Part shown: positions 1-56,072 of the stretch, in pieces
Position numbering within the stretch: the first letter of the stretch is position 1
Layout: the number at the start of each line of letters is the position of its first letter
NCBI GenBank assembly: GCA_012522475.1
Contig: JAAYKH010000018.1
Coordinates: 1 to 56,072, forward strand
Source: Chloroflexota bacterium
Lineage (GTDB): Bacteria > Chloroflexota > Anaerolineae > Anaerolineales > Anaerolineaceae
Length of the DNA: 56,072 nucleotides
Reading direction: 5' to 3'
Program-made: the position numbers and the translations under genes
Notes under the pieces: model-generated
Seen by the model: only the letters and a program-made list of their open reading frames with translations
What the model was told of the DNA's origin: nothing
The model's database searches: none

Positions 1-296
1 CTGATTAATCCCAAAGCACCCAGGGCTGTTAAACAAGGAAAATATTCAGTTTCAGCGGGTGAAAGCCGGAAAACCAGGCTGAACGCCAGGGATTGGCCTG
101 GCACTGTTACCCATTGCCGCCCAGCGCGCCCTCTCCCTGCGGTTTGAGCGTCAGACACCACCAAAGACCAATCCGCCGCGCCCTGCTCCGCCCAATTAAG
201 CGCAACATCATTGGTAGACCCTACCAACGGAAAATAGTGCCAGGCGGCCAAGCCCAGCGGTTCCAAACTTTTTGATAACGCATCAACTTCGTTCAC
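1..296 (-). CDS. birA: Biotin--[acetyl-CoA-carboxylase] ligase, 5' part (runs off left edge)
   Basis: This minus-strand frame stays open to the window edge, so only about the first 98 residues are visible. It encodes a BirA/LplA-fold biotin protein ligase, which makes biotinyl-AMP and attaches biotin to the carrier domain of acyl-CoA carboxylases in the cytoplasm. The visible protein contains the substrate-binding segment FPLVGSTNDVA followed by the nucleotide and biotin-binding loop TAGRGRLGRQW, both diagnostic of the family. No room exists for an N-terminal helix-turn-helix, so this is the short form without a repressor domain. The start is taken as GTG at 296 because GGGGTGA lies just upstream; TTG at 299 is an alternative. 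It is divergent from the DUF362 gene. Confidence 0.85.
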   Translation of the reverse strand, partial: MNEVDALSKSLEPLGLAAWHYFPLVGSTNDVALNWAEQGAADWSLVVSDAQTAGRGRAGRQWVTVPGQSLAFSLVFRLSPAETEYFPCLTALGALGLI

Positions 297-360
297 CAAC
301 TCACCCCGGCAGGTGATTGACCACAGGCATGATAAATAGGGCCAATCATAACGTAATGGG

Positions 361-370
361 TATAATTATA
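361..370 (+). promoter_or_regulatory. Putative -10 box for the DUF362 gene
   Basis: A TATAAT-type hexamer sits about 30 nt ahead of the TTG start at 401. No convincing -35 box lies at the usual distance. The position supports the downstream start, because the longer in-frame reading from 317 would place the promoter inside the coding sequence. Confidence 0.35.
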
Positions 371-400
371 GAGCTAATTGATCACAAATGGAGGACTATT

Positions 401-1621
401 TTGGCTAATTTTCCTGGTAAAGGCAAAGTGGCGGTTTTAAAGACCGCGCCAAAAACGGTATTGGATGATATTGAAAAACTGATGACGTTAGCCCGGGTCG
501 ATAAGGCCTTGCCAAAAGGTATACAAACCGGCTTGAAGATCAACATCTCATGGCAAACTTGGTACCCGGCTTGCTCGACCACCCCCTGGCAGTTAGAAGG
601 GGTCATCCGCACCCTGCGCGGGTTAGGCTATGAAGACCTGGTTGGCGTACACAACGACACGGTTGTGGTTGATACCCGTGATGGCGAGTTTAATAATAAG
701 CATAAATTTGTCACCGACCTCTATCAGGTGCCGTGTTTGTATCTATACGAAGACCAGTTCGAATGGATTGAGTTTGTTCCCAGCCAACCCCTGCTGGTTT
801 TAGATAAGGTGTATCCCGAGGGCATTATGATCCCTAAAGCCCTGATCGGGATGAACATTATTCAACTGCCCACGGTTAAAACCCACGTCTTCACCACCAT
901 CACCGGTGCAATGAAAAACGCCTTTGGTGGTTTGCTCCACCGCCATCGCCATTGGACTCATAGTGTAATCCACGAAACCCTGGTAGACCTGCTCACCATA
1001 CAGCAAGAAATCCACCCAGGCATTTTTGCGGTCATGGACGGCACTTTCGCCGGTGATGGGCCCGGCCCGCGAGCCATGCGCTGGCACGAAAAGGATATCC
1101 TGCTGGCCTCTGCAGATCAGGTCGCCATCGACGCCGTCTCCGCCCGGTTGCAAGGTTTTGATCCCCTGTCGATCCCCTTTATCCGCCTGGCCCACGAAAA
1201 AGGCTTGGGCGTCGGCAACCCGCGTGATATTGAAATCCTCGGGTATGACATTGAACAAGAACCACCCTGGAATTTCGTTCAGGAAGATACCTTTGCTTCA
1301 AAAGGTCAAAAGCTGATTTACCACGGTCCACTAAAGCCGTTGGAAAAGCTCCTTTTACAGAGCCCATTGGTTCCCTGGAGCTATTTCGCTAGCAATTTTT
1401 ATCATAACGTTTACTGGTACCCTTTTGTCGGTCGTCCGAGGGTCAAAGCTGCCTTGGAAACCAAGTGGGGTCAGCACTTCAAAACTTATGGGGATGGCCA
1501 GGTGGTCATGCCTGGATTAGAAGAAAAAACCGTGTTACAGGCTGTGGCAGGCCTTACGGTTCTGGCCGCATTAACTGGCGGGCTGGTCTGGTTAATGAAT
1601 AATCGACACAAAACCAAATAA
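401..1621 (+). CDS. DUF362 domain-containing protein with C-terminal membrane anchor
   Basis: The 406-residue protein resembles DUF362 proteins, a family of unclear biochemical role often linked to iron-sulfur proteins. The central part, with the segments PKALIGMNIIQLPTVKTH, TGAMKNAFGG and ASADQVAIDAVSARLQG, is the conserved DUF362 core. No CxxCxxC ferredoxin motif is present. The last 30 residues form one hydrophobic helix (VAGLTVLAALTGGLVWLM) followed by basic residues, which suggests a tail anchor with the bulk in the cytoplasm. The frame is open back to 317, but TTG at 401 is preferred because GGAGG lies at 391-395. The gene converges on the HAD phosphatase across a shared hairpin. Confidence 0.8.
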   Translation: MANFPGKGKVAVLKTAPKTVLDDIEKLMTLARVDKALPKGIQTGLKINISWQTWYPACSTTPWQLEGVIRTLRGLGYEDLVGVHNDTVVVDTRDGEFNNKHKFVTDLYQVPCLYLYEDQFEWIEFVPSQPLLVLDKVYPEGIMIPKALIGMNIIQLPTVKTHVFTTITGAMKNAFGGLLHRHRHWTHSVIHETLVDLLTIQQEIHPGIFAVMDGTFAGDGPGPRAMRWHEKDILLASADQVAIDAVSARLQGFDPLSIPFIRLAHEKGLGVGNPRDIEILGYDIEQEPPWNFVQEDTFASKGQKLIYHGPLKPLEKLLLQSPLVPWSYFASNFYHNVYWYPFVGRPRVKAALETKWGQHFKTYGDGQVVMPGLEEKTVLQAVAGLTVLAALTGGLVWLMNNRHKTK

Positions 1622-1641
1622 AGCGATTAACCCAATTATTC

Positions 1642-1668
1642 AATCGTCGCTGCAAAACAGCGACGATT
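1642..1668. terminator. Hairpin between convergent DUF362 and HAD genes
   Basis: An 11-bp perfect stem (AATCGTCGCTG / CAGCGACGATT) with a CAAAA loop lies between two convergent genes and touches the stop codon of the minus-strand gene. No long T-run follows on either strand, so termination activity is inferred from position and stem strength. Confidence 0.5.
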
Positions 1669-2480
1669 TATGTGTCCAGGGCTTCTCTCAACAGGACTGC
1701 CATCTCGGCAATGTCCGCAACCAGGATGTCAGGTTTAAATTCCGACCTGTCCAAGTCTTCCGCGCGGGTTTCCCCGCTCAACACCAGCGCGGTAAGCATC
1801 CCCCAGCGCCCCAGGGCGATATCGGTATACAGACGGTCGCCAATCATGCAATGTGCATCAACAGGGAGCGCAGTTTTTTCAATCAGGGCATCGACAATGG
1901 CCTGGTTGGGTTTACCGATTATCACATCGGGGCGTCGACCTGTGGAGGTGGCGACCAGTTCGATCATCGAGCCGACGTCCGGCATAAAACCCGTTTCTGT
2001 TGGGCAGTTAATGTCCGGATGGGTGGCAATGTATGGCTTTCCTGCTGTGGCCAGATCGCACAACTTCCAGAGCTTGTCATAGGTCAGGGTGGTGTCAAAA
2101 CCCAGCACAACCAGGTCAGGGTCTGTCTCTGTCAATGTAAATCCATAGCGCGCAAATTCTGCTAACAAGGGCGGCGTCCCTAAAACATACAGCGCCGCAT
2201 CGGGAAAATGGCGCTGCAGGTAAATCGCCGTCGCCTCACCAGAAGTAAAAATCTGTTCCTCGGATACCTCTAACCCCAAATGATGGAGTTTTTCAGCATA
2301 TTCAACCCGAGAACGCGAGGAGTTGTTCGTCAGAAAATAATAAGGGATTCCTTTAACGTTCAACAAGTCCAACCAATCCCGCGTACCCGGTAGTAACTGA
2401 TCGCCCAGGTAGATCGTGCCGTCCATATCCATTAAAAAGCAGCGAATTTGCCGTAATTTTTCCATTTGTGCCATTGCCAT
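1668..2480 (-). CDS. HAD-superfamily IIA phosphatase (NagD-like)
   Basis: The 270-residue protein is a haloacid-dehalogenase-type phosphatase of subclass IIA, a family acting on small phosphorylated metabolites in the cytoplasm. Motif I is MDMDGTIYLG near residue 18, motif II is the LTNNSS segment, the lysine motif is IIGKPNQ, and motif III is MIGDRLYTDI. The C2 cap insertion lies between motifs II and III, as in NagD and phosphoglycolate phosphatases. The substrate cannot be read from the sequence. ATG at 2480 has AAAGGA five bases upstream; internal ATGs follow at codons 3 and 6. The gene is divergent from trpS. Confidence 0.88.
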   Translation of the reverse strand: MAMAQMEKLRQIRCFLMDMDGTIYLGDQLLPGTRDWLDLLNVKGIPYYFLTNNSSRSRVEYAEKLHHLGLEVSEEQIFTSGEATAIYLQRHFPDAALYVLGTPPLLAEFARYGFTLTETDPDLVVLGFDTTLTYDKLWKLCDLATAGKPYIATHPDINCPTETGFMPDVGSMIELVATSTGRRPDVIIGKPNQAIVDALIEKTALPVDAHCMIGDRLYTDIALGRWGMLTALVLSGETRAEDLDRSEFKPDILVADIAEMAVLLREALDT

Positions 2481-2712
2481 TCATCCTTTAATGCAGTAAA
2501 TCGCTCTAACAGGCGTAATCATAGCTTAATTCTACCAATTGGGTTGAAATTTCCTGTGCAAAATCTTGTGGATGCAATCTTCACGCGTTCTCTATGCTCA
2601 TCAGGCAGATGATTGCTGAAATCTGTGGCAGGAACATAGAATCACGGTCCTAAATCGGCTATAATAATTCAACGAACTACAAAACAGCGATTAAATTCTG
2701 GGAGGATGTTTG

Positions 2713-3705
2713 ATGAAACCCATTTCATTGACCGGGATCAAACCAACCGGTAAGCCCCATATCGGCAACTACCTGGGCATGTACCGTCCAGCACTCGACC
2801 TGATGCAAAACTACCAGGGCATGTACTTCGTTGCTGATTACCACGCCCTGACCACCGTGCATACCCCCGACACTTTGCGGGAACTGGTTTACGAGGTGGC
2901 AGCCAGCTGGTTGGCCCTGGGGCTCAACCCGGAGGAAGCGATTTTCTTCCGCCAATCCGACATTCCAGAGATTCCGGAATTCACCTGGATTTTATCTTGT
3001 TTCACCTCAAAGGGTTTGCTCAACCGTGCCCATGCCTATAAAGCCGCTGTGGATGAAAACCTTTCACTGGGTAGGGATTCCGATGAGGGCATCAACGCTG
3101 GTTTGTATAACTACCCCGTGCTGATGGCAGCGGATATTCTGCTGTATGGGTCGGATGTCGTTCCGGTTGGGCTGGACCAGAAACAACACATCGAGATCAC
3201 CCGTGATATTGCAGAAGCTTTTAACCGCACCTATGGAGAAGTGCTCAAAGTACCGGAGGGCATCATCCAGGAAAATGTGATGAAAGTGCCCGGCATCGAT
3301 GGTCAGAAGATGAGCAAAAGTTACAACAACACCATCCCAATCTTCGCACCTGAAAACGAGATTCGCAAACAAGTCATGCGCATTGTCACCGACAGCAAGC
3401 GCCCTGAAGACCCCAAAGACCCGCAAGACAATACCCTGTTTACCTTGCTGAGCTTCTTCGCCAGCCCCGAGCGCCTGGAGGAGATCCGTCAGCTCTATTT
3501 GCACGGCGGCGCTGCTTATGGCGACCTTAAAAAAGAGCTGGCCGAGTTAATACTGGCGCACTTCGCCAATGCCCGCGACCACTACCATGAGCTGATGCAT
3601 GATCGGGGCTATATTAACGATGTTTTAGCGCAGGGCGCCTTCAGAGCACGCCAGATGGGGCAACCCTACTTGGCTGCCGCTCGCAAAGCGACGGGAATCG
3701 ATTGA
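2713..3705 (+). CDS. trpS: Tryptophanyl-tRNA synthetase
   Basis: The 330-residue cytoplasmic enzyme charges tRNA-Trp with tryptophan. It is a class Ic synthetase of normal bacterial length. The HIGH-type motif is PTGKPHIGNYLG at residues 11-22, and the KMSKS loop is intact (GQKMSKSYNN, around residues 199-203). The ATP and tryptophan-binding region around DILLYGSDVVPVGLDQKQH is conserved. ATG at 2713 is chosen because GGAGG at 2701-2705 is optimally spaced; the preceding TTG at 2710 is less likely. A strong hairpin with a T-run follows, so the gene is probably monocistronic. The tRNA-Trp gene is elsewhere in the window, at 31.6 kb. Confidence 0.96.
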   Translation: MKPISLTGIKPTGKPHIGNYLGMYRPALDLMQNYQGMYFVADYHALTTVHTPDTLRELVYEVAASWLALGLNPEEAIFFRQSDIPEIPEFTWILSCFTSKGLLNRAHAYKAAVDENLSLGRDSDEGINAGLYNYPVLMAADILLYGSDVVPVGLDQKQHIEITRDIAEAFNRTYGEVLKVPEGIIQENVMKVPGIDGQKMSKSYNNTIPIFAPENEIRKQVMRIVTDSKRPEDPKDPQDNTLFTLLSFFASPERLEEIRQLYLHGGAAYGDLKKELAELILAHFANARDHYHELMHDRGYINDVLAQGAFRARQMGQPYLAAARKATGID

Positions 3706-3721
3706 GATTCATTGCAAAAAT

Positions 3722-3754
3722 CCAGTGGTAGGGAGACTTTGCCACTGGTTTTTT
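3722..3754. terminator. Bidirectional terminator between trpS and the DUF885 gene
   Basis: A CCAGTGG / CCACTGG stem is followed by six T residues on the plus strand and preceded by a run of A, which gives a T-run on the minus strand. It can therefore end transcription of both convergent genes. Confidence 0.8.
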
Positions 3755-3773
3755 AATTTGTCTTCACAGTTAT

Positions 3774-5615
3774 TCAACTCGAGGAAATCAACCCGGCAGT
3801 TTGGTCGATGAAGTCATTTACGGCCTCCCTTAATAAGGACAACGGCAACCCACCCTGGTTAATGATCACATCATGAAACGCTTTCAGGTCAAAGTCATCA
3901 CCCAACGTGGACTGCGCCTTTTGTCTCAGTGCCAGCATCTCCAGGTAACCAATATAGTAAGCGCAAGCCTGCCCGGGCATGACGATATAGCGTTCCACCT
4001 CGGTGACCACGTCGCGCTCAGGTAAACCCGTCTTTTCAATCATGTAATCAATGGCTTCCTGTCGAGTCCAGCTCTGGGCGTGGATGCCGGTGTCAACCAC
4101 CAGGCGCACAGCACGCCACAGCAAAGCCTGTAACCGACCCAGGTTGCTGAGATCATCTTCCAGCCCCAACTCCCAGGCCAGTTGCTCCGCATATAAAGCC
4201 CAACCTTCCACATAAGCATTGAAGAAATAATTCTTGCGGAAGGTGGGCAACCCCCGCAATTTCTGTGCCTGAGTCAGCTGATAAACATGTCCGGGGATGC
4301 CCTCGTGGTATGCCAAAGTTTGCATTCCCCACCGGTAAACATTATCCGGATCGCGCAAATTCAGCCATAAAGTGCCGGGTGTGCTGCCATCCAACGACGG
4401 CGGCTGTGCATAGGCAATCGGGGAATCTGGTTCTTTGAACTCCGGCAATCGCTGAACGGCATAAGTATCCAATGAGCCAAAGTTAAACACCTCGGGCATG
4501 CGTTGGTTAACGACCTCCAAAATCGTCTGGTAGTCACTGATGATCGCCTGGCGTTGGTTTTCCCCCTGGTAATGATGATGGGGAGCCTCCCGTAAGGCTT
4601 GAAGCTGCTGGCCGGGTTTATCTGCGGGCAAGCCCAATTTATTCAAAATTTCTGCAACCTCCGCAGTCAACCGCTGCACCTCATCCAGTCCGATTTGATG
4701 GATCTGTGCAGCCGTCAGGTCAGTGGTGGTATGATGCCGAAGCAAGTAAGCATAATAAGCTTCACCTTCTGGAAGCTTCCAGACGCCGTCATCATCACTG
4801 GCATTGACCAACAAGCCCTCCAGATAGACCGCTAAAGATTGATAGGCTGGTTTGACCTGTTCTTCAATTGCCTGTTGTATCCGCTTTCCCCAACAAGCCA
4901 TCTCGCGGTGATTGAAACGACCCGCTGCTTCCATCTTCTCAATGGCGTGGGTATAAAGCGGATTATCTTCCGGCTGCTCGGCAAGAAAAGTCCGGATTTG
5001 GGCCAGTGATTTTTCCAAAACAAATTTTGGCGGAACAACGCCCGCGGCGGCACGCGCTTTAACAGCAGCTGTTAACCCTGCAAGTTTCCATTCAACGGTG
5101 CTTAGTCGCCGTAGATAGCAGCGCAGACTGCGCGGACCTTTAATTTTATGGTGGGTACTTAAGAATTGAATCAGATCGACCTGTACACCACAAACATGGT
5201 TAACCGGGTACGGCCCCATAAAAACCGGGCCGGATTGCCAGTGATAATCAAAGCGGTGACCATTCAGGTTGTGATCAAAAAACCAGCGCATCAAATGATA
5301 GGTGATACGCTGCTGACCGTGCAGCTTCTCCGGGTCAAAACGCCGAATCAGCGCCAGCCCATCGCGGTCGAGCTGACGGCGAAGTTCATCCCCTTTAGGC
5401 GAGGCGTTGGTCAAACGCCCGCTATGAAAATCAAGCAGGGTATTATCGAGCAATCCCAACTGTGTCAGCAATTCCGGATCTGCCAGCAGCATCCGAAGGG
5501 CATAACGTTCCACAGCCAGATTGATTGAAGGTGGTGTGCCCCAAATAAGGCTGTAGATGAGCCAGATCAGGCCCACACCCAAAATAATTAGAATTGTAAT
5601 GATCACCCAGGACAT
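3774..5615 (-). CDS. DUF885 family protein (putative metallo-carboxypeptidase-like), membrane-anchored
   Basis: The 613-residue protein belongs to the DUF885 family, which is related to zinc carboxypeptidases of the M32/M3 gluzincin type. The signature YHEGIPGH near residue 435 supplies the HExxxH-type metal site, and the YVEGWALYAEQL segment downstream provides a likely third ligand. A single hydrophobic helix at residues 4-26 suggests a signal anchor with the catalytic domain outside the membrane. Length matches the family. AAAGGGG lies upstream of ATG 5615. Peptidase activity is inferred from the family; the substrate is unknown. Confidence 0.83.
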   Translation of the reverse strand: MSWVIITILIILGVGLIWLIYSLIWGTPPSINLAVERYALRMLLADPELLTQLGLLDNTLLDFHSGRLTNASPKGDELRRQLDRDGLALIRRFDPEKLHGQQRITYHLMRWFFDHNLNGHRFDYHWQSGPVFMGPYPVNHVCGVQVDLIQFLSTHHKIKGPRSLRCYLRRLSTVEWKLAGLTAAVKARAAAGVVPPKFVLEKSLAQIRTFLAEQPEDNPLYTHAIEKMEAAGRFNHREMACWGKRIQQAIEEQVKPAYQSLAVYLEGLLVNASDDDGVWKLPEGEAYYAYLLRHHTTTDLTAAQIHQIGLDEVQRLTAEVAEILNKLGLPADKPGQQLQALREAPHHHYQGENQRQAIISDYQTILEVVNQRMPEVFNFGSLDTYAVQRLPEFKEPDSPIAYAQPPSLDGSTPGTLWLNLRDPDNVYRWGMQTLAYHEGIPGHVYQLTQAQKLRGLPTFRKNYFFNAYVEGWALYAEQLAWELGLEDDLSNLGRLQALLWRAVRLVVDTGIHAQSWTRQEAIDYMIEKTGLPERDVVTEVERYIVMPGQACAYYIGYLEMLALRQKAQSTLGDDFDLKAFHDVIINQGGLPLSLLREAVNDFIDQTAGLISSS

Positions 5616-6019
5616 TTCTGCGCCCCTTTCTAATTGTTAAAAACCACCGTTTTTCTTACGTATCGTTCCCTTGTAGCATTGAAATGACATACAGGTTTTT
5701 CATATCGCCTGCTTGAGATGAGATCTTCAGTCTGAAATTTGATAACCCACGCCACGCCATCGACTTTTCAGCATATTTGCGTAAACTTGAGGACAAGTTC
5801 CATCCAAAAGGAAGATCATTTTAAAATCTCCGCCAAAACACGGCGTAAATATCCGAAGATCGGCAAGTCTTGTTATAATATCACAGCAGAGCAATCCAAC
5901 CAACCCCTCAGATCTACCACCGGTGGAAAGCACTAAAAACATTCTGACCATCGTCATAAATGCTCGCGATACACCGGGCCATCAGGGTTGGAACGACACC
6001 AGCACAAAAGGCGGACACG
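5616..6019. other. Intergenic region with an extended -10 element
   Basis: This stretch separates the divergent DUF885 and alpha/beta hydrolase genes. Short open frames occur on both strands but have no ribosome-binding site or recognisable content. An extended -10 element (TG-T-TATAAT) at 5871-5879 points toward the hydrolase and implies a leader of about 130 nt. I see no riboswitch or repeat here. Confidence 0.5.
5871..5879 (+). promoter_or_regulatory. Extended -10 promoter element for the alpha/beta hydrolase
   Basis: TGTTATAAT matches the TGnTATAAT extended -10 consensus exactly. No good -35 box accompanies it, as is common for extended -10 promoters. Confidence 0.45.
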
Positions 6020-6865
6020 ATGAAAACGACATGGGCTCAGGGCGATGTCTATGCCAACGGCATTAAAATTCATTATTATCGCACCGGCGGAAACAAACCC
6101 CAGGTGGTACTCAACCACGGCGCCATGGACGACGGCCTGTGCTGGACGCGAGTCACAAAAGCTTTAGAAGCAGCGTATGACCTGATCATGCTGGATGTTC
6201 GCGGACATGGTCTATCTGACATTGGCCAGGGGGATTATTCATCCCAAAGCCGGGCAGCAGATCTGGCCGGTGTAATTCAAGCTTTGGGTCTGGATCGGCC
6301 CGTGGTGGGAGGTCATTCCCTGGGGGCGGATACCGCGTTAAACCTGGCCGGGCATGACCCTGAATTGGTCAGGGGCATCTTTCTGGAAGACCCACCCATC
6401 ACCTTACCCGGACAACAAATCTTCGGCGGAAAAACGGCCGAAGGAAAGGATCCGGTCCGGTTGATGAAGATTTTCATGCGCACGATCCGGGCGCTGCCCT
6501 CGTTCATAGGTGCTTCAATCGCACGACGATTGAACCCGGGTTACCATGAGGATGAAATCCTGCCCTGGGTGAACTCAAAAAAACGACTGAGCACGGACTT
6601 CCTGGCCAGTATGGCAACCTCATTAGACTTCAGCGGCGGCATCCCCACCGAGCTTTTAGGGGGGATTAAGGTGCCCGTACTGCTGATTATCGGTGACCGG
6701 GACGCAGGTGCGATCGTCTCTCAGGGGGTTGCCGCGGCAATACAAGCCGCTACCAAAGATCTGCGCATTGCTCATTTAACCGGCGCCAGCCATGACATCC
6801 GCCGCTCTAGGTTCGACGGTTACATGGCCGCTCTACGCAGCTTTTTATCCGAAATCTATCGCTGA
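6020..6865 (+). CDS. Alpha/beta hydrolase
   Basis: The 281-residue protein is a single-domain alpha/beta hydrolase, cytoplasmic with no signal peptide. The oxyanion region is LNHGAMDD, followed by the strand LIMLDVRGHGLSD. The nucleophile elbow is GGHSLGAD with the catalytic serine, the acid is probably the aspartate of the GDRDAG segment, and the histidine lies in the TGASHDIRRS segment. This arrangement fits esterases, lipases and haloperoxidase-like hydrolases; the substrate cannot be assigned. The frame is open from 5960, but ATG at 6020 gives a conventional N terminus and has AAAGGCGG upstream. Its neighbours give no clear functional link. Confidence 0.86.
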   Translation: MKTTWAQGDVYANGIKIHYYRTGGNKPQVVLNHGAMDDGLCWTRVTKALEAAYDLIMLDVRGHGLSDIGQGDYSSQSRAADLAGVIQALGLDRPVVGGHSLGADTALNLAGHDPELVRGIFLEDPPITLPGQQIFGGKTAEGKDPVRLMKIFMRTIRALPSFIGASIARRLNPGYHEDEILPWVNSKKRLSTDFLASMATSLDFSGGIPTELLGGIKVPVLLIIGDRDAGAIVSQGVAAAIQAATKDLRIAHLTGASHDIRRSRFDGYMAALRSFLSEIYR

Positions 6866-6868
6866 GCC

Positions 6869-6877
6869 TGATATAAT
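6869..6877 (+). promoter_or_regulatory. Extended -10 promoter element for the GH3 gene
   Basis: TGATATAAT matches the extended -10 consensus and lies about 70 bases ahead of the GH3 start, just after the hydrolase stop codon. Confidence 0.4.
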
Positions 6878-6944
6878 GGGAATTAATCAAATATTTAATG
6901 ATCAAGCACACCCATAACCGGACAAATTATTGGAGGATTTGATA

Positions 6945-9380
6945 ATGCCCGATATTCATCAATTAATTGCAAAAATGACCTTGGAGGAAAAAGCCTCGCT
7001 GTGTTCCGGGTTGAACCTGTGGTACACAAAGCCGATTAAACGATTGGGGATCCCCTCGATCATGCTTACAGATGGCCCGCATGGCTTACGCAAACAGGTG
7101 GAGGTCAACGATCTGGGTGGTTTGTCAGACAGCTATCCAGCCACCTGCTTTCCAACAGCTTCGGCGCTGGCAGCAACCTGGGATCGCAACCTGATAACAC
7201 AGATAGGCGTTGCGCTGGGCGAAGAATGCCGGCAAGAGAATGTATCGGTGCTCCTCGGACCCGGAGCAAATATCAAACGATCACCCCTGTGTGGACGAAA
7301 CATCGAGTATTTCTCAGAAGACCCCTTCCTATCAGGGGAAATTGCTAAAAGCCATATCCAGGGCGTTCAGAGCGGGGGGGTAGGCACCTCGTTAAAACAC
7401 TACGCAGCCAATAACCAGGAATATCGCCGCATGACAATTGACGCGGTAATCGATAAGCGCGCCTTGTACGAGATCTACCTGGCTGGCTTTGAGATTGCCG
7501 TGCGCGAAGCCAAACCCTGGACCCTGATGGGCGCGTACAACCGATTGAATGGCGCCTTTTGTTGCGAAAACCAGTCACTGTTAACCGCCATCCTCAGGGA
7601 GAGATGGGGATTCCAGGGCCTGGTGATGACCGATTGGGGTGCTATGAATGAGCGTGTGCTTGCGCTTGAAGCCGGGTTGGAATTGGAAATGCCCGGGCCC
7701 GCCGATGTGAACGACGCTCGAATTGTGGATGCGGTTCGCAACGGTGAACTGGATGAATCCGTGCTGGATCAAGCGGTGACGCGCATCCTGGAAATGGTGT
7801 TCCAAGCCCAGCCAGCACTCGCTGAGGGCGGTCATTATGATCAGGATGCCCATCATAGTCTGGCACGCCTGGCTGCTGCTGAAGGCGCAGTTTTATTGAA
7901 AAATGACAATGAAACCCTGCCGCTGGATAAAGCCGTCAGGGTGACCCTGCTGGGCACCTTTGCCAAACATCCACGCTATCAGGGCGCGGGCAGCTCGCTG
8001 ATTAACCCCTTGCAGATTGAAAATTTACACGATGAGATGGTAAAAATCGCCGGCGCAGATAATCTCGCCTACGCACCCGGTTATCCCGAGCAGGGATTGG
8101 CCTTTGATGAAAACCTGTTAAATGAAGCTGTTGCATTGGCAAAAACAGCCGAGGTGGTTGTTATCCACATCGGTTTACCCGATTCCTATGAAGTGGAAGG
8201 TTTGGACCGCTCCCATCTGCATTTGCCCGAAAGCCATAATCGACTGGTGGAAGCGGTGTGTGCCGTCCACGAAAGGGTCGTGGTTGTGCTCAGCAATGGC
8301 GCACCAGTGGAAATGCCCTGGGTCGACCAGGTTGAGGCGATCCTGGAAGGCTATTTGGGCGGGCAGGCGGGCGGTGGCGGGCTGGCAGATGTCCTTTACG
8401 GCCTGGTTAACCCAAGCGGTAAATTAGCCGAAACCTTCCCCCTGCGCCTGGAAGATCACCCCAGCCACCCCTACTATCCGGGCGGGCCTAAAACGGTGGA
8501 ATACCGCGAAAGTCTGTATGTGGGGTATCGCTACTTCGAAACGGTCGACAAACCAGTCCTGTTCCCCTTTGGACATGGGCTCAGTTACACCAGCTTTGCC
8601 TACGAAGACTTGCATCTCAGCCGTTCGACTTTGCATAACCAAGAAAGCCTGACCCTGCAGGTGACCCTGCGCAACGTTGGCACCAGGGCAGGCAAAGAGG
8701 TCGTTCAGGTGTATGTCAACCCCATTTCACCGACCGCTTTCCGCCCCAAAATAGAATTAAAGGGCTTCGAGAAGGTTGAGCTGCAGCCCGGTGAGGCCAA
8801 AGTTGTTAACATCACACTCAACTGGCGGGCATTTGCTCACTTCAGCACCGCACTCGACGATTGGCAGGTTGAACCCGGAAACTACCGCATCCTGGTGGGT
8901 GCTTCTTCCCGCCAGATACACCTGGAAGGCGAGGTTGAGGTGATCCCCGCACAAACAGATGTTTCCATCCCGGAACGAGATCGCGTGCCAGCCTATGTCA
9001 ATTTCCCCGCCGATGGAAAGGTCAGCCAGGCTGATTTTGATGCACTGCTGGGGCACCCGGCACCACCCAATCAATTGATTAAAGGCGAATTGGCCACGCT
9101 GAACACGCCCTTAGCAGATTTACAACATTCTTTTGTGGGCAGACAGTTGAAGAAAATCGTAAACCAAGAAATTGAAACCATGGTCGTTGAAAACCCTGAC
9201 AGCCCCAATGCTCAGATGATTGCCGGCATGATGTTGGACGCCCCTCTGCGCACATTGTTGATGTTTGGCGGCGACAAGCTCAACCGGACGATGATGGATG
9301 GTTTGTTGTTGATGATCAACCGTCGTTACATCAAAGGTCTGGTCAAATTTGTTCAGGGTCAAAAATTGACTAAATCCTGA
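6945..9380 (+). CDS. Glycoside hydrolase family 3 beta-glucosidase-type enzyme
   Basis: The 811-residue enzyme hydrolyses beta-linked glucosides or related sugars from the non-reducing end by a retaining mechanism. The N-terminal TIM-barrel domain spans about residues 1-300 and contains TDGPHGLR, SLKHYAANNQE and the nucleophile aspartate of the MTDWGAMN motif (about residue 230). The alpha/beta sandwich domain follows (about 315-570), then a fibronectin-III-like domain with GKEVVQVYVNP. About 130 further residues of unassigned function close the protein. No signal peptide is present, so it probably acts in the cytoplasm on imported oligosaccharides. GGAGG just upstream selects ATG 6945 over an in-frame TTG at 6930. 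Confidence 0.93.
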   Translation: MPDIHQLIAKMTLEEKASLCSGLNLWYTKPIKRLGIPSIMLTDGPHGLRKQVEVNDLGGLSDSYPATCFPTASALAATWDRNLITQIGVALGEECRQENVSVLLGPGANIKRSPLCGRNIEYFSEDPFLSGEIAKSHIQGVQSGGVGTSLKHYAANNQEYRRMTIDAVIDKRALYEIYLAGFEIAVREAKPWTLMGAYNRLNGAFCCENQSLLTAILRERWGFQGLVMTDWGAMNERVLALEAGLELEMPGPADVNDARIVDAVRNGELDESVLDQAVTRILEMVFQAQPALAEGGHYDQDAHHSLARLAAAEGAVLLKNDNETLPLDKAVRVTLLGTFAKHPRYQGAGSSLINPLQIENLHDEMVKIAGADNLAYAPGYPEQGLAFDENLLNEAVALAKTAEVVVIHIGLPDSYEVEGLDRSHLHLPESHNRLVEAVCAVHERVVVVLSNGAPVEMPWVDQVEAILEGYLGGQAGGGGLADVLYGLVNPSGKLAETFPLRLEDHPSHPYYPGGPKTVEYRESLYVGYRYFETVDKPVLFPFGHGLSYTSFAYEDLHLSRSTLHNQESLTLQVTLRNVGTRAGKEVVQVYVNPISPTAFRPKIELKGFEKVELQPGEAKVVNITLNWRAFAHFSTALDDWQVEPGNYRILVGASSRQIHLEGEVEVIPAQTDVSIPERDRVPAYVNFPADGKVSQADFDALLGHPAPPNQLIKGELATLNTPLADLQHSFVGRQLKKIVNQEIETMVVENPDSPNAQMIAGMMLDAPLRTLLMFGGDKLNRTMMDGLLLMINRRYIKGLVKFVQGQKLTKS

Positions 9381-9587
9381 TTTTAATTAATGGGCAGGCA
9401 TAGCCAGTTTTTATTTAGAAAGCTGGCGGCGGGCTGTTTGCATCGGATGGGTTGGCCGCGCTGCGATGGCATAAATGATTAAAAACTGCCCAACTCCAAA
9501 AAAGATGCGCTCATTGATGCTGGATTTCCAGAGCGGTGCGCGCAATGCTGTAATCTGTATAAAAATCGGCAAATTTGTAGAAAAGCA

Positions 9588-10997
9588 ATGAAATTATCGG
9601 TATTAATGCCCGTGTACAATGAACGTCGGACGCTCAGAGAGATCGTTCGGCGTGTTTTGGATCAGCCTGTGGCGGGGGTCGACCAGGTTGAGTTGATCAT
9701 CGTTGATGATTGTTCTACCGACGGTTCAACGGAGATCGTACGCCAACTCCAGGAAGAGCACCCCGAGAGCATTCATGTCATCCTGCTGGATCAGAATCAG
9801 GGTAAAGGCAACGCGATCCGTCTTGCTATCCAGGCTGCCAGCGGTGATATCGCCATCATTCAGGACGCTGACCTCGAATACAGCCCAGAAGATTACGATA
9901 TCATGCTAAAGCCGATCATCAGCGGTGTGGCCGATGTGGTCTACGGCTCCCGCTTTGCTGCTCGAGAGCTGCGCCGGATGCTCTATTCTCGCCACACCCT
10001 GGCGAACCGCTTTCTAACCTTTCTGAGCAATTTTTTCACCAACCTGAACCTGACTGATATCGAAACCTGTTATAAAGCCTTCCGTGTTGAAGTCGCCAAG
10101 ACCATTCCCATACGATCGAAACGCTTTGGGATTGAACCTGAAATTACTGCCAAATTTGCCAAACGTAAATTGCGGATCTATGAAGTACCCATCAGCTACC
10201 ACGGGCGTACCTACGCTGAGGGCAAGAAAATTACCTGGAAAGATGGCCTGCAAGCCATCTACGTGATCATTAAATACTGGCTGATCGATGATATGTTTCA
10301 GGGCGACTACGGTCATAAAGACCTCATCGATATGGAAGCCGCCCCGAAATACACGGAATGGACGCTTGAACGCACTCAACCCTACATGGGGAACCTGGTG
10401 CTGGAAATCGGCTCCGGGATCGGTAACAACGTGCGCATCCTGATGCAATACACGGATGTAGTTGCTACAGAAATTGAACCGGTCTATTTGCAAGTTTTGC
10501 GCAATGCCTACTTCAACACGCCAGGCGTCGCAGTATTTGCTTGGGACGCCACCCAGGCGCCCCCTGCAGACCTGCCCACACCCGACACGATCCTGTGCTC
10601 AAATGTCATTGAGCATATTGAGGATGACCAGAGCGTGGCCTTCAATGCCGATCAAATCCTCAAGCAAGGTGGGCGGATGATCTTCATCGTACCGCGCGGC
10701 GAAAACCTTTATTCGACCCTGGACGAGGCCATCGCTCATGTCAGGCGTTATGATGAAACGCGGTTGCGATCATTGTTTACCACCCTGGGCTACGAGATCG
10801 AAGAAATGTTCACGCTTAACAAAATCGGCGTGTTGGGCTGGTGGTATCGGGGCAAGCTTGCCAAGCAACAAACCATCGGCCGCTTTGGGTTAAAGGTCTT
10901 CAACGTGTTGGTGCCACTATTTAAGTTAATTGACCCGATCCTGCCCTGGAAAGGGCTATCGCTGGTGATCGTCGCCCGCAAGCCAGCCGCACATTAA
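9588..10997 (+). CDS. Bifunctional family 2 glycosyltransferase / class I SAM-dependent methyltransferase
   Basis: The 469-residue protein fuses two enzymes. Residues 1 to about 235 form a GT-A glycosyltransferase of the dolichol-phosphate-mannose-synthase type: VLMPVYNERRTL, IIVDDCSTDGS, the DADLEYSPEDY metal-binding motif and an acceptor region around DIETCYKAFR. Residues from about 265 carry a Rossmann methyltransferase with SAM motif I LEIGSGIGNN and a post-motif SNVIEHI. A likely role is transfer of a sugar to a polyprenyl phosphate or cell-surface glycan with accompanying methylation, but neither acceptor is known. No membrane segments are evident. The ribosome-binding site is weak. It sits alone, not in a polysaccharide cluster. 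Confidence 0.88.
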   Translation: MKLSVLMPVYNERRTLREIVRRVLDQPVAGVDQVELIIVDDCSTDGSTEIVRQLQEEHPESIHVILLDQNQGKGNAIRLAIQAASGDIAIIQDADLEYSPEDYDIMLKPIISGVADVVYGSRFAARELRRMLYSRHTLANRFLTFLSNFFTNLNLTDIETCYKAFRVEVAKTIPIRSKRFGIEPEITAKFAKRKLRIYEVPISYHGRTYAEGKKITWKDGLQAIYVIIKYWLIDDMFQGDYGHKDLIDMEAAPKYTEWTLERTQPYMGNLVLEIGSGIGNNVRILMQYTDVVATEIEPVYLQVLRNAYFNTPGVAVFAWDATQAPPADLPTPDTILCSNVIEHIEDDQSVAFNADQILKQGGRMIFIVPRGENLYSTLDEAIAHVRRYDETRLRSLFTTLGYEIEEMFTLNKIGVLGWWYRGKLAKQQTIGRFGLKVFNVLVPLFKLIDPILPWKGLSLVIVARKPAAH

Positions 10998-11079
10998 GCT
11001 TGCTCAACCAAAAGGGCCGGCTTAGCATGCCCGAAACAAGCGGCAGGTAAACCCCACAATCCTAAAACAACAGGATTTA

Positions 11080-12057
11080 TCACGCCGGCCAGATTTTCCG
11101 GCCACCGCCGGGCGGGGTGAGCGCGTCGATCAACTGCAGTTCTTCCCGGGTGAGTGGGGACAGCAGGGCTGCTTCCAGGTTTTCTTCCAGCTGTGAAATT
11201 CGCTTGGCGCCCGGTATCGTAACAGTCACCGCCGGGTGTGCCATCACAAACTGGATCGCCAACTGTGATAGCGTACGCCCTTTCGTCAGTGCTTTGAGTC
11301 TTTCAACTTTTTCCAAATCCTCCAGGAAAACCTGGTGCTCATCCTTGTTCTCAGTCCAGCGCTGGCGGAAATCCCCAGCGGCAAAGGTGGATTCGGGGGT
11401 GAACTTACCAGTCAGGATGCCCATAGCCAGCGGGCCGCGCACCAACACACCGAGGTCGTGTTCAATAGCATAGGGAAGGATTTCTGCCTCAGAGGTACGA
11501 TTCAAAATCGAGTAATCGATCTGCAGCGTGCTGGCGCGATTATCGGCGTTAAAGGCCTGCAAGTATTCAAAGTCGCTGGTGCTGACGCCATAGGCGCGCA
11601 CCTTGCCCTGCGCCTGCAATTTTTGAAAGCCCTCCACATAAACCTCCATGTTGGGCTCTCGAAAGTCAATATGGCACTGGATCAAATCTACATAATCTGT
11701 ATTCAGGCGCTTCAAATTAGATTCCACACCTGCAATCAGCTTATCTACCGTGTCATAAACGCTAGCCCGGGTCTGATGATCAAACCCCACCCAACCGATC
11801 TTGGTGGCAACAATAAACTGCTCCCGCCGCCCCTGCATGGCCTGGCCTAAAAGTTCCTCGCTGTGACCCAACCCGTACACGTCGGCAGTGTCGAAGAAGT
11901 TGATGCCCATATCCAGCGCCGTTGAGATCAAATCCAGCGATTCACGGTCATCTACCGCACCCCATTCGTCACCGCCAATGGCCCACAAGCCCAAGCTGAG
12001 CTTGGTAACCTCGATACCGCTCTTACCTAAAACTCGTTTTTCAATCTCCGTCATCAT
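11080..12057 (-). CDS. Aldo/keto reductase
   Basis: The 325-residue protein is an NAD(P)H-dependent aldo/keto reductase with a TIM-barrel fold, cytoplasmic. The catalytic tetrad is visible: aspartate and tyrosine in FFDTADVYGLGHSEELLG, lysine in FIVATKIG and histidine in LIQCHIDF. The C-terminal cofactor segment VTIPGAKRISQLEENL is typical of the AKR11/12-like general stress or sugar-aldehyde reductase group. ATG at 12057 has a strong AAGGAG upstream and gives the usual N terminus; the frame upstream to 12105 is unlikely to be translated. The substrate is not predictable. Confidence 0.9.
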   Translation of the reverse strand: MMTEIEKRVLGKSGIEVTKLSLGLWAIGGDEWGAVDDRESLDLISTALDMGINFFDTADVYGLGHSEELLGQAMQGRREQFIVATKIGWVGFDHQTRASVYDTVDKLIAGVESNLKRLNTDYVDLIQCHIDFREPNMEVYVEGFQKLQAQGKVRAYGVSTSDFEYLQAFNADNRASTLQIDYSILNRTSEAEILPYAIEHDLGVLVRGPLAMGILTGKFTPESTFAAGDFRQRWTENKDEHQVFLEDLEKVERLKALTKGRTLSQLAIQFVMAHPAVTVTIPGAKRISQLEENLEAALLSPLTREELQLIDALTPPGGGRKIWPA

Positions 12058-12306
12058 GCCACCTCTCCTTTTATAGGTTAACCGTTCTTTTTTACAGGCG
12101 TTCAAAACTCGTCGAGCGCCTGTCCAGTGTGCATTAAATGAAACCGAGCGCCCAGGGTGGATTTAAATAATCGGTAGACCGGTTCACCGATGCAATGACC
12201 GGTGTAAATGTCAGGAATATCTCTTTCCAATTTACCTGATATTCCAGTCAGTTTTCCATGTCAGGCGCAACCCACCGATTACCGCGCGGATGGACGATCC
12301 CGGCAA

Positions 12307-12337
12307 AACAGCTTTCTTTCGGAGAAACCTGCTTTTA
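12307..12337 (-). terminator. Possible terminator after pheT
   Basis: An imperfect hairpin (AGCAGGTTTC / GAAAGAAAGCT) with a short TTTT follows the pheT stop on the minus strand. Confidence 0.4.
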
Positions 12338-12356
12338 ACGTTAATTATATGCGTAC

Positions 12357-14891
12357 TTAACTGCGTAAGACAGCCCCCAATTCTTTGTCCAGCAGCGTGA
12401 TAATCCGCTGCCGTAGTTTGTGCACTTCCTTGTCTGTTAAGGTTCGGTCGGGGGCAAGATAAGTCAGACTGAAAGCCAGGCTTTTTTTACCTGGGTCTAC
12501 CTGTTGCCCGTGGTAGATATCAAATAGCTGCACCTTTTTGAGTGCCTCACCGCCGCCGCGCCAGAGGACGGCTTCAACTTCGGCAGCGGTGACCGTTTCG
12601 TCGACCACCACCGCCAGGTCTTCCAAAACGGGCGGATAGGCCGGGACGGCTTCAACATCAAATAAGCTGTGGGCAACCTCCAGCAAGCGGGCCAGATCAA
12701 TTTCTGCCAGGTAAACAGGCGCCTCGTTCAGCTCATAATTGGTTTTCACCAGGGGGTGCAGTTCGCCCATGATGCCGATAGCGTTACCTGCGACCATGAT
12801 CTCTGCGGTCTTTCCAGGATGCAAGCTGGGGTGTTCAGCAACGCGATAGGCAATCTCTTGCACATGCAAACCCGCCAGCAAGCCATCGATGATACCCTTA
12901 AGATCATAAAAATCCATGCTGACAGAGTCGTTTTCCGCCCAATAGGGCAGGTCTCGCGCTCCTGTCAGCCCGATGGAGAGCATTTGCTTCTCATACGGCA
13001 ATTCCTGTCCCGCCACCGGAAGGAAAATCGGTCCAATCTCGAAGAAAGCCAGGCGCCGATCGAGATGGCTGTTATATTCCAAAATCTCCAACATGGTCGC
13101 CAGGATGCTGCGACGCATCACCCGACGTTCAACCGTGATCGGGTTTTGGATTTCAATATATTCCACGGTGGGTATAGCATAACCTGCTGGATAACGGCGT
13201 GCCTCCCGCTCGGGCGAGGTCATCCGGTAGGCCACCAGTTCTTGCAAGCCCAGGTTCACCAACAGGTCGCGCAGAGTTTCCTGCATAACCAGTCCCGGGT
13301 CAACGATTTGGGGGGGCAGGGGTTGCTCCAACCGCCTGGATGGAATTTTGTCATAGCCATAGATGCGGCTGATCTCTTCCAGCACGTCAGCCCTACCGAT
13401 CAGACCCTGACCGATATCCAGACGATGTGGCGGCGTGTGGGCTGTAATCTTATCGCCGTCAACCTTGCAAGTGAAGTCCAGACGTGTGAGGACATCGGCG
13501 ATCTCTTGAGCGCTGATCTCGGTGCCCAAGTTCCTGTTGACCCAATCTGCCGACAGTTCCACCACAGGATCATCGGGCGGGTTGGGGTAATTGTCTACCA
13601 ATCCCTGTGCCACCTGTCCACCGCCCCAGGCTAACATATACCTGAGCGCCAGCTGAACGCCCATTTTAGCCAAAGCAGGGTGCACCCCGCGGCTGAAGCG
13701 ATAGGCAGCTTCAGAATTAATTTTTAGCTTGCTGATAGTCTTGCGGATGTTGATAAAGTTCCACGAAGCGCCTTCGACCAAGACATTGACGGTATCAGGG
13801 TTGACTTCGCTCTCCTCGCCACCCATTACCCCGGCCAGGGATAAGGCGCCCGCGGTGTCGGTCACCAGCTCCACTTCCGGATTCAGTTGATGGGTCACCC
13901 CGTCCAAGGTGGTCAGCGTTTCACCGGGTAAGGCTCTGCGAGTGATCATTGTGGGTGCATCCCCACCTGCCCGATTCAGTAAAAAGTCATAGTCAAAAGC
14001 ATGCAAGGGGTTACCCAATTCCAGCATGGCATAGTTGGTGGCATCGACAAGGTTATTAATCGGGCGCATCCCCGCCAGGTTCAGGCGCCGGCGCACCTGG
14101 TAGGGGCTGGGTTTTAGCGTCACGCCTTCAATTAAGCCCAAAACAAAGCGCGGGTTCAGGGTCGGGTCTTGAATTTCAACCGCGGCTCTGCCTTCGATGG
14201 ACGGTCCGCGCATCTCTACGTGGGTCTCAGGCGCCTTAAGCGGGCGACCGAGGCTCGCGGCAATCTCGCGCGCCATACCCCATATACTGGCACTGCGCAT
14301 CATGTTGGGTAAGGTGTCGACATCAAACACAGCATCACCCATGTAGTCTGCCAGGGGCATGCCCGTCGGTGCATCCTCATCCAGGATGATCACCCCTTCA
14401 TGTTCGTCCGAGATGCCCAGCTCCTTTTCAGAGCAGATCATCGATGAAGATTCAACGTTGCGGATTTTCATTTTCTTAAGGGTCATCAGTTTTCGGCCGG
14501 GTTGATGCCCATCGTAAAGAACGGCGCCCTCACGGGCGTAAGCCACTTTTAATGGTGGCTGGAGCGGACCGCTGCCTTTGTACTCGAACAGGTTGGGAGC
14601 GCCAGTCAAAACGGTAAATTCCTGCTCGCCATCATTGACACGGCACAGTACCAAACGGTCCGCGTTGGGATGCGGCATAACCTTATCGATCTGTGCCACC
14701 ACAAATTTATCTACCGGCCAGCTCAATCCGGTGTATTTAAATTCATGTTTTTCGCCAGAAGGCATTGCCAGGCCCACCAGGCGAATCTCTTCAACCTCCA
14801 ACCCCACCATCGTCATCACCTTCGCCAAGGATTCGATATCCAGGTCGTCAATTTTTACATATTCTGCTAACCAGGTTAAGGGTGCTTTCAT
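12357..14891 (-). CDS. pheT: Phenylalanyl-tRNA synthetase beta subunit
   Basis: The 844-residue beta chain pairs with PheS to form the alpha2beta2 class II synthetase that charges tRNA-Phe. The N-terminal coiled-coil and B1 start (MKAPLTWLAEYV), the tRNA-binding OB domain near residues 60-160 (PHPNADRLVLCRV), the B3/B4 editing domain with GGEESEVN, the B5 and catalytic-like core, and the C-terminal anticodon-binding ferredoxin-like domain (EDLAVVVDETV) are present in order. Length is slightly above the family average because of an insert in the OB domain. It lies 41 bases downstream of pheS in one operon under the pheS T-box. Confidence 0.96.
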   Translation of the reverse strand: MKAPLTWLAEYVKIDDLDIESLAKVMTMVGLEVEEIRLVGLAMPSGEKHEFKYTGLSWPVDKFVVAQIDKVMPHPNADRLVLCRVNDGEQEFTVLTGAPNLFEYKGSGPLQPPLKVAYAREGAVLYDGHQPGRKLMTLKKMKIRNVESSSMICSEKELGISDEHEGVIILDEDAPTGMPLADYMGDAVFDVDTLPNMMRSASIWGMAREIAASLGRPLKAPETHVEMRGPSIEGRAAVEIQDPTLNPRFVLGLIEGVTLKPSPYQVRRRLNLAGMRPINNLVDATNYAMLELGNPLHAFDYDFLLNRAGGDAPTMITRRALPGETLTTLDGVTHQLNPEVELVTDTAGALSLAGVMGGEESEVNPDTVNVLVEGASWNFINIRKTISKLKINSEAAYRFSRGVHPALAKMGVQLALRYMLAWGGGQVAQGLVDNYPNPPDDPVVELSADWVNRNLGTEISAQEIADVLTRLDFTCKVDGDKITAHTPPHRLDIGQGLIGRADVLEEISRIYGYDKIPSRRLEQPLPPQIVDPGLVMQETLRDLLVNLGLQELVAYRMTSPEREARRYPAGYAIPTVEYIEIQNPITVERRVMRRSILATMLEILEYNSHLDRRLAFFEIGPIFLPVAGQELPYEKQMLSIGLTGARDLPYWAENDSVSMDFYDLKGIIDGLLAGLHVQEIAYRVAEHPSLHPGKTAEIMVAGNAIGIMGELHPLVKTNYELNEAPVYLAEIDLARLLEVAHSLFDVEAVPAYPPVLEDLAVVVDETVTAAEVEAVLWRGGGEALKKVQLFDIYHGQQVDPGKKSLAFSLTYLAPDRTLTDKEVHKLRQRIITLLDKELGAVLRS

Positions 14892-14932
14892 TAAAAATAC
14901 CTCGCAATCTTATTACCTTCCATTCACCGAAA

Positions 14933-15976
14933 CTAAAACTGTCGCAAAAAGCGCACATCATTATTTCTAAAATGACGGATATCGTCGATGCGGTAGCGCA
15001 TGAGGGTACTGCGGTCAACGCCCATGCCGGCCGCAAATCCGGAATAGATGGCCGGGTCGTACCCGCCGTACTCCAGTACCACGGGATGCACCATGCCGCA
15101 CCCGAGGATTTCCAGCCAGCCCGTTTCCTTGCACACCGGGCAACCCACCCCATCGCAGACAAAACAACCTACGTCGAGCTCTGCACTGGGCTCTGTGAAA
15201 GGAAAGTGCGATGGACGCAGGCGGGTGCGCGCATCATCACCGAACAAGCAGCGGGCAAAGTCGTCCAGGGTGCCCTTCATTTCCGCAAAGCTGACCTGCT
15301 TTCCGATCACCAGCACCTCAACCTGAACAAACTCAATCTCGCTGCGGGTGGAAAGCTGTTCGTAGCGCATGGTTGCACCGGGTAAGATCGCGCGGATTGG
15401 CTCGGGCGCCCGCGCTCGCATCAGATGGATCTGTCCGGGTGAGGTATGCGTCCGCAGCAAGATACCTTCCTTCTTAGTGTAGAATGTGTCCCACATATCT
15501 CGCGCAGGATGGTAGGGTGGCATGTTCAGGTATGTGAAGTTGTAATCATCGGTCTCCACCTCGGGTGATGGAAACACCTGGAAGCCCATATCGCTGAAAA
15601 TCTGGTTGATATGCCGCAATACCTGGGTCAGCGGGTGCAATCGGCCGCGCGCTACCGGGCGTCCTGGCAGGGTAATATCCAGTTTTTCAGTCTCTAAGGC
15701 TTGTTTGAGCGCAACCGCTTCCAACGCCTGGCGCTTTTCTTCCAGGGCAGCCTCCAGCGCCTGACGCACCTCGTTAGCCTCCTTGCCCATCAACGGTCGC
15801 AGTTCTTTATCCATCCCCCCCATGCTGCTGAACACGGCCATCACCGCCGAGCTGCGTCCCAGGTGAGTCACCCGCCAGGCTTCCAAAGCCTCTATGTCGA
15901 CCACATCTGCCAGCGCCCTCAGCGCATCCTGTTGGATTTGCGCCAAGTTTTCCAATTCTTTCACTTTTCGTGTCAT
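14933..15976 (-). CDS. pheS: Phenylalanyl-tRNA synthetase alpha subunit
   Basis: The 347-residue catalytic chain of PheRS makes phenylalanyl-adenylate and transfers phenylalanine to tRNA-Phe. An N-terminal coiled-coil (about residues 1-90) precedes the class II core, with motif 2 around TSPGQIHLMRARAP and motif 3 in GFAAGMGVDRSTLMRYRIDD. A cysteine-rich segment, CFVCDGVGCPVCKETGW, may bind zinc, as in some bacterial PheS proteins. ATG at 15976 is selected by the GGAAGGA upstream and the family N terminus; the frame is open further upstream into the leader. It is first in the pheST operon, behind a T-box. Confidence 0.96.
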   Translation of the reverse strand: MTRKVKELENLAQIQQDALRALADVVDIEALEAWRVTHLGRSSAVMAVFSSMGGMDKELRPLMGKEANEVRQALEAALEEKRQALEAVALKQALETEKLDITLPGRPVARGRLHPLTQVLRHINQIFSDMGFQVFPSPEVETDDYNFTYLNMPPYHPARDMWDTFYTKKEGILLRTHTSPGQIHLMRARAPEPIRAILPGATMRYEQLSTRSEIEFVQVEVLVIGKQVSFAEMKGTLDDFARCLFGDDARTRLRPSHFPFTEPSAELDVGCFVCDGVGCPVCKETGWLEILGCGMVHPVVLEYGGYDPAIYSGFAAGMGVDRSTLMRYRIDDIRHFRNNDVRFLRQF

Positions 15977-16028
15977 CAATCCTTCCTTCCATATCCTGCC
16001 GCCAATGACAGGAAGTTTTTCCTCTTTA

Positions 16029-16341
16029 AAACAAAAGCCCATCCTTCTAAAAGGACGGGTTGACCGCGGTACCACCTTTTTTAGCCTTGCAGGGACGCTG
16101 CAAAGCCCGCTCAGCACCAACAGCATTTCATGCGATTGGCATCCCGGTTAACGTTGGGGTACCGGCCCAAACTACTGAAGGGTGTGCTTCATTCTAAAGA
16201 CACGCACCATGTTCACCTGGGCAGCTCGAGAGGGAACTTCAATTGGGTTCGGCAGGGTACGGGTCTCAGTCTCAGCCCGCACCGCCCTGTCAGCCTCTAC
16301 CAGCCTACTTTCCTCTGTCGTCGCTGTTTGTTATTTGTATC
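16029..16341 (-). ncRNA. T-box leader of pheST (tRNA-Phe-sensing)
   Basis: The untranslated leader holds a typical T-box riboswitch. The 5' side has the AGAGGAAAGTAG start of stem I. The antiterminator bulge AGGTGGTACCGCGG lies at 16064-16077. The competing terminator stem CCCGTCCTT / AAGGATGGG at 16038-16059 is followed by TTTTGTTTT. A TTC triplet within AAGTTCCC in stem I is a plausible specifier for Phe; I assign it by context only. Uncharged tRNA-Phe would favour the antiterminator and switch on pheST. Confidence 0.88.
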
Positions 16342-16347
16342 CTGTTC

Positions 16348-16376
16348 ATTATCCACAATTTTGGGGGCGAAGTCAA
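16348..16376 (-). promoter_or_regulatory. Sigma-70-type promoter of the pheST T-box transcript
   Basis: TTGACT (16371-16376) and GATAAT (16348-16353) are separated by exactly 17 bp on the minus strand, placing the transcription start near 16341, just ahead of the T-box. Confidence 0.75.
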
Positions 16377-16402
16377 GTCAACAATGAGCGTTGATTGGTC
16401 AT

Positions 16403-16426
16403 AGGGGCAACGCATGCGTTGCCCCT
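16403..16426. repeat. 24-bp perfect palindrome between thrS and the pheST promoter
   Basis: The arms AGGGGCAACGCA / TGCGTTGCCCCT are perfectly self-complementary with no spacer. It follows the thrS stop and could act as a terminator hairpin, but lacks a T-run. It resembles small dispersed extragenic palindromes seen in many genomes; this window shows only one copy. Confidence 0.55.
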
Positions 16427-16467
16427 GACTGAAATTTTAACCTTATTAAATTGTCGGAAAACAAACC

Positions 16468-18249
16468 TCACCCAACGACCTTGTTGGCCACATCCTCCAG
16501 GGCTAAAGCCTTAAATTCAGCTATGGGAAGAGCGCCCAGCCGTTCACCACTGCGGCGACGAACATCCACCTGGTTGTTTTCCATTTCCCGGTCACCCACC
16601 ACCAGCATATTGGGCACCTTTTGTTTTTCAGCATCCCTGATCTTGGCGTTCATGCGGTCACTACGATCATCCAAATCTACCCGCAACCCCGCTGCTTTGA
16701 GTTCAGTCGCGAGCGCACGGGCATAATCGACATGGCGATCGGCAATCGGGATGATCGCCACCTGCACAGGCGCCAGCCAAACTGGGAATGCGCCGGCATA
16801 ATTCTCAATCAAAATGCCAAAGAAACGCTCTGTACTGCCCAAAAGCGCCCGATGGACCATGTACGGCCGATAGGCCTGGCCATCCTCATCAATATAAGTC
16901 ATATCGAAGCGTTCCGGATTGTTAAAATCGAACTGAATCGTCGAAAGCTGCCATTCGCGACCCAGGGCGTCTTTGATCTTCAAATCAATTTTCGGTCCAT
17001 AAAAGGCGCCGCCGCCCTCATCAATTTCATAGGGCAGTTCGGCCCGCTTCAGCGAAGCTTCCAGCGCGGTTTGGGCAGCTTGCCAGCGTTCAGGCTCACC
17101 GACAGCCTTCTCGGGGCGCGTGCTCAGGTAGGCGCTGATCTGGTCAAAGCCAAAGGAACGCAAGATATTCAAACTGAAGGAGAGCACAAAGTCGATCTCC
17201 TCCGGCATCTGTTTTTCCGTGCAAAAATGGTGCGCATCATCCTGCGTAAAGCCACGCACCCGCAATAATCCGTGCAGCACGCCGCTGCGCTCATAACGGT
17301 AAACCGTGCCCATCTCAGCATAACGCATGGGTAAGTCGCGGTAAGAACGAATATCGGATTTATAGATCTCGATATGGAAGGGGCAATTCATCGGCTTGAG
17401 GTAGTATTGCTGATTTTCAATCTCAATCGGTGCATACATATTTTCTGCATAGTAATCCAGATGCCCGCTCGTCTTCCACAAGTCGGCCTTGCCAATATGC
17501 GGCGTGTAGACAAAATCATAGCCATGCTTAAGGTGCTCATCTGCCCAAAAGCGTTCCGCCAGGTGGCGGATGATGGCGCCCTTGGGGTGCCACAAGACCA
17601 AGCCCGAGCCGACCGCATCGCTGATGCTGTACAGATCCAGTTCCCGTCCCAGTTTACGATGATCGCGTTTTTTCGCCTCTTCCAACCGCCACAGGTGCTC
17701 CTTCAGGTCTTTGGGCGAAAGCCAGGCTGTGCCATAGACGCGCTGCAGCATGGGGTTGTGTTCATCGCCGCGCCAGTAAGCCCCCGCCACGCTCATCAAT
17801 TTGATCGCCTTGGGGTTGATCTGACCCGTGCTCTCCAGGTGCGGCCCGCGGCACAGGTCTACAAAAGTATCGCTTTTGTAAATGCTGATGACCGGTTTTT
17901 CATCAACCGGGTTACCATGTTCATCCACACCGCCTGTTTCAAGCGCGTCGATCAATTCCAGCTTATAGGGCTGGCCATTAAATATCTCACGGGCTTGCTC
18001 TGCAGAGACCATTTCACGAGTGAAAGGCGCATTGGCTTTGATGATCTCTCGCATTCGGGCTTCGATCTCTTCCAGGTCTTCAGGAGTCAACGGTCTTGGA
18101 AGGTCAAAGTCGTAGTAAAAGCCATCCTCCACGGGTGGGCCAATTGCGACCTTGCCTTCCGGAAATTTCTCCAAAACGGCCTGTGCCATGACATGTGCGG
18201 CAGAGTGCCGTAGCCGGTAAAGCTTGGATTCCTCATATTTTTCAGACAT
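16468..18249 (-). CDS. thrS: Threonyl-tRNA synthetase, short form without TGS domain
   Basis: The 593-residue enzyme charges tRNA-Thr. It begins directly with the editing domain (RHSAAHVMAQAVLEKF with the HxxxH metal site at residues 15-19) and lacks the 60-residue N-terminal TGS domain of longer ThrRS. The class II catalytic core follows, with motif 2 around YRYERSGVLHGLLRVRGFTQDD, the zinc ligand cysteine in MNCPFHIEIY and the histidine in MVHRALLGSTERF, then the C-terminal anticodon-binding domain. Three consecutive ATG codons occur; the third (18249) is best spaced from AAGGAGG at 18256-18262. A T-box leader lies upstream. Confidence 0.95.
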   Translation of the reverse strand: MSEKYEESKLYRLRHSAAHVMAQAVLEKFPEGKVAIGPPVEDGFYYDFDLPRPLTPEDLEEIEARMREIIKANAPFTREMVSAEQAREIFNGQPYKLELIDALETGGVDEHGNPVDEKPVISIYKSDTFVDLCRGPHLESTGQINPKAIKLMSVAGAYWRGDEHNPMLQRVYGTAWLSPKDLKEHLWRLEEAKKRDHRKLGRELDLYSISDAVGSGLVLWHPKGAIIRHLAERFWADEHLKHGYDFVYTPHIGKADLWKTSGHLDYYAENMYAPIEIENQQYYLKPMNCPFHIEIYKSDIRSYRDLPMRYAEMGTVYRYERSGVLHGLLRVRGFTQDDAHHFCTEKQMPEEIDFVLSFSLNILRSFGFDQISAYLSTRPEKAVGEPERWQAAQTALEASLKRAELPYEIDEGGGAFYGPKIDLKIKDALGREWQLSTIQFDFNNPERFDMTYIDEDGQAYRPYMVHRALLGSTERFFGILIENYAGAFPVWLAPVQVAIIPIADRHVDYARALATELKAAGLRVDLDDRSDRMNAKIRDAEKQKVPNMLVVGDREMENNQVDVRRRSGERLGALPIAEFKALALEDVANKVVG

Positions 18250-18312
18250 CATCATCCTCCTTTTGTTTTACCTCATCGATCGATGAGCATAATAAAAAAA
18301 CAAATTACAACT

Positions 18313-18575
18313 TTAAACAAAAGACTCGCACCCACTGGGGTGCGAGTCATTCTCACACGGTTCCACCCAGATTCACCCACAAGCCTGGCTTATGGGTAAC
18401 TCTTTGGGCTATTAACGGAGCCAGCCGTTCGCCTTAGACTGCCGTGAAGGCATTTCAGACTCAAGCTCGCGGGGGGTTTTGGCCGATCCACACCCGAGAA
18501 GACTTTCAGCCGCTGATCTTCTCTCTCTGTTGGCAGGTTTCCGGTTAATCGTCCCGGTCATCGCGAAATATATAA
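18313..18575 (-). ncRNA. T-box leader of thrS
   Basis: The leader carries the T-box bulge GGGTGGAACCGTG at 18356-18368, one base off the usual CCGCG, followed by a perfect 11-bp terminator stem GACTCGCACCC / GGGTGCGAGTC at 18323-18348 and TTTTGTTT. Upstream stems fit stem I and stem III of T-box RNAs. I could not assign the specifier triplet with confidence; threonine specificity is inferred from the downstream gene. Confidence 0.82.
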
Positions 18576-18579
18576 AAAT

Positions 18580-18608
18580 AATATACTACTATTCTGTTAA
18601 TTAAGCAA
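18580..18608 (-). promoter_or_regulatory. Sigma-70-type promoter of the thrS T-box transcript
   Basis: TTGCTT (18603-18608) and TATATT (18580-18585) are spaced by 17 bp on the minus strand, placing initiation just ahead of the T-box. Confidence 0.65.
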
Positions 18609-18743
18609 TCGCTTAATCAATATTTATGCAAGATTAATATATCTTGTAATCCACAATCAGAAATGTTATGCTGTAAAATAGTATCAGTACTTTCAACCAG
18701 GCTTTGCGCCTACCTTCACAGCATTGCCATAAGGAAAGCAACC

Positions 18744-19586
18744 ATGATCGAACTCCCGGAGTCAAATACACTTGCTAGGCAAATCAATGAAATCCTCGTT
18801 GGAAAAAGGATTACATCGGTCCAGGCAGGGGCATCCCCGCACAAATTCGCCTGGTATCACGGTGGCCCGGCTGACTATGCTGAGCGACTTGTCAATAACC
18901 ACTTTATCTCAGCTCGCGGCGTGGGAATTTTCGTAGAAATCACGCTCTCCAAGGTCATGCTCCTTTTCAGCGATGGGGTTAACCAACGCTGGCATCCCAG
19001 CGCTGGCCCTATTCCCAAAAAGCATCAACTCCTGTTGGGGCTGGATGATGACACGTTCTTTTCAGCCTCCCTCAGTATGTACGGAGGCCTTTACTGTTGG
19101 GAACACAAGGAACCATTTGAAAATTTTTATTACACGGTCGCTTTGGAAAAGCCCTCTCCCCTCACCGAGAGGTTTGACCTGGCCTATTTTTCAGGCCTGT
19201 TATCACCCACTGAGGTTCAGAGTCTCTCGCTCAAAGCAGCCCTGGCCACTAAACAGAGCATCCCCGGGTTGGGCAATGGCTGCCTACAGGATATCCTCTG
19301 GCAGGCGCATCTGCATCCTAAACGGAAAACCAGCACCCTCACTGAAGATGAGATTCAGGCTCTGTTCTCCAGCCTGAAAAATACCCTGGCTGAAATGGCT
19401 CGCCAGGGCGGTCGCGCTACAGAAAAAGACCTGTTTGGCAAACCCGGCGGTTACCCGGTGGTGATGTGCGCGGCCAGTAAGGGCCAACCCTGCCCGCAAT
19501 GCGGCACACCCATTTTCAAAGAAGCTTTCATGGGCGGCAGTATCTACACCTGTAGGGTGTGCCAGCCGCTTGACGCGCAAGAATAA
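18744..19586 (+). CDS. Fpg/Nei-family DNA glycosylase homologue lacking the N-terminal proline
   Basis: The 280-residue protein has the full Fpg/Nei architecture: an N-terminal beta-sandwich beginning MIELPES, a helix-two-turn-helix domain with the conserved SIPGLGNGCLQDILWQAHLHP, and a C-terminal zinc finger of exact CX2CX16CX2C form (CPQC...CRVC). In Fpg and Nei the residue after the initiator Met is the catalytic proline that forms the Schiff base; here it is isoleucine, while the following glutamate is kept. Base-excision lyase chemistry may therefore be altered or lost, though DNA binding seems intact. ATG at 18744 has AAGGA upstream; frame extension to 18663 is unlikely. Confidence 0.85.
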   Translation: MIELPESNTLARQINEILVGKRITSVQAGASPHKFAWYHGGPADYAERLVNNHFISARGVGIFVEITLSKVMLLFSDGVNQRWHPSAGPIPKKHQLLLGLDDDTFFSASLSMYGGLYCWEHKEPFENFYYTVALEKPSPLTERFDLAYFSGLLSPTEVQSLSLKAALATKQSIPGLGNGCLQDILWQAHLHPKRKTSTLTEDEIQALFSSLKNTLAEMARQGGRATEKDLFGKPGGYPVVMCAASKGQPCPQCGTPIFKEAFMGGSIYTCRVCQPLDAQE

Positions 19587-19603
19587 AACCCCGGCTTTCA
19601 ACT

Positions 19604-19635
19604 GAAACAAAAAGCACCCAGCGGGCTGGGTGCTT
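19604..19635 (-). terminator. Terminator of the tRNA-Val gene
   Basis: A perfect stem AAGCACCCAG / CTGGGTGCTT is followed on the minus strand by TTTTGTTT, just 3' of tRNA-Val. It also lies after the convergent Fpg-like gene. Confidence 0.75.
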
Positions 19636-19637
19636 GA

Positions 19638-19711
19638 TGGGTGGTATAGGACTCGAACCTACGACCTTTGCGATGTCAACGCAACGCTCTAACCAGCTGA
19701 GCTAACCACCC
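19638..19711 (-). tRNA. tRNA-Val(GAC)
   Basis: A full cloverleaf is visible: acceptor GGGTGGT / ACCACCC, D-arm GCTC...GAGC, anticodon stem TTGCG / CGCAA with loop TTGACAT (anticodon GAC), and T-arm with GGTTCGAGTCC. CCA is not encoded. Confidence 0.95.
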
Positions 19712-20035
19712 AAAAGTGTAGACATTATACACCAGGCGCCAATAAAATCAAGGCCGTATTGCCTCGCGAATAATCTTAACGTAAGAGTATCCGCTGCTTC
19801 ATAAAGAATATTACCCTAGACTGGACCAAAGTGCTTGACGATAGAGAAAACGTATCGATCCCAATATCGATAAATTATAGAAGATCGTAAAGTGACATTC
19901 TGATTCGAGGCGGCCGGCACTCTAAAGGAAGCTTTTCTATTGCGGAACTACAAGCGATTAATGATTTAATTACTCCAAACTTCAATGCACTGATGCTTTA
20001 TAATACAACTATAAGTAAAGAAAGCTATCGGAACT
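19712..20035. other. Intergenic region upstream of the AMMECR1 gene
   Basis: No gene is supported. A TATAAT box at 19999-20004 may be the -10 element for the downstream gene. A stretch from about 19895 to 20035 reads without stops in a frame different from the AMMECR1 gene and could be a decayed fragment, but I recognise nothing in it. Confidence 0.35.
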
Positions 20036-20608
20036 ATGAACCAAGAATTCAATCTAACAGAACAAGGTTATTTACTGAAGATTGCCCGCCAGGCATTAGA
20101 AAATGCCGCGCAGGGGAAGCCTTTGCCAGAATTAGATTTCAATCAATTGCCTGCTTCATTTGCGGAAAACGGCGCTTCCTTTGTAACCCTGACGATTGAT
20201 GAACGCCTTCGGGGTTGTATCGGTACGCTTGACGCCTATCAGCCCCTTGCCCGAGACGTTCAGGAACACGCCGTTGCGGCGGGGCTGCAAGATTTTCGAT
20301 TTCCTAAAGTCATCGTCGATGAGCTGGCAATGATAAAAATTGAGGTCTCTGTACTGACAGAACGAAAAAGGTTGATTTATGATCGGCCGCAAGACCTGGT
20401 TACCAAGCTCAAGCCGCATATTGACGGGGTAATACTGCAGGACGGCATTAAAAAGGCCACCTTTTTACCCCAGGTATGGGAGAAGCTGCCCAATCCTGAA
20501 GAATTTCTTTCTCAGCTTTGCTATAAAATGGGGGTGCCAAGGGACACGTGGTGCACAAAGCCGCTTGATGTCTTTGTTTACCAGGTTCGGAAATTCCATG
20601 AACAATAA
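20036..20608 (+). CDS. amrA: AMMECR1 domain protein (AmmeMemoRadiSam system protein A type)
   Basis: The 190-residue protein is a single AMMECR1 domain. The family hallmark LRGCIGTL lies near residue 59, and conserved surroundings such as SFVTLTIDERLRGC and FPKVIVDEL are present. In many bacteria and archaea this protein is encoded beside a MEMO1-like protein and a radical SAM enzyme, whose joint role is poorly understood. Neither partner is in this window, so AmrA appears orphaned or has distant partners. The ribosome-binding site is weak (GAAAG). No signal peptide, so cytoplasmic. Confidence 0.85.
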   Translation: MNQEFNLTEQGYLLKIARQALENAAQGKPLPELDFNQLPASFAENGASFVTLTIDERLRGCIGTLDAYQPLARDVQEHAVAAGLQDFRFPKVIVDELAMIKIEVSVLTERKRLIYDRPQDLVTKLKPHIDGVILQDGIKKATFLPQVWEKLPNPEEFLSQLCYKMGVPRDTWCTKPLDVFVYQVRKFHEQ

Positions 20609-20738
20609 AAGCCGTTAACCCTCTCAAAACCCTCTCAAACAACGATTAACTGCATGTTTGAGAGTCATTGAAAGCTTAACAGCATAAAATCAATCAAGAC
20701 GGTACTGAAAACTTGATTTGTTTAAAAGGATCTTATCC

Positions 20739-22412
20739 ATGTTTGAAAAACAAATGTCTAAAAAAGAAAAGGCTCAAAAAATCGTTAACGATCCCTGGAT
20801 GCCTCTTCTGGTTGCGCTGATCATCATGGTGATTTTCGATCAACTCAACTGGGGGCGACAGTTCGGGATTCAATTTTTGTTGTTGACACTCATGATCCTC
20901 GCAGGTTTGTTCTTCCTGGCCAGGATCGAGAATAAAAACATTCCCTGGCGTTCATGCCTGCTTTTAATTCCAATCCTGTTAGGCGCCGCAATGACCGCCT
21001 TTCAAGCTGCTGTCAGCACCACTTTTTTCAATATTCTGCTCACGGTCGTTGCCCTGTCCTACTTGGCTATGACCCTGCTCAATGGGCAATGGATGCTGTT
21101 TCGCGTTCGGGAAGTGGCGTTAGGTATTCTGCGGCTGATCCAATCTGCACTGATCGACCCGGTCATGGTTTTTATTCATCATGGACAGTCGCAAAAGGAC
21201 CGTCCAGCAAGCGGGAAAAATGCCGGCTGGCAAAAAATCCAACCGTTTATCATTGGCGTGTTCATTGCTGCCCCGCTGCTTTTAATCTTTGGTGCCTTGT
21301 TAGCCAGTGCCGACTTAATCTTCAAAGAGCGCCTGGCGGGCATGCTCGACCTGTTTACTATTGAAAATCTCCCACAGTTGATTTTTCGAGCGTTTTATAT
21401 CATCACGCTGGGCTATTTTATGGCTGGCGCCTTTGTGCACGCGGTCTCACGCAGTGCAGAAGAAAAAACCTTCACACCCAATCAACCGTTGCTGCAACCT
21501 TTTTTGGGGCATGTGGAATCTCTGACCGTGCTGGTTTTGGTGAACCTTTTATTTCTAAGCTTCATCATTATTCAATTCCGCTATTTCTTCGCCGGTCAGG
21601 CCAATATATCTGTTGAAGGCTTCACCTATGCAGCATACACCAGACGAGGGTTTTTTGAACTGGTGGCTGTGGCGCTTATCAGTCTGGGGGTGTATTACCT
21701 GTTGAGCATGTTTACGAAACGGACCGAGCAGAAAATTAAGTATACCTTTTCCGCTCTGGGCATCCTCTTGATGCTGCAGGTCGGCTGTATGCTGATCTCT
21801 GCTTTTCAACGCCTCAGTCTGTACGAGGCCGCCTATGGTTTTACCACCCTGCGCACGCTTACCCACATCTTCATGATCTGGCTGGGTGTTGTGATCCCCA
21901 CCGTTATCTTGATGGAGGTCTTCGACCAATTTAAGAGGCTGGCGCTGGTACTCTGGCTGGTTTTCTTCGGGTTTACCCTGACGCTGAATCTGCTGAACAT
22001 AGATCGCTTTATTGCCCGGCAAAACCTGGCGCACGCCTTGGCTGGTGAGCCCCTGGATGCTAGTTATTTGCTCAATAATTTGAGTGTTGACGCCATCCCC
22101 ATCCTGTTTGAGGCCCAACAAGCCCCGGATATGCCGCAGGAACTTCAAGAAACGTTGTCCGCGATTCTGGCGTGTAAATCCGTCCTTGACGATAAACCCG
22201 AGCAAAGGCTCTCCTGGTCGGAATGGCATTTTTCCAAAGCCCGGGCAGATCGTCTGTTTGAAACGAACCGGGAGAAACTTACCGACAAGTACCTGAGCTT
22301 GAAAGAAGAGTCTTATGTCTATGAGCAGGATGGTGTGCGCATTGAGGAGACCTATCATTACTATTATTTTTTCGTGAATGGCGAAGAAGTCTTTTGTAGG
22401 CCAGTGGAGTGA
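20739..22412 (+). CDS. DUF4173/DUF4153-type multi-pass membrane protein
   Basis: The 557-residue protein carries about ten to twelve predicted membrane helices, with a hydrophilic loop near residues 150-165 and a soluble C-terminal tail of about 110 residues. The segment RAFYIITLGYFMAGAFVHAV and the later YAAYTRRGFFELVAVALISLGVYYLL match the conserved core of DUF4173 proteins, which are of unknown function. The tail contains a tyrosine-rich stretch. ATG at 20739 is chosen because AAAAGGA precedes it by eight bases; the frame begins at a TTG at 20718. It converges on the SLC13 gene. No function is proposed. Confidence 0.78.
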   Translation: MFEKQMSKKEKAQKIVNDPWMPLLVALIIMVIFDQLNWGRQFGIQFLLLTLMILAGLFFLARIENKNIPWRSCLLLIPILLGAAMTAFQAAVSTTFFNILLTVVALSYLAMTLLNGQWMLFRVREVALGILRLIQSALIDPVMVFIHHGQSQKDRPASGKNAGWQKIQPFIIGVFIAAPLLLIFGALLASADLIFKERLAGMLDLFTIENLPQLIFRAFYIITLGYFMAGAFVHAVSRSAEEKTFTPNQPLLQPFLGHVESLTVLVLVNLLFLSFIIIQFRYFFAGQANISVEGFTYAAYTRRGFFELVAVALISLGVYYLLSMFTKRTEQKIKYTFSALGILLMLQVGCMLISAFQRLSLYEAAYGFTTLRTLTHIFMIWLGVVIPTVILMEVFDQFKRLALVLWLVFFGFTLTLNLLNIDRFIARQNLAHALAGEPLDASYLLNNLSVDAIPILFEAQQAPDMPQELQETLSAILACKSVLDDKPEQRLSWSEWHFSKARADRLFETNREKLTDKYLSLKEESYVYEQDGVRIEETYHYYYFFVNGEEVFCRPVE

Positions 22413-22453
22413 AAATTAACCCCTTCAGGCTTGTTAGCTGAACTGACTTGCAG

Positions 22454-24463
22454 CTAAAATGGAAATATTAACGGCAACAGGAGTGTGCTTACCAGAATCA
22501 CGATTATTGAAATTGGTAAACCCTGTTTGATGTAATCGGAAAACCGATAACTGCCCGGTGTCATCACCATCATATTGACTGAATGCGATAGAGGGCTGAT
22601 AAAAGATGCGGTCAGGGCATAGGCCATGCCCAGCATAAAGGTATTGGGCGAAACACCCAGGGCATAAGCCGTGTTGAGGGCGATGGGTGCCATGATTGCG
22701 GTTAACACTGGGGCTGGTAAAAAGAATTTTGCAGCAATCACCAGCACCATCAACCCGGCCAAAACTGCAGAGGGCCCAAAACCACCGACCAAATCCACCA
22801 TCCAGTTGCTGACTACTGCTGCAGCACCAGTATCTTGAATGGCATATCCCAATGGCAGCATGGCGGCAAGTACAAAGATCAAGCTCCAATCGATGCTCTC
22901 ATAGGCGTTTTCCATCGTTAACGCACCGCCGAGCACCATCAGAGCACAACCCATAATCGCTGTGATAGCAATCGGGATGTCAAAAATGAGCGCCAACAGC
23001 GCCACGCCAACGACAATAGCTGCTGCAAGCGGCGCTTTTTTAAGCAGCGGCTGCTCCTGCAGGTCCATCTTTAAGACCACAAAATCGCGTTCACGTCCCA
23101 TTTCCTTTAAGTTTTCTACGGGGCCAAAACACAACAACGCGTCGCCGTGCTGCAGCGTAAGATCACCCAATGCGCTTCGCAAAACACGATCGCCACGCCA
23201 AACTGCAAGCACCGTTACATGATATTTTTCCCTGAAATGAGCTTCTCGCAGAGTCTTGCCTGCCAATTTTGAATAGGGTGAAAGCATTACCTCCACCATC
23301 TGCGTTGAACTGCTGGTTAATTCCTCTAAATCGGCCTCAACATTCGGGATAACTTTCAACGATTGCAAGCCGCGCAGAACTTCAATATCAGTGTGTCGCC
23401 CTTCGACGATGAGCACATCACCCGCATAAATTTTGAAATTTGAGTTTGTTAGGTTAACCTCAGCCCTGTTTCTGCTAACCCTTAACACCGTGATTCCATA
23501 GGCAGAGCCCAGACGGCTTTCGTTCAAGGTTTTCCCAACCAGCGATGATTCTTCAGGAACGCGAATTGTCAACAAATGCTCATCAAGCATGTATTTTGAT
23601 AAACCCTCGATTCCCAACTGGCAGTAACCCGGTTGCTGGCAAAATTTAGAAATGCTTTCTTGTGGCCCCTCGATCAAGACGCGGTCGCCGGGCAAGATGA
23701 TCACCCTTTGAAGGTTGGTCCGTCTGATAATTTCACCCTGTTGAATGCCGAGAACATTGATTTGATGTTGGTGACGAATATTGATCTCCTTGAGCGATTT
23801 ATGTGCAAAAAGTGAATCTGGAGAAATTAATAATTCCGCTAAGACAAGGCCCTCGGTGACCAATTGCTCTGCAACCGGACGCTGATCCTCAACAATGAAA
23901 AATGGTCGCTGGCAAAGCTCATCAATTCGGTCTAATCGGCCTAAAACCAGTAATTGATCATAGGCTTCGATGACCGTGTCTGTAGAGATTTGAACGATCT
24001 GATGATGCTTCCGCTTGATGCTAAGCACTGTCAACCCCAACGCCTGACCGATGCGACTTTCAGCCAGGGTCTTACCCACCAGCGGATTATCGTGGTTAAC
24101 GATCAAGAGCGCCAGCCTTTCTTGCAGGAAGTATTGATCTTGAGAGATCTCTTCATGCATTGGGTCGGTGTCAGTCAGCATTTTGCGCGGTTGGCGATCG
24201 GGAAGAAACCGGCGTCCAATTAAAACAATGTAGGCAATACTGGTAATTAAGATCAATAACCCACCCGGGGCCATTTTGAAAAACGTTAATGGCGGTAAAT
24301 TGGCCGCAATCAACGTATCTTGAATAATCAAAAAGGTTGGCGCACCAATTAATGGGATCATGCTGCCAAATAGCGTTCCATAAGCCATTGGCATCAACAA
24401 GCGTGAGGGCGAACGATTGGTATGGCGGGCGATTTCTAAAATTATGGGCAAAAACATCGCCAC
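22454..24463 (-). pseudogene. SLC13-type permease with four RCK_C domains, C-terminal fragment (frameshifted)
   Basis: This 669-codon frame holds most of a divalent-anion:Na+ symporter-type permease. It opens at the end of the first permease half (AMFLPIILEIAR), continues with the first membrane half, then four tandem RCK_C/TrkA_C domains (each marked by LVGKTLAESRIG- or LAGKTLREA-like segments at about residues 125, 215, 300 and 385), and ends with the second membrane half. A start at ATG 24463 has no ribosome-binding site and would begin inside the transport domain, so the frame is best read as the downstream part of a gene broken near 24461-24467. Transported ion is unknown; such proteins are often annotated as sulfate or citrate permeases. 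Confidence 0.8.
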
Positions 24464-24804
24464 ACACCTACATTGGTGACAACAGTCGCTAACAACGCGG
24501 AGGTCACGATTATGATGGTGATTAAGCGCGCTTCACTTTTGCCAGCTAATTTGCGTAAACGAGCGCCAATGATGCTGGAGATACCTGTGCGGTGCAAGCC
24601 TGCAGAGAGGATAAACATGGCCCACACGATCACTGTTGCCGAGCTGCTAAAACCTGAGAGCGCCTGGGCAGGCGAGACTAGGCCGGTGAGTGCCAGGGCT
24701 ACCAAGACAAATAACGCCGTTAAATCCGTACGGATCAACCCGGTGGCAAAGAGGAGGATTGCAATCAATAAGATAATTGCTAAGATAAGAATCTCAGGCA
24801 GCAT
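24442..24804 (-). pseudogene. SLC13-type permease, N-terminal fragment
   Basis: This 120-residue fragment has three membrane helices and the conserved N-terminal permease sequence, ending in TSALLATVVTNVGVWRCFCP before a stop. Family members continue as TNVGVAMFLPI, which is exactly what the next frame encodes. Removing two bases from the GTGTG tract (plus-strand CA repeat at 24461-24466) restores one frame of about 783 residues. ATG 24804 has GGAG upstream, so the 5' end looks functional. Possible explanations are a recent pseudogene, slipped-strand phase variation or a sequencing error. Confidence 0.75.
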
Positions 24805-25096
24805 CAAGAATCTCCAGCAGGAAAGTTTGTTAGCTGATTGGATTATATCAATTATTATGCGAGCTAAGGCTTAATGCGTCGTTTATGCTGTGGCTGAATT
24901 AAAAGATGCCATAGCGGCACTCGACAAAATTCTCTCGTACTTACTTTTACAAGCTATGTGGGTGGTCACAACTAGCATAAAATGCGATTCATACAACCCG
25001 TCCCACCGGGTGAACCAGATCACCCAAATCCTCATAATCGCACCACTAGACTCCCTGAGCAGAAGGACAAGGGGAAAGGGATATTCCCAGCATGGC
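24805..25096. other. Intergenic region between SLC13 and fmdB genes
   Basis: No gene is supported. An open frame beginning at 24890 lacks a ribosome-binding site and would overlap the fmdB promoter. The region separates divergent transcription units. Confidence 0.4.
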
Positions 25097-25142
25097 TTGA
25101 CAAAATCTACTGAGCGGATTATACTATACTCTAGTATAGTAT
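25097..25142 (+). promoter_or_regulatory. Strong promoter with palindromic operator for the fmdB-csoR-osmC operon
   Basis: TTGACA (25097-25102) and TATACT (25120-25125) are 17 bp apart. A near-perfect palindrome with 10-bp arms, ATACTATACT-CT-AGTATAGTAT, covers 25121-25142, overlapping the -10 box and the start site. The arrangement fits repression by the CsoR-family protein encoded two genes downstream; that link is inference. Confidence 0.8.
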
Positions 25143-25160
25143 CAATGGAGATTCACATTT

Positions 25161-25364
25161 ATGCCGATTTATGAGTACCACTGTGATGATTGCGGTCATG
25201 ATTTTGAAAAGCTGGTTCGCTTCTCCGATCCAGTGATCAACTCGCCGGACTGCCCAGGTTGTCACTCGGAGAATACGCACAAACGCATCTCAGCGGTGGC
25301 CGTTTTTAGTGCCAGCCAAAACCAGAGTGTATCGAGTTGCAGTAGTTCGGGCCCCTTTCGCTGA
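25161..25364 (+). CDS. FmdB-family zinc ribbon protein
   Basis: The 67-residue protein is a small FmdB-type zinc ribbon. It starts with the family signature MPIYEYHCDDCGHDFEKL and has the second knuckle CPGC, giving a four-cysteine metal site, followed by the usual FSDPVINSPDCP and a flexible serine-rich tail containing one further cysteine. Members are thought to be regulatory or metal-binding; no enzymatic role is known. It is the first gene behind the palindromic operator, with the CsoR-family gene 49 bases downstream, which suggests a metal or thiol-stress response. Confidence 0.87.
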   Translation: MPIYEYHCDDCGHDFEKLVRFSDPVINSPDCPGCHSENTHKRISAVAVFSASQNQSVSSCSSSGPFR

Positions 25365-25413
25365 GCTACTTAATCAATAAACCAGACCGGTGGTCTGGAA
25401 GGAACCCAATCAG

Positions 25414-25701
25414 ATGCTCAATTTAAAAAGCGTCCAGGCAAAATCGCAGATTATTCACCGCCTGGCGCGGGTGGAGGGCCAGCTGCGCGGCGTACAAAAA
25501 ATGATTGCAGAAGACCGTGACTGCAAAGACATTGTCCAGCAGTTGATTGCCATCCGCTCCGCGGTACAATCGGCCAGCCTGAGCTTTATGCAGGATGTGA
25601 CCACGGAATGCCTGGCGAACCTGGATCATCAGGGCGACCCGGAAGCGCAAAGGGTCGCAATGAGCGATTTGATTAAAATGCTGGGGAAACTATCCGAATA
25701 A
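25414..25701 (+). CDS. CsoR/FrmR/CstR-family (DUF156) transcriptional repressor
   Basis: The 95-residue all-helical repressor contains the family DNA-binding face (IIHRLARVEGQLRGVQKMI) and the sensing helix. Cys37 and Cys66 are present with the spacing of the conserved CsoR/CstR pair, but the residue four before Cys66 is Val62 where copper-sensing CsoR and formaldehyde or metal-sensing relatives have histidine. This pattern fits a thiol or persulfide sensor such as CstR better than a Cu(I) sensor. ATG 25414 is chosen with GGAAGGA upstream; GTG 25390 is possible. It lies between fmdB and osmC and probably controls the operon through the palindrome at 25121-25142. Confidence 0.87.
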   Translation: MLNLKSVQAKSQIIHRLARVEGQLRGVQKMIAEDRDCKDIVQQLIAIRSAVQSASLSFMQDVTTECLANLDHQGDPEAQRVAMSDLIKMLGKLSE

Positions 25702-25730
25702 ACACACATACAAAGGAATAAGGAGAATTA

Positions 25731-26144
25731 ATGGCAGCAAATACCGTTTTACGCTGGATCCCGGAAGGGAAGCGCTTTGTCTCGACTGATTCAACCGGCC
25801 ATTCGGTGACCTTATCGGCGCCGGATGAGAATTTTGGCATGAAACCCTCCGAACTGATCCTTTCATCGTTGGCTGGATGTGCTGCCTTTGACGTGGTGAA
25901 CATCCTGACTAAAAAACAAACGCCGCTCTCGCATCTTGAAGTCCAGGTCAGTGCAGAACAAGATGAAAACCCACCCTGGCCGTTTCGCAAAATTCATATG
26001 AAGTTTCTCCTTAAAGGCGAAGGCTTAACTGAAAAAAACGTTCAGCAGGCAATCAGACTGTCGGAAGAAAAATATTGTTCGGTCGCAGCCACGCTGCGTG
26101 GTGTGGCGGACATCAGCACCAGTTTCGAAATCTTAGAAAGTTGA
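25731..26144 (+). CDS. OsmC-family protein
   Basis: The 137-residue protein is an OsmC/Ohr-fold protein. Both redox cysteines are present: Cys50 in SSLAGCAAFDVV and Cys116 in SEEKYCSVAATL. The pattern matches OsmC-like thiol peroxidases acting on organic hydroperoxides or on low-molecular-weight thiol species. It is cytoplasmic, functions as a dimer in the family, and has AAGGAG-type sites upstream. It is third in the fmdB-csoR-osmC unit; coupling to a cysteine-only CsoR relative suggests a reactive sulfur or thiol stress role, which is inference. Confidence 0.9.
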   Translation: MAANTVLRWIPEGKRFVSTDSTGHSVTLSAPDENFGMKPSELILSSLAGCAAFDVVNILTKKQTPLSHLEVQVSAEQDENPPWPFRKIHMKFLLKGEGLTEKNVQQAIRLSEEKYCSVAATLRGVADISTSFEILES

Positions 26145-26154
26145 CCTTTGAGGG

Positions 26155-27063
26155 TTAATCTCCGTCACGCTTTAATGGTGTGAAGCCCCCTCCCAAGGCT
26201 TCTTGCGCCTGGCCAATCACCATAAAGGCTTTAGGGTCAATATCATGGACCAGGCCTTTTAACCGGTTAATGTCCATCCGAGAGACAACACAATAAATGA
26301 CATGACGCGGTTCGCCTGTGTAAGCGCCGGTGCCCGCCAGAATGGTGACGCCGCGCTCTAATTCTCGCATGATCACCTGGGCAATTGCCTCGGTTTGGGT
26401 GGTGACGATCATAGCTGAGCGAATGACGTTTGTACCTTCCAAGGCAAGCTCTGCCGCCAAGCCACTAACATAAATCAAAACCAGGCCGTATAAGGCTTTG
26501 GTCCAGCCAAACACGAACCCTGCTGCCAAAACCACCAGGGAATCAGTGATTAAATAGGCCTGTGAGATGGTGATGTTGAAACGCCAGTTGAGAATCCGGC
26601 CCAGAATATCAGAACCACCGCTGGTGCCCCGGCCCCGATAAACAACGCCCAACCCGATCCCCAGCAGTAAACCCCCATAAATGGTGTTCAGGACCAGGTC
26701 GTCGGTGACACCCGCGCTCGGTAAAAAGAGCACCAGAAGGTCGGTAAAGCCTGAAAAGGCCAGAATCGATAGGAGGGTCCGGGTAGCGAAGCGCGGCCCA
26801 CCTAAATGGCGCCACCCCAAGAGGAACAAGGGGATATTGCCGAGGAAGATCATCAAACCGATTGGGAAATCTGTGTAATGATTGATCAATTGCGCCAAAC
26901 CGCTGATCCCACCGCTAACCAGGTCTGCCGGTACAAGAAAAAGCCTGAGCGCGGCAGCCTGAATCAGAGCGCCCACCAGAATCAGTGCGAAATCCGATAG
27001 GTCGCTTCGGGAAAACTTGATTTCTGATAAGAAGCTTTTTATGTCAGCATTAAAATCTCTCAT
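26155..27063 (-). CDS. YitT family membrane protein (DUF161 + DUF2179)
   Basis: The 302-residue protein has an N-terminal membrane domain with about five or six helices in two DUF161 repeats (for example LVSGGISGLAQLI and GRGTSGGSDILGRIL) and a C-terminal soluble DUF2179 domain from about residue 215 (AMIVTTQTEAIAQVIMREL, GVTILAGTGAYTG). The family is widespread in Gram-positive and Chloroflexota bacteria; a transport role is suspected but not established. The soluble domain resembles ACT/PII-like sensors. It converges on osmC and is divergent from lexA. Confidence 0.9.
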   Translation of the reverse strand: MRDFNADIKSFLSEIKFSRSDLSDFALILVGALIQAAALRLFLVPADLVSGGISGLAQLINHYTDFPIGLMIFLGNIPLFLLGWRHLGGPRFATRTLLSILAFSGFTDLLVLFLPSAGVTDDLVLNTIYGGLLLGIGLGVVYRGRGTSGGSDILGRILNWRFNITISQAYLITDSLVVLAAGFVFGWTKALYGLVLIYVSGLAAELALEGTNVIRSAMIVTTQTEAIAQVIMRELERGVTILAGTGAYTGEPRHVIYCVVSRMDINRLKGLVHDIDPKAFMVIGQAQEALGGGFTPLKRDGD

Positions 27064-27192
27064 TAATTAGAGACCTCATTAATTAGTAATCTTAGTTCGT
27101 GCACCAATCACAGCGCCAACCATTATACCTTTCTCAGAGCTAAGTACGACAATAAAAAAGAGATTTGCTTGCTAAGCAGTGCTATTTTGCCC

Positions 27193-27221
27193 TTGACACC
27201 GAACAGATGTTCGGGTATTAT
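27193..27221 (+). promoter_or_regulatory. lexA promoter with embedded SOS box
   Basis: TTGACA (27193-27198) and TATTAT (27216-27221) are 17 bp apart. The spacer contains the 16-bp palindrome CCGAACAGATGTTCGG (27199-27214), a match to the CGAAC-N4-GTTCG LexA/DinR box of Gram-positive and Chloroflexota bacteria. LexA therefore very likely represses its own promoter. Confidence 0.92.
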
Positions 27222-27271
27222 GAGAGTGAAATATTAGCACAAATGAGCGGTTTTATCAAAAGGAGCCTGAG

Positions 27272-27967
27272 ATGATGGCGAGAAAAAAGGCTGGTCTGAG
27301 CGAACGGCATAAAAAGATTTTAAAATTTTTAGAACTTTTTCAAGTGGAAAATGGCTATCCGCCATCCATACGTGAAATTGGTGAAAATACCAACATCACC
27401 TCCACATCGGTGGTAAATTATTATCTTAAACAGCTCGAAGAAATGCAATATATTGAACGCGAAAATAATGTCTCTCGCGGGATTCGTTTGATTCGCGACC
27501 TGGAAGGCAATCTACTTAAAGCTGCTCAGTCGCTGAGCGAAATGTTTAACGTACCGGTCATTGGAAGGATCGTCGCGGGTGAACCGGTGCCGGTCCCCTC
27601 CTCAGACTTTAGTTATTTCGATTCGGAAACCGGTATCGATATTGCGCGCAGCCTGCTTCCGCCAAAAGAGAAGACAGAAGACCTGTTTGCCCTGGAGATC
27701 CAGGGGGATTCGATGATTGATGCCATGGTTAACGACGGCGATATTGTGGTGATGCGCCCGGTAACCCAGGCCAACAACGGCGAGATGGTCGCGGTTTGGC
27801 TTTCTGATCGTGATGAAACCACACTTAAGTATTTCTACCTTGAAGGGGGACGTGTGCGCTTACAACCTGCGAACCCCTCGATGAAGCCCATCATCATTGA
27901 CGACCCGGCCCACGTGCAGGTGCAGGGTAAGGTTGTGCTGGTCATTCGTCGGCTGGAAGATTCTTAG
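27272..27967 (+). CDS. lexA: LexA repressor
   Basis: The 231-residue SOS repressor has an N-terminal winged helix (residues 10-75, with GYPPSIREIGENTNITSTSVVNYYL) and a C-terminal S24 peptidase domain. The autocleavage bond is Ala102-Gly103 (RIVAGEPVP), the catalytic serine is Ser147 (IQGDSMID) and the general-base lysine is Lys186 (TTLKYFY), so all self-cleavage residues are present. RecA filaments trigger cleavage after DNA damage. ATG 27272 has AAGGAG spaced six bases upstream. The SOS box at 27199-27214 shows autoregulation. It appears monocistronic; other SOS genes are not adjacent. Confidence 0.96.
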   Translation: MMARKKAGLSERHKKILKFLELFQVENGYPPSIREIGENTNITSTSVVNYYLKQLEEMQYIERENNVSRGIRLIRDLEGNLLKAAQSLSEMFNVPVIGRIVAGEPVPVPSSDFSYFDSETGIDIARSLLPPKEKTEDLFALEIQGDSMIDAMVNDGDIVVMRPVTQANNGEMVAVWLSDRDETTLKYFYLEGGRVRLQPANPSMKPIIIDDPAHVQVQGKVVLVIRRLEDS

Positions 27968-28032
27968 CCCAGCGGCCTTTAAACAGAACAATCAATCAAC
28001 AATCCTTCCTGGGAATGACTGCCCAGGACGGT

Positions 28033-28090
28033 TAATTAAAAAAACAAGCCCCAGTTTGCCAGAGAATGCTAAGGCAGGGTGGGACTTGTT
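28033..28090 (-). terminator. Terminator of the rplJ-rplL transcript
   Basis: On the minus strand a long hairpin (ACAAGTCCCACCCTGCC pairing with GGCAAACTGGGGCTTGT) ends in seven T residues 25 bases after the rplL stop codon. Confidence 0.8.
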
Positions 28091-28114
28091 TGGTTCCGAA
28101 ATCGGAAAACGGTC

Positions 28115-28495
28115 TTATTGAAGTTCGACGGCTGCGCCTGCGGCTTCGAGTTTTTCTTTGGCGTCCTGGGCAATATCTTTGCCAACGCCCTCGAGAACCT
28201 TGGAATCGGCCGTTTCAGCCATGGTCTTGGCGTCAACCAGGCCCAGGTTGGTCAGTTGGCGAATGACCTTGATGGTCTCAATTTTCTTTGGACCGGCGTC
28301 CTTAATGACCACGTCAAATTCAGTCTTCTCTTCAACTTCTTCTTCAGCAGCAGCCGCAACAGGGCCAGCGGCCACAGCAGCGACGGGGGCAGCAGCGGAG
28401 ACGCCCCATTTCTCTTCCAGCATTTTGACGAGTTCAGCGGCCTCCACAACAGTCAGCTCACTAAGATCAGCCATTAATTTTTCTAAATCAGCCAT
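28115..28495 (-). CDS. rplL: 50S ribosomal protein L7/L12
   Basis: The 126-residue protein forms the multimeric ribosomal stalk that recruits translation GTPases. The N-terminal dimerisation domain (about residues 1-33), an Ala/Val/Glu-rich hinge (about 35-55) and the C-terminal factor-binding domain with [20 protein letters not shown] and GLVDAKTM are all standard. ATG 28495 is set by AAGGAG upstream and the family N terminus. It follows rplJ by 72 bases and precedes a strong terminator. Confidence 0.97.
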
Positions 28496-28567
28496 TTTAA
28501 AATATCTCCTTACAATTGATGTTTCTTTTTTATTAACATGCTCTTCAAACAATGCTCACCTGAAGGC

Positions 28568-29092
28568 TCAGGCAGCCTGTCCTTCTTCTGAGAAGGCTTT
28601 GACAACCGCAGCCATTGAGCGGGCTGGTTCTGCCAGTGTGCGGACCAACTTCGAGGCTGAGGCCATGATCGTGCCCAGCACAATGCCGCGCATCACAGGC
28701 AAGGTCGGGAGATCTGCCAGAGCTTTAACGTTTGCAGCGCTGAGTGCTTTTTGGTCCATATAGCCCATGCGAATTTCAAAGACATTTGATTTTGAAATTT
28801 CTGTTAACACTTTTGCTGTGTTAGGAGCGTCGCTGAACGCAAAACTGACGATGTTGTTCTCTTCCCAGAAAGCTGGTTCATAGTCCAGTTGCTTTTCATC
28901 CAGGACGAGTTTAAATAGACGGTTTTTGACAACGTGGATTTCAGCATTTGCTTCACGTAATTTTTCACGTGCGTCATTGATCGCATTCACGTTCATTTTT
29001 TGATAAGATAAAACAAAAAATGCGTTGCTATTATCGACCCATTGCTTGTATTGTTCGACAATCGCTTCTTTTTCTTTACGAGTAAACGCCAA
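28568..29092 (-). CDS. rplJ: 50S ribosomal protein L10
   Basis: The 174-residue protein anchors the L7/L12 dimers to the ribosome. The start is read as TTG at 29092, giving MAFTRKEKEAIVEQYKQWV, which matches L10 N termini and lies eight bases after GGAGG. A GTG three codons upstream overlaps the ribosome-binding site and is unlikely. The rRNA-binding domain (about residues 1-125) and the C-terminal helix that carries L7/L12 dimers (ARSMAAVVKAFSEEGQ) are present. It lies downstream of a structured L10 leader that probably mediates feedback control. Confidence 0.95.
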   Translation of the reverse strand: MAFTRKEKEAIVEQYKQWVDNSNAFFVLSYQKMNVNAINDAREKLREANAEIHVVKNRLFKLVLDEKQLDYEPAFWEENNIVSFAFSDAPNTAKVLTEISKSNVFEIRMGYMDQKALSAANVKALADLPTLPVMRGIVLGTIMASASKLVRTLAEPARSMAAVVKAFSEEGQAA

Positions 29093-29109
29093 TGTGTTCA
29101 CCTCCTTCC

Positions 29110-29280
29110 AGTTCAATATTGTTAAATAATGAAGTCCTTGCCTCAACTATCCGCTGAGGCAAGGACTTCCGGTAAAAGGGCCTTTTGGCACCGAAAATTG
29201 TTCTTACTGCCTTCACCTCGGCGGGGTTTTAAGCTCCTCAGGAGCACCTGCTTTCTTCAGCGAAGAAATCTTCAATATTT
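29110..29280 (-). ncRNA. L10 leader (rplJL autoregulatory RNA) with attenuator hairpin
   Basis: The untranslated region between rplA and rplJ contains the L10-leader-like sequence GCAGGTGCTCCTGAGGAGC...AACCCCGCCGAGGTGAAGGC, a 7-bp hairpin TTTCTTC-AGC-GAAGAAA at 29252-29268, and a perfect 15-bp hairpin GAAGTCCTTGCCTCA / TGAGGCAAGGACTTC at 29131-29169 just before the ribosome-binding site. Binding of L10-L12 to such leaders represses rplJL expression in other bacteria. The 15-bp hairpin is not followed by a clean T-run, so it may attenuate or stabilise rather than fully terminate. Confidence 0.75.
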
Positions 29281-29323
29281 AATTGTTAATGACACCGCTT
29301 AACAATACCACAAAAAATAAAAA

Positions 29324-30034
29324 CTACAACGTCAGGGATGCCGCATTCGGATCAATTTTGAGGCCCGGGCCCATCGATGACGTCACGGTAACGCGGCGGA
29401 TGAAGTTGCCGCTGGCGGCTGCCGGTCGAGCCTGGCGGACAGCCCGCATAAACGCAGCGAGGTTTTCATGCAGTGCCTCTTCAGTGAAAGACAGCTTTCC
29501 AATTGGGACATGGATGTTAGCAGTCCTATCCAGACGGAATTCCACACGCCCGGCTTTGGCTTCTTCAATAGCATTCGCCATGTTATCGCCCTGAACAACG
29601 GTGCCCGCTTTGGGGTTAGGCATCAAACCACGCGGTCCCAAGACACGTCCAAGTTTGCCGACCGTCCCCATCATCTCTGGGGTGGCGATGGCGACATCAA
29701 AATCGGTCCAACCGCCTTGAATTTTAGCGACCATTTCCTCAGAATCAACGACATGGTCAGCACCAGCAGCAAGGGCTGTTTCTGCGTCTTCACCCTGGGC
29801 AAATACCAGCACAACCACTTGCTTACCCAGCCCGTTTGGCAGCACGACGACATCGCGGATTTGCTGATCTGCCTGGCGTGGATCAAGCCCTGTGCGCATA
29901 TGCACTTCAACAGTCTCGTCAAAATTAGCATAACTGACAGATTTTAGTAATTTAAATGCCTCAAGGGGGTCATAGAGTTGTTCTCGATCGATTTGTTTTC
30001 TTGCTTCAAAAAATTTCTTTCCATGCCTTGCCAT
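29324..30034 (-). CDS. rplA: 50S ribosomal protein L1
   Basis: The 236-residue protein forms the L1 stalk and helps release deacylated tRNA from the E site. It has the normal length and conserved segments [53 protein letters not shown] and the C-terminal [14 protein letters not shown] 30034 is preceded by AAAGGAG. L1 is also the classical translational repressor of the rplK-rplA transcript; a candidate target leader lies immediately upstream and is repeated before rplK. Confidence 0.97.
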
Positions 30035-30037
30035 AAT

Positions 30038-30076
30038 TACTCCTTTGTGGTTCAAACGGGTGATTGACCCTCCCAC
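30038..30076 (-). repeat. Duplicated leader element, copy before rplA
   Basis: This 39-nt element shares almost its full sequence with 30517-30554: on the minus strand GTGGGAGGG, a 7-nt variable loop, then CCCGTTTGAACCACAAAGGAGTA including the ribosome-binding site. GTGG/CCAC and GGG/CCC can form a two-tier hairpin with an asymmetric internal loop (GA opposite GTTTGAA). Proposed as an L1-binding operator. Confidence 0.7.
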
Positions 30077-30085
30077 GCATAATTG

Positions 30086-30511
30086 TTAATCCTTTACTTC
30101 AATCCCCATATTTTTGGCTGTGCCTTCGATTTGGCGCATTGCGCCATCAATGTCAACAGCATTCATATCATTGAATTTTTGTTCAGCGATTTCACGCACC
30201 TGAGAACGGGTAACTGATCCAATTTTCTCGCGGTTAGGTTCACCAGAGCCCTTCTCAACCCCGGCAGCTTTACGCAGTAAAATGGCGGTTGGTGAAGATT
30301 TTAATTTAAAGCGAAATGAACCGTCATGGAAAATTGTAATTTCCGCCGGGATGATCTCACCAGCCTGTGAGGCAGTGCGGCCGTTATAGTCCTTACAAAA
30401 GGCCATGATGTTCACGCCGTGTTGCGCCAAAGCCGGGCCAATGGGGGGTGCAGGGTTGGCTTTTCCAGCCTCAATCTGCAGGGTAATAATTGCTTTTACT
30501 TTCTTTGCCAC
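30086..30511 (-). CDS. rplK: 50S ribosomal protein L11
   Basis: The 141-residue protein forms part of the GTPase-associated centre with 23S rRNA. The N-terminal domain has [31 protein letters not shown], and the C-terminal rRNA-binding domain has [23 protein letters not shown]. The start is GTG at 30511, seven bases after AAAGGAG, giving the family N terminus [12 protein letters not shown]. It lies between nusG and rplA in the usual order, with spacers that share a duplicated leader. Confidence 0.97.
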
Positions 30512-30516
30512 GTAAA

Positions 30517-30554
30517 TACTCCTTTGTGGTTCAAACGGGCGATAACCCTCCCAC
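30517..30554 (-). repeat. Duplicated leader element, copy before rplK
   Basis: This is the second copy of the element at 30038-30076, 38 nt long. Only the apical loop differs (6 nt instead of 7); the flanking 23-nt and 9-nt blocks are identical. It ends in the rplK ribosome-binding site. Confidence 0.7.
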
Positions 30555-30574
30555 AACTAACTGAATTAAAACGA

Positions 30575-31309
30575 TTACATTTTTTCGACTTGCAAAAAGT
30601 CTAATTCAACGGGCGTTGAACGCCCGAAGAAATTCACCATAACCCGCACCTTTGAGCGGTCCATATCAATTTCATCGACAACGCCGGGGAAATCGTTGAA
30701 TGGGCCGTCAATAATGCGGACTTTCTCACCAGGTTTGTAGGTAACCTTAATGGTCGGTGCTTCTGCCTCCATGCGCCGCAGGATTTGCGATACCTCTTCG
30801 GGACGCAGGGGGATTGGATCGTTGCCCATGCCTACGAAACCGGTCACACCGGGTGTATTGCGGACAACATACCAGCTTTCTTCGCTCATCAGCATGTTGA
30901 CCAGCACATACCCTGGAAATACGTGCCGTTCGATTGAACGGCGTTTGCCATCGCGAACCTCGATCTCTTCTTGCGTAGGAATAACCACATCAAAGATTTG
31001 TTCTTTCATCTCCATTGATTCAATGCGCTGTTCCAGGTTGTAGCGCACTTTGTTTTCATATCCTGAATAACAGTGAATCACGTACCAGGCGCGGCCATCG
31101 CCAACCTCATCGGCTTTTTCTTCGGCCGACTGGTCGGGCTGTAGATCTTCAACGTCTTTTGCATCCTGATCAATGGTCTCGATTTCTAAGGAATCAGCAG
31201 CTTCGTCCTCAGCCGGCGCGAAAAATTCGCCCGTTTCCTCGACCTCGGAAGCAGTCGTATCTTGTTCCTCTTCAGGAACTTGTTCTTTTGGATCGTCTAT
31301 TGCGGCCAT
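30575..31309 (-). CDS. nusG: Transcription termination/antitermination factor NusG with acidic N-terminal extension
   Basis: The 244-residue protein binds RNA polymerase and modulates pausing, Rho termination and coupling to translation. The NGN domain starts near residue 72 (GRAWYVIHCYSGYENKV) and includes RHVFPGYVLVNM; the KOW domain (KPGEKVRIIDGPFNDFPG) is C-terminal. Both are complete. The first roughly 70 residues are a disordered, very acidic extension rich in Glu and Asp that typical 180-residue NusG proteins lack. ATG 31309 is preceded by AAGGTAATT. It lies between secE and rplK in the conserved order. Confidence 0.95.
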   Translation of the reverse strand: MAAIDDPKEQVPEEEQDTTASEVEETGEFFAPAEDEAADSLEIETIDQDAKDVEDLQPDQSAEEKADEVGDGRAWYVIHCYSGYENKVRYNLEQRIESMEMKEQIFDVVIPTQEEIEVRDGKRRSIERHVFPGYVLVNMLMSEESWYVVRNTPGVTGFVGMGNDPIPLRPEEVSQILRRMEAEAPTIKVTYKPGEKVRIIDGPFNDFPGVVDEIDMDRSKVRVMVNFFGRSTPVELDFLQVEKM

Positions 31310-31350
31310 AATTACCTTATCCGACTCATTGGTTTGAACACCCGAACAAA

Positions 31351-31569
31351 TTAGAGGTTAACCAGGAAAGAGATGAATTGTGAAAAGAAGAAATCCAACA
31401 CACCTAAAATGGCGGCCATTAACACCATGACGAGCATGACAAGTTTGGTCATTTTCCAGGCTTCGGGTGCGGTTGGCCAGGTAACCTTACGGAGTTCACC
31501 AACCGTCTCGCGCCAAAAGCGTTGGATTCTTTGAACTATTGATGATTTCTTTTTCTTTTTTTGCGACAC
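31351..31569 (-). CDS. secE: Preprotein translocase subunit SecE
   Basis: The 72-residue protein is the short, single-helix form of SecE that clamps SecY in the membrane. A lysine-rich N terminus is followed by the amphipathic signature FWRETVGELRKVTWPTAPEAW and one transmembrane helix (LVMLVMVLMAAILGVLDFFF). The start is GTG at 31569 with AAGGAG upstream. It lies 41 bases from nusG and directly downstream of tRNA-Trp. Confidence 0.95.
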   Translation of the reverse strand: MSQKKKKKSSIVQRIQRFWRETVGELRKVTWPTAPEAWKMTKLVMLVMVLMAAILGVLDFFFSQFISFLVNL

Positions 31570-31631
31570 AGGTTACTCCTTGTCTGCGTTTAAAACGCCG
31601 CCTATGACAGACGGCGTTGAAAATAACCAGG

Positions 31632-31705
31632 CAGGCCAGGCAGGACTTGAACCCGCAACCCCCGCTTTTGGAGAGCGGTGCTCTGCCAAATTGAGCTACT
31701 GGCCT
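31632..31705 (-). tRNA. tRNA-Trp(CCA)
   Basis: A cloverleaf with acceptor AGGCCAG / CTGGCCT, D-arm GCTC...GAGC, anticodon stem CCGCT / AGCGG and loop CTCCAAA (anticodon CCA), and T-arm GCGGGTTCAAGTCCTGC. CCA 3' end is not encoded. It lies between rpmG and secE, as in many bacteria. Confidence 0.95.
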
Positions 31706-31745
31706 GTATGCGATACTGAACTGTAAAAGCTTCAGTTCAGAATGC

Positions 31746-31913
31746 TTATTTCATCTCGCGATGCAGTGTATGTGTCCTGCAGCGAGAACAAAACTTTTTC
31801 AACTCCATCCGGGCAGGATCGTTCCGGCGATTTTTCTCGGTTGTGTAATTGCGTTCTTTACAATCCGTACATTCCAATGTGATGACCGGGCGGACGCCTT
31901 TCTTTTTCGCCAT
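31746..31913 (-). CDS. rpmG: 50S ribosomal protein L33
   Basis: The 55-residue ribosomal protein starts [18 protein letters not shown] and has the two CxxC pairs (CTDC and CSRC) of the zinc-binding C+ form of L33. The C terminus [16 protein letters not shown] matches the family. It lies between tuf and tRNA-Trp, a common location in Gram-positive and Chloroflexota genomes. No strong ribosome-binding site is visible ahead of ATG 31913; a 10-bp hairpin in the spacer from tuf precedes it. Confidence 0.93.
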
Positions 31914-31927
31914 GATGATTCTTGTGT

Positions 31928-31952
31928 GGTTGTCCTGATTTGCAGGACAACC
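31928..31952 (-). other. Hairpin between tuf and rpmG
   Basis: A perfect 10-bp stem GGTTGTCCTG / CAGGACAACC with a 5-nt loop lies 14 bases before the rpmG start. No T-run follows, so it may be an RNA-processing or stabilising element rather than a terminator. Confidence 0.5.
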
Positions 31953-31978
31953 ATACCATCCTTCCTATATAGATATGC

Positions 31979-33181
31979 TTACGAAATAATTTTGGTGATG
32001 AAACCAGCACCAACAGTCAGGCCACCTTCGCGGATGGCAAATTGTGAACCTTGCTCCAAAGCTACCGGTACGATCAGTTCAATGGTCAGATTCACACGGT
32101 CGCCAGGCAGAACCATCTCAACGCCTTCGGGCAGCGTCACCGAGCCGGTCACATCCATGGTCCGGATGTAGAACTGCGGGCGATAACCGCTGAAGAATGC
32201 ACTATGACGTCCACCCTCTTCACGGGTGAGGATATAGACTTCGCTTTCAAACTTGGTGTGCGGTGTGATGCTGCCGGGTTTGGCAACCACCATACCACGT
32301 TCGACCTCGTCTCGGGCAACACCGCGCAACAGCAAACCAACGTTGTCACCGGCCATACCTTCATCCAGCAGTTTGTGGAACATTTCCACGCCAGTTACGA
32401 CGGAGGTCATTTTCTTTTCCTGCAGGCCGATGATTTCGACGGGGTCGCTGGTGTGAACCGCGCCACGCTCGATACGGCCTGTCACCACGGTGCCGCGGCC
32501 TTTAATCGAGAAGACGTCTTCAACGGGCATCATGAAAGGTTTATCAACAGCTCGCTCGGGCAGGGGAATATACTCATCGACGGCTTTCATCAAATCGTGG
32601 ATGCACTGATATTCCGGCGCATTCGGGTCGGTTGATTCGCTTTCCAGCGCTTTCAATGCGCTACCATGGATGATTGGAATTTCATCGCCGGGGAACCCGT
32701 AGCCGGTTAACATCTCACGCAGCTCAAGCTCGACCAGTTCCAAGAGTTCCGGATCGTCCATCATATCGACTTTGTTCAGGAACACCACGATGCTGGGCAC
32801 TTCCACCTGGCGTGCCAACAGAACGTGTTCTCTGGTCTGATCCATGGGTCCGTCCGGAGCGGCCACCACCAAAATGGCGCCATCCACCTGAGCAGCACCC
32901 GTGATCATGTTCTTGATGTAGTCACGGTGACCGGGCATGTCCACATGAGCGTAGTGCCGGTTTTCCGTTTCGTATTCCACGTGGGAAATACTGATGGTAA
33001 TACCACGTTCTTTCTCTTCCGGCGCATTATCAATGGTTGAGAAGCCCCGGAAATTCGAGAAGCCCTGTAATCCCTGTACCTTGGTGATCGCCGCTGTCAA
33101 TGTGGTTTTACCGTGGTCAATATGACCCATGGTACCAACATTGAGGTGTGGTTTAGTGCGATCAAACTTTTGTTTAGCCAT
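31979..33181 (-). CDS. tuf: Elongation factor Tu
   Basis: The 400-residue GTPase delivers aminoacyl-tRNA to the ribosome. G1 is [10 protein letters not shown] at residues 18-27, the switch region carries [13 protein letters not shown]3 is DMPGHRDY and G4 is NKVDMMDD; domains II and III are complete, ending [13 protein letters not shown] 33181 has AAGGAG upstream. It is cotranscribed behind three tRNA genes and ahead of rpmG and tRNA-Trp, the classical tRNA-tufB arrangement. Confidence 0.98.
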
Positions 33182-33245
33182 AAATTCTTTTCTCCTTAAC
33201 TAAAACGACTTTACCATAATTTCTTTGTTGTTGCTTTCGGCGATA

Positions 33246-33318
33246 AGCCCTCAATGGGATTCGAACCCATGACCTCATTCTTACCAAGAATGCGCTCTAC
33301 CATCTGAGCTATGAGGGC
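33246..33318 (-). tRNA. tRNA-Thr(GGT)
   Basis: Acceptor GCCCTCA / TGAGGGC, D-arm GCTC...GAGC, anticodon stem CATTC / GAATG with loop TTGGTAA (anticodon GGT), T-arm ATGGGTTCGAATCCCAT. CCA is not encoded. It is the tRNA gene nearest tuf. Confidence 0.95.
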
Positions 33319-33352
33319 AGCCGATCCGCCTGGCAAATGGTGCTGCCAGAAA

Positions 33353-33435
33353 TGGACGGTGTTGGATTCGAACCAACGAAGGCCTGTGCCAACTGATTTA
33401 CAGTCAGTCCCCTTTGTCCACTTGGGTAACCGTCC
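33353..33435 (-). tRNA. tRNA-Tyr(GTA)
   Basis: An 83-nt class II tRNA with a long variable arm: acceptor GGACGGT / ACCGTCC, anticodon stem ACTGA / TCAGT with loop CTGTAAA (anticodon GTA), and T-arm GTTGGTTCGAATCCAAC. CCA is not encoded. Confidence 0.95.
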
Positions 33436-33516
33436 TGGATCAAACGGGTAAATTACCCGCTCGTGATCGGGGTGATTTCAGTGAATAATACATCCCGATC
33501 ACAAGCGTATAATCTG

Positions 33517-33588
33517 AGCCGATGATGGGAATCGAACCCATAACCTATCACTTACAAGGCGATTGCTCTACCATTGAGCTACATCGGC
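33517..33588 (-). tRNA. tRNA-Thr(TGT)
   Basis: Acceptor GCCGATG / CATCGGC, D-arm GCTC...GAGC, anticodon stem ATCGC / GTGAT (one G-T pair) with loop CTTGTAA (anticodon TGT), T-arm ATGGGTTCGATTCCCAT. It is the promoter-proximal gene of the cluster. Confidence 0.94.
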
Positions 33589-33632
33589 AAACCCTTATTT
33601 TTTAAAGAACAACGCGTCAATAAGACTGCACG

Positions 33633-33661
33633 ATTATACCAAAGCACAGACCTTAAAGCAA
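33633..33661 (-). promoter_or_regulatory. Promoter of the tRNA-tuf-secE-nusG cluster
   Basis: TTGCTT (33656-33661) and a perfect TATAAT (33633-33638) are 17 bp apart on the minus strand, about 45 bases ahead of tRNA-Thr(TGT). Confidence 0.75.
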
Positions 33662-33913
33662 GATAATTCCAGCCTGTTTTGTTGCAAAGTGCGATTCTTG
33701 AGTTTATCCGATTTGAGGTGAAAGGTCAAGATGATCGCGTAAGCTTTTGTTACGACAAAGTTTAAATGTTCCCTGCCCTGGCTAAGCAGTAATGACCTAT
33801 TGTACCTTCAGCTTGACAGCATAACTATCCAGCTTTGCCCTGCCAGATGATCCGAATTGTTTGCAACATGCTTTATTCGAAAATTATTGTATAATTTGCC
33901 CAGGAGTAAAACT
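33662..33913. other. Intergenic region upstream of the FkbM gene
   Basis: This region separates the divergent tRNA cluster and the FkbM methyltransferase. A TATAAT box at about 33888-33893 is a likely -10 element for the FkbM gene; its -35 partner is unclear. I see no other structure. Confidence 0.4.
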
Positions 33914-34753
33914 ATGGTGCTGATGAAAAAGCTAAAAACAGCTCAAAAAATTCTTAAAACGAGGGGGATGAACGGGCTTGCAATGACACTCAGGTTGAAA
34001 TTAGACCGATCTTTTCGCCCTGATGAAACAAAAATTGTTTACGAGTTAATTAACGATCGCTCACACTCGGGGTTTATGATCGACGTCGGCGCACATCATG
34101 GTTCGAGCCTGGCGCCATTTGCAGAATTGGGCTGGCAGGTGATTGCTTTTGAGCCAGATTCGAGTAACCGTGCCATACTGGAGAGTTCATTCTCTACGTA
34201 TGATAACGTCATTATTGATCCTCGGGCCTGTTCTGACCAAGCTCAACCGGAAGCGACCCTGTTCGTCAGCCCCGAGTCAAGCGGTGTCAGTGGGCTTTCG
34301 GCGTTTCTTGAGAGCCATCGCGCTTCAGAAAAAATCAGCGTAACCACCCTGGCAGACGCCCTGGGTGCCTATGGTTATTTAGCAAAGCCTGTAGATTTTT
34401 TAAAAATTGACACCGAAGGATTCGATCTGATGGTTTTGAAAGGCTTTCTCTGGGCACAGTCTCCGCACCCTGGGGTGATTGTATGCGAATTTGAGGATGC
34501 AAAAACACGCCCCCTGGGTTACAGTTTTCATCAACTAGCTGATTTCCTGGTCAACAAAGCCTACTGGTTGATCATCTCCGAGTGGTACCCGGTAAAAGCG
34601 TATGGCGGTTTGCATCGCTGGCGACGATTTACAACTTACCCCTGCGATCTGGTTGACCCTCAGGGCTGGGGAAATATCATTGCGGTAAAGGATCAGGAAG
34701 CTTATCATCAGCTCTGTCAGTTATGCCAGCTTGATAGACTCCACATTAAATAA
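33914..34753 (+). CDS. FkbM family methyltransferase
   Basis: The 279-residue protein is a class I SAM-dependent methyltransferase of the FkbM type, often acting on hydroxyl groups of surface glycans or natural products. Motif I is FMIDVGAHHGSSLAPFAELG, the acidic ribose-binding residue lies in VIAFEPDSSNRAIL, and the family-specific LKIDTEGFDLMVLKGF block is present. The C-terminal part, with EWYPVKAYGGLHRWRRF, may contact the acceptor. ATG 33914 has AGGAG seven bases upstream; the frame is open from 33857. It is a lone gene, so the substrate is unknown. Confidence 0.87.
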   Translation: MVLMKKLKTAQKILKTRGMNGLAMTLRLKLDRSFRPDETKIVYELINDRSHSGFMIDVGAHHGSSLAPFAELGWQVIAFEPDSSNRAILESSFSTYDNVIIDPRACSDQAQPEATLFVSPESSGVSGLSAFLESHRASEKISVTTLADALGAYGYLAKPVDFLKIDTEGFDLMVLKGFLWAQSPHPGVIVCEFEDAKTRPLGYSFHQLADFLVNKAYWLIISEWYPVKAYGGLHRWRRFTTYPCDLVDPQGWGNIIAVKDQEAYHQLCQLCQLDRLHIK

Positions 34754-34837
34754 CCCCTGTTTGTGCACATCGTTATTAAATTCTGATCAAAGAGAAAATA
34801 ACACAATCTTCGGCATTGTGCGAAACAACCGAGGGTT

Positions 34838-35278
34838 TCAGGCAAAGTTGTTGGGTGTGTAATCCAATGCACAGACCTCAATATCGGCCTGGCGCAAGAA
34901 TTCGATTGCATTTTCATCCACACGATAAGCAATATGGTAGATCAGGCGCGAGATACCGGCGTTGATCAGCGCTTTGGTGCAGTTGATGCACGGAAAATGT
35001 GTCACATAGCACCAGCAGTTCTTGGTGGAAACACCGTGCAGCGCAGCCTGGATGATGGCATTGGTCTCGGCGTGAATGGTGCGCACGCAATGACCATCCA
35101 CCAGCAAATGCCCCACCTCGTCACAATGTGCCTGTCCGGATGGCGAGCCATTAAAACCAGTGGTCAGAATGCGCTTGTCGCGCACCAGCACACAGCCCAC
35201 AAGGGCACGGTCGCAAGTGCTGCGCTCTGAAACGGAATATGCAATTTTCATGAAATAAGAATCCCACTCTGGGCGCAT
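34838..35278 (-). CDS. dCMP deaminase family protein
   Basis: The 146-residue zinc enzyme belongs to the deoxycytidylate/cytidine deaminase fold. The zinc site is complete: HAE in RTIHAETNAIIQA and PCxxC in HFPCINCTKALI. The early GCVLVRDKRILTTGFNGSPSG loop and the additional conserved CDE/H residues match dCMP deaminases and ComEB, which make dUMP for thymidylate synthesis. It is cytoplasmic. ATG 35278 has AAGGAG upstream. It is divergent from the ABC transporter genes and not in an obvious nucleotide operon. Confidence 0.92.
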   Translation of the reverse strand: MRPEWDSYFMKIAYSVSERSTCDRALVGCVLVRDKRILTTGFNGSPSGQAHCDEVGHLLVDGHCVRTIHAETNAIIQAALHGVSTKNCWCYVTHFPCINCTKALINAGISRLIYHIAYRVDENAIEFLRQADIEVCALDYTPNNFA

Positions 35279-35507
35279 GAGGTCGTCTCTCCTTATGACA
35301 TCAGGACGGCTTCGGTTTTATTAACGATCCGATCCTATTGGTTTGGTTACGACAATCAATGTTAAATGTTGATATTTTATCATCAATTGCGTGTTTTAAC
35401 GAAGATAGGAACGAACTTCGCCACTGTCGATGGTTTATAATTCAGTTTACGCAGGTATATCGAACATTATTTAAAATAGAAGATGCTTCCAAGGTGTGAG
35501 GTAAAGT

Positions 35508-36206
35508 ATGGTTGGGGCTGAAAACAAAAACAGAGCAGCTGACGATTGGCAAAGAGGTATGGCACCAAAGTTATTTGTTGACGGGCTGACGAAAAAATAT
35601 AATTCATTTTTGGCCCTGGACAGCATCAGTTTCAGTTTAAATGCCGGTGAAATTTCCATTTTAACTGGTTTAAACGGCTCCGGAAAAACTACGCTGCTCT
35701 CCTGTATTACTGGGCTTATCCGACCAACCCGTAGTGAGGTGCGAATTGACGCGTTTGATTTTTACAAAGATGAAATTGAATACCGCAAACGCTTGGCGTT
35801 TCTGCCCGATTCGCCCCGTTTTTATATTGAATTATCTGCATGGGAGCATTTACGTTTTATTGCCATGTCTACCAAGGCGCTGGATGGGTTCGATCAGCGC
35901 GCAGAAGACCTGCTAAAAAGCCTGGAACTCTGGCACGCTCGTCATCACTACCCACATCATTATTCACGCGGGATGCAGTTGAAATTAGGTTTGGCGATGG
36001 TATTAATCCACCCATTTGAGGTGCTGCTCCTCGATGAACCAACATCGGCGCTCGACCAGGAAGGCCTAGCCGTGCTGGTGAAAACAATAAGGCAATTAAA
36101 AAACGAAGGTGTGAGCATATTGATGTCAACGCACGATCCTCAACTGGCACAGGATTTAGGCGACCGACATTTTAAAATCTCACATGACAAGCTGGTTGAG
36201 GTCTGA
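35508..36206 (+). CDS. ABC transporter ATP-binding protein
   Basis: The 232-residue ATPase contains all ABC motifs: Walker A LNGSGKTTL, Q-loop region FLPDSPRF, signature YSRGMQLKLGLAM (a variant of LSGGQ), Walker B VLLLDEPTSALD and the H-switch STHDP. It matches single-domain ATPases of ABC-2-type exporters. The permease gene begins two bases after its stop codon, so they form one transcription unit and presumably one exporter. Because that permease gene is broken, the ATPase may lack a partner. The first 18 residues are poorly conserved in the family, so translation could start later. Confidence 0.92.
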   Translation: MVGAENKNRAADDWQRGMAPKLFVDGLTKKYNSFLALDSISFSLNAGEISILTGLNGSGKTTLLSCITGLIRPTRSEVRIDAFDFYKDEIEYRKRLAFLPDSPRFYIELSAWEHLRFIAMSTKALDGFDQRAEDLLKSLELWHARHHYPHHYSRGMQLKLGLAMVLIHPFEVLLLDEPTSALDQEGLAVLVKTIRQLKNEGVSILMSTHDPQLAQDLGDRHFKISHDKLVEV

Positions 36207-36207
36207 G

Positions 36208-36875
36208 ATGGGCGCTGTACACTGGCTCCGTTTTCGCCAGGAAAAAAGGAGTTGAATTACTGGTTGTCTTTTGCTTTCGTCAGCGATGACCGCTCCTGGG
36301 AAAATATACTTTACCTGATTTATCTGGTGATTTTCTTCAGTGTTTGGTGGTTTGTGGTCCTGGTATTTTTTGCGGGGGGTGGTGCAGCGATCTTGCAGGG
36401 GTTGAACCCTCAGCAACCCCAGATCGCCGCGGTTGCAGTGGCATTAATTGCTTTCCTGCTCTGGTTTGTGGTGGCAGGTTTTCGCAGCCTGAGGCGGAGC
36501 CCGGTGGTGTTTTCAGAAGAAGATGCTTATTTGGTCTGTCAGATGCCGCTCGATCCACGAAAGCTTGGCTTGCGCTGGATGTTAATGCCGTGGTTGAAAA
36601 GCCTGGTTCCTTTTGCCGCTTTCGCGGTCACGTTGGGTTTTTCACTGGCGGAGGTTGGCATGAACCCTGGGGCAATCACCATCAATCGGGTACTGAATTA
36701 TAGCTGGCAAGGTTTGCGTGCGTTATTGGCTATCATCCCAATCCACCTGGCCATGTTTACCATGATCTGGATTATTGGTGCATGGCGGGTGAATGCGCGG
36801 CGATACAATCGTTTGCTGCCGGGCCCAACGGCGCTGTTTGGGATGTCCGGCTTGTTTTTATTGGTTGAGCTATGA
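36208..36875 (+). pseudogene. ABC exporter permease, N-terminal part with frameshift and premature stop
   Basis: The natural start appears to be ATG 36208, directly after the ATPase stop, reading MGAVHWLRFRQEKRS before a stop. The following sequence continues in another frame from about 36243 (LNYWLSFAFVSDDRSWENILYL), so one base seems lost or gained in the run of six A at 36242-36247. That second frame runs through four or five membrane helices to a TGA at 36873. The downstream frame continues in the same phase three bases later. In its current state no full-length permease of about 530 residues is encoded. A TTG at 36252 next to AAGGAG could initiate the fragment. Confidence 0.7.
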
Positions 36876-36878
36876 AAC

Positions 36879-37820
36879 ATGATGGGTTTTGCACTGGCAG
36901 CGCCTTCAGGAGGATGGGATGGTGGTGTTGGTTTCATCTTGCGGGCCGGGTTTGGACAGGCACCCTTAATTAAAGCACTGCTAATGGGCTGGTGGCTGGC
37001 GGCGATGTTTATAATGGTTTTTTGGTTGGTTTCAGGCCAGTTCAGCGCCAGTTGGGCGGCACAGGAGACCAAGGAAACCGATCAAATGAAATCGTTGTCA
37101 CGGTATGGGTTTGCGCACCAGGTGCGCGAAATGCGGGTCAAAAATCGACTCAGGCTGAGGGATCAGGTTATTTGGGCCCCCGCCTGGGAGGGCTCTGCTG
37201 GCATAGTATGGAAAGATTTGCTTCAATACTGGCGCAGCTTTAGCTGGGATGATTTTTTTGAACTGGTCGTGTTGATAAGCAGCATGATGGGGCTTATTTT
37301 GCTCCCTACGCTCAGCAGCAGGTTCTTCGTGGTTGTTTTTTGGGCCATGCGCACTGGGAAAATAACCACGGCGCGATTGCAAAATGACCTTTCACGTTGG
37401 ATGATTATCAAACAGCTGCCATTGGACTGCAATCAATGGATTCCGGCGGATTTGACGTCCACCAGCATTCTGGTTGGTTTGGCCAGCTTGATTGGCATGA
37501 TTTTGGGCTCGCTGCAAGTACGACGCTTTCCACCAGTTGAAGCTGTTTTATTGCCTGGGATGATTGCCAGTGTGGCGGGTATGGCAGGGTTTGATCTCAT
37601 GAGAAAAGCGCGCGCGGATCTGCTGTTACGTGGAGTATCGCCGCAAGTGAGTGAACTGGCAATCATTGGCAGCGCCCTCTGTGCTGGGGTTCCGGTTAGC
37701 CTGACAGCATTGGTGGCTGGTTGGCCGGGCGTTTTAATTGGATATAGCGCCTCCATTTTAATTGCCGGGTTAATGTTGAGCCTGGCTGTGAATGCATTGC
37801 GATATAACGCCCAGGTATAA
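36879..37820 (+). pseudogene. ABC exporter permease, C-terminal part
   Basis: This 313-codon frame continues in the same phase as the preceding fragment, separated by a single TGA (36873-36875) and one AAC codon. It contains a charged cytoplasmic loop (about residues 55-115) and six or so further membrane helices, completing an ABC-2-like permease. Translation could in principle restart at ATG 36879 or 36882 by coupling, giving a split two-chain permease, but no ribosome-binding site is evident. A nonsense mutation is the simplest reading. Confidence 0.68.
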
Positions 37821-37894
37821 CCACGGAAACGCTGCGTGTGATTGGAATGCTGCGCCTGTCATAAATCGAAGATTTATAGTAATATTTACCCTAT

Positions 37895-38743
37895 ATGAAC
37901 GAGCAAACGCCACCTGAGGAATTTACCGAAATTCCAGAAAGCTTGTCCAGCGATGCAACCGGGGAACTTCCCCTGTCTGCTGAAGAGCGCAAACCTGTCA
38001 TATTCACTTTTTGGAGTGGACTGACAACGGTGCTGGCGGCCGCTTTTCTTGTGGCAACCCTGTTCACTATTTGGACGCCTGGCAGCGTGGTCGATAGCAG
38101 CCTGGAATCCAGAATGGCACAGGTATTTGAGCCTGTTCCGGATCAAGAGGAAATCTTCCCTCAGCCCATTGAAGACCAAGCCCACTGGGACAATATCGGA
38201 ATTGTTGCCGGGCATTATGGCAATGATTCCGGTGCAGTTTGCCCCAATGGCGTTACAGAAGTTGATTTGAACCTGAAAATTGCCACCCTGGTACAAAAAG
38301 CCCTCACCGACCTGGGCTACCAGGTCGATCTGCTGCAGGAGTTTGACCCGCGTTTGCAAGGGTACCAGGCGGCTGTCCTGATTTCGATCCATTTAGATTC
38401 CTGCCAAGAAATTAACCAGCAAGCCACTGGTTTTAAAGTTGCCTCTGCCTTAGCTGCTGGGGACGTCTCCGAAGGGCAACGATTGACCCAGTGCCTGTCG
38501 GCACGCTACGGCGAGATAACCGGCTTGCCCTACCATGCCGGTTCGGTCACCGACGATATGACCTATTACCATGCCTTTTCTGAAATTGATCCCCGCACCA
38601 TGGCGGCCATCATTGAAGCAGGTTTTATGCACCTGGATTTTCAGTTGATCACAAAGCAGACCGACCTGGTAGCTGAGGGAATCGTTGCTGGGATTTTGTG
38701 CTTCCTCAACAACGAGCCGCTGCAGCCCCAGCAAAGCCCCTGA
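37895..38743 (+). CDS. N-acetylmuramoyl-L-alanine amidase (amidase_3), membrane-anchored
   Basis: The 282-residue protein has a cytoplasmic N terminus, one transmembrane helix near residues 48-68 (LTTVLAAAFLVATLFTIW), and an outside amidase_3 domain that cleaves the bond between muramic acid and the stem peptide. Zinc ligands and catalytic glutamate are visible: AGHYGND, NGVTEVDLN, ISIHLDS and IIEAGFMH. The glycan-binding core is shorter than in CwlV-like amidases. The next gene, an L,D-transpeptidase, starts on its stop codon (TGATG), implying translational coupling. No Shine-Dalgarno site precedes ATG 37895, and a -10-like TATAGT lies about 15 bases upstream, so the mRNA may be nearly leaderless. 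Confidence 0.85.
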   Translation: MNEQTPPEEFTEIPESLSSDATGELPLSAEERKPVIFTFWSGLTTVLAAAFLVATLFTIWTPGSVVDSSLESRMAQVFEPVPDQEEIFPQPIEDQAHWDNIGIVAGHYGNDSGAVCPNGVTEVDLNLKIATLVQKALTDLGYQVDLLQEFDPRLQGYQAAVLISIHLDSCQEINQQATGFKVASALAAGDVSEGQRLTQCLSARYGEITGLPYHAGSVTDDMTYYHAFSEIDPRTMAAIIEAGFMHLDFQLITKQTDLVAEGIVAGILCFLNNEPLQPQQSP

Positions 38744-39768
38744 TGATGCAAGACCAACCGATTGAATTACTGCTGGCAGAAAGTAAAGCCGCCCTTCGGC
38801 GTGGTGATCGAGCCCTGGCACGGCAAATTGCCCGTTATGTCGTTGCCAAGGACCCTAACGCCCATGAGGGCTGGCTTATCCTGGGGGGGCTATCAACCTC
38901 AAGCGCCAGCCTGACATACCTGGAGATTGCCCGCAACCTCGCCCCTGACGACCCACATGTGAAGGCAGCACTTGCCTGGGCTAAGACACGCACTACAGAA
39001 CCGCTTGGATTTGACCAGGAGGACACGCAAGAGATCCCTCGGGAGGTAATTTCTCGAAACGAAAGGCTTCACCCACCAATAACAGTAGAAGCTCGCCACT
39101 CAATTTGGTTGTGGACACTGGTCAGCCTGGCGTTTTTAGCAGCCCTAATGCTGGGCATGGATTTAATCCCAACCCGTTCTGTCAGCCGGGTCAAACGGGC
39201 AGCGCCCATTTATGCGGAAGCTTTCGTCAAGCCATCCCTGACGCCTACGGCCACCTTCACCGCCACACTCACCAGCACACCCACATCAACGCCCACCTCT
39301 ACACCCACCGCGACGCCAACCCATACGCCAACAGCAACAACAACCTATACCGTCACCCCAACTCCCTGGCCAACCAACACGCCTCAGCCGATAAATCCAC
39401 CAGCATCAGGCAGCGATGAACGTTGGATTGACATCGTCCTTTCTGAACAGCGATTATATGCCTATGAGGGTGATACGATTGTGGATTCCTTTTTAGTTTC
39501 AACAGGGTTGTCCAACACACCCACACTTGTGGGCACCTTTAATGTATATGTGAAATTGCGCTGGTCTGATATGGCCGGCCCGGGCTATTATTTACCCAAC
39601 GTCCCTTTTACCATGTACTACTATAAGGGCTACGGCATCCACGGGACCTACTGGCATGAAAATTTTGGTACTCCAATGAGTCATGGTTGCGTTAATATGC
39701 TCACCGAAGAAGCCGAGTGGTTGTACAACTGGTCACATGTGGGGATTGTCGTTAACGTCCGTTATTAG
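38743..39768 (+). CDS. L,D-transpeptidase (YkuD) with TPR-like cytoplasmic domain
   Basis: The 341-residue protein has a soluble N-terminal TPR-like region (about residues 1-90), a transmembrane helix (about 120-140), a Thr/Pro-rich linker of some 50 residues made of TPT and TST units, and an outside YkuD domain. The catalytic block HGTYWHENFGTPMSHGCVNM carries the histidine and nucleophile cysteine. Such enzymes form 3-3 crosslinks in peptidoglycan or attach proteins to it. The start overlaps the amidase stop, and another transpeptidase follows 18 bases after its end, making a cell-wall remodelling operon. Confidence 0.88.
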   Translation: MMQDQPIELLLAESKAALRRGDRALARQIARYVVAKDPNAHEGWLILGGLSTSSASLTYLEIARNLAPDDPHVKAALAWAKTRTTEPLGFDQEDTQEIPREVISRNERLHPPITVEARHSIWLWTLVSLAFLAALMLGMDLIPTRSVSRVKRAAPIYAEAFVKPSLTPTATFTATLTSTPTSTPTSTPTATPTHTPTATTTYTVTPTPWPTNTPQPINPPASGSDERWIDIVLSEQRLYAYEGDTIVDSFLVSTGLSNTPTLVGTFNVYVKLRWSDMAGPGYYLPNVPFTMYYYKGYGIHGTYWHENFGTPMSHGCVNMLTEEAEWLYNWSHVGIVVNVRY

Positions 39769-39786
39769 TCCGTGTATTTAATCGCT

Positions 39787-40827
39787 ATGAGCGCGCCTAT
39801 TTCCCGCCGAGAATTTCTAAAACTGTGTTCTGCGAGCATGGCTGGCTTTCTGCTGCCGCGCAACATCTTCACCCGGTTAGACGCCACCAGCACGACGCGG
39901 AAAGTTCCCCAGCTTTTAGGCCGGGTGCAGGTTAATCAGTACCCTTTATATCAGAAACCCAGCACAAACTCAGAGGTGCTCTCTGAACTGGGCAAAGATC
40001 AAATCTACCGGATCACTGGCACCACGATGGGGGAAGACAATCTCTCCCCCAACCGGGTTTGGTATCAACTCGATGATGCAGGCTATGCCCACTCAAGATA
40101 CATCCAGCCAGTCAGGATGGTATTCAATTCCCCCGTCCTCACAATCCCCGAAAACGGCTGCCTGGGTGAGATCACTGTGCCTTATGTGGACGCCTTTTCT
40201 TCATTAGAAACAAACCGCGCGCTGGTTTACCGTTTTTATTACGCGTCAACCTTTTGGGCCATCGGCGTAAGTGCCGATAATCAGGGTGTAATTTGGTATC
40301 AATTATTAGACGATCGCAACTATGCGAAGTTTTATATACCGGCTTACAGCCTGCGGATGGTTCCCAAGGAGGAACTAACCGCGCTTTCCCCCCTGGTGCC
40401 TTATGAAGACAAAAAGATGGTGGTTAACCTGGATCACCAAACCCTGGTTGCTTACGAAGGTGAACACATCGTCAAAAAGCTGCGCATTTCATCCGGCATC
40501 CGCATGGCCGAAGGGGGCTTTGCCACCCCTCGGGGGACTTACCGCACCACCCGGAAACGCCCTTGCCGACATATGTATGCCCCACCCAGCGAAATTGGCA
40601 CAGGCTTCGACCTCCCGGGTGTGCCCTGGGTGAGTTACTTTACTGTTGATGGGGTTGCACTCCACGGCACTTACTGGCATAACGACTATGGCGCCCCCCA
40701 CAGCCATGGCTGCATCAACCTCAGCCCAGAGGCTGCCAAATGGGTCTATCGCTGGACAACGCCGAATGTTCCCCACGATCAATACTACCATGCCGACGAT
40801 CGAGGCACCCGCATCACCATCGAATAG
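39787..40827 (+). CDS. L,D-transpeptidase (YkuD), twin-arginine-secreted
   Basis: The 346-residue protein begins with a Tat-type signal, SRREFLKLCSASMAGFLLP, so it is probably exported folded. Two SH3-like modules (about residues 40-190) precede a C-terminal YkuD domain with the catalytic HGTYWHNDYGAPHSHGCINL. It is paralogous to the preceding gene at the catalytic domain but has a different targeting mode and binding modules. No good ribosome-binding site is visible ahead of ATG 39787; the frame also opens at GTG 39772. Translation may be coupled to the upstream gene. Confidence 0.88.
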   Translation: MSAPISRREFLKLCSASMAGFLLPRNIFTRLDATSTTRKVPQLLGRVQVNQYPLYQKPSTNSEVLSELGKDQIYRITGTTMGEDNLSPNRVWYQLDDAGYAHSRYIQPVRMVFNSPVLTIPENGCLGEITVPYVDAFSSLETNRALVYRFYYASTFWAIGVSADNQGVIWYQLLDDRNYAKFYIPAYSLRMVPKEELTALSPLVPYEDKKMVVNLDHQTLVAYEGEHIVKKLRISSGIRMAEGGFATPRGTYRTTRKRPCRHMYAPPSEIGTGFDLPGVPWVSYFTVDGVALHGTYWHNDYGAPHSHGCINLSPEAAKWVYRWTTPNVPHDQYYHADDRGTRITIE

Positions 40828-40915
40828 CCCGCAGAATAGAAAAAAGGTTAACTAAAATCTTATATCCAGGGGATATAGTTCCTGAGTGTGTTAAACCGAT
40901 TTTTTGGAGGCGTTG

Positions 40916-41341
40916 TTGTTAAAAAAAGCTGTTTTTGAAGGCCTGGTATTTGATGAATTCGGTAATCCGGTCGAAAGTGGGCGAATTGGCAATGAACCCT
41001 GCTATATCGTCGATGATGCCGGGTTCAGGCGTCACATTTCAGCTGAGGACGTGGACCGCCAGGTTTGGGCTTATTTCCAAACACAGATTGAAGGTCATGA
41101 AGACCTGCTTTCTGAAAAAGCTGCCGAAATGCTCGGTCAGGTTGATATTTTCACCATGGCCGCGATCCAAAATCAGCTTAAGGACATGAACACGCACTAT
41201 GAAAAATTGGCTGAGCTCGGCATCCCGGAAGATACCCGCATGTATCTGGGGATGATGGGGTTCCGCATCATTATTTCCATCCATGGTGAAGTTTTAGAGA
41301 TTATTCAACCCGGAATCATTGACGATTCGGGAGATGATTAG
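40916..41341 (+). CDS. Conserved hypothetical protein
   Basis: The 141-residue protein is acidic, soluble and has no signal peptide or membrane helix. It contains a short beta-rich start (AVFEGLVFDEFGNPVESGRIGNEPCYIVDDAGFRRHI) and a helical middle (about residues 55-100). I do not recognise the family. Start is TTG 40916, five bases after GGAGG at 40906-40910. It lies 48 bases before the YbbN-like thioredoxin gene in the same direction, so the two are probably cotranscribed. A 7-bp-arm palindrome (TATATCC-AGG-GGATATA) at 40861-40877 precedes it. Confidence 0.75.
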   Translation: MLKKAVFEGLVFDEFGNPVESGRIGNEPCYIVDDAGFRRHISAEDVDRQVWAYFQTQIEGHEDLLSEKAAEMLGQVDIFTMAAIQNQLKDMNTHYEKLAELGIPEDTRMYLGMMGFRIIISIHGEVLEIIQPGIIDDSGDD

Positions 41342-41388
41342 CACCGCAGCAAGAAAACTGCAGTAAAATAAAGTTGAGGAGAAACGAA

Positions 41389-42219
41389 ATGGTCCCGGAT
41401 TTTATCATTCATGTCGATGAATCCGATTTTGAATACGAAGTCTTGCAGTATTCAACCCGGGTGCCCGTGCTGGTTGATTTTTGGGCGACCTGGTGTATCC
41501 CTTGCCGCGTTTTAGGCCCGAAACTGGAAGCCTTTGCCCGCGAAGGCGAGGGTCGTTTTCGATTGGCCAAACTCAACGTGGACGAAAATGAAGGACTGGC
41601 CCGCCGCTTCAAGATTCGCAACATCCCGGCGGTAAAAGCCTTTGTGGATGGTCATGTGGTGGGCGAATTTTCAGGCGTCCCTTCCGATGAGGGTATCCAG
41701 AGCTTCCTGCGCCGGTTGGCGCCCACACCGGAAGACCTCTTGCTGGCCAAAGGCAACAGCCTGATGGAACTGAGTGATTACGCCGAATCGGAAGATGCCT
41801 ACCGGCAATTCCTGGCCGTACAGCCCAACCACCCCGGTGCTTTGCTGGGGTTGATCCGGGCTTTATTGCTCCAGGGTGAAAGCATAGAATCCAGCAGGAT
41901 GCTGACCTCCTTCCCGGCCAGCCGGGAATACGCCATAGCCCAACTGCTCAAACCGGTGGCCACGGCGTTTGCAGCACATCAAGACCAGTTACTGGAAACC
42001 GAACAACCTCTGGAAGCCGCGTTTGTTAACGGCATCCGGCTGGCAAAGCGCGGTAATATTTTTGCTGCACTGGACGGCTTTTTAGACATCTTACGGAAAG
42101 ACCGCCATTATCGCGGAGGCGAGGTGAAAGAAGTCTTCGTTGGGTTACTGGCTTTGCTGGGAGATGCTCACCCCGAAGTACCGCAATACCGCAGAGACCT
42201 GTCATCGGCGCTGTTTTAG
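41389..42219 (+). CDS. Thioredoxin-domain protein with TPR tail (YbbN/CnoX-like)
   Basis: The 276-residue cytoplasmic protein has an N-terminal thioredoxin domain (residues 1-110) with the active site WATWCIPCRVLGP and the cis-proline in IRNIPAVKAF, followed by a TPR-like helical region (GNSLMELSDYAESEDAYRQFL) and a C-terminal domain. The architecture matches YbbN/CnoX, a chaperone-redox protein that guards substrates during oxidative stress. Unlike E. coli CnoX, both cysteines of CxxC are present, so it may be redox active. AGGAG precedes ATG 41389. It follows the unknown protein at 40916. Confidence 0.9.
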   Translation: MVPDFIIHVDESDFEYEVLQYSTRVPVLVDFWATWCIPCRVLGPKLEAFAREGEGRFRLAKLNVDENEGLARRFKIRNIPAVKAFVDGHVVGEFSGVPSDEGIQSFLRRLAPTPEDLLLAKGNSLMELSDYAESEDAYRQFLAVQPNHPGALLGLIRALLLQGESIESSRMLTSFPASREYAIAQLLKPVATAFAAHQDQLLETEQPLEAAFVNGIRLAKRGNIFAALDGFLDILRKDRHYRGGEVKEVFVGLLALLGDAHPEVPQYRRDLSSALF

Positions 42220-42344
42220 CGAGAAATTTCAATTAGAGAAGAATAATTCAGCGACTTGCACTTCCAGAGTAGAAAAACAATTGAATACTGATTGTTATTC
42301 CCCATCAACAAAGTGCCAGTTCTGATTTAGTGAGCATTATTCTC

Positions 42345-42479
42345 TCGAAGAAGTGCCCTGGCGCTCCCGCCAAATACGATGAGGGACCTACCCGGCGTTT
42401 GATTAAAAAGGTTAACATCCACGAGGATGAATTCACTGTGGCATTCAAATCCGGCGCGACGGTGGATGCGGGTGGGTAA
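42345..42479 (+). pseudogene. Serine recombinase C-terminal remnant
   Basis: An open stretch ending in TAA at 42477-42479 encodes TRRLIKKVNIHEDEFTVAFK followed by SGATVDAGG. This strongly resembles the last residues of large serine recombinases, which end in a beta-strand pattern of the type VxKVxVYEDKLxFxFKSGxEI. Upstream the frame has no catalytic domain and no start, so it is a short relic. It marks the left border of the AT-rich patch with DUF1801 and AbiE genes. Confidence 0.55.
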
Positions 42480-42566
42480 GGGCAAGACGAAACAAGGCAC
42501 GCTGCACAATTTTAGCAGGGCGCCTTTTTATTTTACGTTAGCTCCGAATAGCCCGCACCCCACCGA

Positions 42567-42935
42567 TTACCTCCAAAAGCTTGTTGTATCTTTTTTATCC
42601 TCAATATTGTAGGTAATTAATTTGTATAACAAATCCAAATCTACCTTATCAGTCCATTTTATCCTGAATAGTTCTTGTGTATGGGAATACCCTGCTTCCT
42701 CTATTTCGTGTTCAAACAACCTAAGTACTTCCGCTTCAGGAGCAACAGCGATATGTCCTTTAGCAATGCTAAAGTCGATTATAAAAGTTCCGTGGTCAGT
42801 AAACATAGGCTGATTCCACTTGAACACTTCTTCTAATTGTGGGAACTCACCTTTAATATAATTTAGGATATCTTCCATACGTTCCCTTTTTTCTGGTTCA
42901 TCAATACCATCTAAAAACGCTTGAGAGTTCCTCAT
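42567..42935 (-). CDS. DUF1801 / YdhG-family protein
   Basis: The 122-residue protein belongs to the DUF1801 family (YdhG, Fra-like iron chaperone relatives). Conserved segments are the N-terminal RMEDILNYIKGEFPQLEEVFKWNQPMF and the middle FIIDFSIAKGHIAVAP. The biochemical role is uncertain. Base composition is visibly more AT-rich than neighbouring core genes and its start has AAAGG upstream. It sits between the recombinase remnant and the AbiE pair, so it is probably a transferred gene. Confidence 0.8.
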   Translation of the reverse strand: MRNSQAFLDGIDEPEKRERMEDILNYIKGEFPQLEEVFKWNQPMFTDHGTFIIDFSIAKGHIAVAPEAEVLRLFEHEIEEAGYSHTQELFRIKWTDKVDLDLLYKLITYNIEDKKDTTSFWR

Positions 42936-43234
42936 ACTATTCGCCTTTCTCTAATTATTTCAAATCACTTGGATGGTATTACTTGGATGCAACTGGTGAG
43001 TGCAATGGATAGCTCAAAGAATGTTTCATAAAGTGCGCGCTTGTCAATGCACGACCTGTTAAGATTTAAGATTTTACAGAAATAATGTTACACGAACCAA
43101 TCATCTGAAAATAAACGATTAATCATGGTGAGTTTCGAGGTTTTTTATATCTAAAAGCCAAGAAATCATAATCTCAATTTATTTCGTAATAATAAGGATT
43201 TCTTTGCTACATAACTCTGACTTTGTATGAAGAA
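42936..43234. other. AT-rich intergenic stretch in the accessory patch
   Basis: No gene, tRNA or clear repeat is supported. The sequence is AT-rich like the flanking accessory genes and separates the abiEii stop from the DUF1801 start. Confidence 0.4.
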
Positions 43235-44131
43235 TCATTCCCAAGTGCCGGTTGTGGCACTCCAGGTTCTATCATTACTTTCGCCTTGAATGATTGAAGT
43301 CCAAATCGGCTGTAGGAATTGTTCAATTCCAAGAAACACATAATCGAGATCGAGTTCTGGAAGCTTGGTTCGGTGAAGGAACTGACGCCAACGAACTTGA
43401 ATCTCTCGGTCATTAGATAATGCGATTACTTTATCAAGACTGTCATCTTCGTAGAAAGTCCTTCGATTTGTTAATGTTTGCCGGATAGCTTTTTGAAGTC
43501 GATTACCGTCAAAGTCAAACAGGTTCAAGAGGTAGTAAATATCGTAAATATCCTTCATGCGGCTAGTCAACTGAAGCCGTTGAATCAGTGCTTCGAATTT
43601 CTCTGCAACTGTGCTTTCTAATGAGTATGTCAGAATCTCGGCAGGTATGAAACCCTCCAGTTGCACAGGAATAGTTAGCCGTTCAGGTCCCGGAACAATA
43701 ACATCACCGATACCCACATCGACATTGAAAGGCGTTTTTGTATTCTCGATCTGCCCAACTAATTGAAAACTAACCCCTTTATACTTTCGTTGTGGTGATA
43801 TAGTCTCATAGCTTTGAGAAATCAATTGTACAAAACTGTTTCCGGTATCAACGGAGATTATTTCATCAACCATTTTTTGGATATCTCCAATGGCCCCCAG
43901 TTGGCGCCGCAGCAGGAAATCAACGTCGATGGTTGAACGGCTTTCAAAATTACTAAGTGCATAGATAAACATGCCACCTTTGAGCACGAGATGATCCGCA
44001 TATTCTGATCTGCTCAATCGCCGCAGGAATTCCTCCTGGCAGAATAACTGCAAAAGGAGTTGAAGAGATTTCCCGCGCTCCTTAGCTTTTCTTTTTAAAC
44101 GCGCAAGGACGGATGCCCCCAAATCAGCCAT
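43235..44131 (-). CDS. abiEii: AbiEii-family nucleotidyltransferase toxin
   Basis: The 298-residue protein is the toxin of a type IV AbiE toxin-antitoxin pair. It has the DUF1814 nucleotidyltransferase fold: FLRRLSRSEYADHLVLKGGMF, the catalytic GS/DxD-like segment ESRSTIDVDFLL, an EKFEALIQRL segment and the KDIYDIYYLL motif typical of the AbiEii C-terminal half. Related toxins transfer nucleotides to tRNA 3' ends and block translation, giving abortive infection and plasmid stabilisation. ATG 44131 has AAAGGA upstream. It follows the antitoxin gene by 61 bases and shares its promoter. Confidence 0.88.
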   Translation of the reverse strand: MADLGASVLARLKRKAKERGKSLQLLLQLFCQEEFLRRLSRSEYADHLVLKGGMFIYALSNFESRSTIDVDFLLRRQLGAIGDIQKMVDEIISVDTGNSFVQLISQSYETISPQRKYKGVSFQLVGQIENTKTPFNVDVGIGDVIVPGPERLTIPVQLEGFIPAEILTYSLESTVAEKFEALIQRLQLTSRMKDIYDIYYLLNLFDFDGNRLQKAIRQTLTNRRTFYEDDSLDKVIALSNDREIQVRWRQFLHRTKLPELDLDYVFLGIEQFLQPIWTSIIQGESNDRTWSATTGTWE

Positions 44132-44192
44132 CGATTATTTCCTTTCCTACAGCGATGTGAATCGTTTCACTCTTCAAAGGCGTACCCCCCAT

Positions 44193-44798
44193 TTACAGCC
44201 AGATGCCAATCCGATCTTTTACTTTCTTGAGTATTCGTCGCTTCTCGGCATATTCAAGTAGGTTTGCGATGTTCTTGTTCGGGTCGGCAACATATCCTTG
44301 AATTGCTTTGTTATACGTTTCGCGATCGATCTTGCTTTCAAAAAAAATACATTCACAGATCAGGCGGTCCTTGTTAAATATTTTCAAGATTGTGTCGTCA
44401 TAGGCGGCATTCGTGACCCCAAATGAAAGCAGGTAATCTTCCATATAGTACGGCTGAACATAAGGATAACCCAGTTTGAAACGCGATTTGGAAACATCTT
44501 TGCTAATCGCTATATCCCATTCCAGTGGTGTTCGATCAGAATAGCCATGATAGAAGAGCGCTGTATACATACACAGCACCCCCTCAGGAAACAATCTTGC
44601 GATAATCTCGGCATCCGAGCGTTGCTCATAGGTCGAAGCAAGGACGTAATATCCGTGCTTGATTCTTTCAATGATGTGCTTTTCGAAAAGTTTTCGAATA
44701 TCGTAAGCCGTAAGTCCTAGACTTTTTAGCTCAGCGGTACGGAAAACACCATTCGTTCGTTTTGCAAGTGTTTTGATCTTTTCAATTTTCTGCTTCAT
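44193..44798 (-). CDS. abiEi: AbiEi-family antitoxin / transcriptional autoregulator
   Basis: The 201-residue protein is the antitoxin of the AbiE system. The N-terminal winged helix (residues 1-60: GVFRTAELKSLGLTAYDIRKL, IERIKHGYYVL) binds operator DNA, and the C-terminal domain (from about 65) neutralises the toxin. In characterised systems AbiEi represses its own promoter by cooperative binding to inverted repeats, and two such repeats flank the promoter here. ATG 44798 is favoured; the frame is open upstream through the repeat to 44840. It precedes abiEii in one operon. The region is AT-rich. Confidence 0.85.
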   Translation of the reverse strand: MKQKIEKIKTLAKRTNGVFRTAELKSLGLTAYDIRKLFEKHIIERIKHGYYVLASTYEQRSDAEIIARLFPEGVLCMYTALFYHGYSDRTPLEWDIAISKDVSKSRFKLGYPYVQPYYMEDYLLSFGVTNAAYDDTILKIFNKDRLICECIFFESKIDRETYNKAIQGYVADPNKNIANLLEYAEKRRILKKVKDRIGIWL

Positions 44799-44808
44799 AT
44801 TTACCAAC

Positions 44809-44837
44809 TTGCCGCTCGTATAGGTAGCGAGCGGCAA
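44809..44837. repeat. AbiE operator inverted repeat, proximal
   Basis: Ten-bp arms TTGCCGCTCG / CGAGCGGCAA with a 9-bp spacer lie just upstream of the abiEi start, within the 5' untranslated region. Confidence 0.75.
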
Positions 44838-44854
44838 CATAATAACTTTCTAAG

Positions 44855-44883
44855 ATATTACTTGTTGTTGTCAAAATTGTCAA
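44855..44883 (-). promoter_or_regulatory. abiE promoter
   Basis: TTGACA (44878-44883) and TAATAT (44855-44860) are 17 bp apart on the minus strand. The promoter sits between the two GCCGCT inverted repeats and overlaps a further GTTGTTG/CAACAAC repeat. Confidence 0.75.
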
Positions 44884-44888
44884 CAACC

Positions 44889-44915
44889 TGCCGCTAGCAT
44901 TATGGCCAAGCGGCA
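44889..44915. repeat. AbiE operator inverted repeat, distal
   Basis: Seven-bp arms TGCCGCT / AGCGGCA with a 13-bp spacer share the core of the proximal repeat and lie just upstream of the -35 box. Confidence 0.65.
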
Positions 44916-45164
44916 AGTTGATAAAACGTTGAAATTCACCAATCTCTGTTAAATGAACACCTACATACGCTGACTTAAATCCTTGCAGCTTACGAAATAA
45001 ACCCAATATCATAGAGTTTTGCTATGTGATCTTTTTCTAGCCTCACACTTTTACCAGCGCCCCTTCTAAAAACAAATGCTGGCTTTGAGTCCGCATCTGA
45101 AAGATATCATCCTTTGCTTTCCCTCATCTTTTGAAACTCCTTTGATATGAGACCTGCTTCTAGC

Positions 45165-46397
45165 TTAATTCCTTGTAAGCAGGGTTACAGACTCCGTATG
45201 TGCTGTATGTGGAAAGAGGTCAAAAGGGGTGATCGATTCCAACCGGTAACCTTTGCTGATGATGCGTTTAACATCCCGCGCCAGGGTGGCCGGGTCACAG
45301 GAGATATAGGCAATCTGCCCGGGCAGCAACTCAGCCAGCGCATCGTGCACTGCCGGTGTCAGTCCAGCGCGCGGCGGGTCCATAATCAACAGGTCAACCG
45401 GTACGTCCAGCACCGACAGTGCCGCTTCAGCCTCAGATTCATACAAGCTCACGTTGTCAAACTCGTCCAGGTTGACCGTGAAATCATGGCAGGCGCTGCC
45501 TGAGCTCTCAATTGCGGTGAGGTGTCCCACCCTGGGCGCGATAAAGGCGCTGAACGCGCCCACGCCGGCATAAAGTTCAACAGCTCGTGCATTTTCCGTC
45601 AGGGGGAGCTTTTCCAGCAGGTGCCTGATCATTTGCTCTGCCATGGGCGTGTTCACCTGAAAAAAAGAGCGGGCCGACACCTGAAAATGCCGCCCCAGCA
45701 GGGTAAACACCAGATGATCATCACCTGCCAGAACAGTCAAACGCGCCTCCGGCGGCGCATACACCGCGGAGACCGAGATATCCTCGCTGAATTCAGGCGC
45801 TTTAGGATCATCGCCTTCCAAAATTAGCATGCTGTTGTCAAAGCTATCCTGGCGTATCCCTAATCGATAGACGCCCGTCTCGGGCCCAAATTCAAGCTGC
45901 GGCCAGAGCGTGTTGATCCCCGTTTGTGGTAAATGACATTCCTCAATAACCAGCAGGTGCTCGCCATCCGCATGAACAAACCCCAGTTCGCCCGCCTGGC
46001 TAAGGTGGAACTGAGCATGATTGCGGTAGTTCCAGGGGGCAGGCGCGGGCACGATCGGCTGGATCGGTGGATTTTCCAAATTTGCGATGCGCTGAAACTG
46101 GTCGAGCAATAATGCTTCTTTCAATCGCAATTGGGATTCATAATCAAGGTGCTGATACTGGCATCCGCCGCACGCACCAAAATGAATACAGCGTGGGGCA
46201 ATCCGCTCCGGTGAGGGGGCTAAAACCTCAACCGGCCACCCCCGGGCGTAGCGTTTCTTCTCGTCCACCAATGCCACCCGCACGGTTTCCCCCGGTAACA
46301 CAAAAGGTACGAAGAGCGCGCGCCCATCGGGCAGCCGGCCCATGCAATCCCCACCTGAGACCATTTTTTCCATCCTGAGCTCATACGTCTTAGCCAT
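45165..46397 (-). CDS. RlmD/TrmA-type 23S rRNA or tRNA (uracil-5)-methyltransferase
   Basis: The 410-residue enzyme methylates C5 of a uridine in RNA. An N-terminal TRAM domain (about residues 1-60) is followed by a 4Fe-4S cluster motif CIHFGACGGCQY plus a downstream Cys in EECHLP, an RNA-binding middle and a Rossmann SAM domain (ELYAGVGAFSAFIA). The nucleophile cysteine is in AYISCDPATLARD and the DPPR motif is MDPPRAGL. The target base cannot be told from the sequence: RlmD, RlmCD and TrmA relatives look alike. ATG 46397 has no strong site visible. It is adjacent to the accessory patch. Confidence 0.9.
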   Translation of the reverse strand: MAKTYELRMEKMVSGGDCMGRLPDGRALFVPFVLPGETVRVALVDEKKRYARGWPVEVLAPSPERIAPRCIHFGACGGCQYQHLDYESQLRLKEALLLDQFQRIANLENPPIQPIVPAPAPWNYRNHAQFHLSQAGELGFVHADGEHLLVIEECHLPQTGINTLWPQLEFGPETGVYRLGIRQDSFDNSMLILEGDDPKAPEFSEDISVSAVYAPPEARLTVLAGDDHLVFTLLGRHFQVSARSFFQVNTPMAEQMIRHLLEKLPLTENARAVELYAGVGAFSAFIAPRVGHLTAIESSGSACHDFTVNLDEFDNVSLYESEAEAALSVLDVPVDLLIMDPPRAGLTPAVHDALAELLPGQIAYISCDPATLARDVKRIISKGYRLESITPFDLFPHTAHTESVTLLTRN

Positions 46398-46486
46398 GCT
46401 GATTATTCTCTCAGTTGGGTTGAAAACAATGCTCGCCCGGTAAGCTAAACTTTCCTGAGCGAGCAGAGTTGAATTCTGACTGCATT

Positions 46487-47557
46487 TTACATCTTTGCAA
46501 GAAAAGCTTCAAAGGCTTCCAACAATGTATCAATATGATACATCTGCGTTTCGCCCATATGGGCAATGCGGAAGGTCTTATTTTTCAGTTCACCATAGCC
46601 ATTAGAAATGCACATACCTCGAGCCAGCAGATGACTACTCAGTTCCGAAAAGTCCACCTTGCGCAAGTTTTGAATTGTAGAAACCGTAGGTGAACGATGG
46701 TCTTCTTTGGCCAAAGGGTCCATACCGTTTGCCAACGCCCACGATTGTACACGTTCTGCCATCGCCTGGTGGCGGGCAAACCGGTTTTCCAGGCCTTCGG
46801 CAAGGATTTTGTCGAGCTGGACGTCCAGGGCCCAAATGAGGGACATCGAAGGCGTCATGGCGGTGGAGTTTTTAATGCGGTGTTTTTCCATCAGCGTCAT
46901 GTCAAAGTACCAACCGCGATTTTCAACACTTTTTGCCTTTTCAAGCGCACGCTCGGAAACTGCGGCAAAGGCCATTCCCGGCGGCAGCGCCAGGCATTTC
47001 TGTGACGAGGTCAGGACAAAATCCAGTCCCCAGACATCGGTTTCGATCTTAACGCCGCCCAGCGACGAGACCGCGTCGATCAGGATCAACGTCTCCGGGC
47101 TGATTTCACGGACAACTTCAGCCAGATCTTTGATAGGGTTTTCAACCCCGGTGGAGGTTTCATTATGTACAATCGTCACGACCTCATAAGGTTTTGCGCT
47201 AAGAGCCCCTGCCAACCGTTCAGGGGTGATTGCCTCACCCCAGGCGGCATCCAGCCGGTCGGCTTGCTTTCCATTGCTGACAGCCACCTGATACCAGCGA
47301 TGTCCAAACGCACCATTGACGCAAGAGAGCACATCCTTATGGGCCAGGTTGCGGATGCCTGCTTCCTGCATACCGCTGCCAGAGCAGGGCAGTTGAAAGA
47401 CGCGCGTTTCGGTCATAAAAACCTGTTTGAGTTTGGCTTCTGTGCCTTGAAAAAAAGCGTCGAATTCGGCTGATCGATGCGGAATCATCGGGTTGGTTTG
47501 GGCTTGCAGAACGTCGGGGTCAACGTCAACAGGCCCGGGGATAAACATGTGTTTCAA
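46487..47557 (-). CDS. Class V aminotransferase (alanine-glyoxylate / serine-pyruvate type)
   Basis: The 356-residue PLP enzyme resembles alanine:glyoxylate and serine:glyoxylate aminotransferases and phosphonate-related relatives. The N terminus FIPGPVDVDP and GSGSGMQEAGIRNL bind cofactor, LILIDAVSSLGGVKIE contains the conserved Asp, and the Schiff-base lysine is in LTSSQKCLALPPG. It is cytoplasmic and likely acts in glyoxylate, serine or glycine metabolism. The start is TTG 47557, seven bases after AAAGGA; ATG 47548 is an alternative. It appears monocistronic. Confidence 0.9.
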   Translation of the reverse strand: MKHMFIPGPVDVDPDVLQAQTNPMIPHRSAEFDAFFQGTEAKLKQVFMTETRVFQLPCSGSGMQEAGIRNLAHKDVLSCVNGAFGHRWYQVAVSNGKQADRLDAAWGEAITPERLAGALSAKPYEVVTIVHNETSTGVENPIKDLAEVVREISPETLILIDAVSSLGGVKIETDVWGLDFVLTSSQKCLALPPGMAFAAVSERALEKAKSVENRGWYFDMTLMEKHRIKNSTAMTPSMSLIWALDVQLDKILAEGLENRFARHQAMAERVQSWALANGMDPLAKEDHRSPTVSTIQNLRKVDFSELSSHLLARGMCISNGYGELKNKTFRIAHMGETQMYHIDTLLEAFEAFLAKM

Positions 47558-48040
47558 AGGGAAATCCTTTCTAGATTAAATAGCTTCGATGTTTAATACA
47601 AGTTCCATTAAATGCTAACATAAGCCAGGGTAACTTTCAAGCCGCATTATCCACGCATAATTGCTGCTCCTGCAATCTAAAAGCGCTTTATCCAATGCGT
47701 TTAAATCAACAAGCTCGTGAGCTTCTTGACGTGTGCATAAGCTAAAAACAGGCCGTTTACACCATTGTAAACAGTCACCCAACCGGCCTGACACCCACGC
47801 CAATACCCCGCAGGTCAACGAGCGCGGTGTGCCGAAGCGGTCAGGGTCAACTAAGGAGAAAAATATTCCTTTTTATGAACTCTTCGGGCTGGTAATGGCC
47901 ATCTATTCGTGCGGTTTCAACAACAACTGCGTAAATCAATGGCTGCCTGGTGAGGAACTGTTTTCCATGCCAATTGACGGCCCTTTGGTAGGGACATCAA
48001 TTCGAGTTGATGGGAGGTGCTTCAACCAGGAAAGTCTTCA
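47558..48040. other. Intergenic region with small hairpins
   Basis: No gene is supported here; an open frame from 47733 overlaps the antiporter gene on the other strand and lacks a start signal. Several compact inverted repeats occur: AAGCTC-GT-GAGCTT at 47711-47724 and GTTTACA/TTGTAAAC at 47755-47772, nested in CAGGCC/GGCCTG (47748-47790). Their role is unknown; some may be terminators. Confidence 0.4.
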
Positions 48041-49507
48041 TCAACCCATTTCCATCTGGGTTAATTTAAACCGATCCATAACGTCATGCAGCGCAGAAGT
48101 GTCCGTCAGAGCCAGTAAGGTGTCGTTTGCCTGCAGCACAGTTTCACCTTTGGGCACAATAAACTGCGTGTCACGTTCAATTAATGTGATTAAAAATTGA
48201 TCTGGCAATTTCAGGTCTTTAATCGTTTGATTGATAAGATTTGAATCAGCAGGGATGCATAAATGTTGCATCTCGCTAGCCATCCCCGGTACGGGCTGGT
48301 ATTCAATTGGATACAAAGGTGTTTGAACGATGGGCTTATCTAGTTTCAACCAGCGGGCCACCCAGGGCAAGGAGGTCCCCTGAATTAATAAGGATGTGAG
48401 GACCACAAAAAAGATCACATTGTAAAACAACTCTGCTTGCTCAAGACCCGCTACCATCGGAAAGGTTGCCAGGATAATCGGCGCCGCGCCGCGCAAGCCC
48501 ACCCAGGAGATGAAGACCTTTTCATTTAATTTCAAAGGATTAAAAATCAGGGTTAGAAAGACGCTTAAGGGGCGGGCAATGAAAAACATAACCAGTGAAA
48601 TTAATAAAGATGCCCCGGCAACCGGGATTAAGCGGCTCGGAAAGACGAATAAACCTAAGATCAAGAATAAAGCAATTTGCATCAACCACGCAAAGCCGTC
48701 ATGAAAACGTTGCAGCGAGCGCTTGTGCAAAACATCAACGTGGTTCAACACAATGCCCATGATGAATACGGCTAAAAAGCCGCTGCCATTAATCAGCGAA
48801 GCCAAACCGAAGGCCAATAACACAAACCCTAAACTCATCACCGGATAAAGACCTTCATAGCCCAGCTTAATTCGGTTGATCACCAGAGCTAAAAGCCGCC
48901 CCATCAAATAACCTAAAATTGCCCCAATAATCATCTGTTGAAAGAACAGCAAAATCATTTTTAGAGGCGAAGTTCCCGGATGGGCAATCAACTCGATGAG
49001 CCCAATGGTTAAAAACATCGCCATAGGATCATTGCTGCCCGATTCAAGTTCAAGCAGGGGCTTCAAATTACCTTTCAGGCTGACGCCTTTTGAACGTAAA
49101 ACGGAGAAAACCGCGGCAGCATCCGTCGAAGACATAATCGACCCCAACAATAGCCCCTCCAGCAGGGTTAATCCCAATATGCGCCAGGCAAACAACCCTA
49201 CAATCAGTGCGGTTAATAAAACACCAATCGTGGCCAGTGAATAGCTCTCTACCACCACAGATCGAACGTCTTTCCACTTTGTTTGAAAACCACCTGAAAA
49301 CAGGATGAACCCAAAAGTAAACATGCTGACCATCTGGGCGATATTCGGGTCATCAAAATGAATGCCCCCAATCCCTTCCGATCCAGCAAGCATACCAATG
49401 GCTAAAAACAACAGCAGTACAGGTATCCCAAACCGATCAGAGATCTTACTTGCAAAGGTGCTCAATAATAAGAATACAGCAATGACGATTATAAAAGTGA
49501 TTTGCAT
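48041..49507 (-). CDS. Potassium/proton antiporter (NhaP2-type, CPA family) with RCK_C domain
   Basis: The 488-residue protein has about twelve membrane helices and the NhaP2-like ion path SSTDAAAVFSVLRSKGVSLKGNLKP and LELESGSNDPMAMFL. The C-terminal 80 residues form an RCK_C/TrkA_C domain (CIPADSNLINQTIKDL, VLQANDTLLALTD) that probably senses ligand or ion status. It would exchange K+ or Na+ for H+ for pH and ion homeostasis at the cytoplasmic membrane. Start is ATG 49507. It is convergent with nothing recognisable and divergent from no annotated gene; cation specificity is inferred from family. Confidence 0.9.
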   Translation of the reverse strand: MQITFIIVIAVFLLLSTFASKISDRFGIPVLLLFLAIGMLAGSEGIGGIHFDDPNIAQMVSMFTFGFILFSGGFQTKWKDVRSVVVESYSLATIGVLLTALIVGLFAWRILGLTLLEGLLLGSIMSSTDAAAVFSVLRSKGVSLKGNLKPLLELESGSNDPMAMFLTIGLIELIAHPGTSPLKMILLFFQQMIIGAILGYLMGRLLALVINRIKLGYEGLYPVMSLGFVLLAFGLASLINGSGFLAVFIMGIVLNHVDVLHKRSLQRFHDGFAWLMQIALFLILGLFVFPSRLIPVAGASLLISLVMFFIARPLSVFLTLIFNPLKLNEKVFISWVGLRGAAPIILATFPMVAGLEQAELFYNVIFFVVLTSLLIQGTSLPWVARWLKLDKPIVQTPLYPIEYQPVPGMASEMQHLCIPADSNLINQTIKDLKLPDQFLITLIERDTQFIVPKGETVLQANDTLLALTDTSALHDVMDRFKLTQMEMG

Positions 49508-49687
49508 AATGGTATCAGCAAGCAGGGCGCCTTTCTCAGTTGTCTACAATAATATGATCATGTTTCTTAATGTGCTGCTCAGCCTGGCATAAAAGACTAT
49601 TATCTAATTTAAAATTAGTAATTAACTTACCACATTCTCAGCAATCAAGCAATTGTTCACCTAAAAGTACTGAAATGGTCTCGATGG

Positions 49688-51085
49688 TTATTCTAAAGAA
49701 GGCGGCAAGGATTTTTGATCCTGGGTTTTTGGCAGCCAGACGGTAAAGGTCGTTCCCAGACCCTCCTGAGATTCGACATCGATACGCCCCCCATGATTGC
49801 GAACGATCCAGTAAGCGATGGGAAGGCCCAACCCAAAACCCGTCCGGTCATTATGCCGGGTGCGCGATTCCTCACCGCGATTAAAACGCTCAAACAGATG
49901 AGCCAGCTCTTTTTTAGGAATGCCCTGACCTTCATCCCGCACAACACACCGCACCCAATCACCTTCTTGTGCCAGACTGAATTCAATCAGCCCGCCTTCC
50001 GGTGTGTAATTGACAGCATTGGCGCCCAAGTTTAAAAATACCTGTTTCAAACGATCACGGTCGCCCTGAATACTGATTTGATTAAAATCTTTCAAGTGCA
50101 GGTTACGTTTTCCACCTGAAACGACAGTCATCTCTTCAAAGACTTCGAGAAGGATTTCGTCAATTTTCACATTGACAATCGTCAAGGGTAGTTTCCCCGC
50201 CTCAGCCTGAGCCATGAACAGTAAATCACCCACCAACCGTGATAAGCGGTCTACTTCTTTTTCAATGGTGTTTAAGGAATCCTCATCAAAACGCTTCATT
50301 AACCGCATTAATCCCACATTGCCTTTAATAACGGTCAATGGGGTCCGTAAATCGTGGCTCACATCGGCCAAAAAGCGACGTTGTGAATTAAACAATCGCT
50401 CGAGGCGCACAAATGTCTGGTTGAAATTTAAAGCTAACGTATTAATTTCATCGTTTGCCTCTGTTTGCACCGGAATTCTTTGAGAAAGATCATTGGTGCT
50501 GGTGATCCGACTGGCAATTTCAGCCATCGTAACCAATGGAAGCAACGCTTGCCCGATCACGATCCATCCTAAAACCACCGAGACACCAATGGCAAACAGC
50601 GCAGAGAAAAGAATGGCTATTTTAATTAATGTTAAGGTATGGCGTATTTCAGTTAGTTCTAAACCCACTTGAAGCCAGCCACTGGGCTGACCTTCAACCT
50701 CTAATGGCACCGAAATCGTCCGATAAAATACCCCGTCGATTTCCACATCGTGAAAATATGTTTCCCCGGTTGGGAGCTTTTCCTGATCCAGAGCCTGTGT
50801 GAATTGGCTTGCATTCTCTGAATAACCAACCAATTGATAATCCCTTGACCAGACCTGGTAATAAAGATCATCCGAGAGCAATATAAAACCCGGGCCGATT
50901 TGCAGGTTGCCGATACCATCAGCCCGTAATTGGGAAACGATCAGATTAGCAGATTTTTGAAGATCGCCATCTACAAAATCAACAAACAGCAAGCTGACAA
51001 AAGCATAAATAAGAATGCTGAGCAGTCCTACAAAGCCGCTCAGCATGCCAGAATAGACCAGCGTCAGTCGCAAACGGAGTGACAT
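49688..51085 (-). CDS. Sensor histidine kinase
   Basis: The 465-residue membrane kinase has two transmembrane helices (about residues 12-35 and 155-178) enclosing an extracytoplasmic sensor of about 120 residues, a HAMP domain (about 180-235), the dimerisation domain with phospho-acceptor His244 (LADVSHDLRTPLTVIKG), and an ATPase domain with N-box NLGANAVNYTPEGG, G1 DEGQGIPKKEL and G2 GFGLGLPIA. It will autophosphorylate and pass the phosphate to the response regulator encoded just upstream. The signal is unknown. The two genes are separated by eight bases. Confidence 0.94.
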   Translation of the reverse strand: MSLRLRLTLVYSGMLSGFVGLLSILIYAFVSLLFVDFVDGDLQKSANLIVSQLRADGIGNLQIGPGFILLSDDLYYQVWSRDYQLVGYSENASQFTQALDQEKLPTGETYFHDVEIDGVFYRTISVPLEVEGQPSGWLQVGLELTEIRHTLTLIKIAILFSALFAIGVSVVLGWIVIGQALLPLVTMAEIASRITSTNDLSQRIPVQTEANDEINTLALNFNQTFVRLERLFNSQRRFLADVSHDLRTPLTVIKGNVGLMRLMKRFDEDSLNTIEKEVDRLSRLVGDLLFMAQAEAGKLPLTIVNVKIDEILLEVFEEMTVVSGGKRNLHLKDFNQISIQGDRDRLKQVFLNLGANAVNYTPEGGLIEFSLAQEGDWVRCVVRDEGQGIPKKELAHLFERFNRGEESRTRHNDRTGFGLGLPIAYWIVRNHGGRIDVESQEGLGTTFTVWLPKTQDQKSLPPSLE

Positions 51086-51093
51086 CGCGATAT

Positions 51094-51774
51094 TTACGCT
51101 TCAGGTTCTCGCATTACATAGCCCACACCGCGCACGGTATAAATCAACCGTGGTTCGCCGCCAGACTCTAATTTCTGGCGCAAATAGCGAATGTAAACAT
51201 CCAGGACGTTACTCTCGCCACCAAAATCATAGTCCCACACCTTATCGAAAATCACTTCACGCTTCATCACCTGTCGGGGGTGGCGCATAAATAGGTCTAA
51301 TAGGTCGTATTCCTTGGCGGTTAGAATAATTTCTCGATCGCCGCGTCTGGCCCGGTGTGTGCTACTATCTAAAACAAGGTCTTCAAATTCCAAAATTTTT
51401 ATTCGGTCTGCGGCTGTCCTGCGCAGCAACGCACGAATTCTGGCCAGCAATTCATCCATTTCAAAGGGTTTAACCATATAATCATCTGCACCAGAATCCA
51501 GGCCAATGACATGGTCTTCCAGGCTGTCTTTCGCGGTTAAAATCAGGATAGGCTGGTTACCCAATTTTTGTAAGCGGCGGCAAACTTCCAGACCATCGAT
51601 ATTAGGAAGCATCAGGTCTAAAATCACCAAATCTGGCCGCTGCTCACTGGCTAATACGAGGCCAGCTTTGCCGGTTAATGCTGTATCCACCAGGTAGCCC
51701 TCATAGGTCAGGACTCTGTTGAGCACACGCAGGATTTCCTCGTCATCTTCGATAATTAAAATTCTCTCGTCCAT
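51094..51774 (-). CDS. OmpR/PhoB-family response regulator
   Basis: The 226-residue protein has a receiver domain with the acidic pocket at residues 10-11, phospho-acceptor Asp53 ([13 protein letters not shown]), Thr80 and Lys102 (YMVKPFE), and a C-terminal winged-helix DNA-binding domain ([41 protein letters not shown]). It pairs with the kinase encoded eight bases downstream. Target genes are not apparent. The start ATG 51774 has AAGGAAG-type site upstream. It is divergent from the sugar transferase. Confidence 0.95.
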
Positions 51775-51857
51775 TATTCTTCCTTTCTGTTTTATGATCG
51801 AAAACTGCCCGGCAGTTCTTCGATCTCATTGGATATTTTTGGTAAAATTAATAAGTC

Positions 51858-52523
51858 ATGTCGGTTAAATTGTTTCCGCAAGGTATTTCAACCATCAAAC
51901 GCATTGTGGATCTTATTATATCATTTCCAGCGTTAATATTGCTTTCCCCGGTTTGCCTGGTCATTAGCATGATCGTTGCTATTCAGCACGGACTGCCGGT
52001 CCTGTTCAAGCAAGATCGACCGGGATACCAGGGTAAGATCTTCACCATTTATAAATTCCGAACGATGCGCAATCAACTGGATGAGCACGGGCAGCCCTTG
52101 CCAGATGCTGAACGCTTAACGAAATTTGGCCGTTTTTTGCGCGCTGCCAGCCTTGACGAATTACCCGAGTTAATCAACGTGCTCAAAGGCGAAATGAGCA
52201 TCGTGGGGCCACGTCCTTTACTCATTGAGTATCTACCACGCTATAACCCCACCCAGTTCCGCCGCCACGAGGTGCTCCCAGGCATTACCGGCTGGGCGCA
52301 GGTCAATGGACGCAATATCATCTCCTGGCAGGAGAAATTCGACCTTGATGTCTGGTATGTTGATAACTGGTCGCTCTGGTTGGACATTAAAATAATCCTA
52401 TTAACGATTGTTAAAGTACTCCGTCGGGAAGGCATTTCCCAACCGGGCCAGGCTACCGCTGAACCTTTTTGGGGCAATTCACCCGAAATTGAAGGGCAGC
52501 CATCAAAAGATCTTTCGAACTAA
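51858..52523 (+). CDS. Bacterial sugar transferase (polyprenyl-phosphate hexose-1-phosphate transferase)
   Basis: The 221-residue protein is the catalytic half of a WcaJ/PglC-type monotopic phosphoglycosyl transferase. A hydrophobic re-entrant helix at residues 17-42 (RIVDLIISFPALILLSPVCLV) precedes the conserved VLFKQDRPGYQGKIFTIYKFRTM, the catalytic AASLDELPELINVLKGEMSIVGPRPL and RHEVLPGITGWAQVNGRN. It moves a hexose-1-phosphate from a UDP-sugar to a polyprenyl phosphate, starting glycan or O-chain synthesis. No Shine-Dalgarno site precedes ATG 51858, and a TAAAAT box at 51843-51848 suggests a nearly leaderless mRNA. Its stop overlaps the stop of the convergent lipoprotein gene. Confidence 0.9.
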   Translation: MSVKLFPQGISTIKRIVDLIISFPALILLSPVCLVISMIVAIQHGLPVLFKQDRPGYQGKIFTIYKFRTMRNQLDEHGQPLPDAERLTKFGRFLRAASLDELPELINVLKGEMSIVGPRPLLIEYLPRYNPTQFRRHEVLPGITGWAQVNGRNIISWQEKFDLDVWYVDNWSLWLDIKIILLTIVKVLRREGISQPGQATAEPFWGNSPEIEGQPSKDLSN

Positions 52524-53581
52524 GGCGCAATTTCCAAAGAAACCATGCCTGATTGCAGTTCTGCCACCATGCCTTCAAATAAGCGTTGACGTCCGGGAGA
52601 TACCAGGCCCATTTGCAGATCCATCAGCACCATTGAAGAAGGTGCCTGTTTTCCAGGAGCAACCGCAAGGAGGTCAAGCCAGAGGGCCTCGAGTGCTGGC
52701 GCCGGGTCCATCGCCAACGTGCCGGCCCAATTGCTTCTGAGAATGTCCGGACTGCGATCGCTGACCACTTTGACACCTAACTCTTCCATATAATCCCGCA
52801 ACTCGGGTGAGAACAACGCCCCGTGCACAAACATCACATCGACACCGATATTCGCATACGAGTCGATTATTGAAACAAAATCGCTGGCCACTGTCGTTAA
52901 GGAAACAATTTCCCATTTGGGGAAGGTGTTATAAGGCGGAAAGACCGGGTGACAGATTCCACAATAAAACCGAGCGCCGACCTGATAACTTTCGGCCAGA
53001 AAATCTCTCATCGGACTTTCTTCTGCAATCAACGCAGCAATCTTATTATCTTTTGAAACGACGGCCGATAAATAGCCCGCCAGGAAAGCTAACTGCTGTG
53101 CTTCGATGCTGGGATCACCAATCACACTGACGTTGTCTGCCACAACTGCGCCGGGGTTACCAATGGTCACAAATGAAAGCCCTGGTTGTTGCGCAGCAAG
53201 GGTATTTAAATCCAGGTTCTGACCCACACCGACCACCACCTGCACTTCCGGGGTAACCATCTCTGGTGTCAACCCCTCCTCAGAGAGGAGTTTCATTGAT
53301 GAGGTTTCAACCAGGTGTTCCAGCATCGCTTGGGTTTGGGTAATTAAAAAGGGGTCAACCTGTTCCCCAATTATTAGCAAGACGGTTGGCTGCGGCTCGG
53401 GGGGCAGTGGCGTTGGGGGCGCTTCCAACGTTGAAAGTATTTCAGTTTCTAACCCGGGTTCTTCCGATGACGGGGTTTCAGAAGGTGCATCGGGAGAACA
53501 GGCCGCCAAACCCACTAAAAGAATGGTGATCAAGATCAAGGTTAATGTTCTGAAAGAAATTTTAATTTTTAACATTGTCAT
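52520..53581 (-). CDS. BMP-family ABC transporter substrate-binding lipoprotein
   Basis: The 353-residue protein has a lipoprotein signal with lipobox LVGLAAC, followed by a Pro/Glu/Thr-rich spacer and a periplasmic-binding-like domain of the BMP/PnrA type (LAFLAGYLSAVVSKDNKIAALIAEE, NIGVDVMFVHGALF). BMP proteins usually bind nucleosides. The canonical BMP N-terminal strand signature is weak, so the ligand is uncertain. No permease or ATPase genes are adjacent, which is unusual for an importer. ATG 53581 is favoured; the upstream frame to 53644 is unlikely. Stop codons overlap with the sugar transferase gene. Confidence 0.72.
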   Translation of the reverse strand: MTMLKIKISFRTLTLILITILLVGLAACSPDAPSETPSSEEPGLETEILSTLEAPPTPLPPEPQPTVLLIIGEQVDPFLITQTQAMLEHLVETSSMKLLSEEGLTPEMVTPEVQVVVGVGQNLDLNTLAAQQPGLSFVTIGNPGAVVADNVSVIGDPSIEAQQLAFLAGYLSAVVSKDNKIAALIAEESPMRDFLAESYQVGARFYCGICHPVFPPYNTFPKWEIVSLTTVASDFVSIIDSYANIGVDVMFVHGALFSPELRDYMEELGVKVVSDRSPDILRSNWAGTLAMDPAPALEALWLDLLAVAPGKQAPSSMVLMDLQMGLVSPGRQRLFEGMVAELQSGMVSLEIAP

Positions 53582-53724
53582 TATTTTACCTTTACTGCCA
53601 ATATAATCCACTACATTAATGACTAACTTGTCAAACATCAGCAATTGTGGGTGGATATATTATAATAAGCAAGTGAATAAGCTTATTTTTAATCAGTTCA
53701 ATTCCACCAAAAAGGTGATTTTCC

Positions 53725-54927
53725 ATGAGTTTACCCAGTAGTGAACGTCTGCCCGGTGATATCAACGATCTTCCCCCGGCACGGCAACGCCATATCCGGC
53801 GCCAACCCCGATCCGTATCCCTGGCAGAGCGACAAATCCTGCTCGATTCAATCATCAAGCTCACCGCGCCCACACTGGCTTTTTTTATCCGGGCACTGCT
53901 CGGCGCGCTAACGTTGGGGAGCGCGCTTTACCTGCAAAACCTGGCACTGCTGATCGTCGCCATTGTGATTTTTCCGGTGCCGGCACCCCTGTTTGGATTG
54001 GCGCTCTACCCGCCGACCCTCAAGATTAAACATGCATTGAAGGCGCTGGTCAGCCTGCTGGTATTGATCGCACTTGTTTTTTCTGCTGGTCTGGTCGCCG
54101 GTGTATTTCAGACCTTTGGCTACCCCGATCCCTTGGGGCTCTTCCGTTTCACAGCGCTCTACTGGCTCGATTTAGCCATCGTAGGCATTAGTGCCTTTAT
54201 TAGCCCGCTGATCCTGCTACGGCAGGGTAAAAACCCGCGCGAGCTGGGTGTTTTACTTTCTTATACACTGCTGGTGCCTTTTGCGTTGTTCGGGTTTGGA
54301 TTGAGCAATGGAAACCCGGCGCTTTGGTACGGAGCGCTTTTTGTCGGCTTTGAGCACTTTGGCCTGGCATTGCTTTTGGCCGTTTTTTCCTTTGTTATTT
54401 TAGGTTTCTCGCCAAAAAAGCCTTTGGGGTGGCTGATTGTAGTCGCTGCTCTGGCAGTCTTCCTGGCGGTAACCAGCATCGGGATAAATTACCCTGTGCG
54501 TCAAACCCAAAGTGTACCGCTAACGGTACCAACGGTCACCCACCCGGCTTTGTCATCAGAAATCCCTGTCGATCCAACCAAACCGGTTAAAACAAATACC
54601 GTCGCTCCGACCGAAACCCCAATCATCCCCACCTCTGCCGCCACCCACACACCCAGCCCGTCGCCGTTAATCACAGCCACAACCACCCCGGGGTCAATTG
54701 CACGGTGGGGTGTGGTCAAATCAGATGTGGGTGTGGTCATCCGGAAAAACCCGGCTTTTGACGCAGAAATTGTCACCTATGCGAATAACGGCGACCCTGT
54801 TGAAATCTTTGGCGAAACAACCGCCCCCAATGGGCTGCGCTGGTATCAGGTACTGACTGACACCGGACAATCTGGTTGGGTGTTGAGCTCCTTATTGCAG
54901 ATCCAAACCACTGCACCCGCAGATTAA
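53725..54927 (+). CDS. Multi-pass membrane protein with C-terminal SH3-like domain
   Basis: The 400-residue protein has a basic N-terminal region (residues 1-45, rich in Arg), six to eight membrane helices (about 50-260), a Thr/Pro-rich linker (about 275-325), and an extracellular SH3b domain (VVKSDVGVVIRKNPAF ... GNDPVEIFGETTAPNGLRWYQVLTDTGQSGWVLSSLL-like pattern). SH3b domains often bind peptidoglycan. The membrane part has no recognised family. ATG 53725 has AAAGGTGAT upstream. It may sense or anchor to the cell wall, which is inference. Confidence 0.75.
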   Translation: MSLPSSERLPGDINDLPPARQRHIRRQPRSVSLAERQILLDSIIKLTAPTLAFFIRALLGALTLGSALYLQNLALLIVAIVIFPVPAPLFGLALYPPTLKIKHALKALVSLLVLIALVFSAGLVAGVFQTFGYPDPLGLFRFTALYWLDLAIVGISAFISPLILLRQGKNPRELGVLLSYTLLVPFALFGFGLSNGNPALWYGALFVGFEHFGLALLLAVFSFVILGFSPKKPLGWLIVVAALAVFLAVTSIGINYPVRQTQSVPLTVPTVTHPALSSEIPVDPTKPVKTNTVAPTETPIIPTSAATHTPSPSPLITATTTPGSIARWGVVKSDVGVVIRKNPAFDAEIVTYANNGDPVEIFGETTAPNGLRWYQVLTDTGQSGWVLSSLLQIQTTAPAD

Positions 54928-54961
54928 CGCGTAAGGCTCACAGAACTCAGAGGTATGTCGA

Positions 54962-56032
54962 TCAATCCGTGCTGATATCAGCAAGTATGACCAGATTTTG
55001 CTGAGGGACAGTGATTTCTTCCCCGAGATCAAGCTGAACAACAGCCGCAGGCTGCGCAAGGCCGCTTTCAAAAAGCAGATCCCCCTCCGGTAAAGCCAGT
55101 ACTGCGCCAGTTATGCCCCAATGCCCCCCGGCAAACACCCGCACTTTTTGACCCACTGCCAGGGCTTGTTGCACACCCAACGCATCCGGCCTGGCCTCGC
55201 CGCTCGCCGGGATGAGCGCCTCTGGGCGCATGCCGGTATGTGCATCAACCGCGCTCGCATTAAGGCATACAGATTTTCCAGCATGTGGTCTCAACCAGTT
55301 CAGCAGGGATGAATCGGGCTGACCCACGCCAAACCCCTGCATGAGGATAATAGGAACTGGCATTGCATTAGCAACAGTAAGCAAATCAGGCGGCATCCAT
55401 CCGATAATCAGCCCCCCCGAACTGCGTGTACCAAACCATCTGAGCGTCTCTGCGTCCATACAGGATCCGGCTGCGATCACCATGCCCTCACCCCTCCCGG
55501 AGAGCATATCCGGCGTCAGGGGGCGACTCCAGCTCACCTCGAGATTCTGCAGTTCACCCATACCAATGGCCTCATTCCCCCAGAGCCCTTGCAACAAAAA
55601 ACCAGAAGCGGAGATGACCGCGCCATGGCCTGGAAATATGGTTTGGACAACGCCGGTCATTCCTGCTTTAACCTGGATCGATCGATGCTCGATCTCAAAA
55701 ACCGCTTTGCCCTGATGAAGCCCGGTAAACCGCCCGTTTAGCGGGGCACGAACCAGGCGAGACAAGGTATCGGTTATTTGCGCAAGTATATCACCTTCGT
55801 GCAGATATTCGCCGGGCTCTCTCACCAGGCATGCTCTGACCGCCAGAGGGTCAACACCCAAACGATCGGCAATGTCGACCATGATAATTCGTGCGGGTAC
55901 AAGCGTTTCTGCAATCACATCGTCGGGCAAAACCTGTTGACCTTCATAAACCAAAACCTCTCCAGGGTATTTCAACCGGCGTATTCGCTGGATTTCCATC
56001 AAAGCGCTAGCCCTGACAACGGGTAACAACAT
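54962..56032 (-). CDS. Uncharacterised protein with barrel-sandwich-hybrid-like domain
   Basis: The 356-residue soluble protein has no signal peptide. Residues about 30-140 resemble a lipoyl/biotin-like barrel-sandwich hybrid: GEVLVYEGQQVLPDDVIAET, EGDILAQITDTLSRLVRAP and GRFTGLHQGKAVFEIE. The middle (about 150-250) has several glycine-rich strands, and the C-terminal part includes a short KOW-like segment (VGQKVRVFAGGHWGITGAVL). I do not recognise a named family. ATG 56032 overlaps the TGA of an upstream gene (TGATG), with GGGAGAG as ribosome-binding site, so it is the distal gene of an operon that begins outside the window. Confidence 0.65.
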   Translation of the reverse strand: MLLPVVRASALMEIQRIRRLKYPGEVLVYEGQQVLPDDVIAETLVPARIIMVDIADRLGVDPLAVRACLVREPGEYLHEGDILAQITDTLSRLVRAPLNGRFTGLHQGKAVFEIEHRSIQVKAGMTGVVQTIFPGHGAVISASGFLLQGLWGNEAIGMGELQNLEVSWSRPLTPDMLSGRGEGMVIAAGSCMDAETLRWFGTRSSGGLIIGWMPPDLLTVANAMPVPIILMQGFGVGQPDSSLLNWLRPHAGKSVCLNASAVDAHTGMRPEALIPASGEARPDALGVQQALAVGQKVRVFAGGHWGITGAVLALPEGDLLFESGLAQPAAVVQLDLGEEITVPQQNLVILADISTD

Positions 56033-56072
56033 CAACGCTCTCCCAACTCAATCATCAACGCGCAACATACGC
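56031..56072 (-). CDS. 3' end of a gene entering from the right edge
   Basis: Thirteen codons ending ...ALMIELGER and TGA at 56031-56033 lie just before the unknown gene at 54962-56032, sharing the TGATG overlap. Too little is present to identify it; the overlap implies translational coupling. Confidence 0.3.

Follow-up and report, generated by a model that had tools for sequence, protein, structure and literature searches.

Paired candidate operators for ribosomal protein L1 before rplK and rplA in a Chloroflexota bacterium

In the relevant passages of PMC10931766, which give Fu 2013 and Mikhaylina 2021 as primary sources, Proteobacteria are said to have the site for ribosomal protein L1 upstream of rplK, Actinobacteria and Cyanobacteria upstream of rplA, and some groups, Firmicutes among them, upstream of both genes, as do T. 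thermophilus and T. maritima; the sites are described as irregular stem-loops positioned upstream of the gene. The pairing of sites, which a preliminary description of the present locus had set against the single bound leader known from other bacteria, is thus already on record for these last three. The sites reported here are like those paired sites in lying before both genes, in forming an irregular stem-loop with an internal bulge, and in their apparent mimicry of 23S rRNA; as far as those passages go, they differ in belonging to Chloroflexota, in both touching the Shine-Dalgarno sequence, and in being nearly identical to each other. Among the matches listed, none of the papers, judged by title and the opening lines of the abstract, deals with the L1 sites of Chloroflexota (which the survey of Fu 2013 may list) or with a rearranged L1 site; PMC7247131 mentions uL1, rplA, L11, or Chloroflexi once only, in a reference. 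The paired sites are best read as a Chloroflexota case of known paired L1 operators, a sound and mostly ordinary result.

The window, the whole 56,072-nt stretch of DNA that was analysed, contains the two genes and their leader elements on its minus strand:

30526..30554, minus strand: putative L1 site of the rplK leader, GTGG-GA-GGGT(TATC)GCCC-GTTTGAA-CCAC (from sequence, fold, and covariance model)
30519..30525, minus strand: Shine-Dalgarno sequence AAAGGAG of rplK, directly 3′ of the hairpin (from sequence)
30086..30511, minus strand: rplK (L11), inferred GTG start at 30511; Pfam PF00298 and PF03946 (Ribosomal_L11)
30047..30076, minus strand: putative L1 site of the rplA leader, GTGG-GA-GGGT(CAATC)ACCC-GTTTGAA-CCAC (from sequence, fold, and covariance model)
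30040..30046, minus strand: Shine-Dalgarno sequence AAAGGAG of rplA, directly 3′ of the hairpin (from sequence)
29324..30034, minus strand: rplA (L1, presumably the repressor), with an inferred ATG start at 30034; Pfam PF00687 (Ribosomal_L1), 211.9 bits

Each leader also lies in an open reading frame that continues into its gene from an upstream GTG or TTG (starting at 30076 and 30556). The homologues, which for rplK start MAKK, argue for probable starts at 30034 (rplA) and 30511 (rplK) rather than for the longer open reading frames. The order on the minus strand is tuf, rpmG, a tRNA, secE, nusG, rplK, rplA, an L10 leader, rplJ, and rplL, where tuf, rpmG, secE, nusG, rplJ, and rplL are named from their translations and the gene order. 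Among the named genomes listed, the best rplK matches suggest an organism of the Anaerolineae type within Chloroflexota. The L10 leader (Rfam L10_leader RF00557, 29120-29278, minus strand; 46.7 bits, cut-off 44) lies between rplA and rplJ, and the gene cluster thus has three successive ribosomal-protein leader elements.

The rplK leader (GTGGGAGGGTTATCGCCCGTTTGAACCACAAAGGAGTA, 30554-30517, minus strand) and the rplA leader (GTGGGAGGGTCAATCACCCGTTTGAACCACAAAGGAGTA, 30076-30038, minus strand) lie upstream of their genes and have a 9-nt block and a 23-nt block in common with zero mismatch. Their sole difference is the hairpin loop, which comprises 6 nt in the rplK leader (GTGGGAGGG TTATCG CCCGTTTGAACCACAAAGGAGTA) and 7 nt in the rplA leader (GTGGGAGGG TCAATCA CCCGTTTGAACCACAAAGGAGTA), confirming the shared blocks and variable loop of the preliminary description. 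The two-tier hairpin with an asymmetric internal loop that it had proposed next to the ribosome-binding site is likewise what both leaders fold into: GTGG-GA-GGG…CCC-GNNNNNA-CCAC, ending just 5′ of AAAGGAG. The folding energy is not exceptional (an equal or better fold is reached by 27 of 200 shuffles for one leader and by 76 of 200 for the other), and single-sequence folding was therefore rejected as evidence and conservation was used instead. A pattern search of the 2.26-Mb genome found the motif at these two leaders only, with 0 matches for a reversed control pattern. Rfam at the gathering cut-off gave nothing on the two leader sites; up to E 10 it gave six matches in 29900-30700, all far below gathering scores.

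Two other accounts bear directly on these observations. The shared block adjoins AAAGGAG in both leaders, as it would if it were merely an extended ribosome-binding site, a plain RNA thermometer, or an occlusion hairpin; this account has a negligible probability, given that the Shine-Dalgarno sequence is unpaired in both predicted folds, that it is not part of the conserved strands, which match the L1 region of 23S rRNA, and that the genome holds no further match to the hairpin pattern. The copies in this genome agree at all 32 positions of the two blocks, the 7-nt internal loop included, which could reflect a recent duplication or gene conversion in which one leader was overwritten by the other, with no regulatory significance. 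We consider this very improbable: the flanks of the two copies are dissimilar by eye, and across the genus and this genome the identity of the rplK and rplA internal loops is 5.33/7 within genomes (n = 15) versus 5.15 between genomes (n = 210), values that hardly differ, so that no concerted evolution is seen. Gene conversion was thus tested and rejected. The perfect agreement of the copies in this genome is a constrained motif plus chance, and near-identity, on which the preliminary description had placed weight, is not the general state, the two copies differing in the 14 genus members read.

To place the leaders in a comparative setting, we located rplK in 184 of 199 genomes of the class and in 39 of 41 relatives, comprising 221 distinct genomes, and leaders were read in 138 of the 221, this genome included (30 and 28 from searches, 80 picked from lists). 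Outside the class, 60 loci of the phylum were read, from 196 of 201 phylum genomes with a match: 40 were picked for family diversity, and 20 were chosen in part to raise the share of families that have the odd leader described below. With a named-genome set of 81 loci (the best 80 of a longer list and E. coli K-12), the comparison set totals 279 loci, in groups that are not fully independent, some named-set loci, L156 and L157 among them, probably being the same records as loci in other groups. Sites were accepted by a filter requiring the strands GNGG[GC]AG and ACCN′C, with N:N′ Watson-Crick, and at least three upper pairs; shuffled leaders passed in 5 of 2790 cases on the rplK side and 6 of 2580 on the rplA side. 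The absence counts of the filter are upper bounds, because it misses variants visible by eye (GTGGAAG in L013, L075, and L101; ATGG/CCAT in L129; long insertions in L012 and L052), and E. coli is scored as having neither site because its GGG/CCC lower stem is not accepted. Loci without a located rplA (1 of 24 in other families of the order, 8 of 91 in other orders of the class, 5 of 60 in other classes, 2 of 81 in the named set) were kept and cannot score an rplA site. A covariance-model search of 400 genomes at E 0.001 gave 1 of 400 and missed the window's own two sites (18 candidates scored per genome in the 21 listed); this genome-wide search was uninformative, and leaders were therefore read directly.

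Both sites are present in this genome (1/1) and pass the filter in all 14 genus members read. Of the 8 loci read in the family outside the genus, 7 have both sites and 1 has the rplA site only; of the 24 read in the order outside the family, 18 have both, 3 rplK only, 2 rplA only, and 1 neither. By eye, two of the three rplK-only loci (L012, L052) have an rplA site with a long insert, and the third (L062) has none. In other orders of the class, the counts are both in 8 of 91 loci, rplA only in 61, rplK only in 1, and neither in 21; in other classes of the phylum, both in 0 of 60, rplA only in 18, rplK only in 5, and neither in 37; and in the named set, both in 13 of 81, rplA only in 34, rplK only in 1, and neither in 33. 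The rplK site is not general outside the order, and this includes loci in which a separate ribosome-binding site serves rplK. Under a stricter pattern, 16 genus genomes have two places in 11 cases, one in 4, and none in 1; the genome without the pattern (G202, 69% complete) is also without an rplK match, and the four one-place genomes (G200, G201, G206, G207) have two covariance-model hits each. L1-like sites in L012, L052, L055, L064, and L088 have long insertions, either in the apical loop or in the internal loop on the 3′ side; these loci keep both recognition strands, and the insertion before rplA in L012 is ~100 nt.

The far wider spread of the rplA site in the other orders of the class would be in keeping with activity of the rplA-leader copy only, the rplK copy being weaker, vestigial, or used for mRNA stability or processing. 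This possibility is unlikely: the rplK copy is retained in every genus member read while its loop changes, and the Bacillota loci of Paenibacillus (L186) and Clostridium (L190, L207, L219) carry both sites. Beyond the phylum, filter and reading reveal the rplA site in cyanobacterial loci, both sites in several Bacillota and the rplA site only in others, both sites in one actinomycetote, and neither site in several deltaproteobacterial loci. Our survey matches in outline the taxonomic pattern given in the passages of PMC10931766, with exceptions in Bacillota, an actinomycetote, and deltaproteobacteria.

The pairing register was tested with 143 distinct sites anchored on sequence only (GTGGGA and CCAC). 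With a 7-nt 3′ internal loop, upper-stem positions 1-4 pair in 135, 132, 131, and 119 of the 143 sites; with the other loop lengths tried (3-11), the worst of the four upper positions pairs in at most 57 of the sites. For 83 rplA sites of other species (window excluded), 96.7% of cells pair, slid registers pair at only 38-56%, double-changed cells of the upper stem number 85 versus 23.5 (sd 4.6) in shuffles, and the covariation score is 0.287 versus 0.094 in shuffles, with 0 of 500 shuffles as high for either of the last two measures. Two of five measures are not above shuffles (pairs with a double change, 4 versus 3.7; further pair types, 11 versus 11.8), and the four lower-stem pairs never vary within the 83-site set. 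The second lower-stem pair, left free across 240 sites in the 279 loci, is T-A in 221, G-C in 8, A-T in 4, C-G in 4, and other in 3, and is thus Watson-Crick in 237 of 240 sites across phyla. The four displayed of the 8 G-C sites are cyanobacterial, and the three non-Watson-Crick cells (L048, L134, L222), which were kept in the count, are inner-register matches within proper GTGGGAG sites. GTGGGAG and ACCAC are invariant in the 83-site set and nearly invariant in the class, in part because the anchors select them; unselected neighbours are also fixed or nearly so (G after GTGGGA in 143 of 143 sites, A before CCAC in 142 of 143). The near-invariance of both strands is as expected if a protein recognises them. 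Alignment of the leaders across Chloroflexota, the check that the preliminary description had proposed, thus reveals both conservation and covarying stems.

The covariance model was built from the 83 rplA sites of other species, with the window's own site left out and no rplK sites included. In the 56-kb window it finds exactly the two leaders up to E 10, at 35.3 bits (E 0.00025) and 33.6 bits (E 0.0005). It gives two hits in each of the 14 genus loci, many of whose rplA sites were training sites; both sites in the Paenibacillus and Clostridium loci named above and in actinomycetote L213 (E 0.0047 to 0.18); single sites in L158, L163, L182, and L211; and no hit in L201, L256, L260, and L272 (4 of 27 loci searched), though sites are visible there by eye. 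The genome's own 23S rRNA fragment has GTGGGA and AATACCAC strands, both matching the leaders, with a longer stretch between the strands in the rRNA. The model ranks this L1-binding region of 23S rRNA (L033:305-361), which we take to be H76-H78, first in its locus, weakly (11.7 bits, E 0.3 in 5.6 kb). Its best match in the E. coli locus (L143:1904-1929) is also weak (7.6 bits, E 1.6 in 5.6 kb) and lies 18 nt upstream of the rplK start, before the gene to which PMC10931766 assigns the L1 site of Proteobacteria. The E. coli leader has the GGGAG strand, the upper hairpin, and the ACC strand in common with the leaders here, but differs in that one site was found, before rplK, in that the lower stem is GGG/CCC, and in that rplA follows rplK by 3 nt.

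The two leaders therefore combine features that we take as marks of an L1 operator: a location before rplK and rplA on the same strand; conservation in related species; an irregular stem-loop with an asymmetric internal loop supported by covariation; and likeness, at the low score given above, to the L1 site of the same organism's 23S rRNA. The sequence, the position 5′ of both Shine-Dalgarno sequences, the conservation, the covariation, and the strands in common with the genome's 23S rRNA are direct observations, and together with the form of known sites they support, at the level of sequence, the dual L1 operator reading of the preliminary description. With a probability of about 0.9, rplK and rplA each carry their own translational operator for L1. 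In particular, the hairpin would mimic the L1-binding junction of 23S rRNA, with GTGG/CCAC as the lower stem, GA opposite GNNNNNA, and an upper stem starting from G-C; L1 in excess over free 23S rRNA would bind both hairpins; and, since the 3′ strand of the hairpin ends at the Shine-Dalgarno sequence, bound L1 would repress both genes by sterically blocking 30S binding at both starts. L1 binding, repression, and blocking at the two leaders are what we infer from these features.

The spacing of the genes bears on the presence of two sites. The rplA start lies 51 nt downstream of the rplK stop, and rplA would need its own operator because it presumably starts independently and is not tightly coupled to rplK. 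All 177 loci with an accepted rplA site have >30 nt between rplK and rplA, which is trivial because the site needs room. The 76 loci with neither site and with rplA located have a gap of ≤30 nt in 42 cases and a larger gap in 34, some of the latter holding variants missed by the filter or the odd rplA leader. This pattern fits, but does not prove, that an rplA with an independent start has an L1 site to itself. The lack of a site before rplK in many members of the class is not explained by it.

The odd rplA leader, GCCC-GNNAGTCA-CTGCGG…CCWCNAG-GA-GGGC, is found once per genome in other Chloroflexota (families f82, f100, f98, and f74). The pattern GTCACTGCGGN{3,16}CCWCNAGGAGGGC has a single match in each of 41 genomes among 400 of the phylum (none for the reversed control), by our own count in 26 of 29 genomes of f82, 9 of 11 of f100, 5 of 6 of f74, and 1 of 1 of f98, and it lies before rplA wherever read, including three f74 loci without an rplK match. 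Loci with this leader (GCCCGNNAGTCACTGCGG...CCWCNAGGAGGGC) are L241, L248, L256, L259, L260, L264-L273, and L285-L292. The strand order, GCCC-GNNAGTCA-CT…AG-GA-GGGC, is exchanged relative to the standard site. The odd leader may tentatively be read, at somewhat less than even odds, as an L1 site with its strand order exchanged, in which the Shine-Dalgarno sequence AGGAGGGC would itself be a recognition strand and bound L1 would sit directly on the ribosome-binding site. The lower-stem A-U beside G-C presumably resembles an archaeal L1 mRNA site. Thirteen distinct sequences were aligned and 8 were folded: the outer GCCC/GGGC stem forms in 7 of 8, the proposed inner lower stem in 1 of 8 (L260), and folding z-scores range from -0.89 to 0.03, except for L260 at -2.64. 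The aligned set covaries too little to establish the fold, the outer stem being almost invariant because it contains the Shine-Dalgarno sequence, and Rfam up to E 1 gave no match at the odd leader in seven of these loci. The rplK leader of f100 holds GAGGGAGGG…CCTC in 5 of 5 loci read, in standard order with a GAGG/CCTC lower stem; the filter accepted no rplK site in the 9 f82 loci and 1 f98 locus read. Upstream of rplK in L256, L260, L270, L271, and L272 are standard-order L1-like sites with compensated GAGG/CCTC, some with long loop insertions.

Our results extend paired L1 sites to Chloroflexota on strong comparative grounds, among them the occurrence of all four Watson-Crick pairs at a single position of the lower stem across phyla, and supply a covariance model for an element without an Rfam match in the window. 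The survey suggests that an independently started rplA tends to carry its own L1 site and that the rplK site is optional, in contrast to E. coli, which has tightly spaced genes and one site before rplK. If the exchanged-order reading is true, f100 would have paired operators of opposite topology in the same operons, and the odd leader could show the rewiring of an rRNA mimic with its strands kept.
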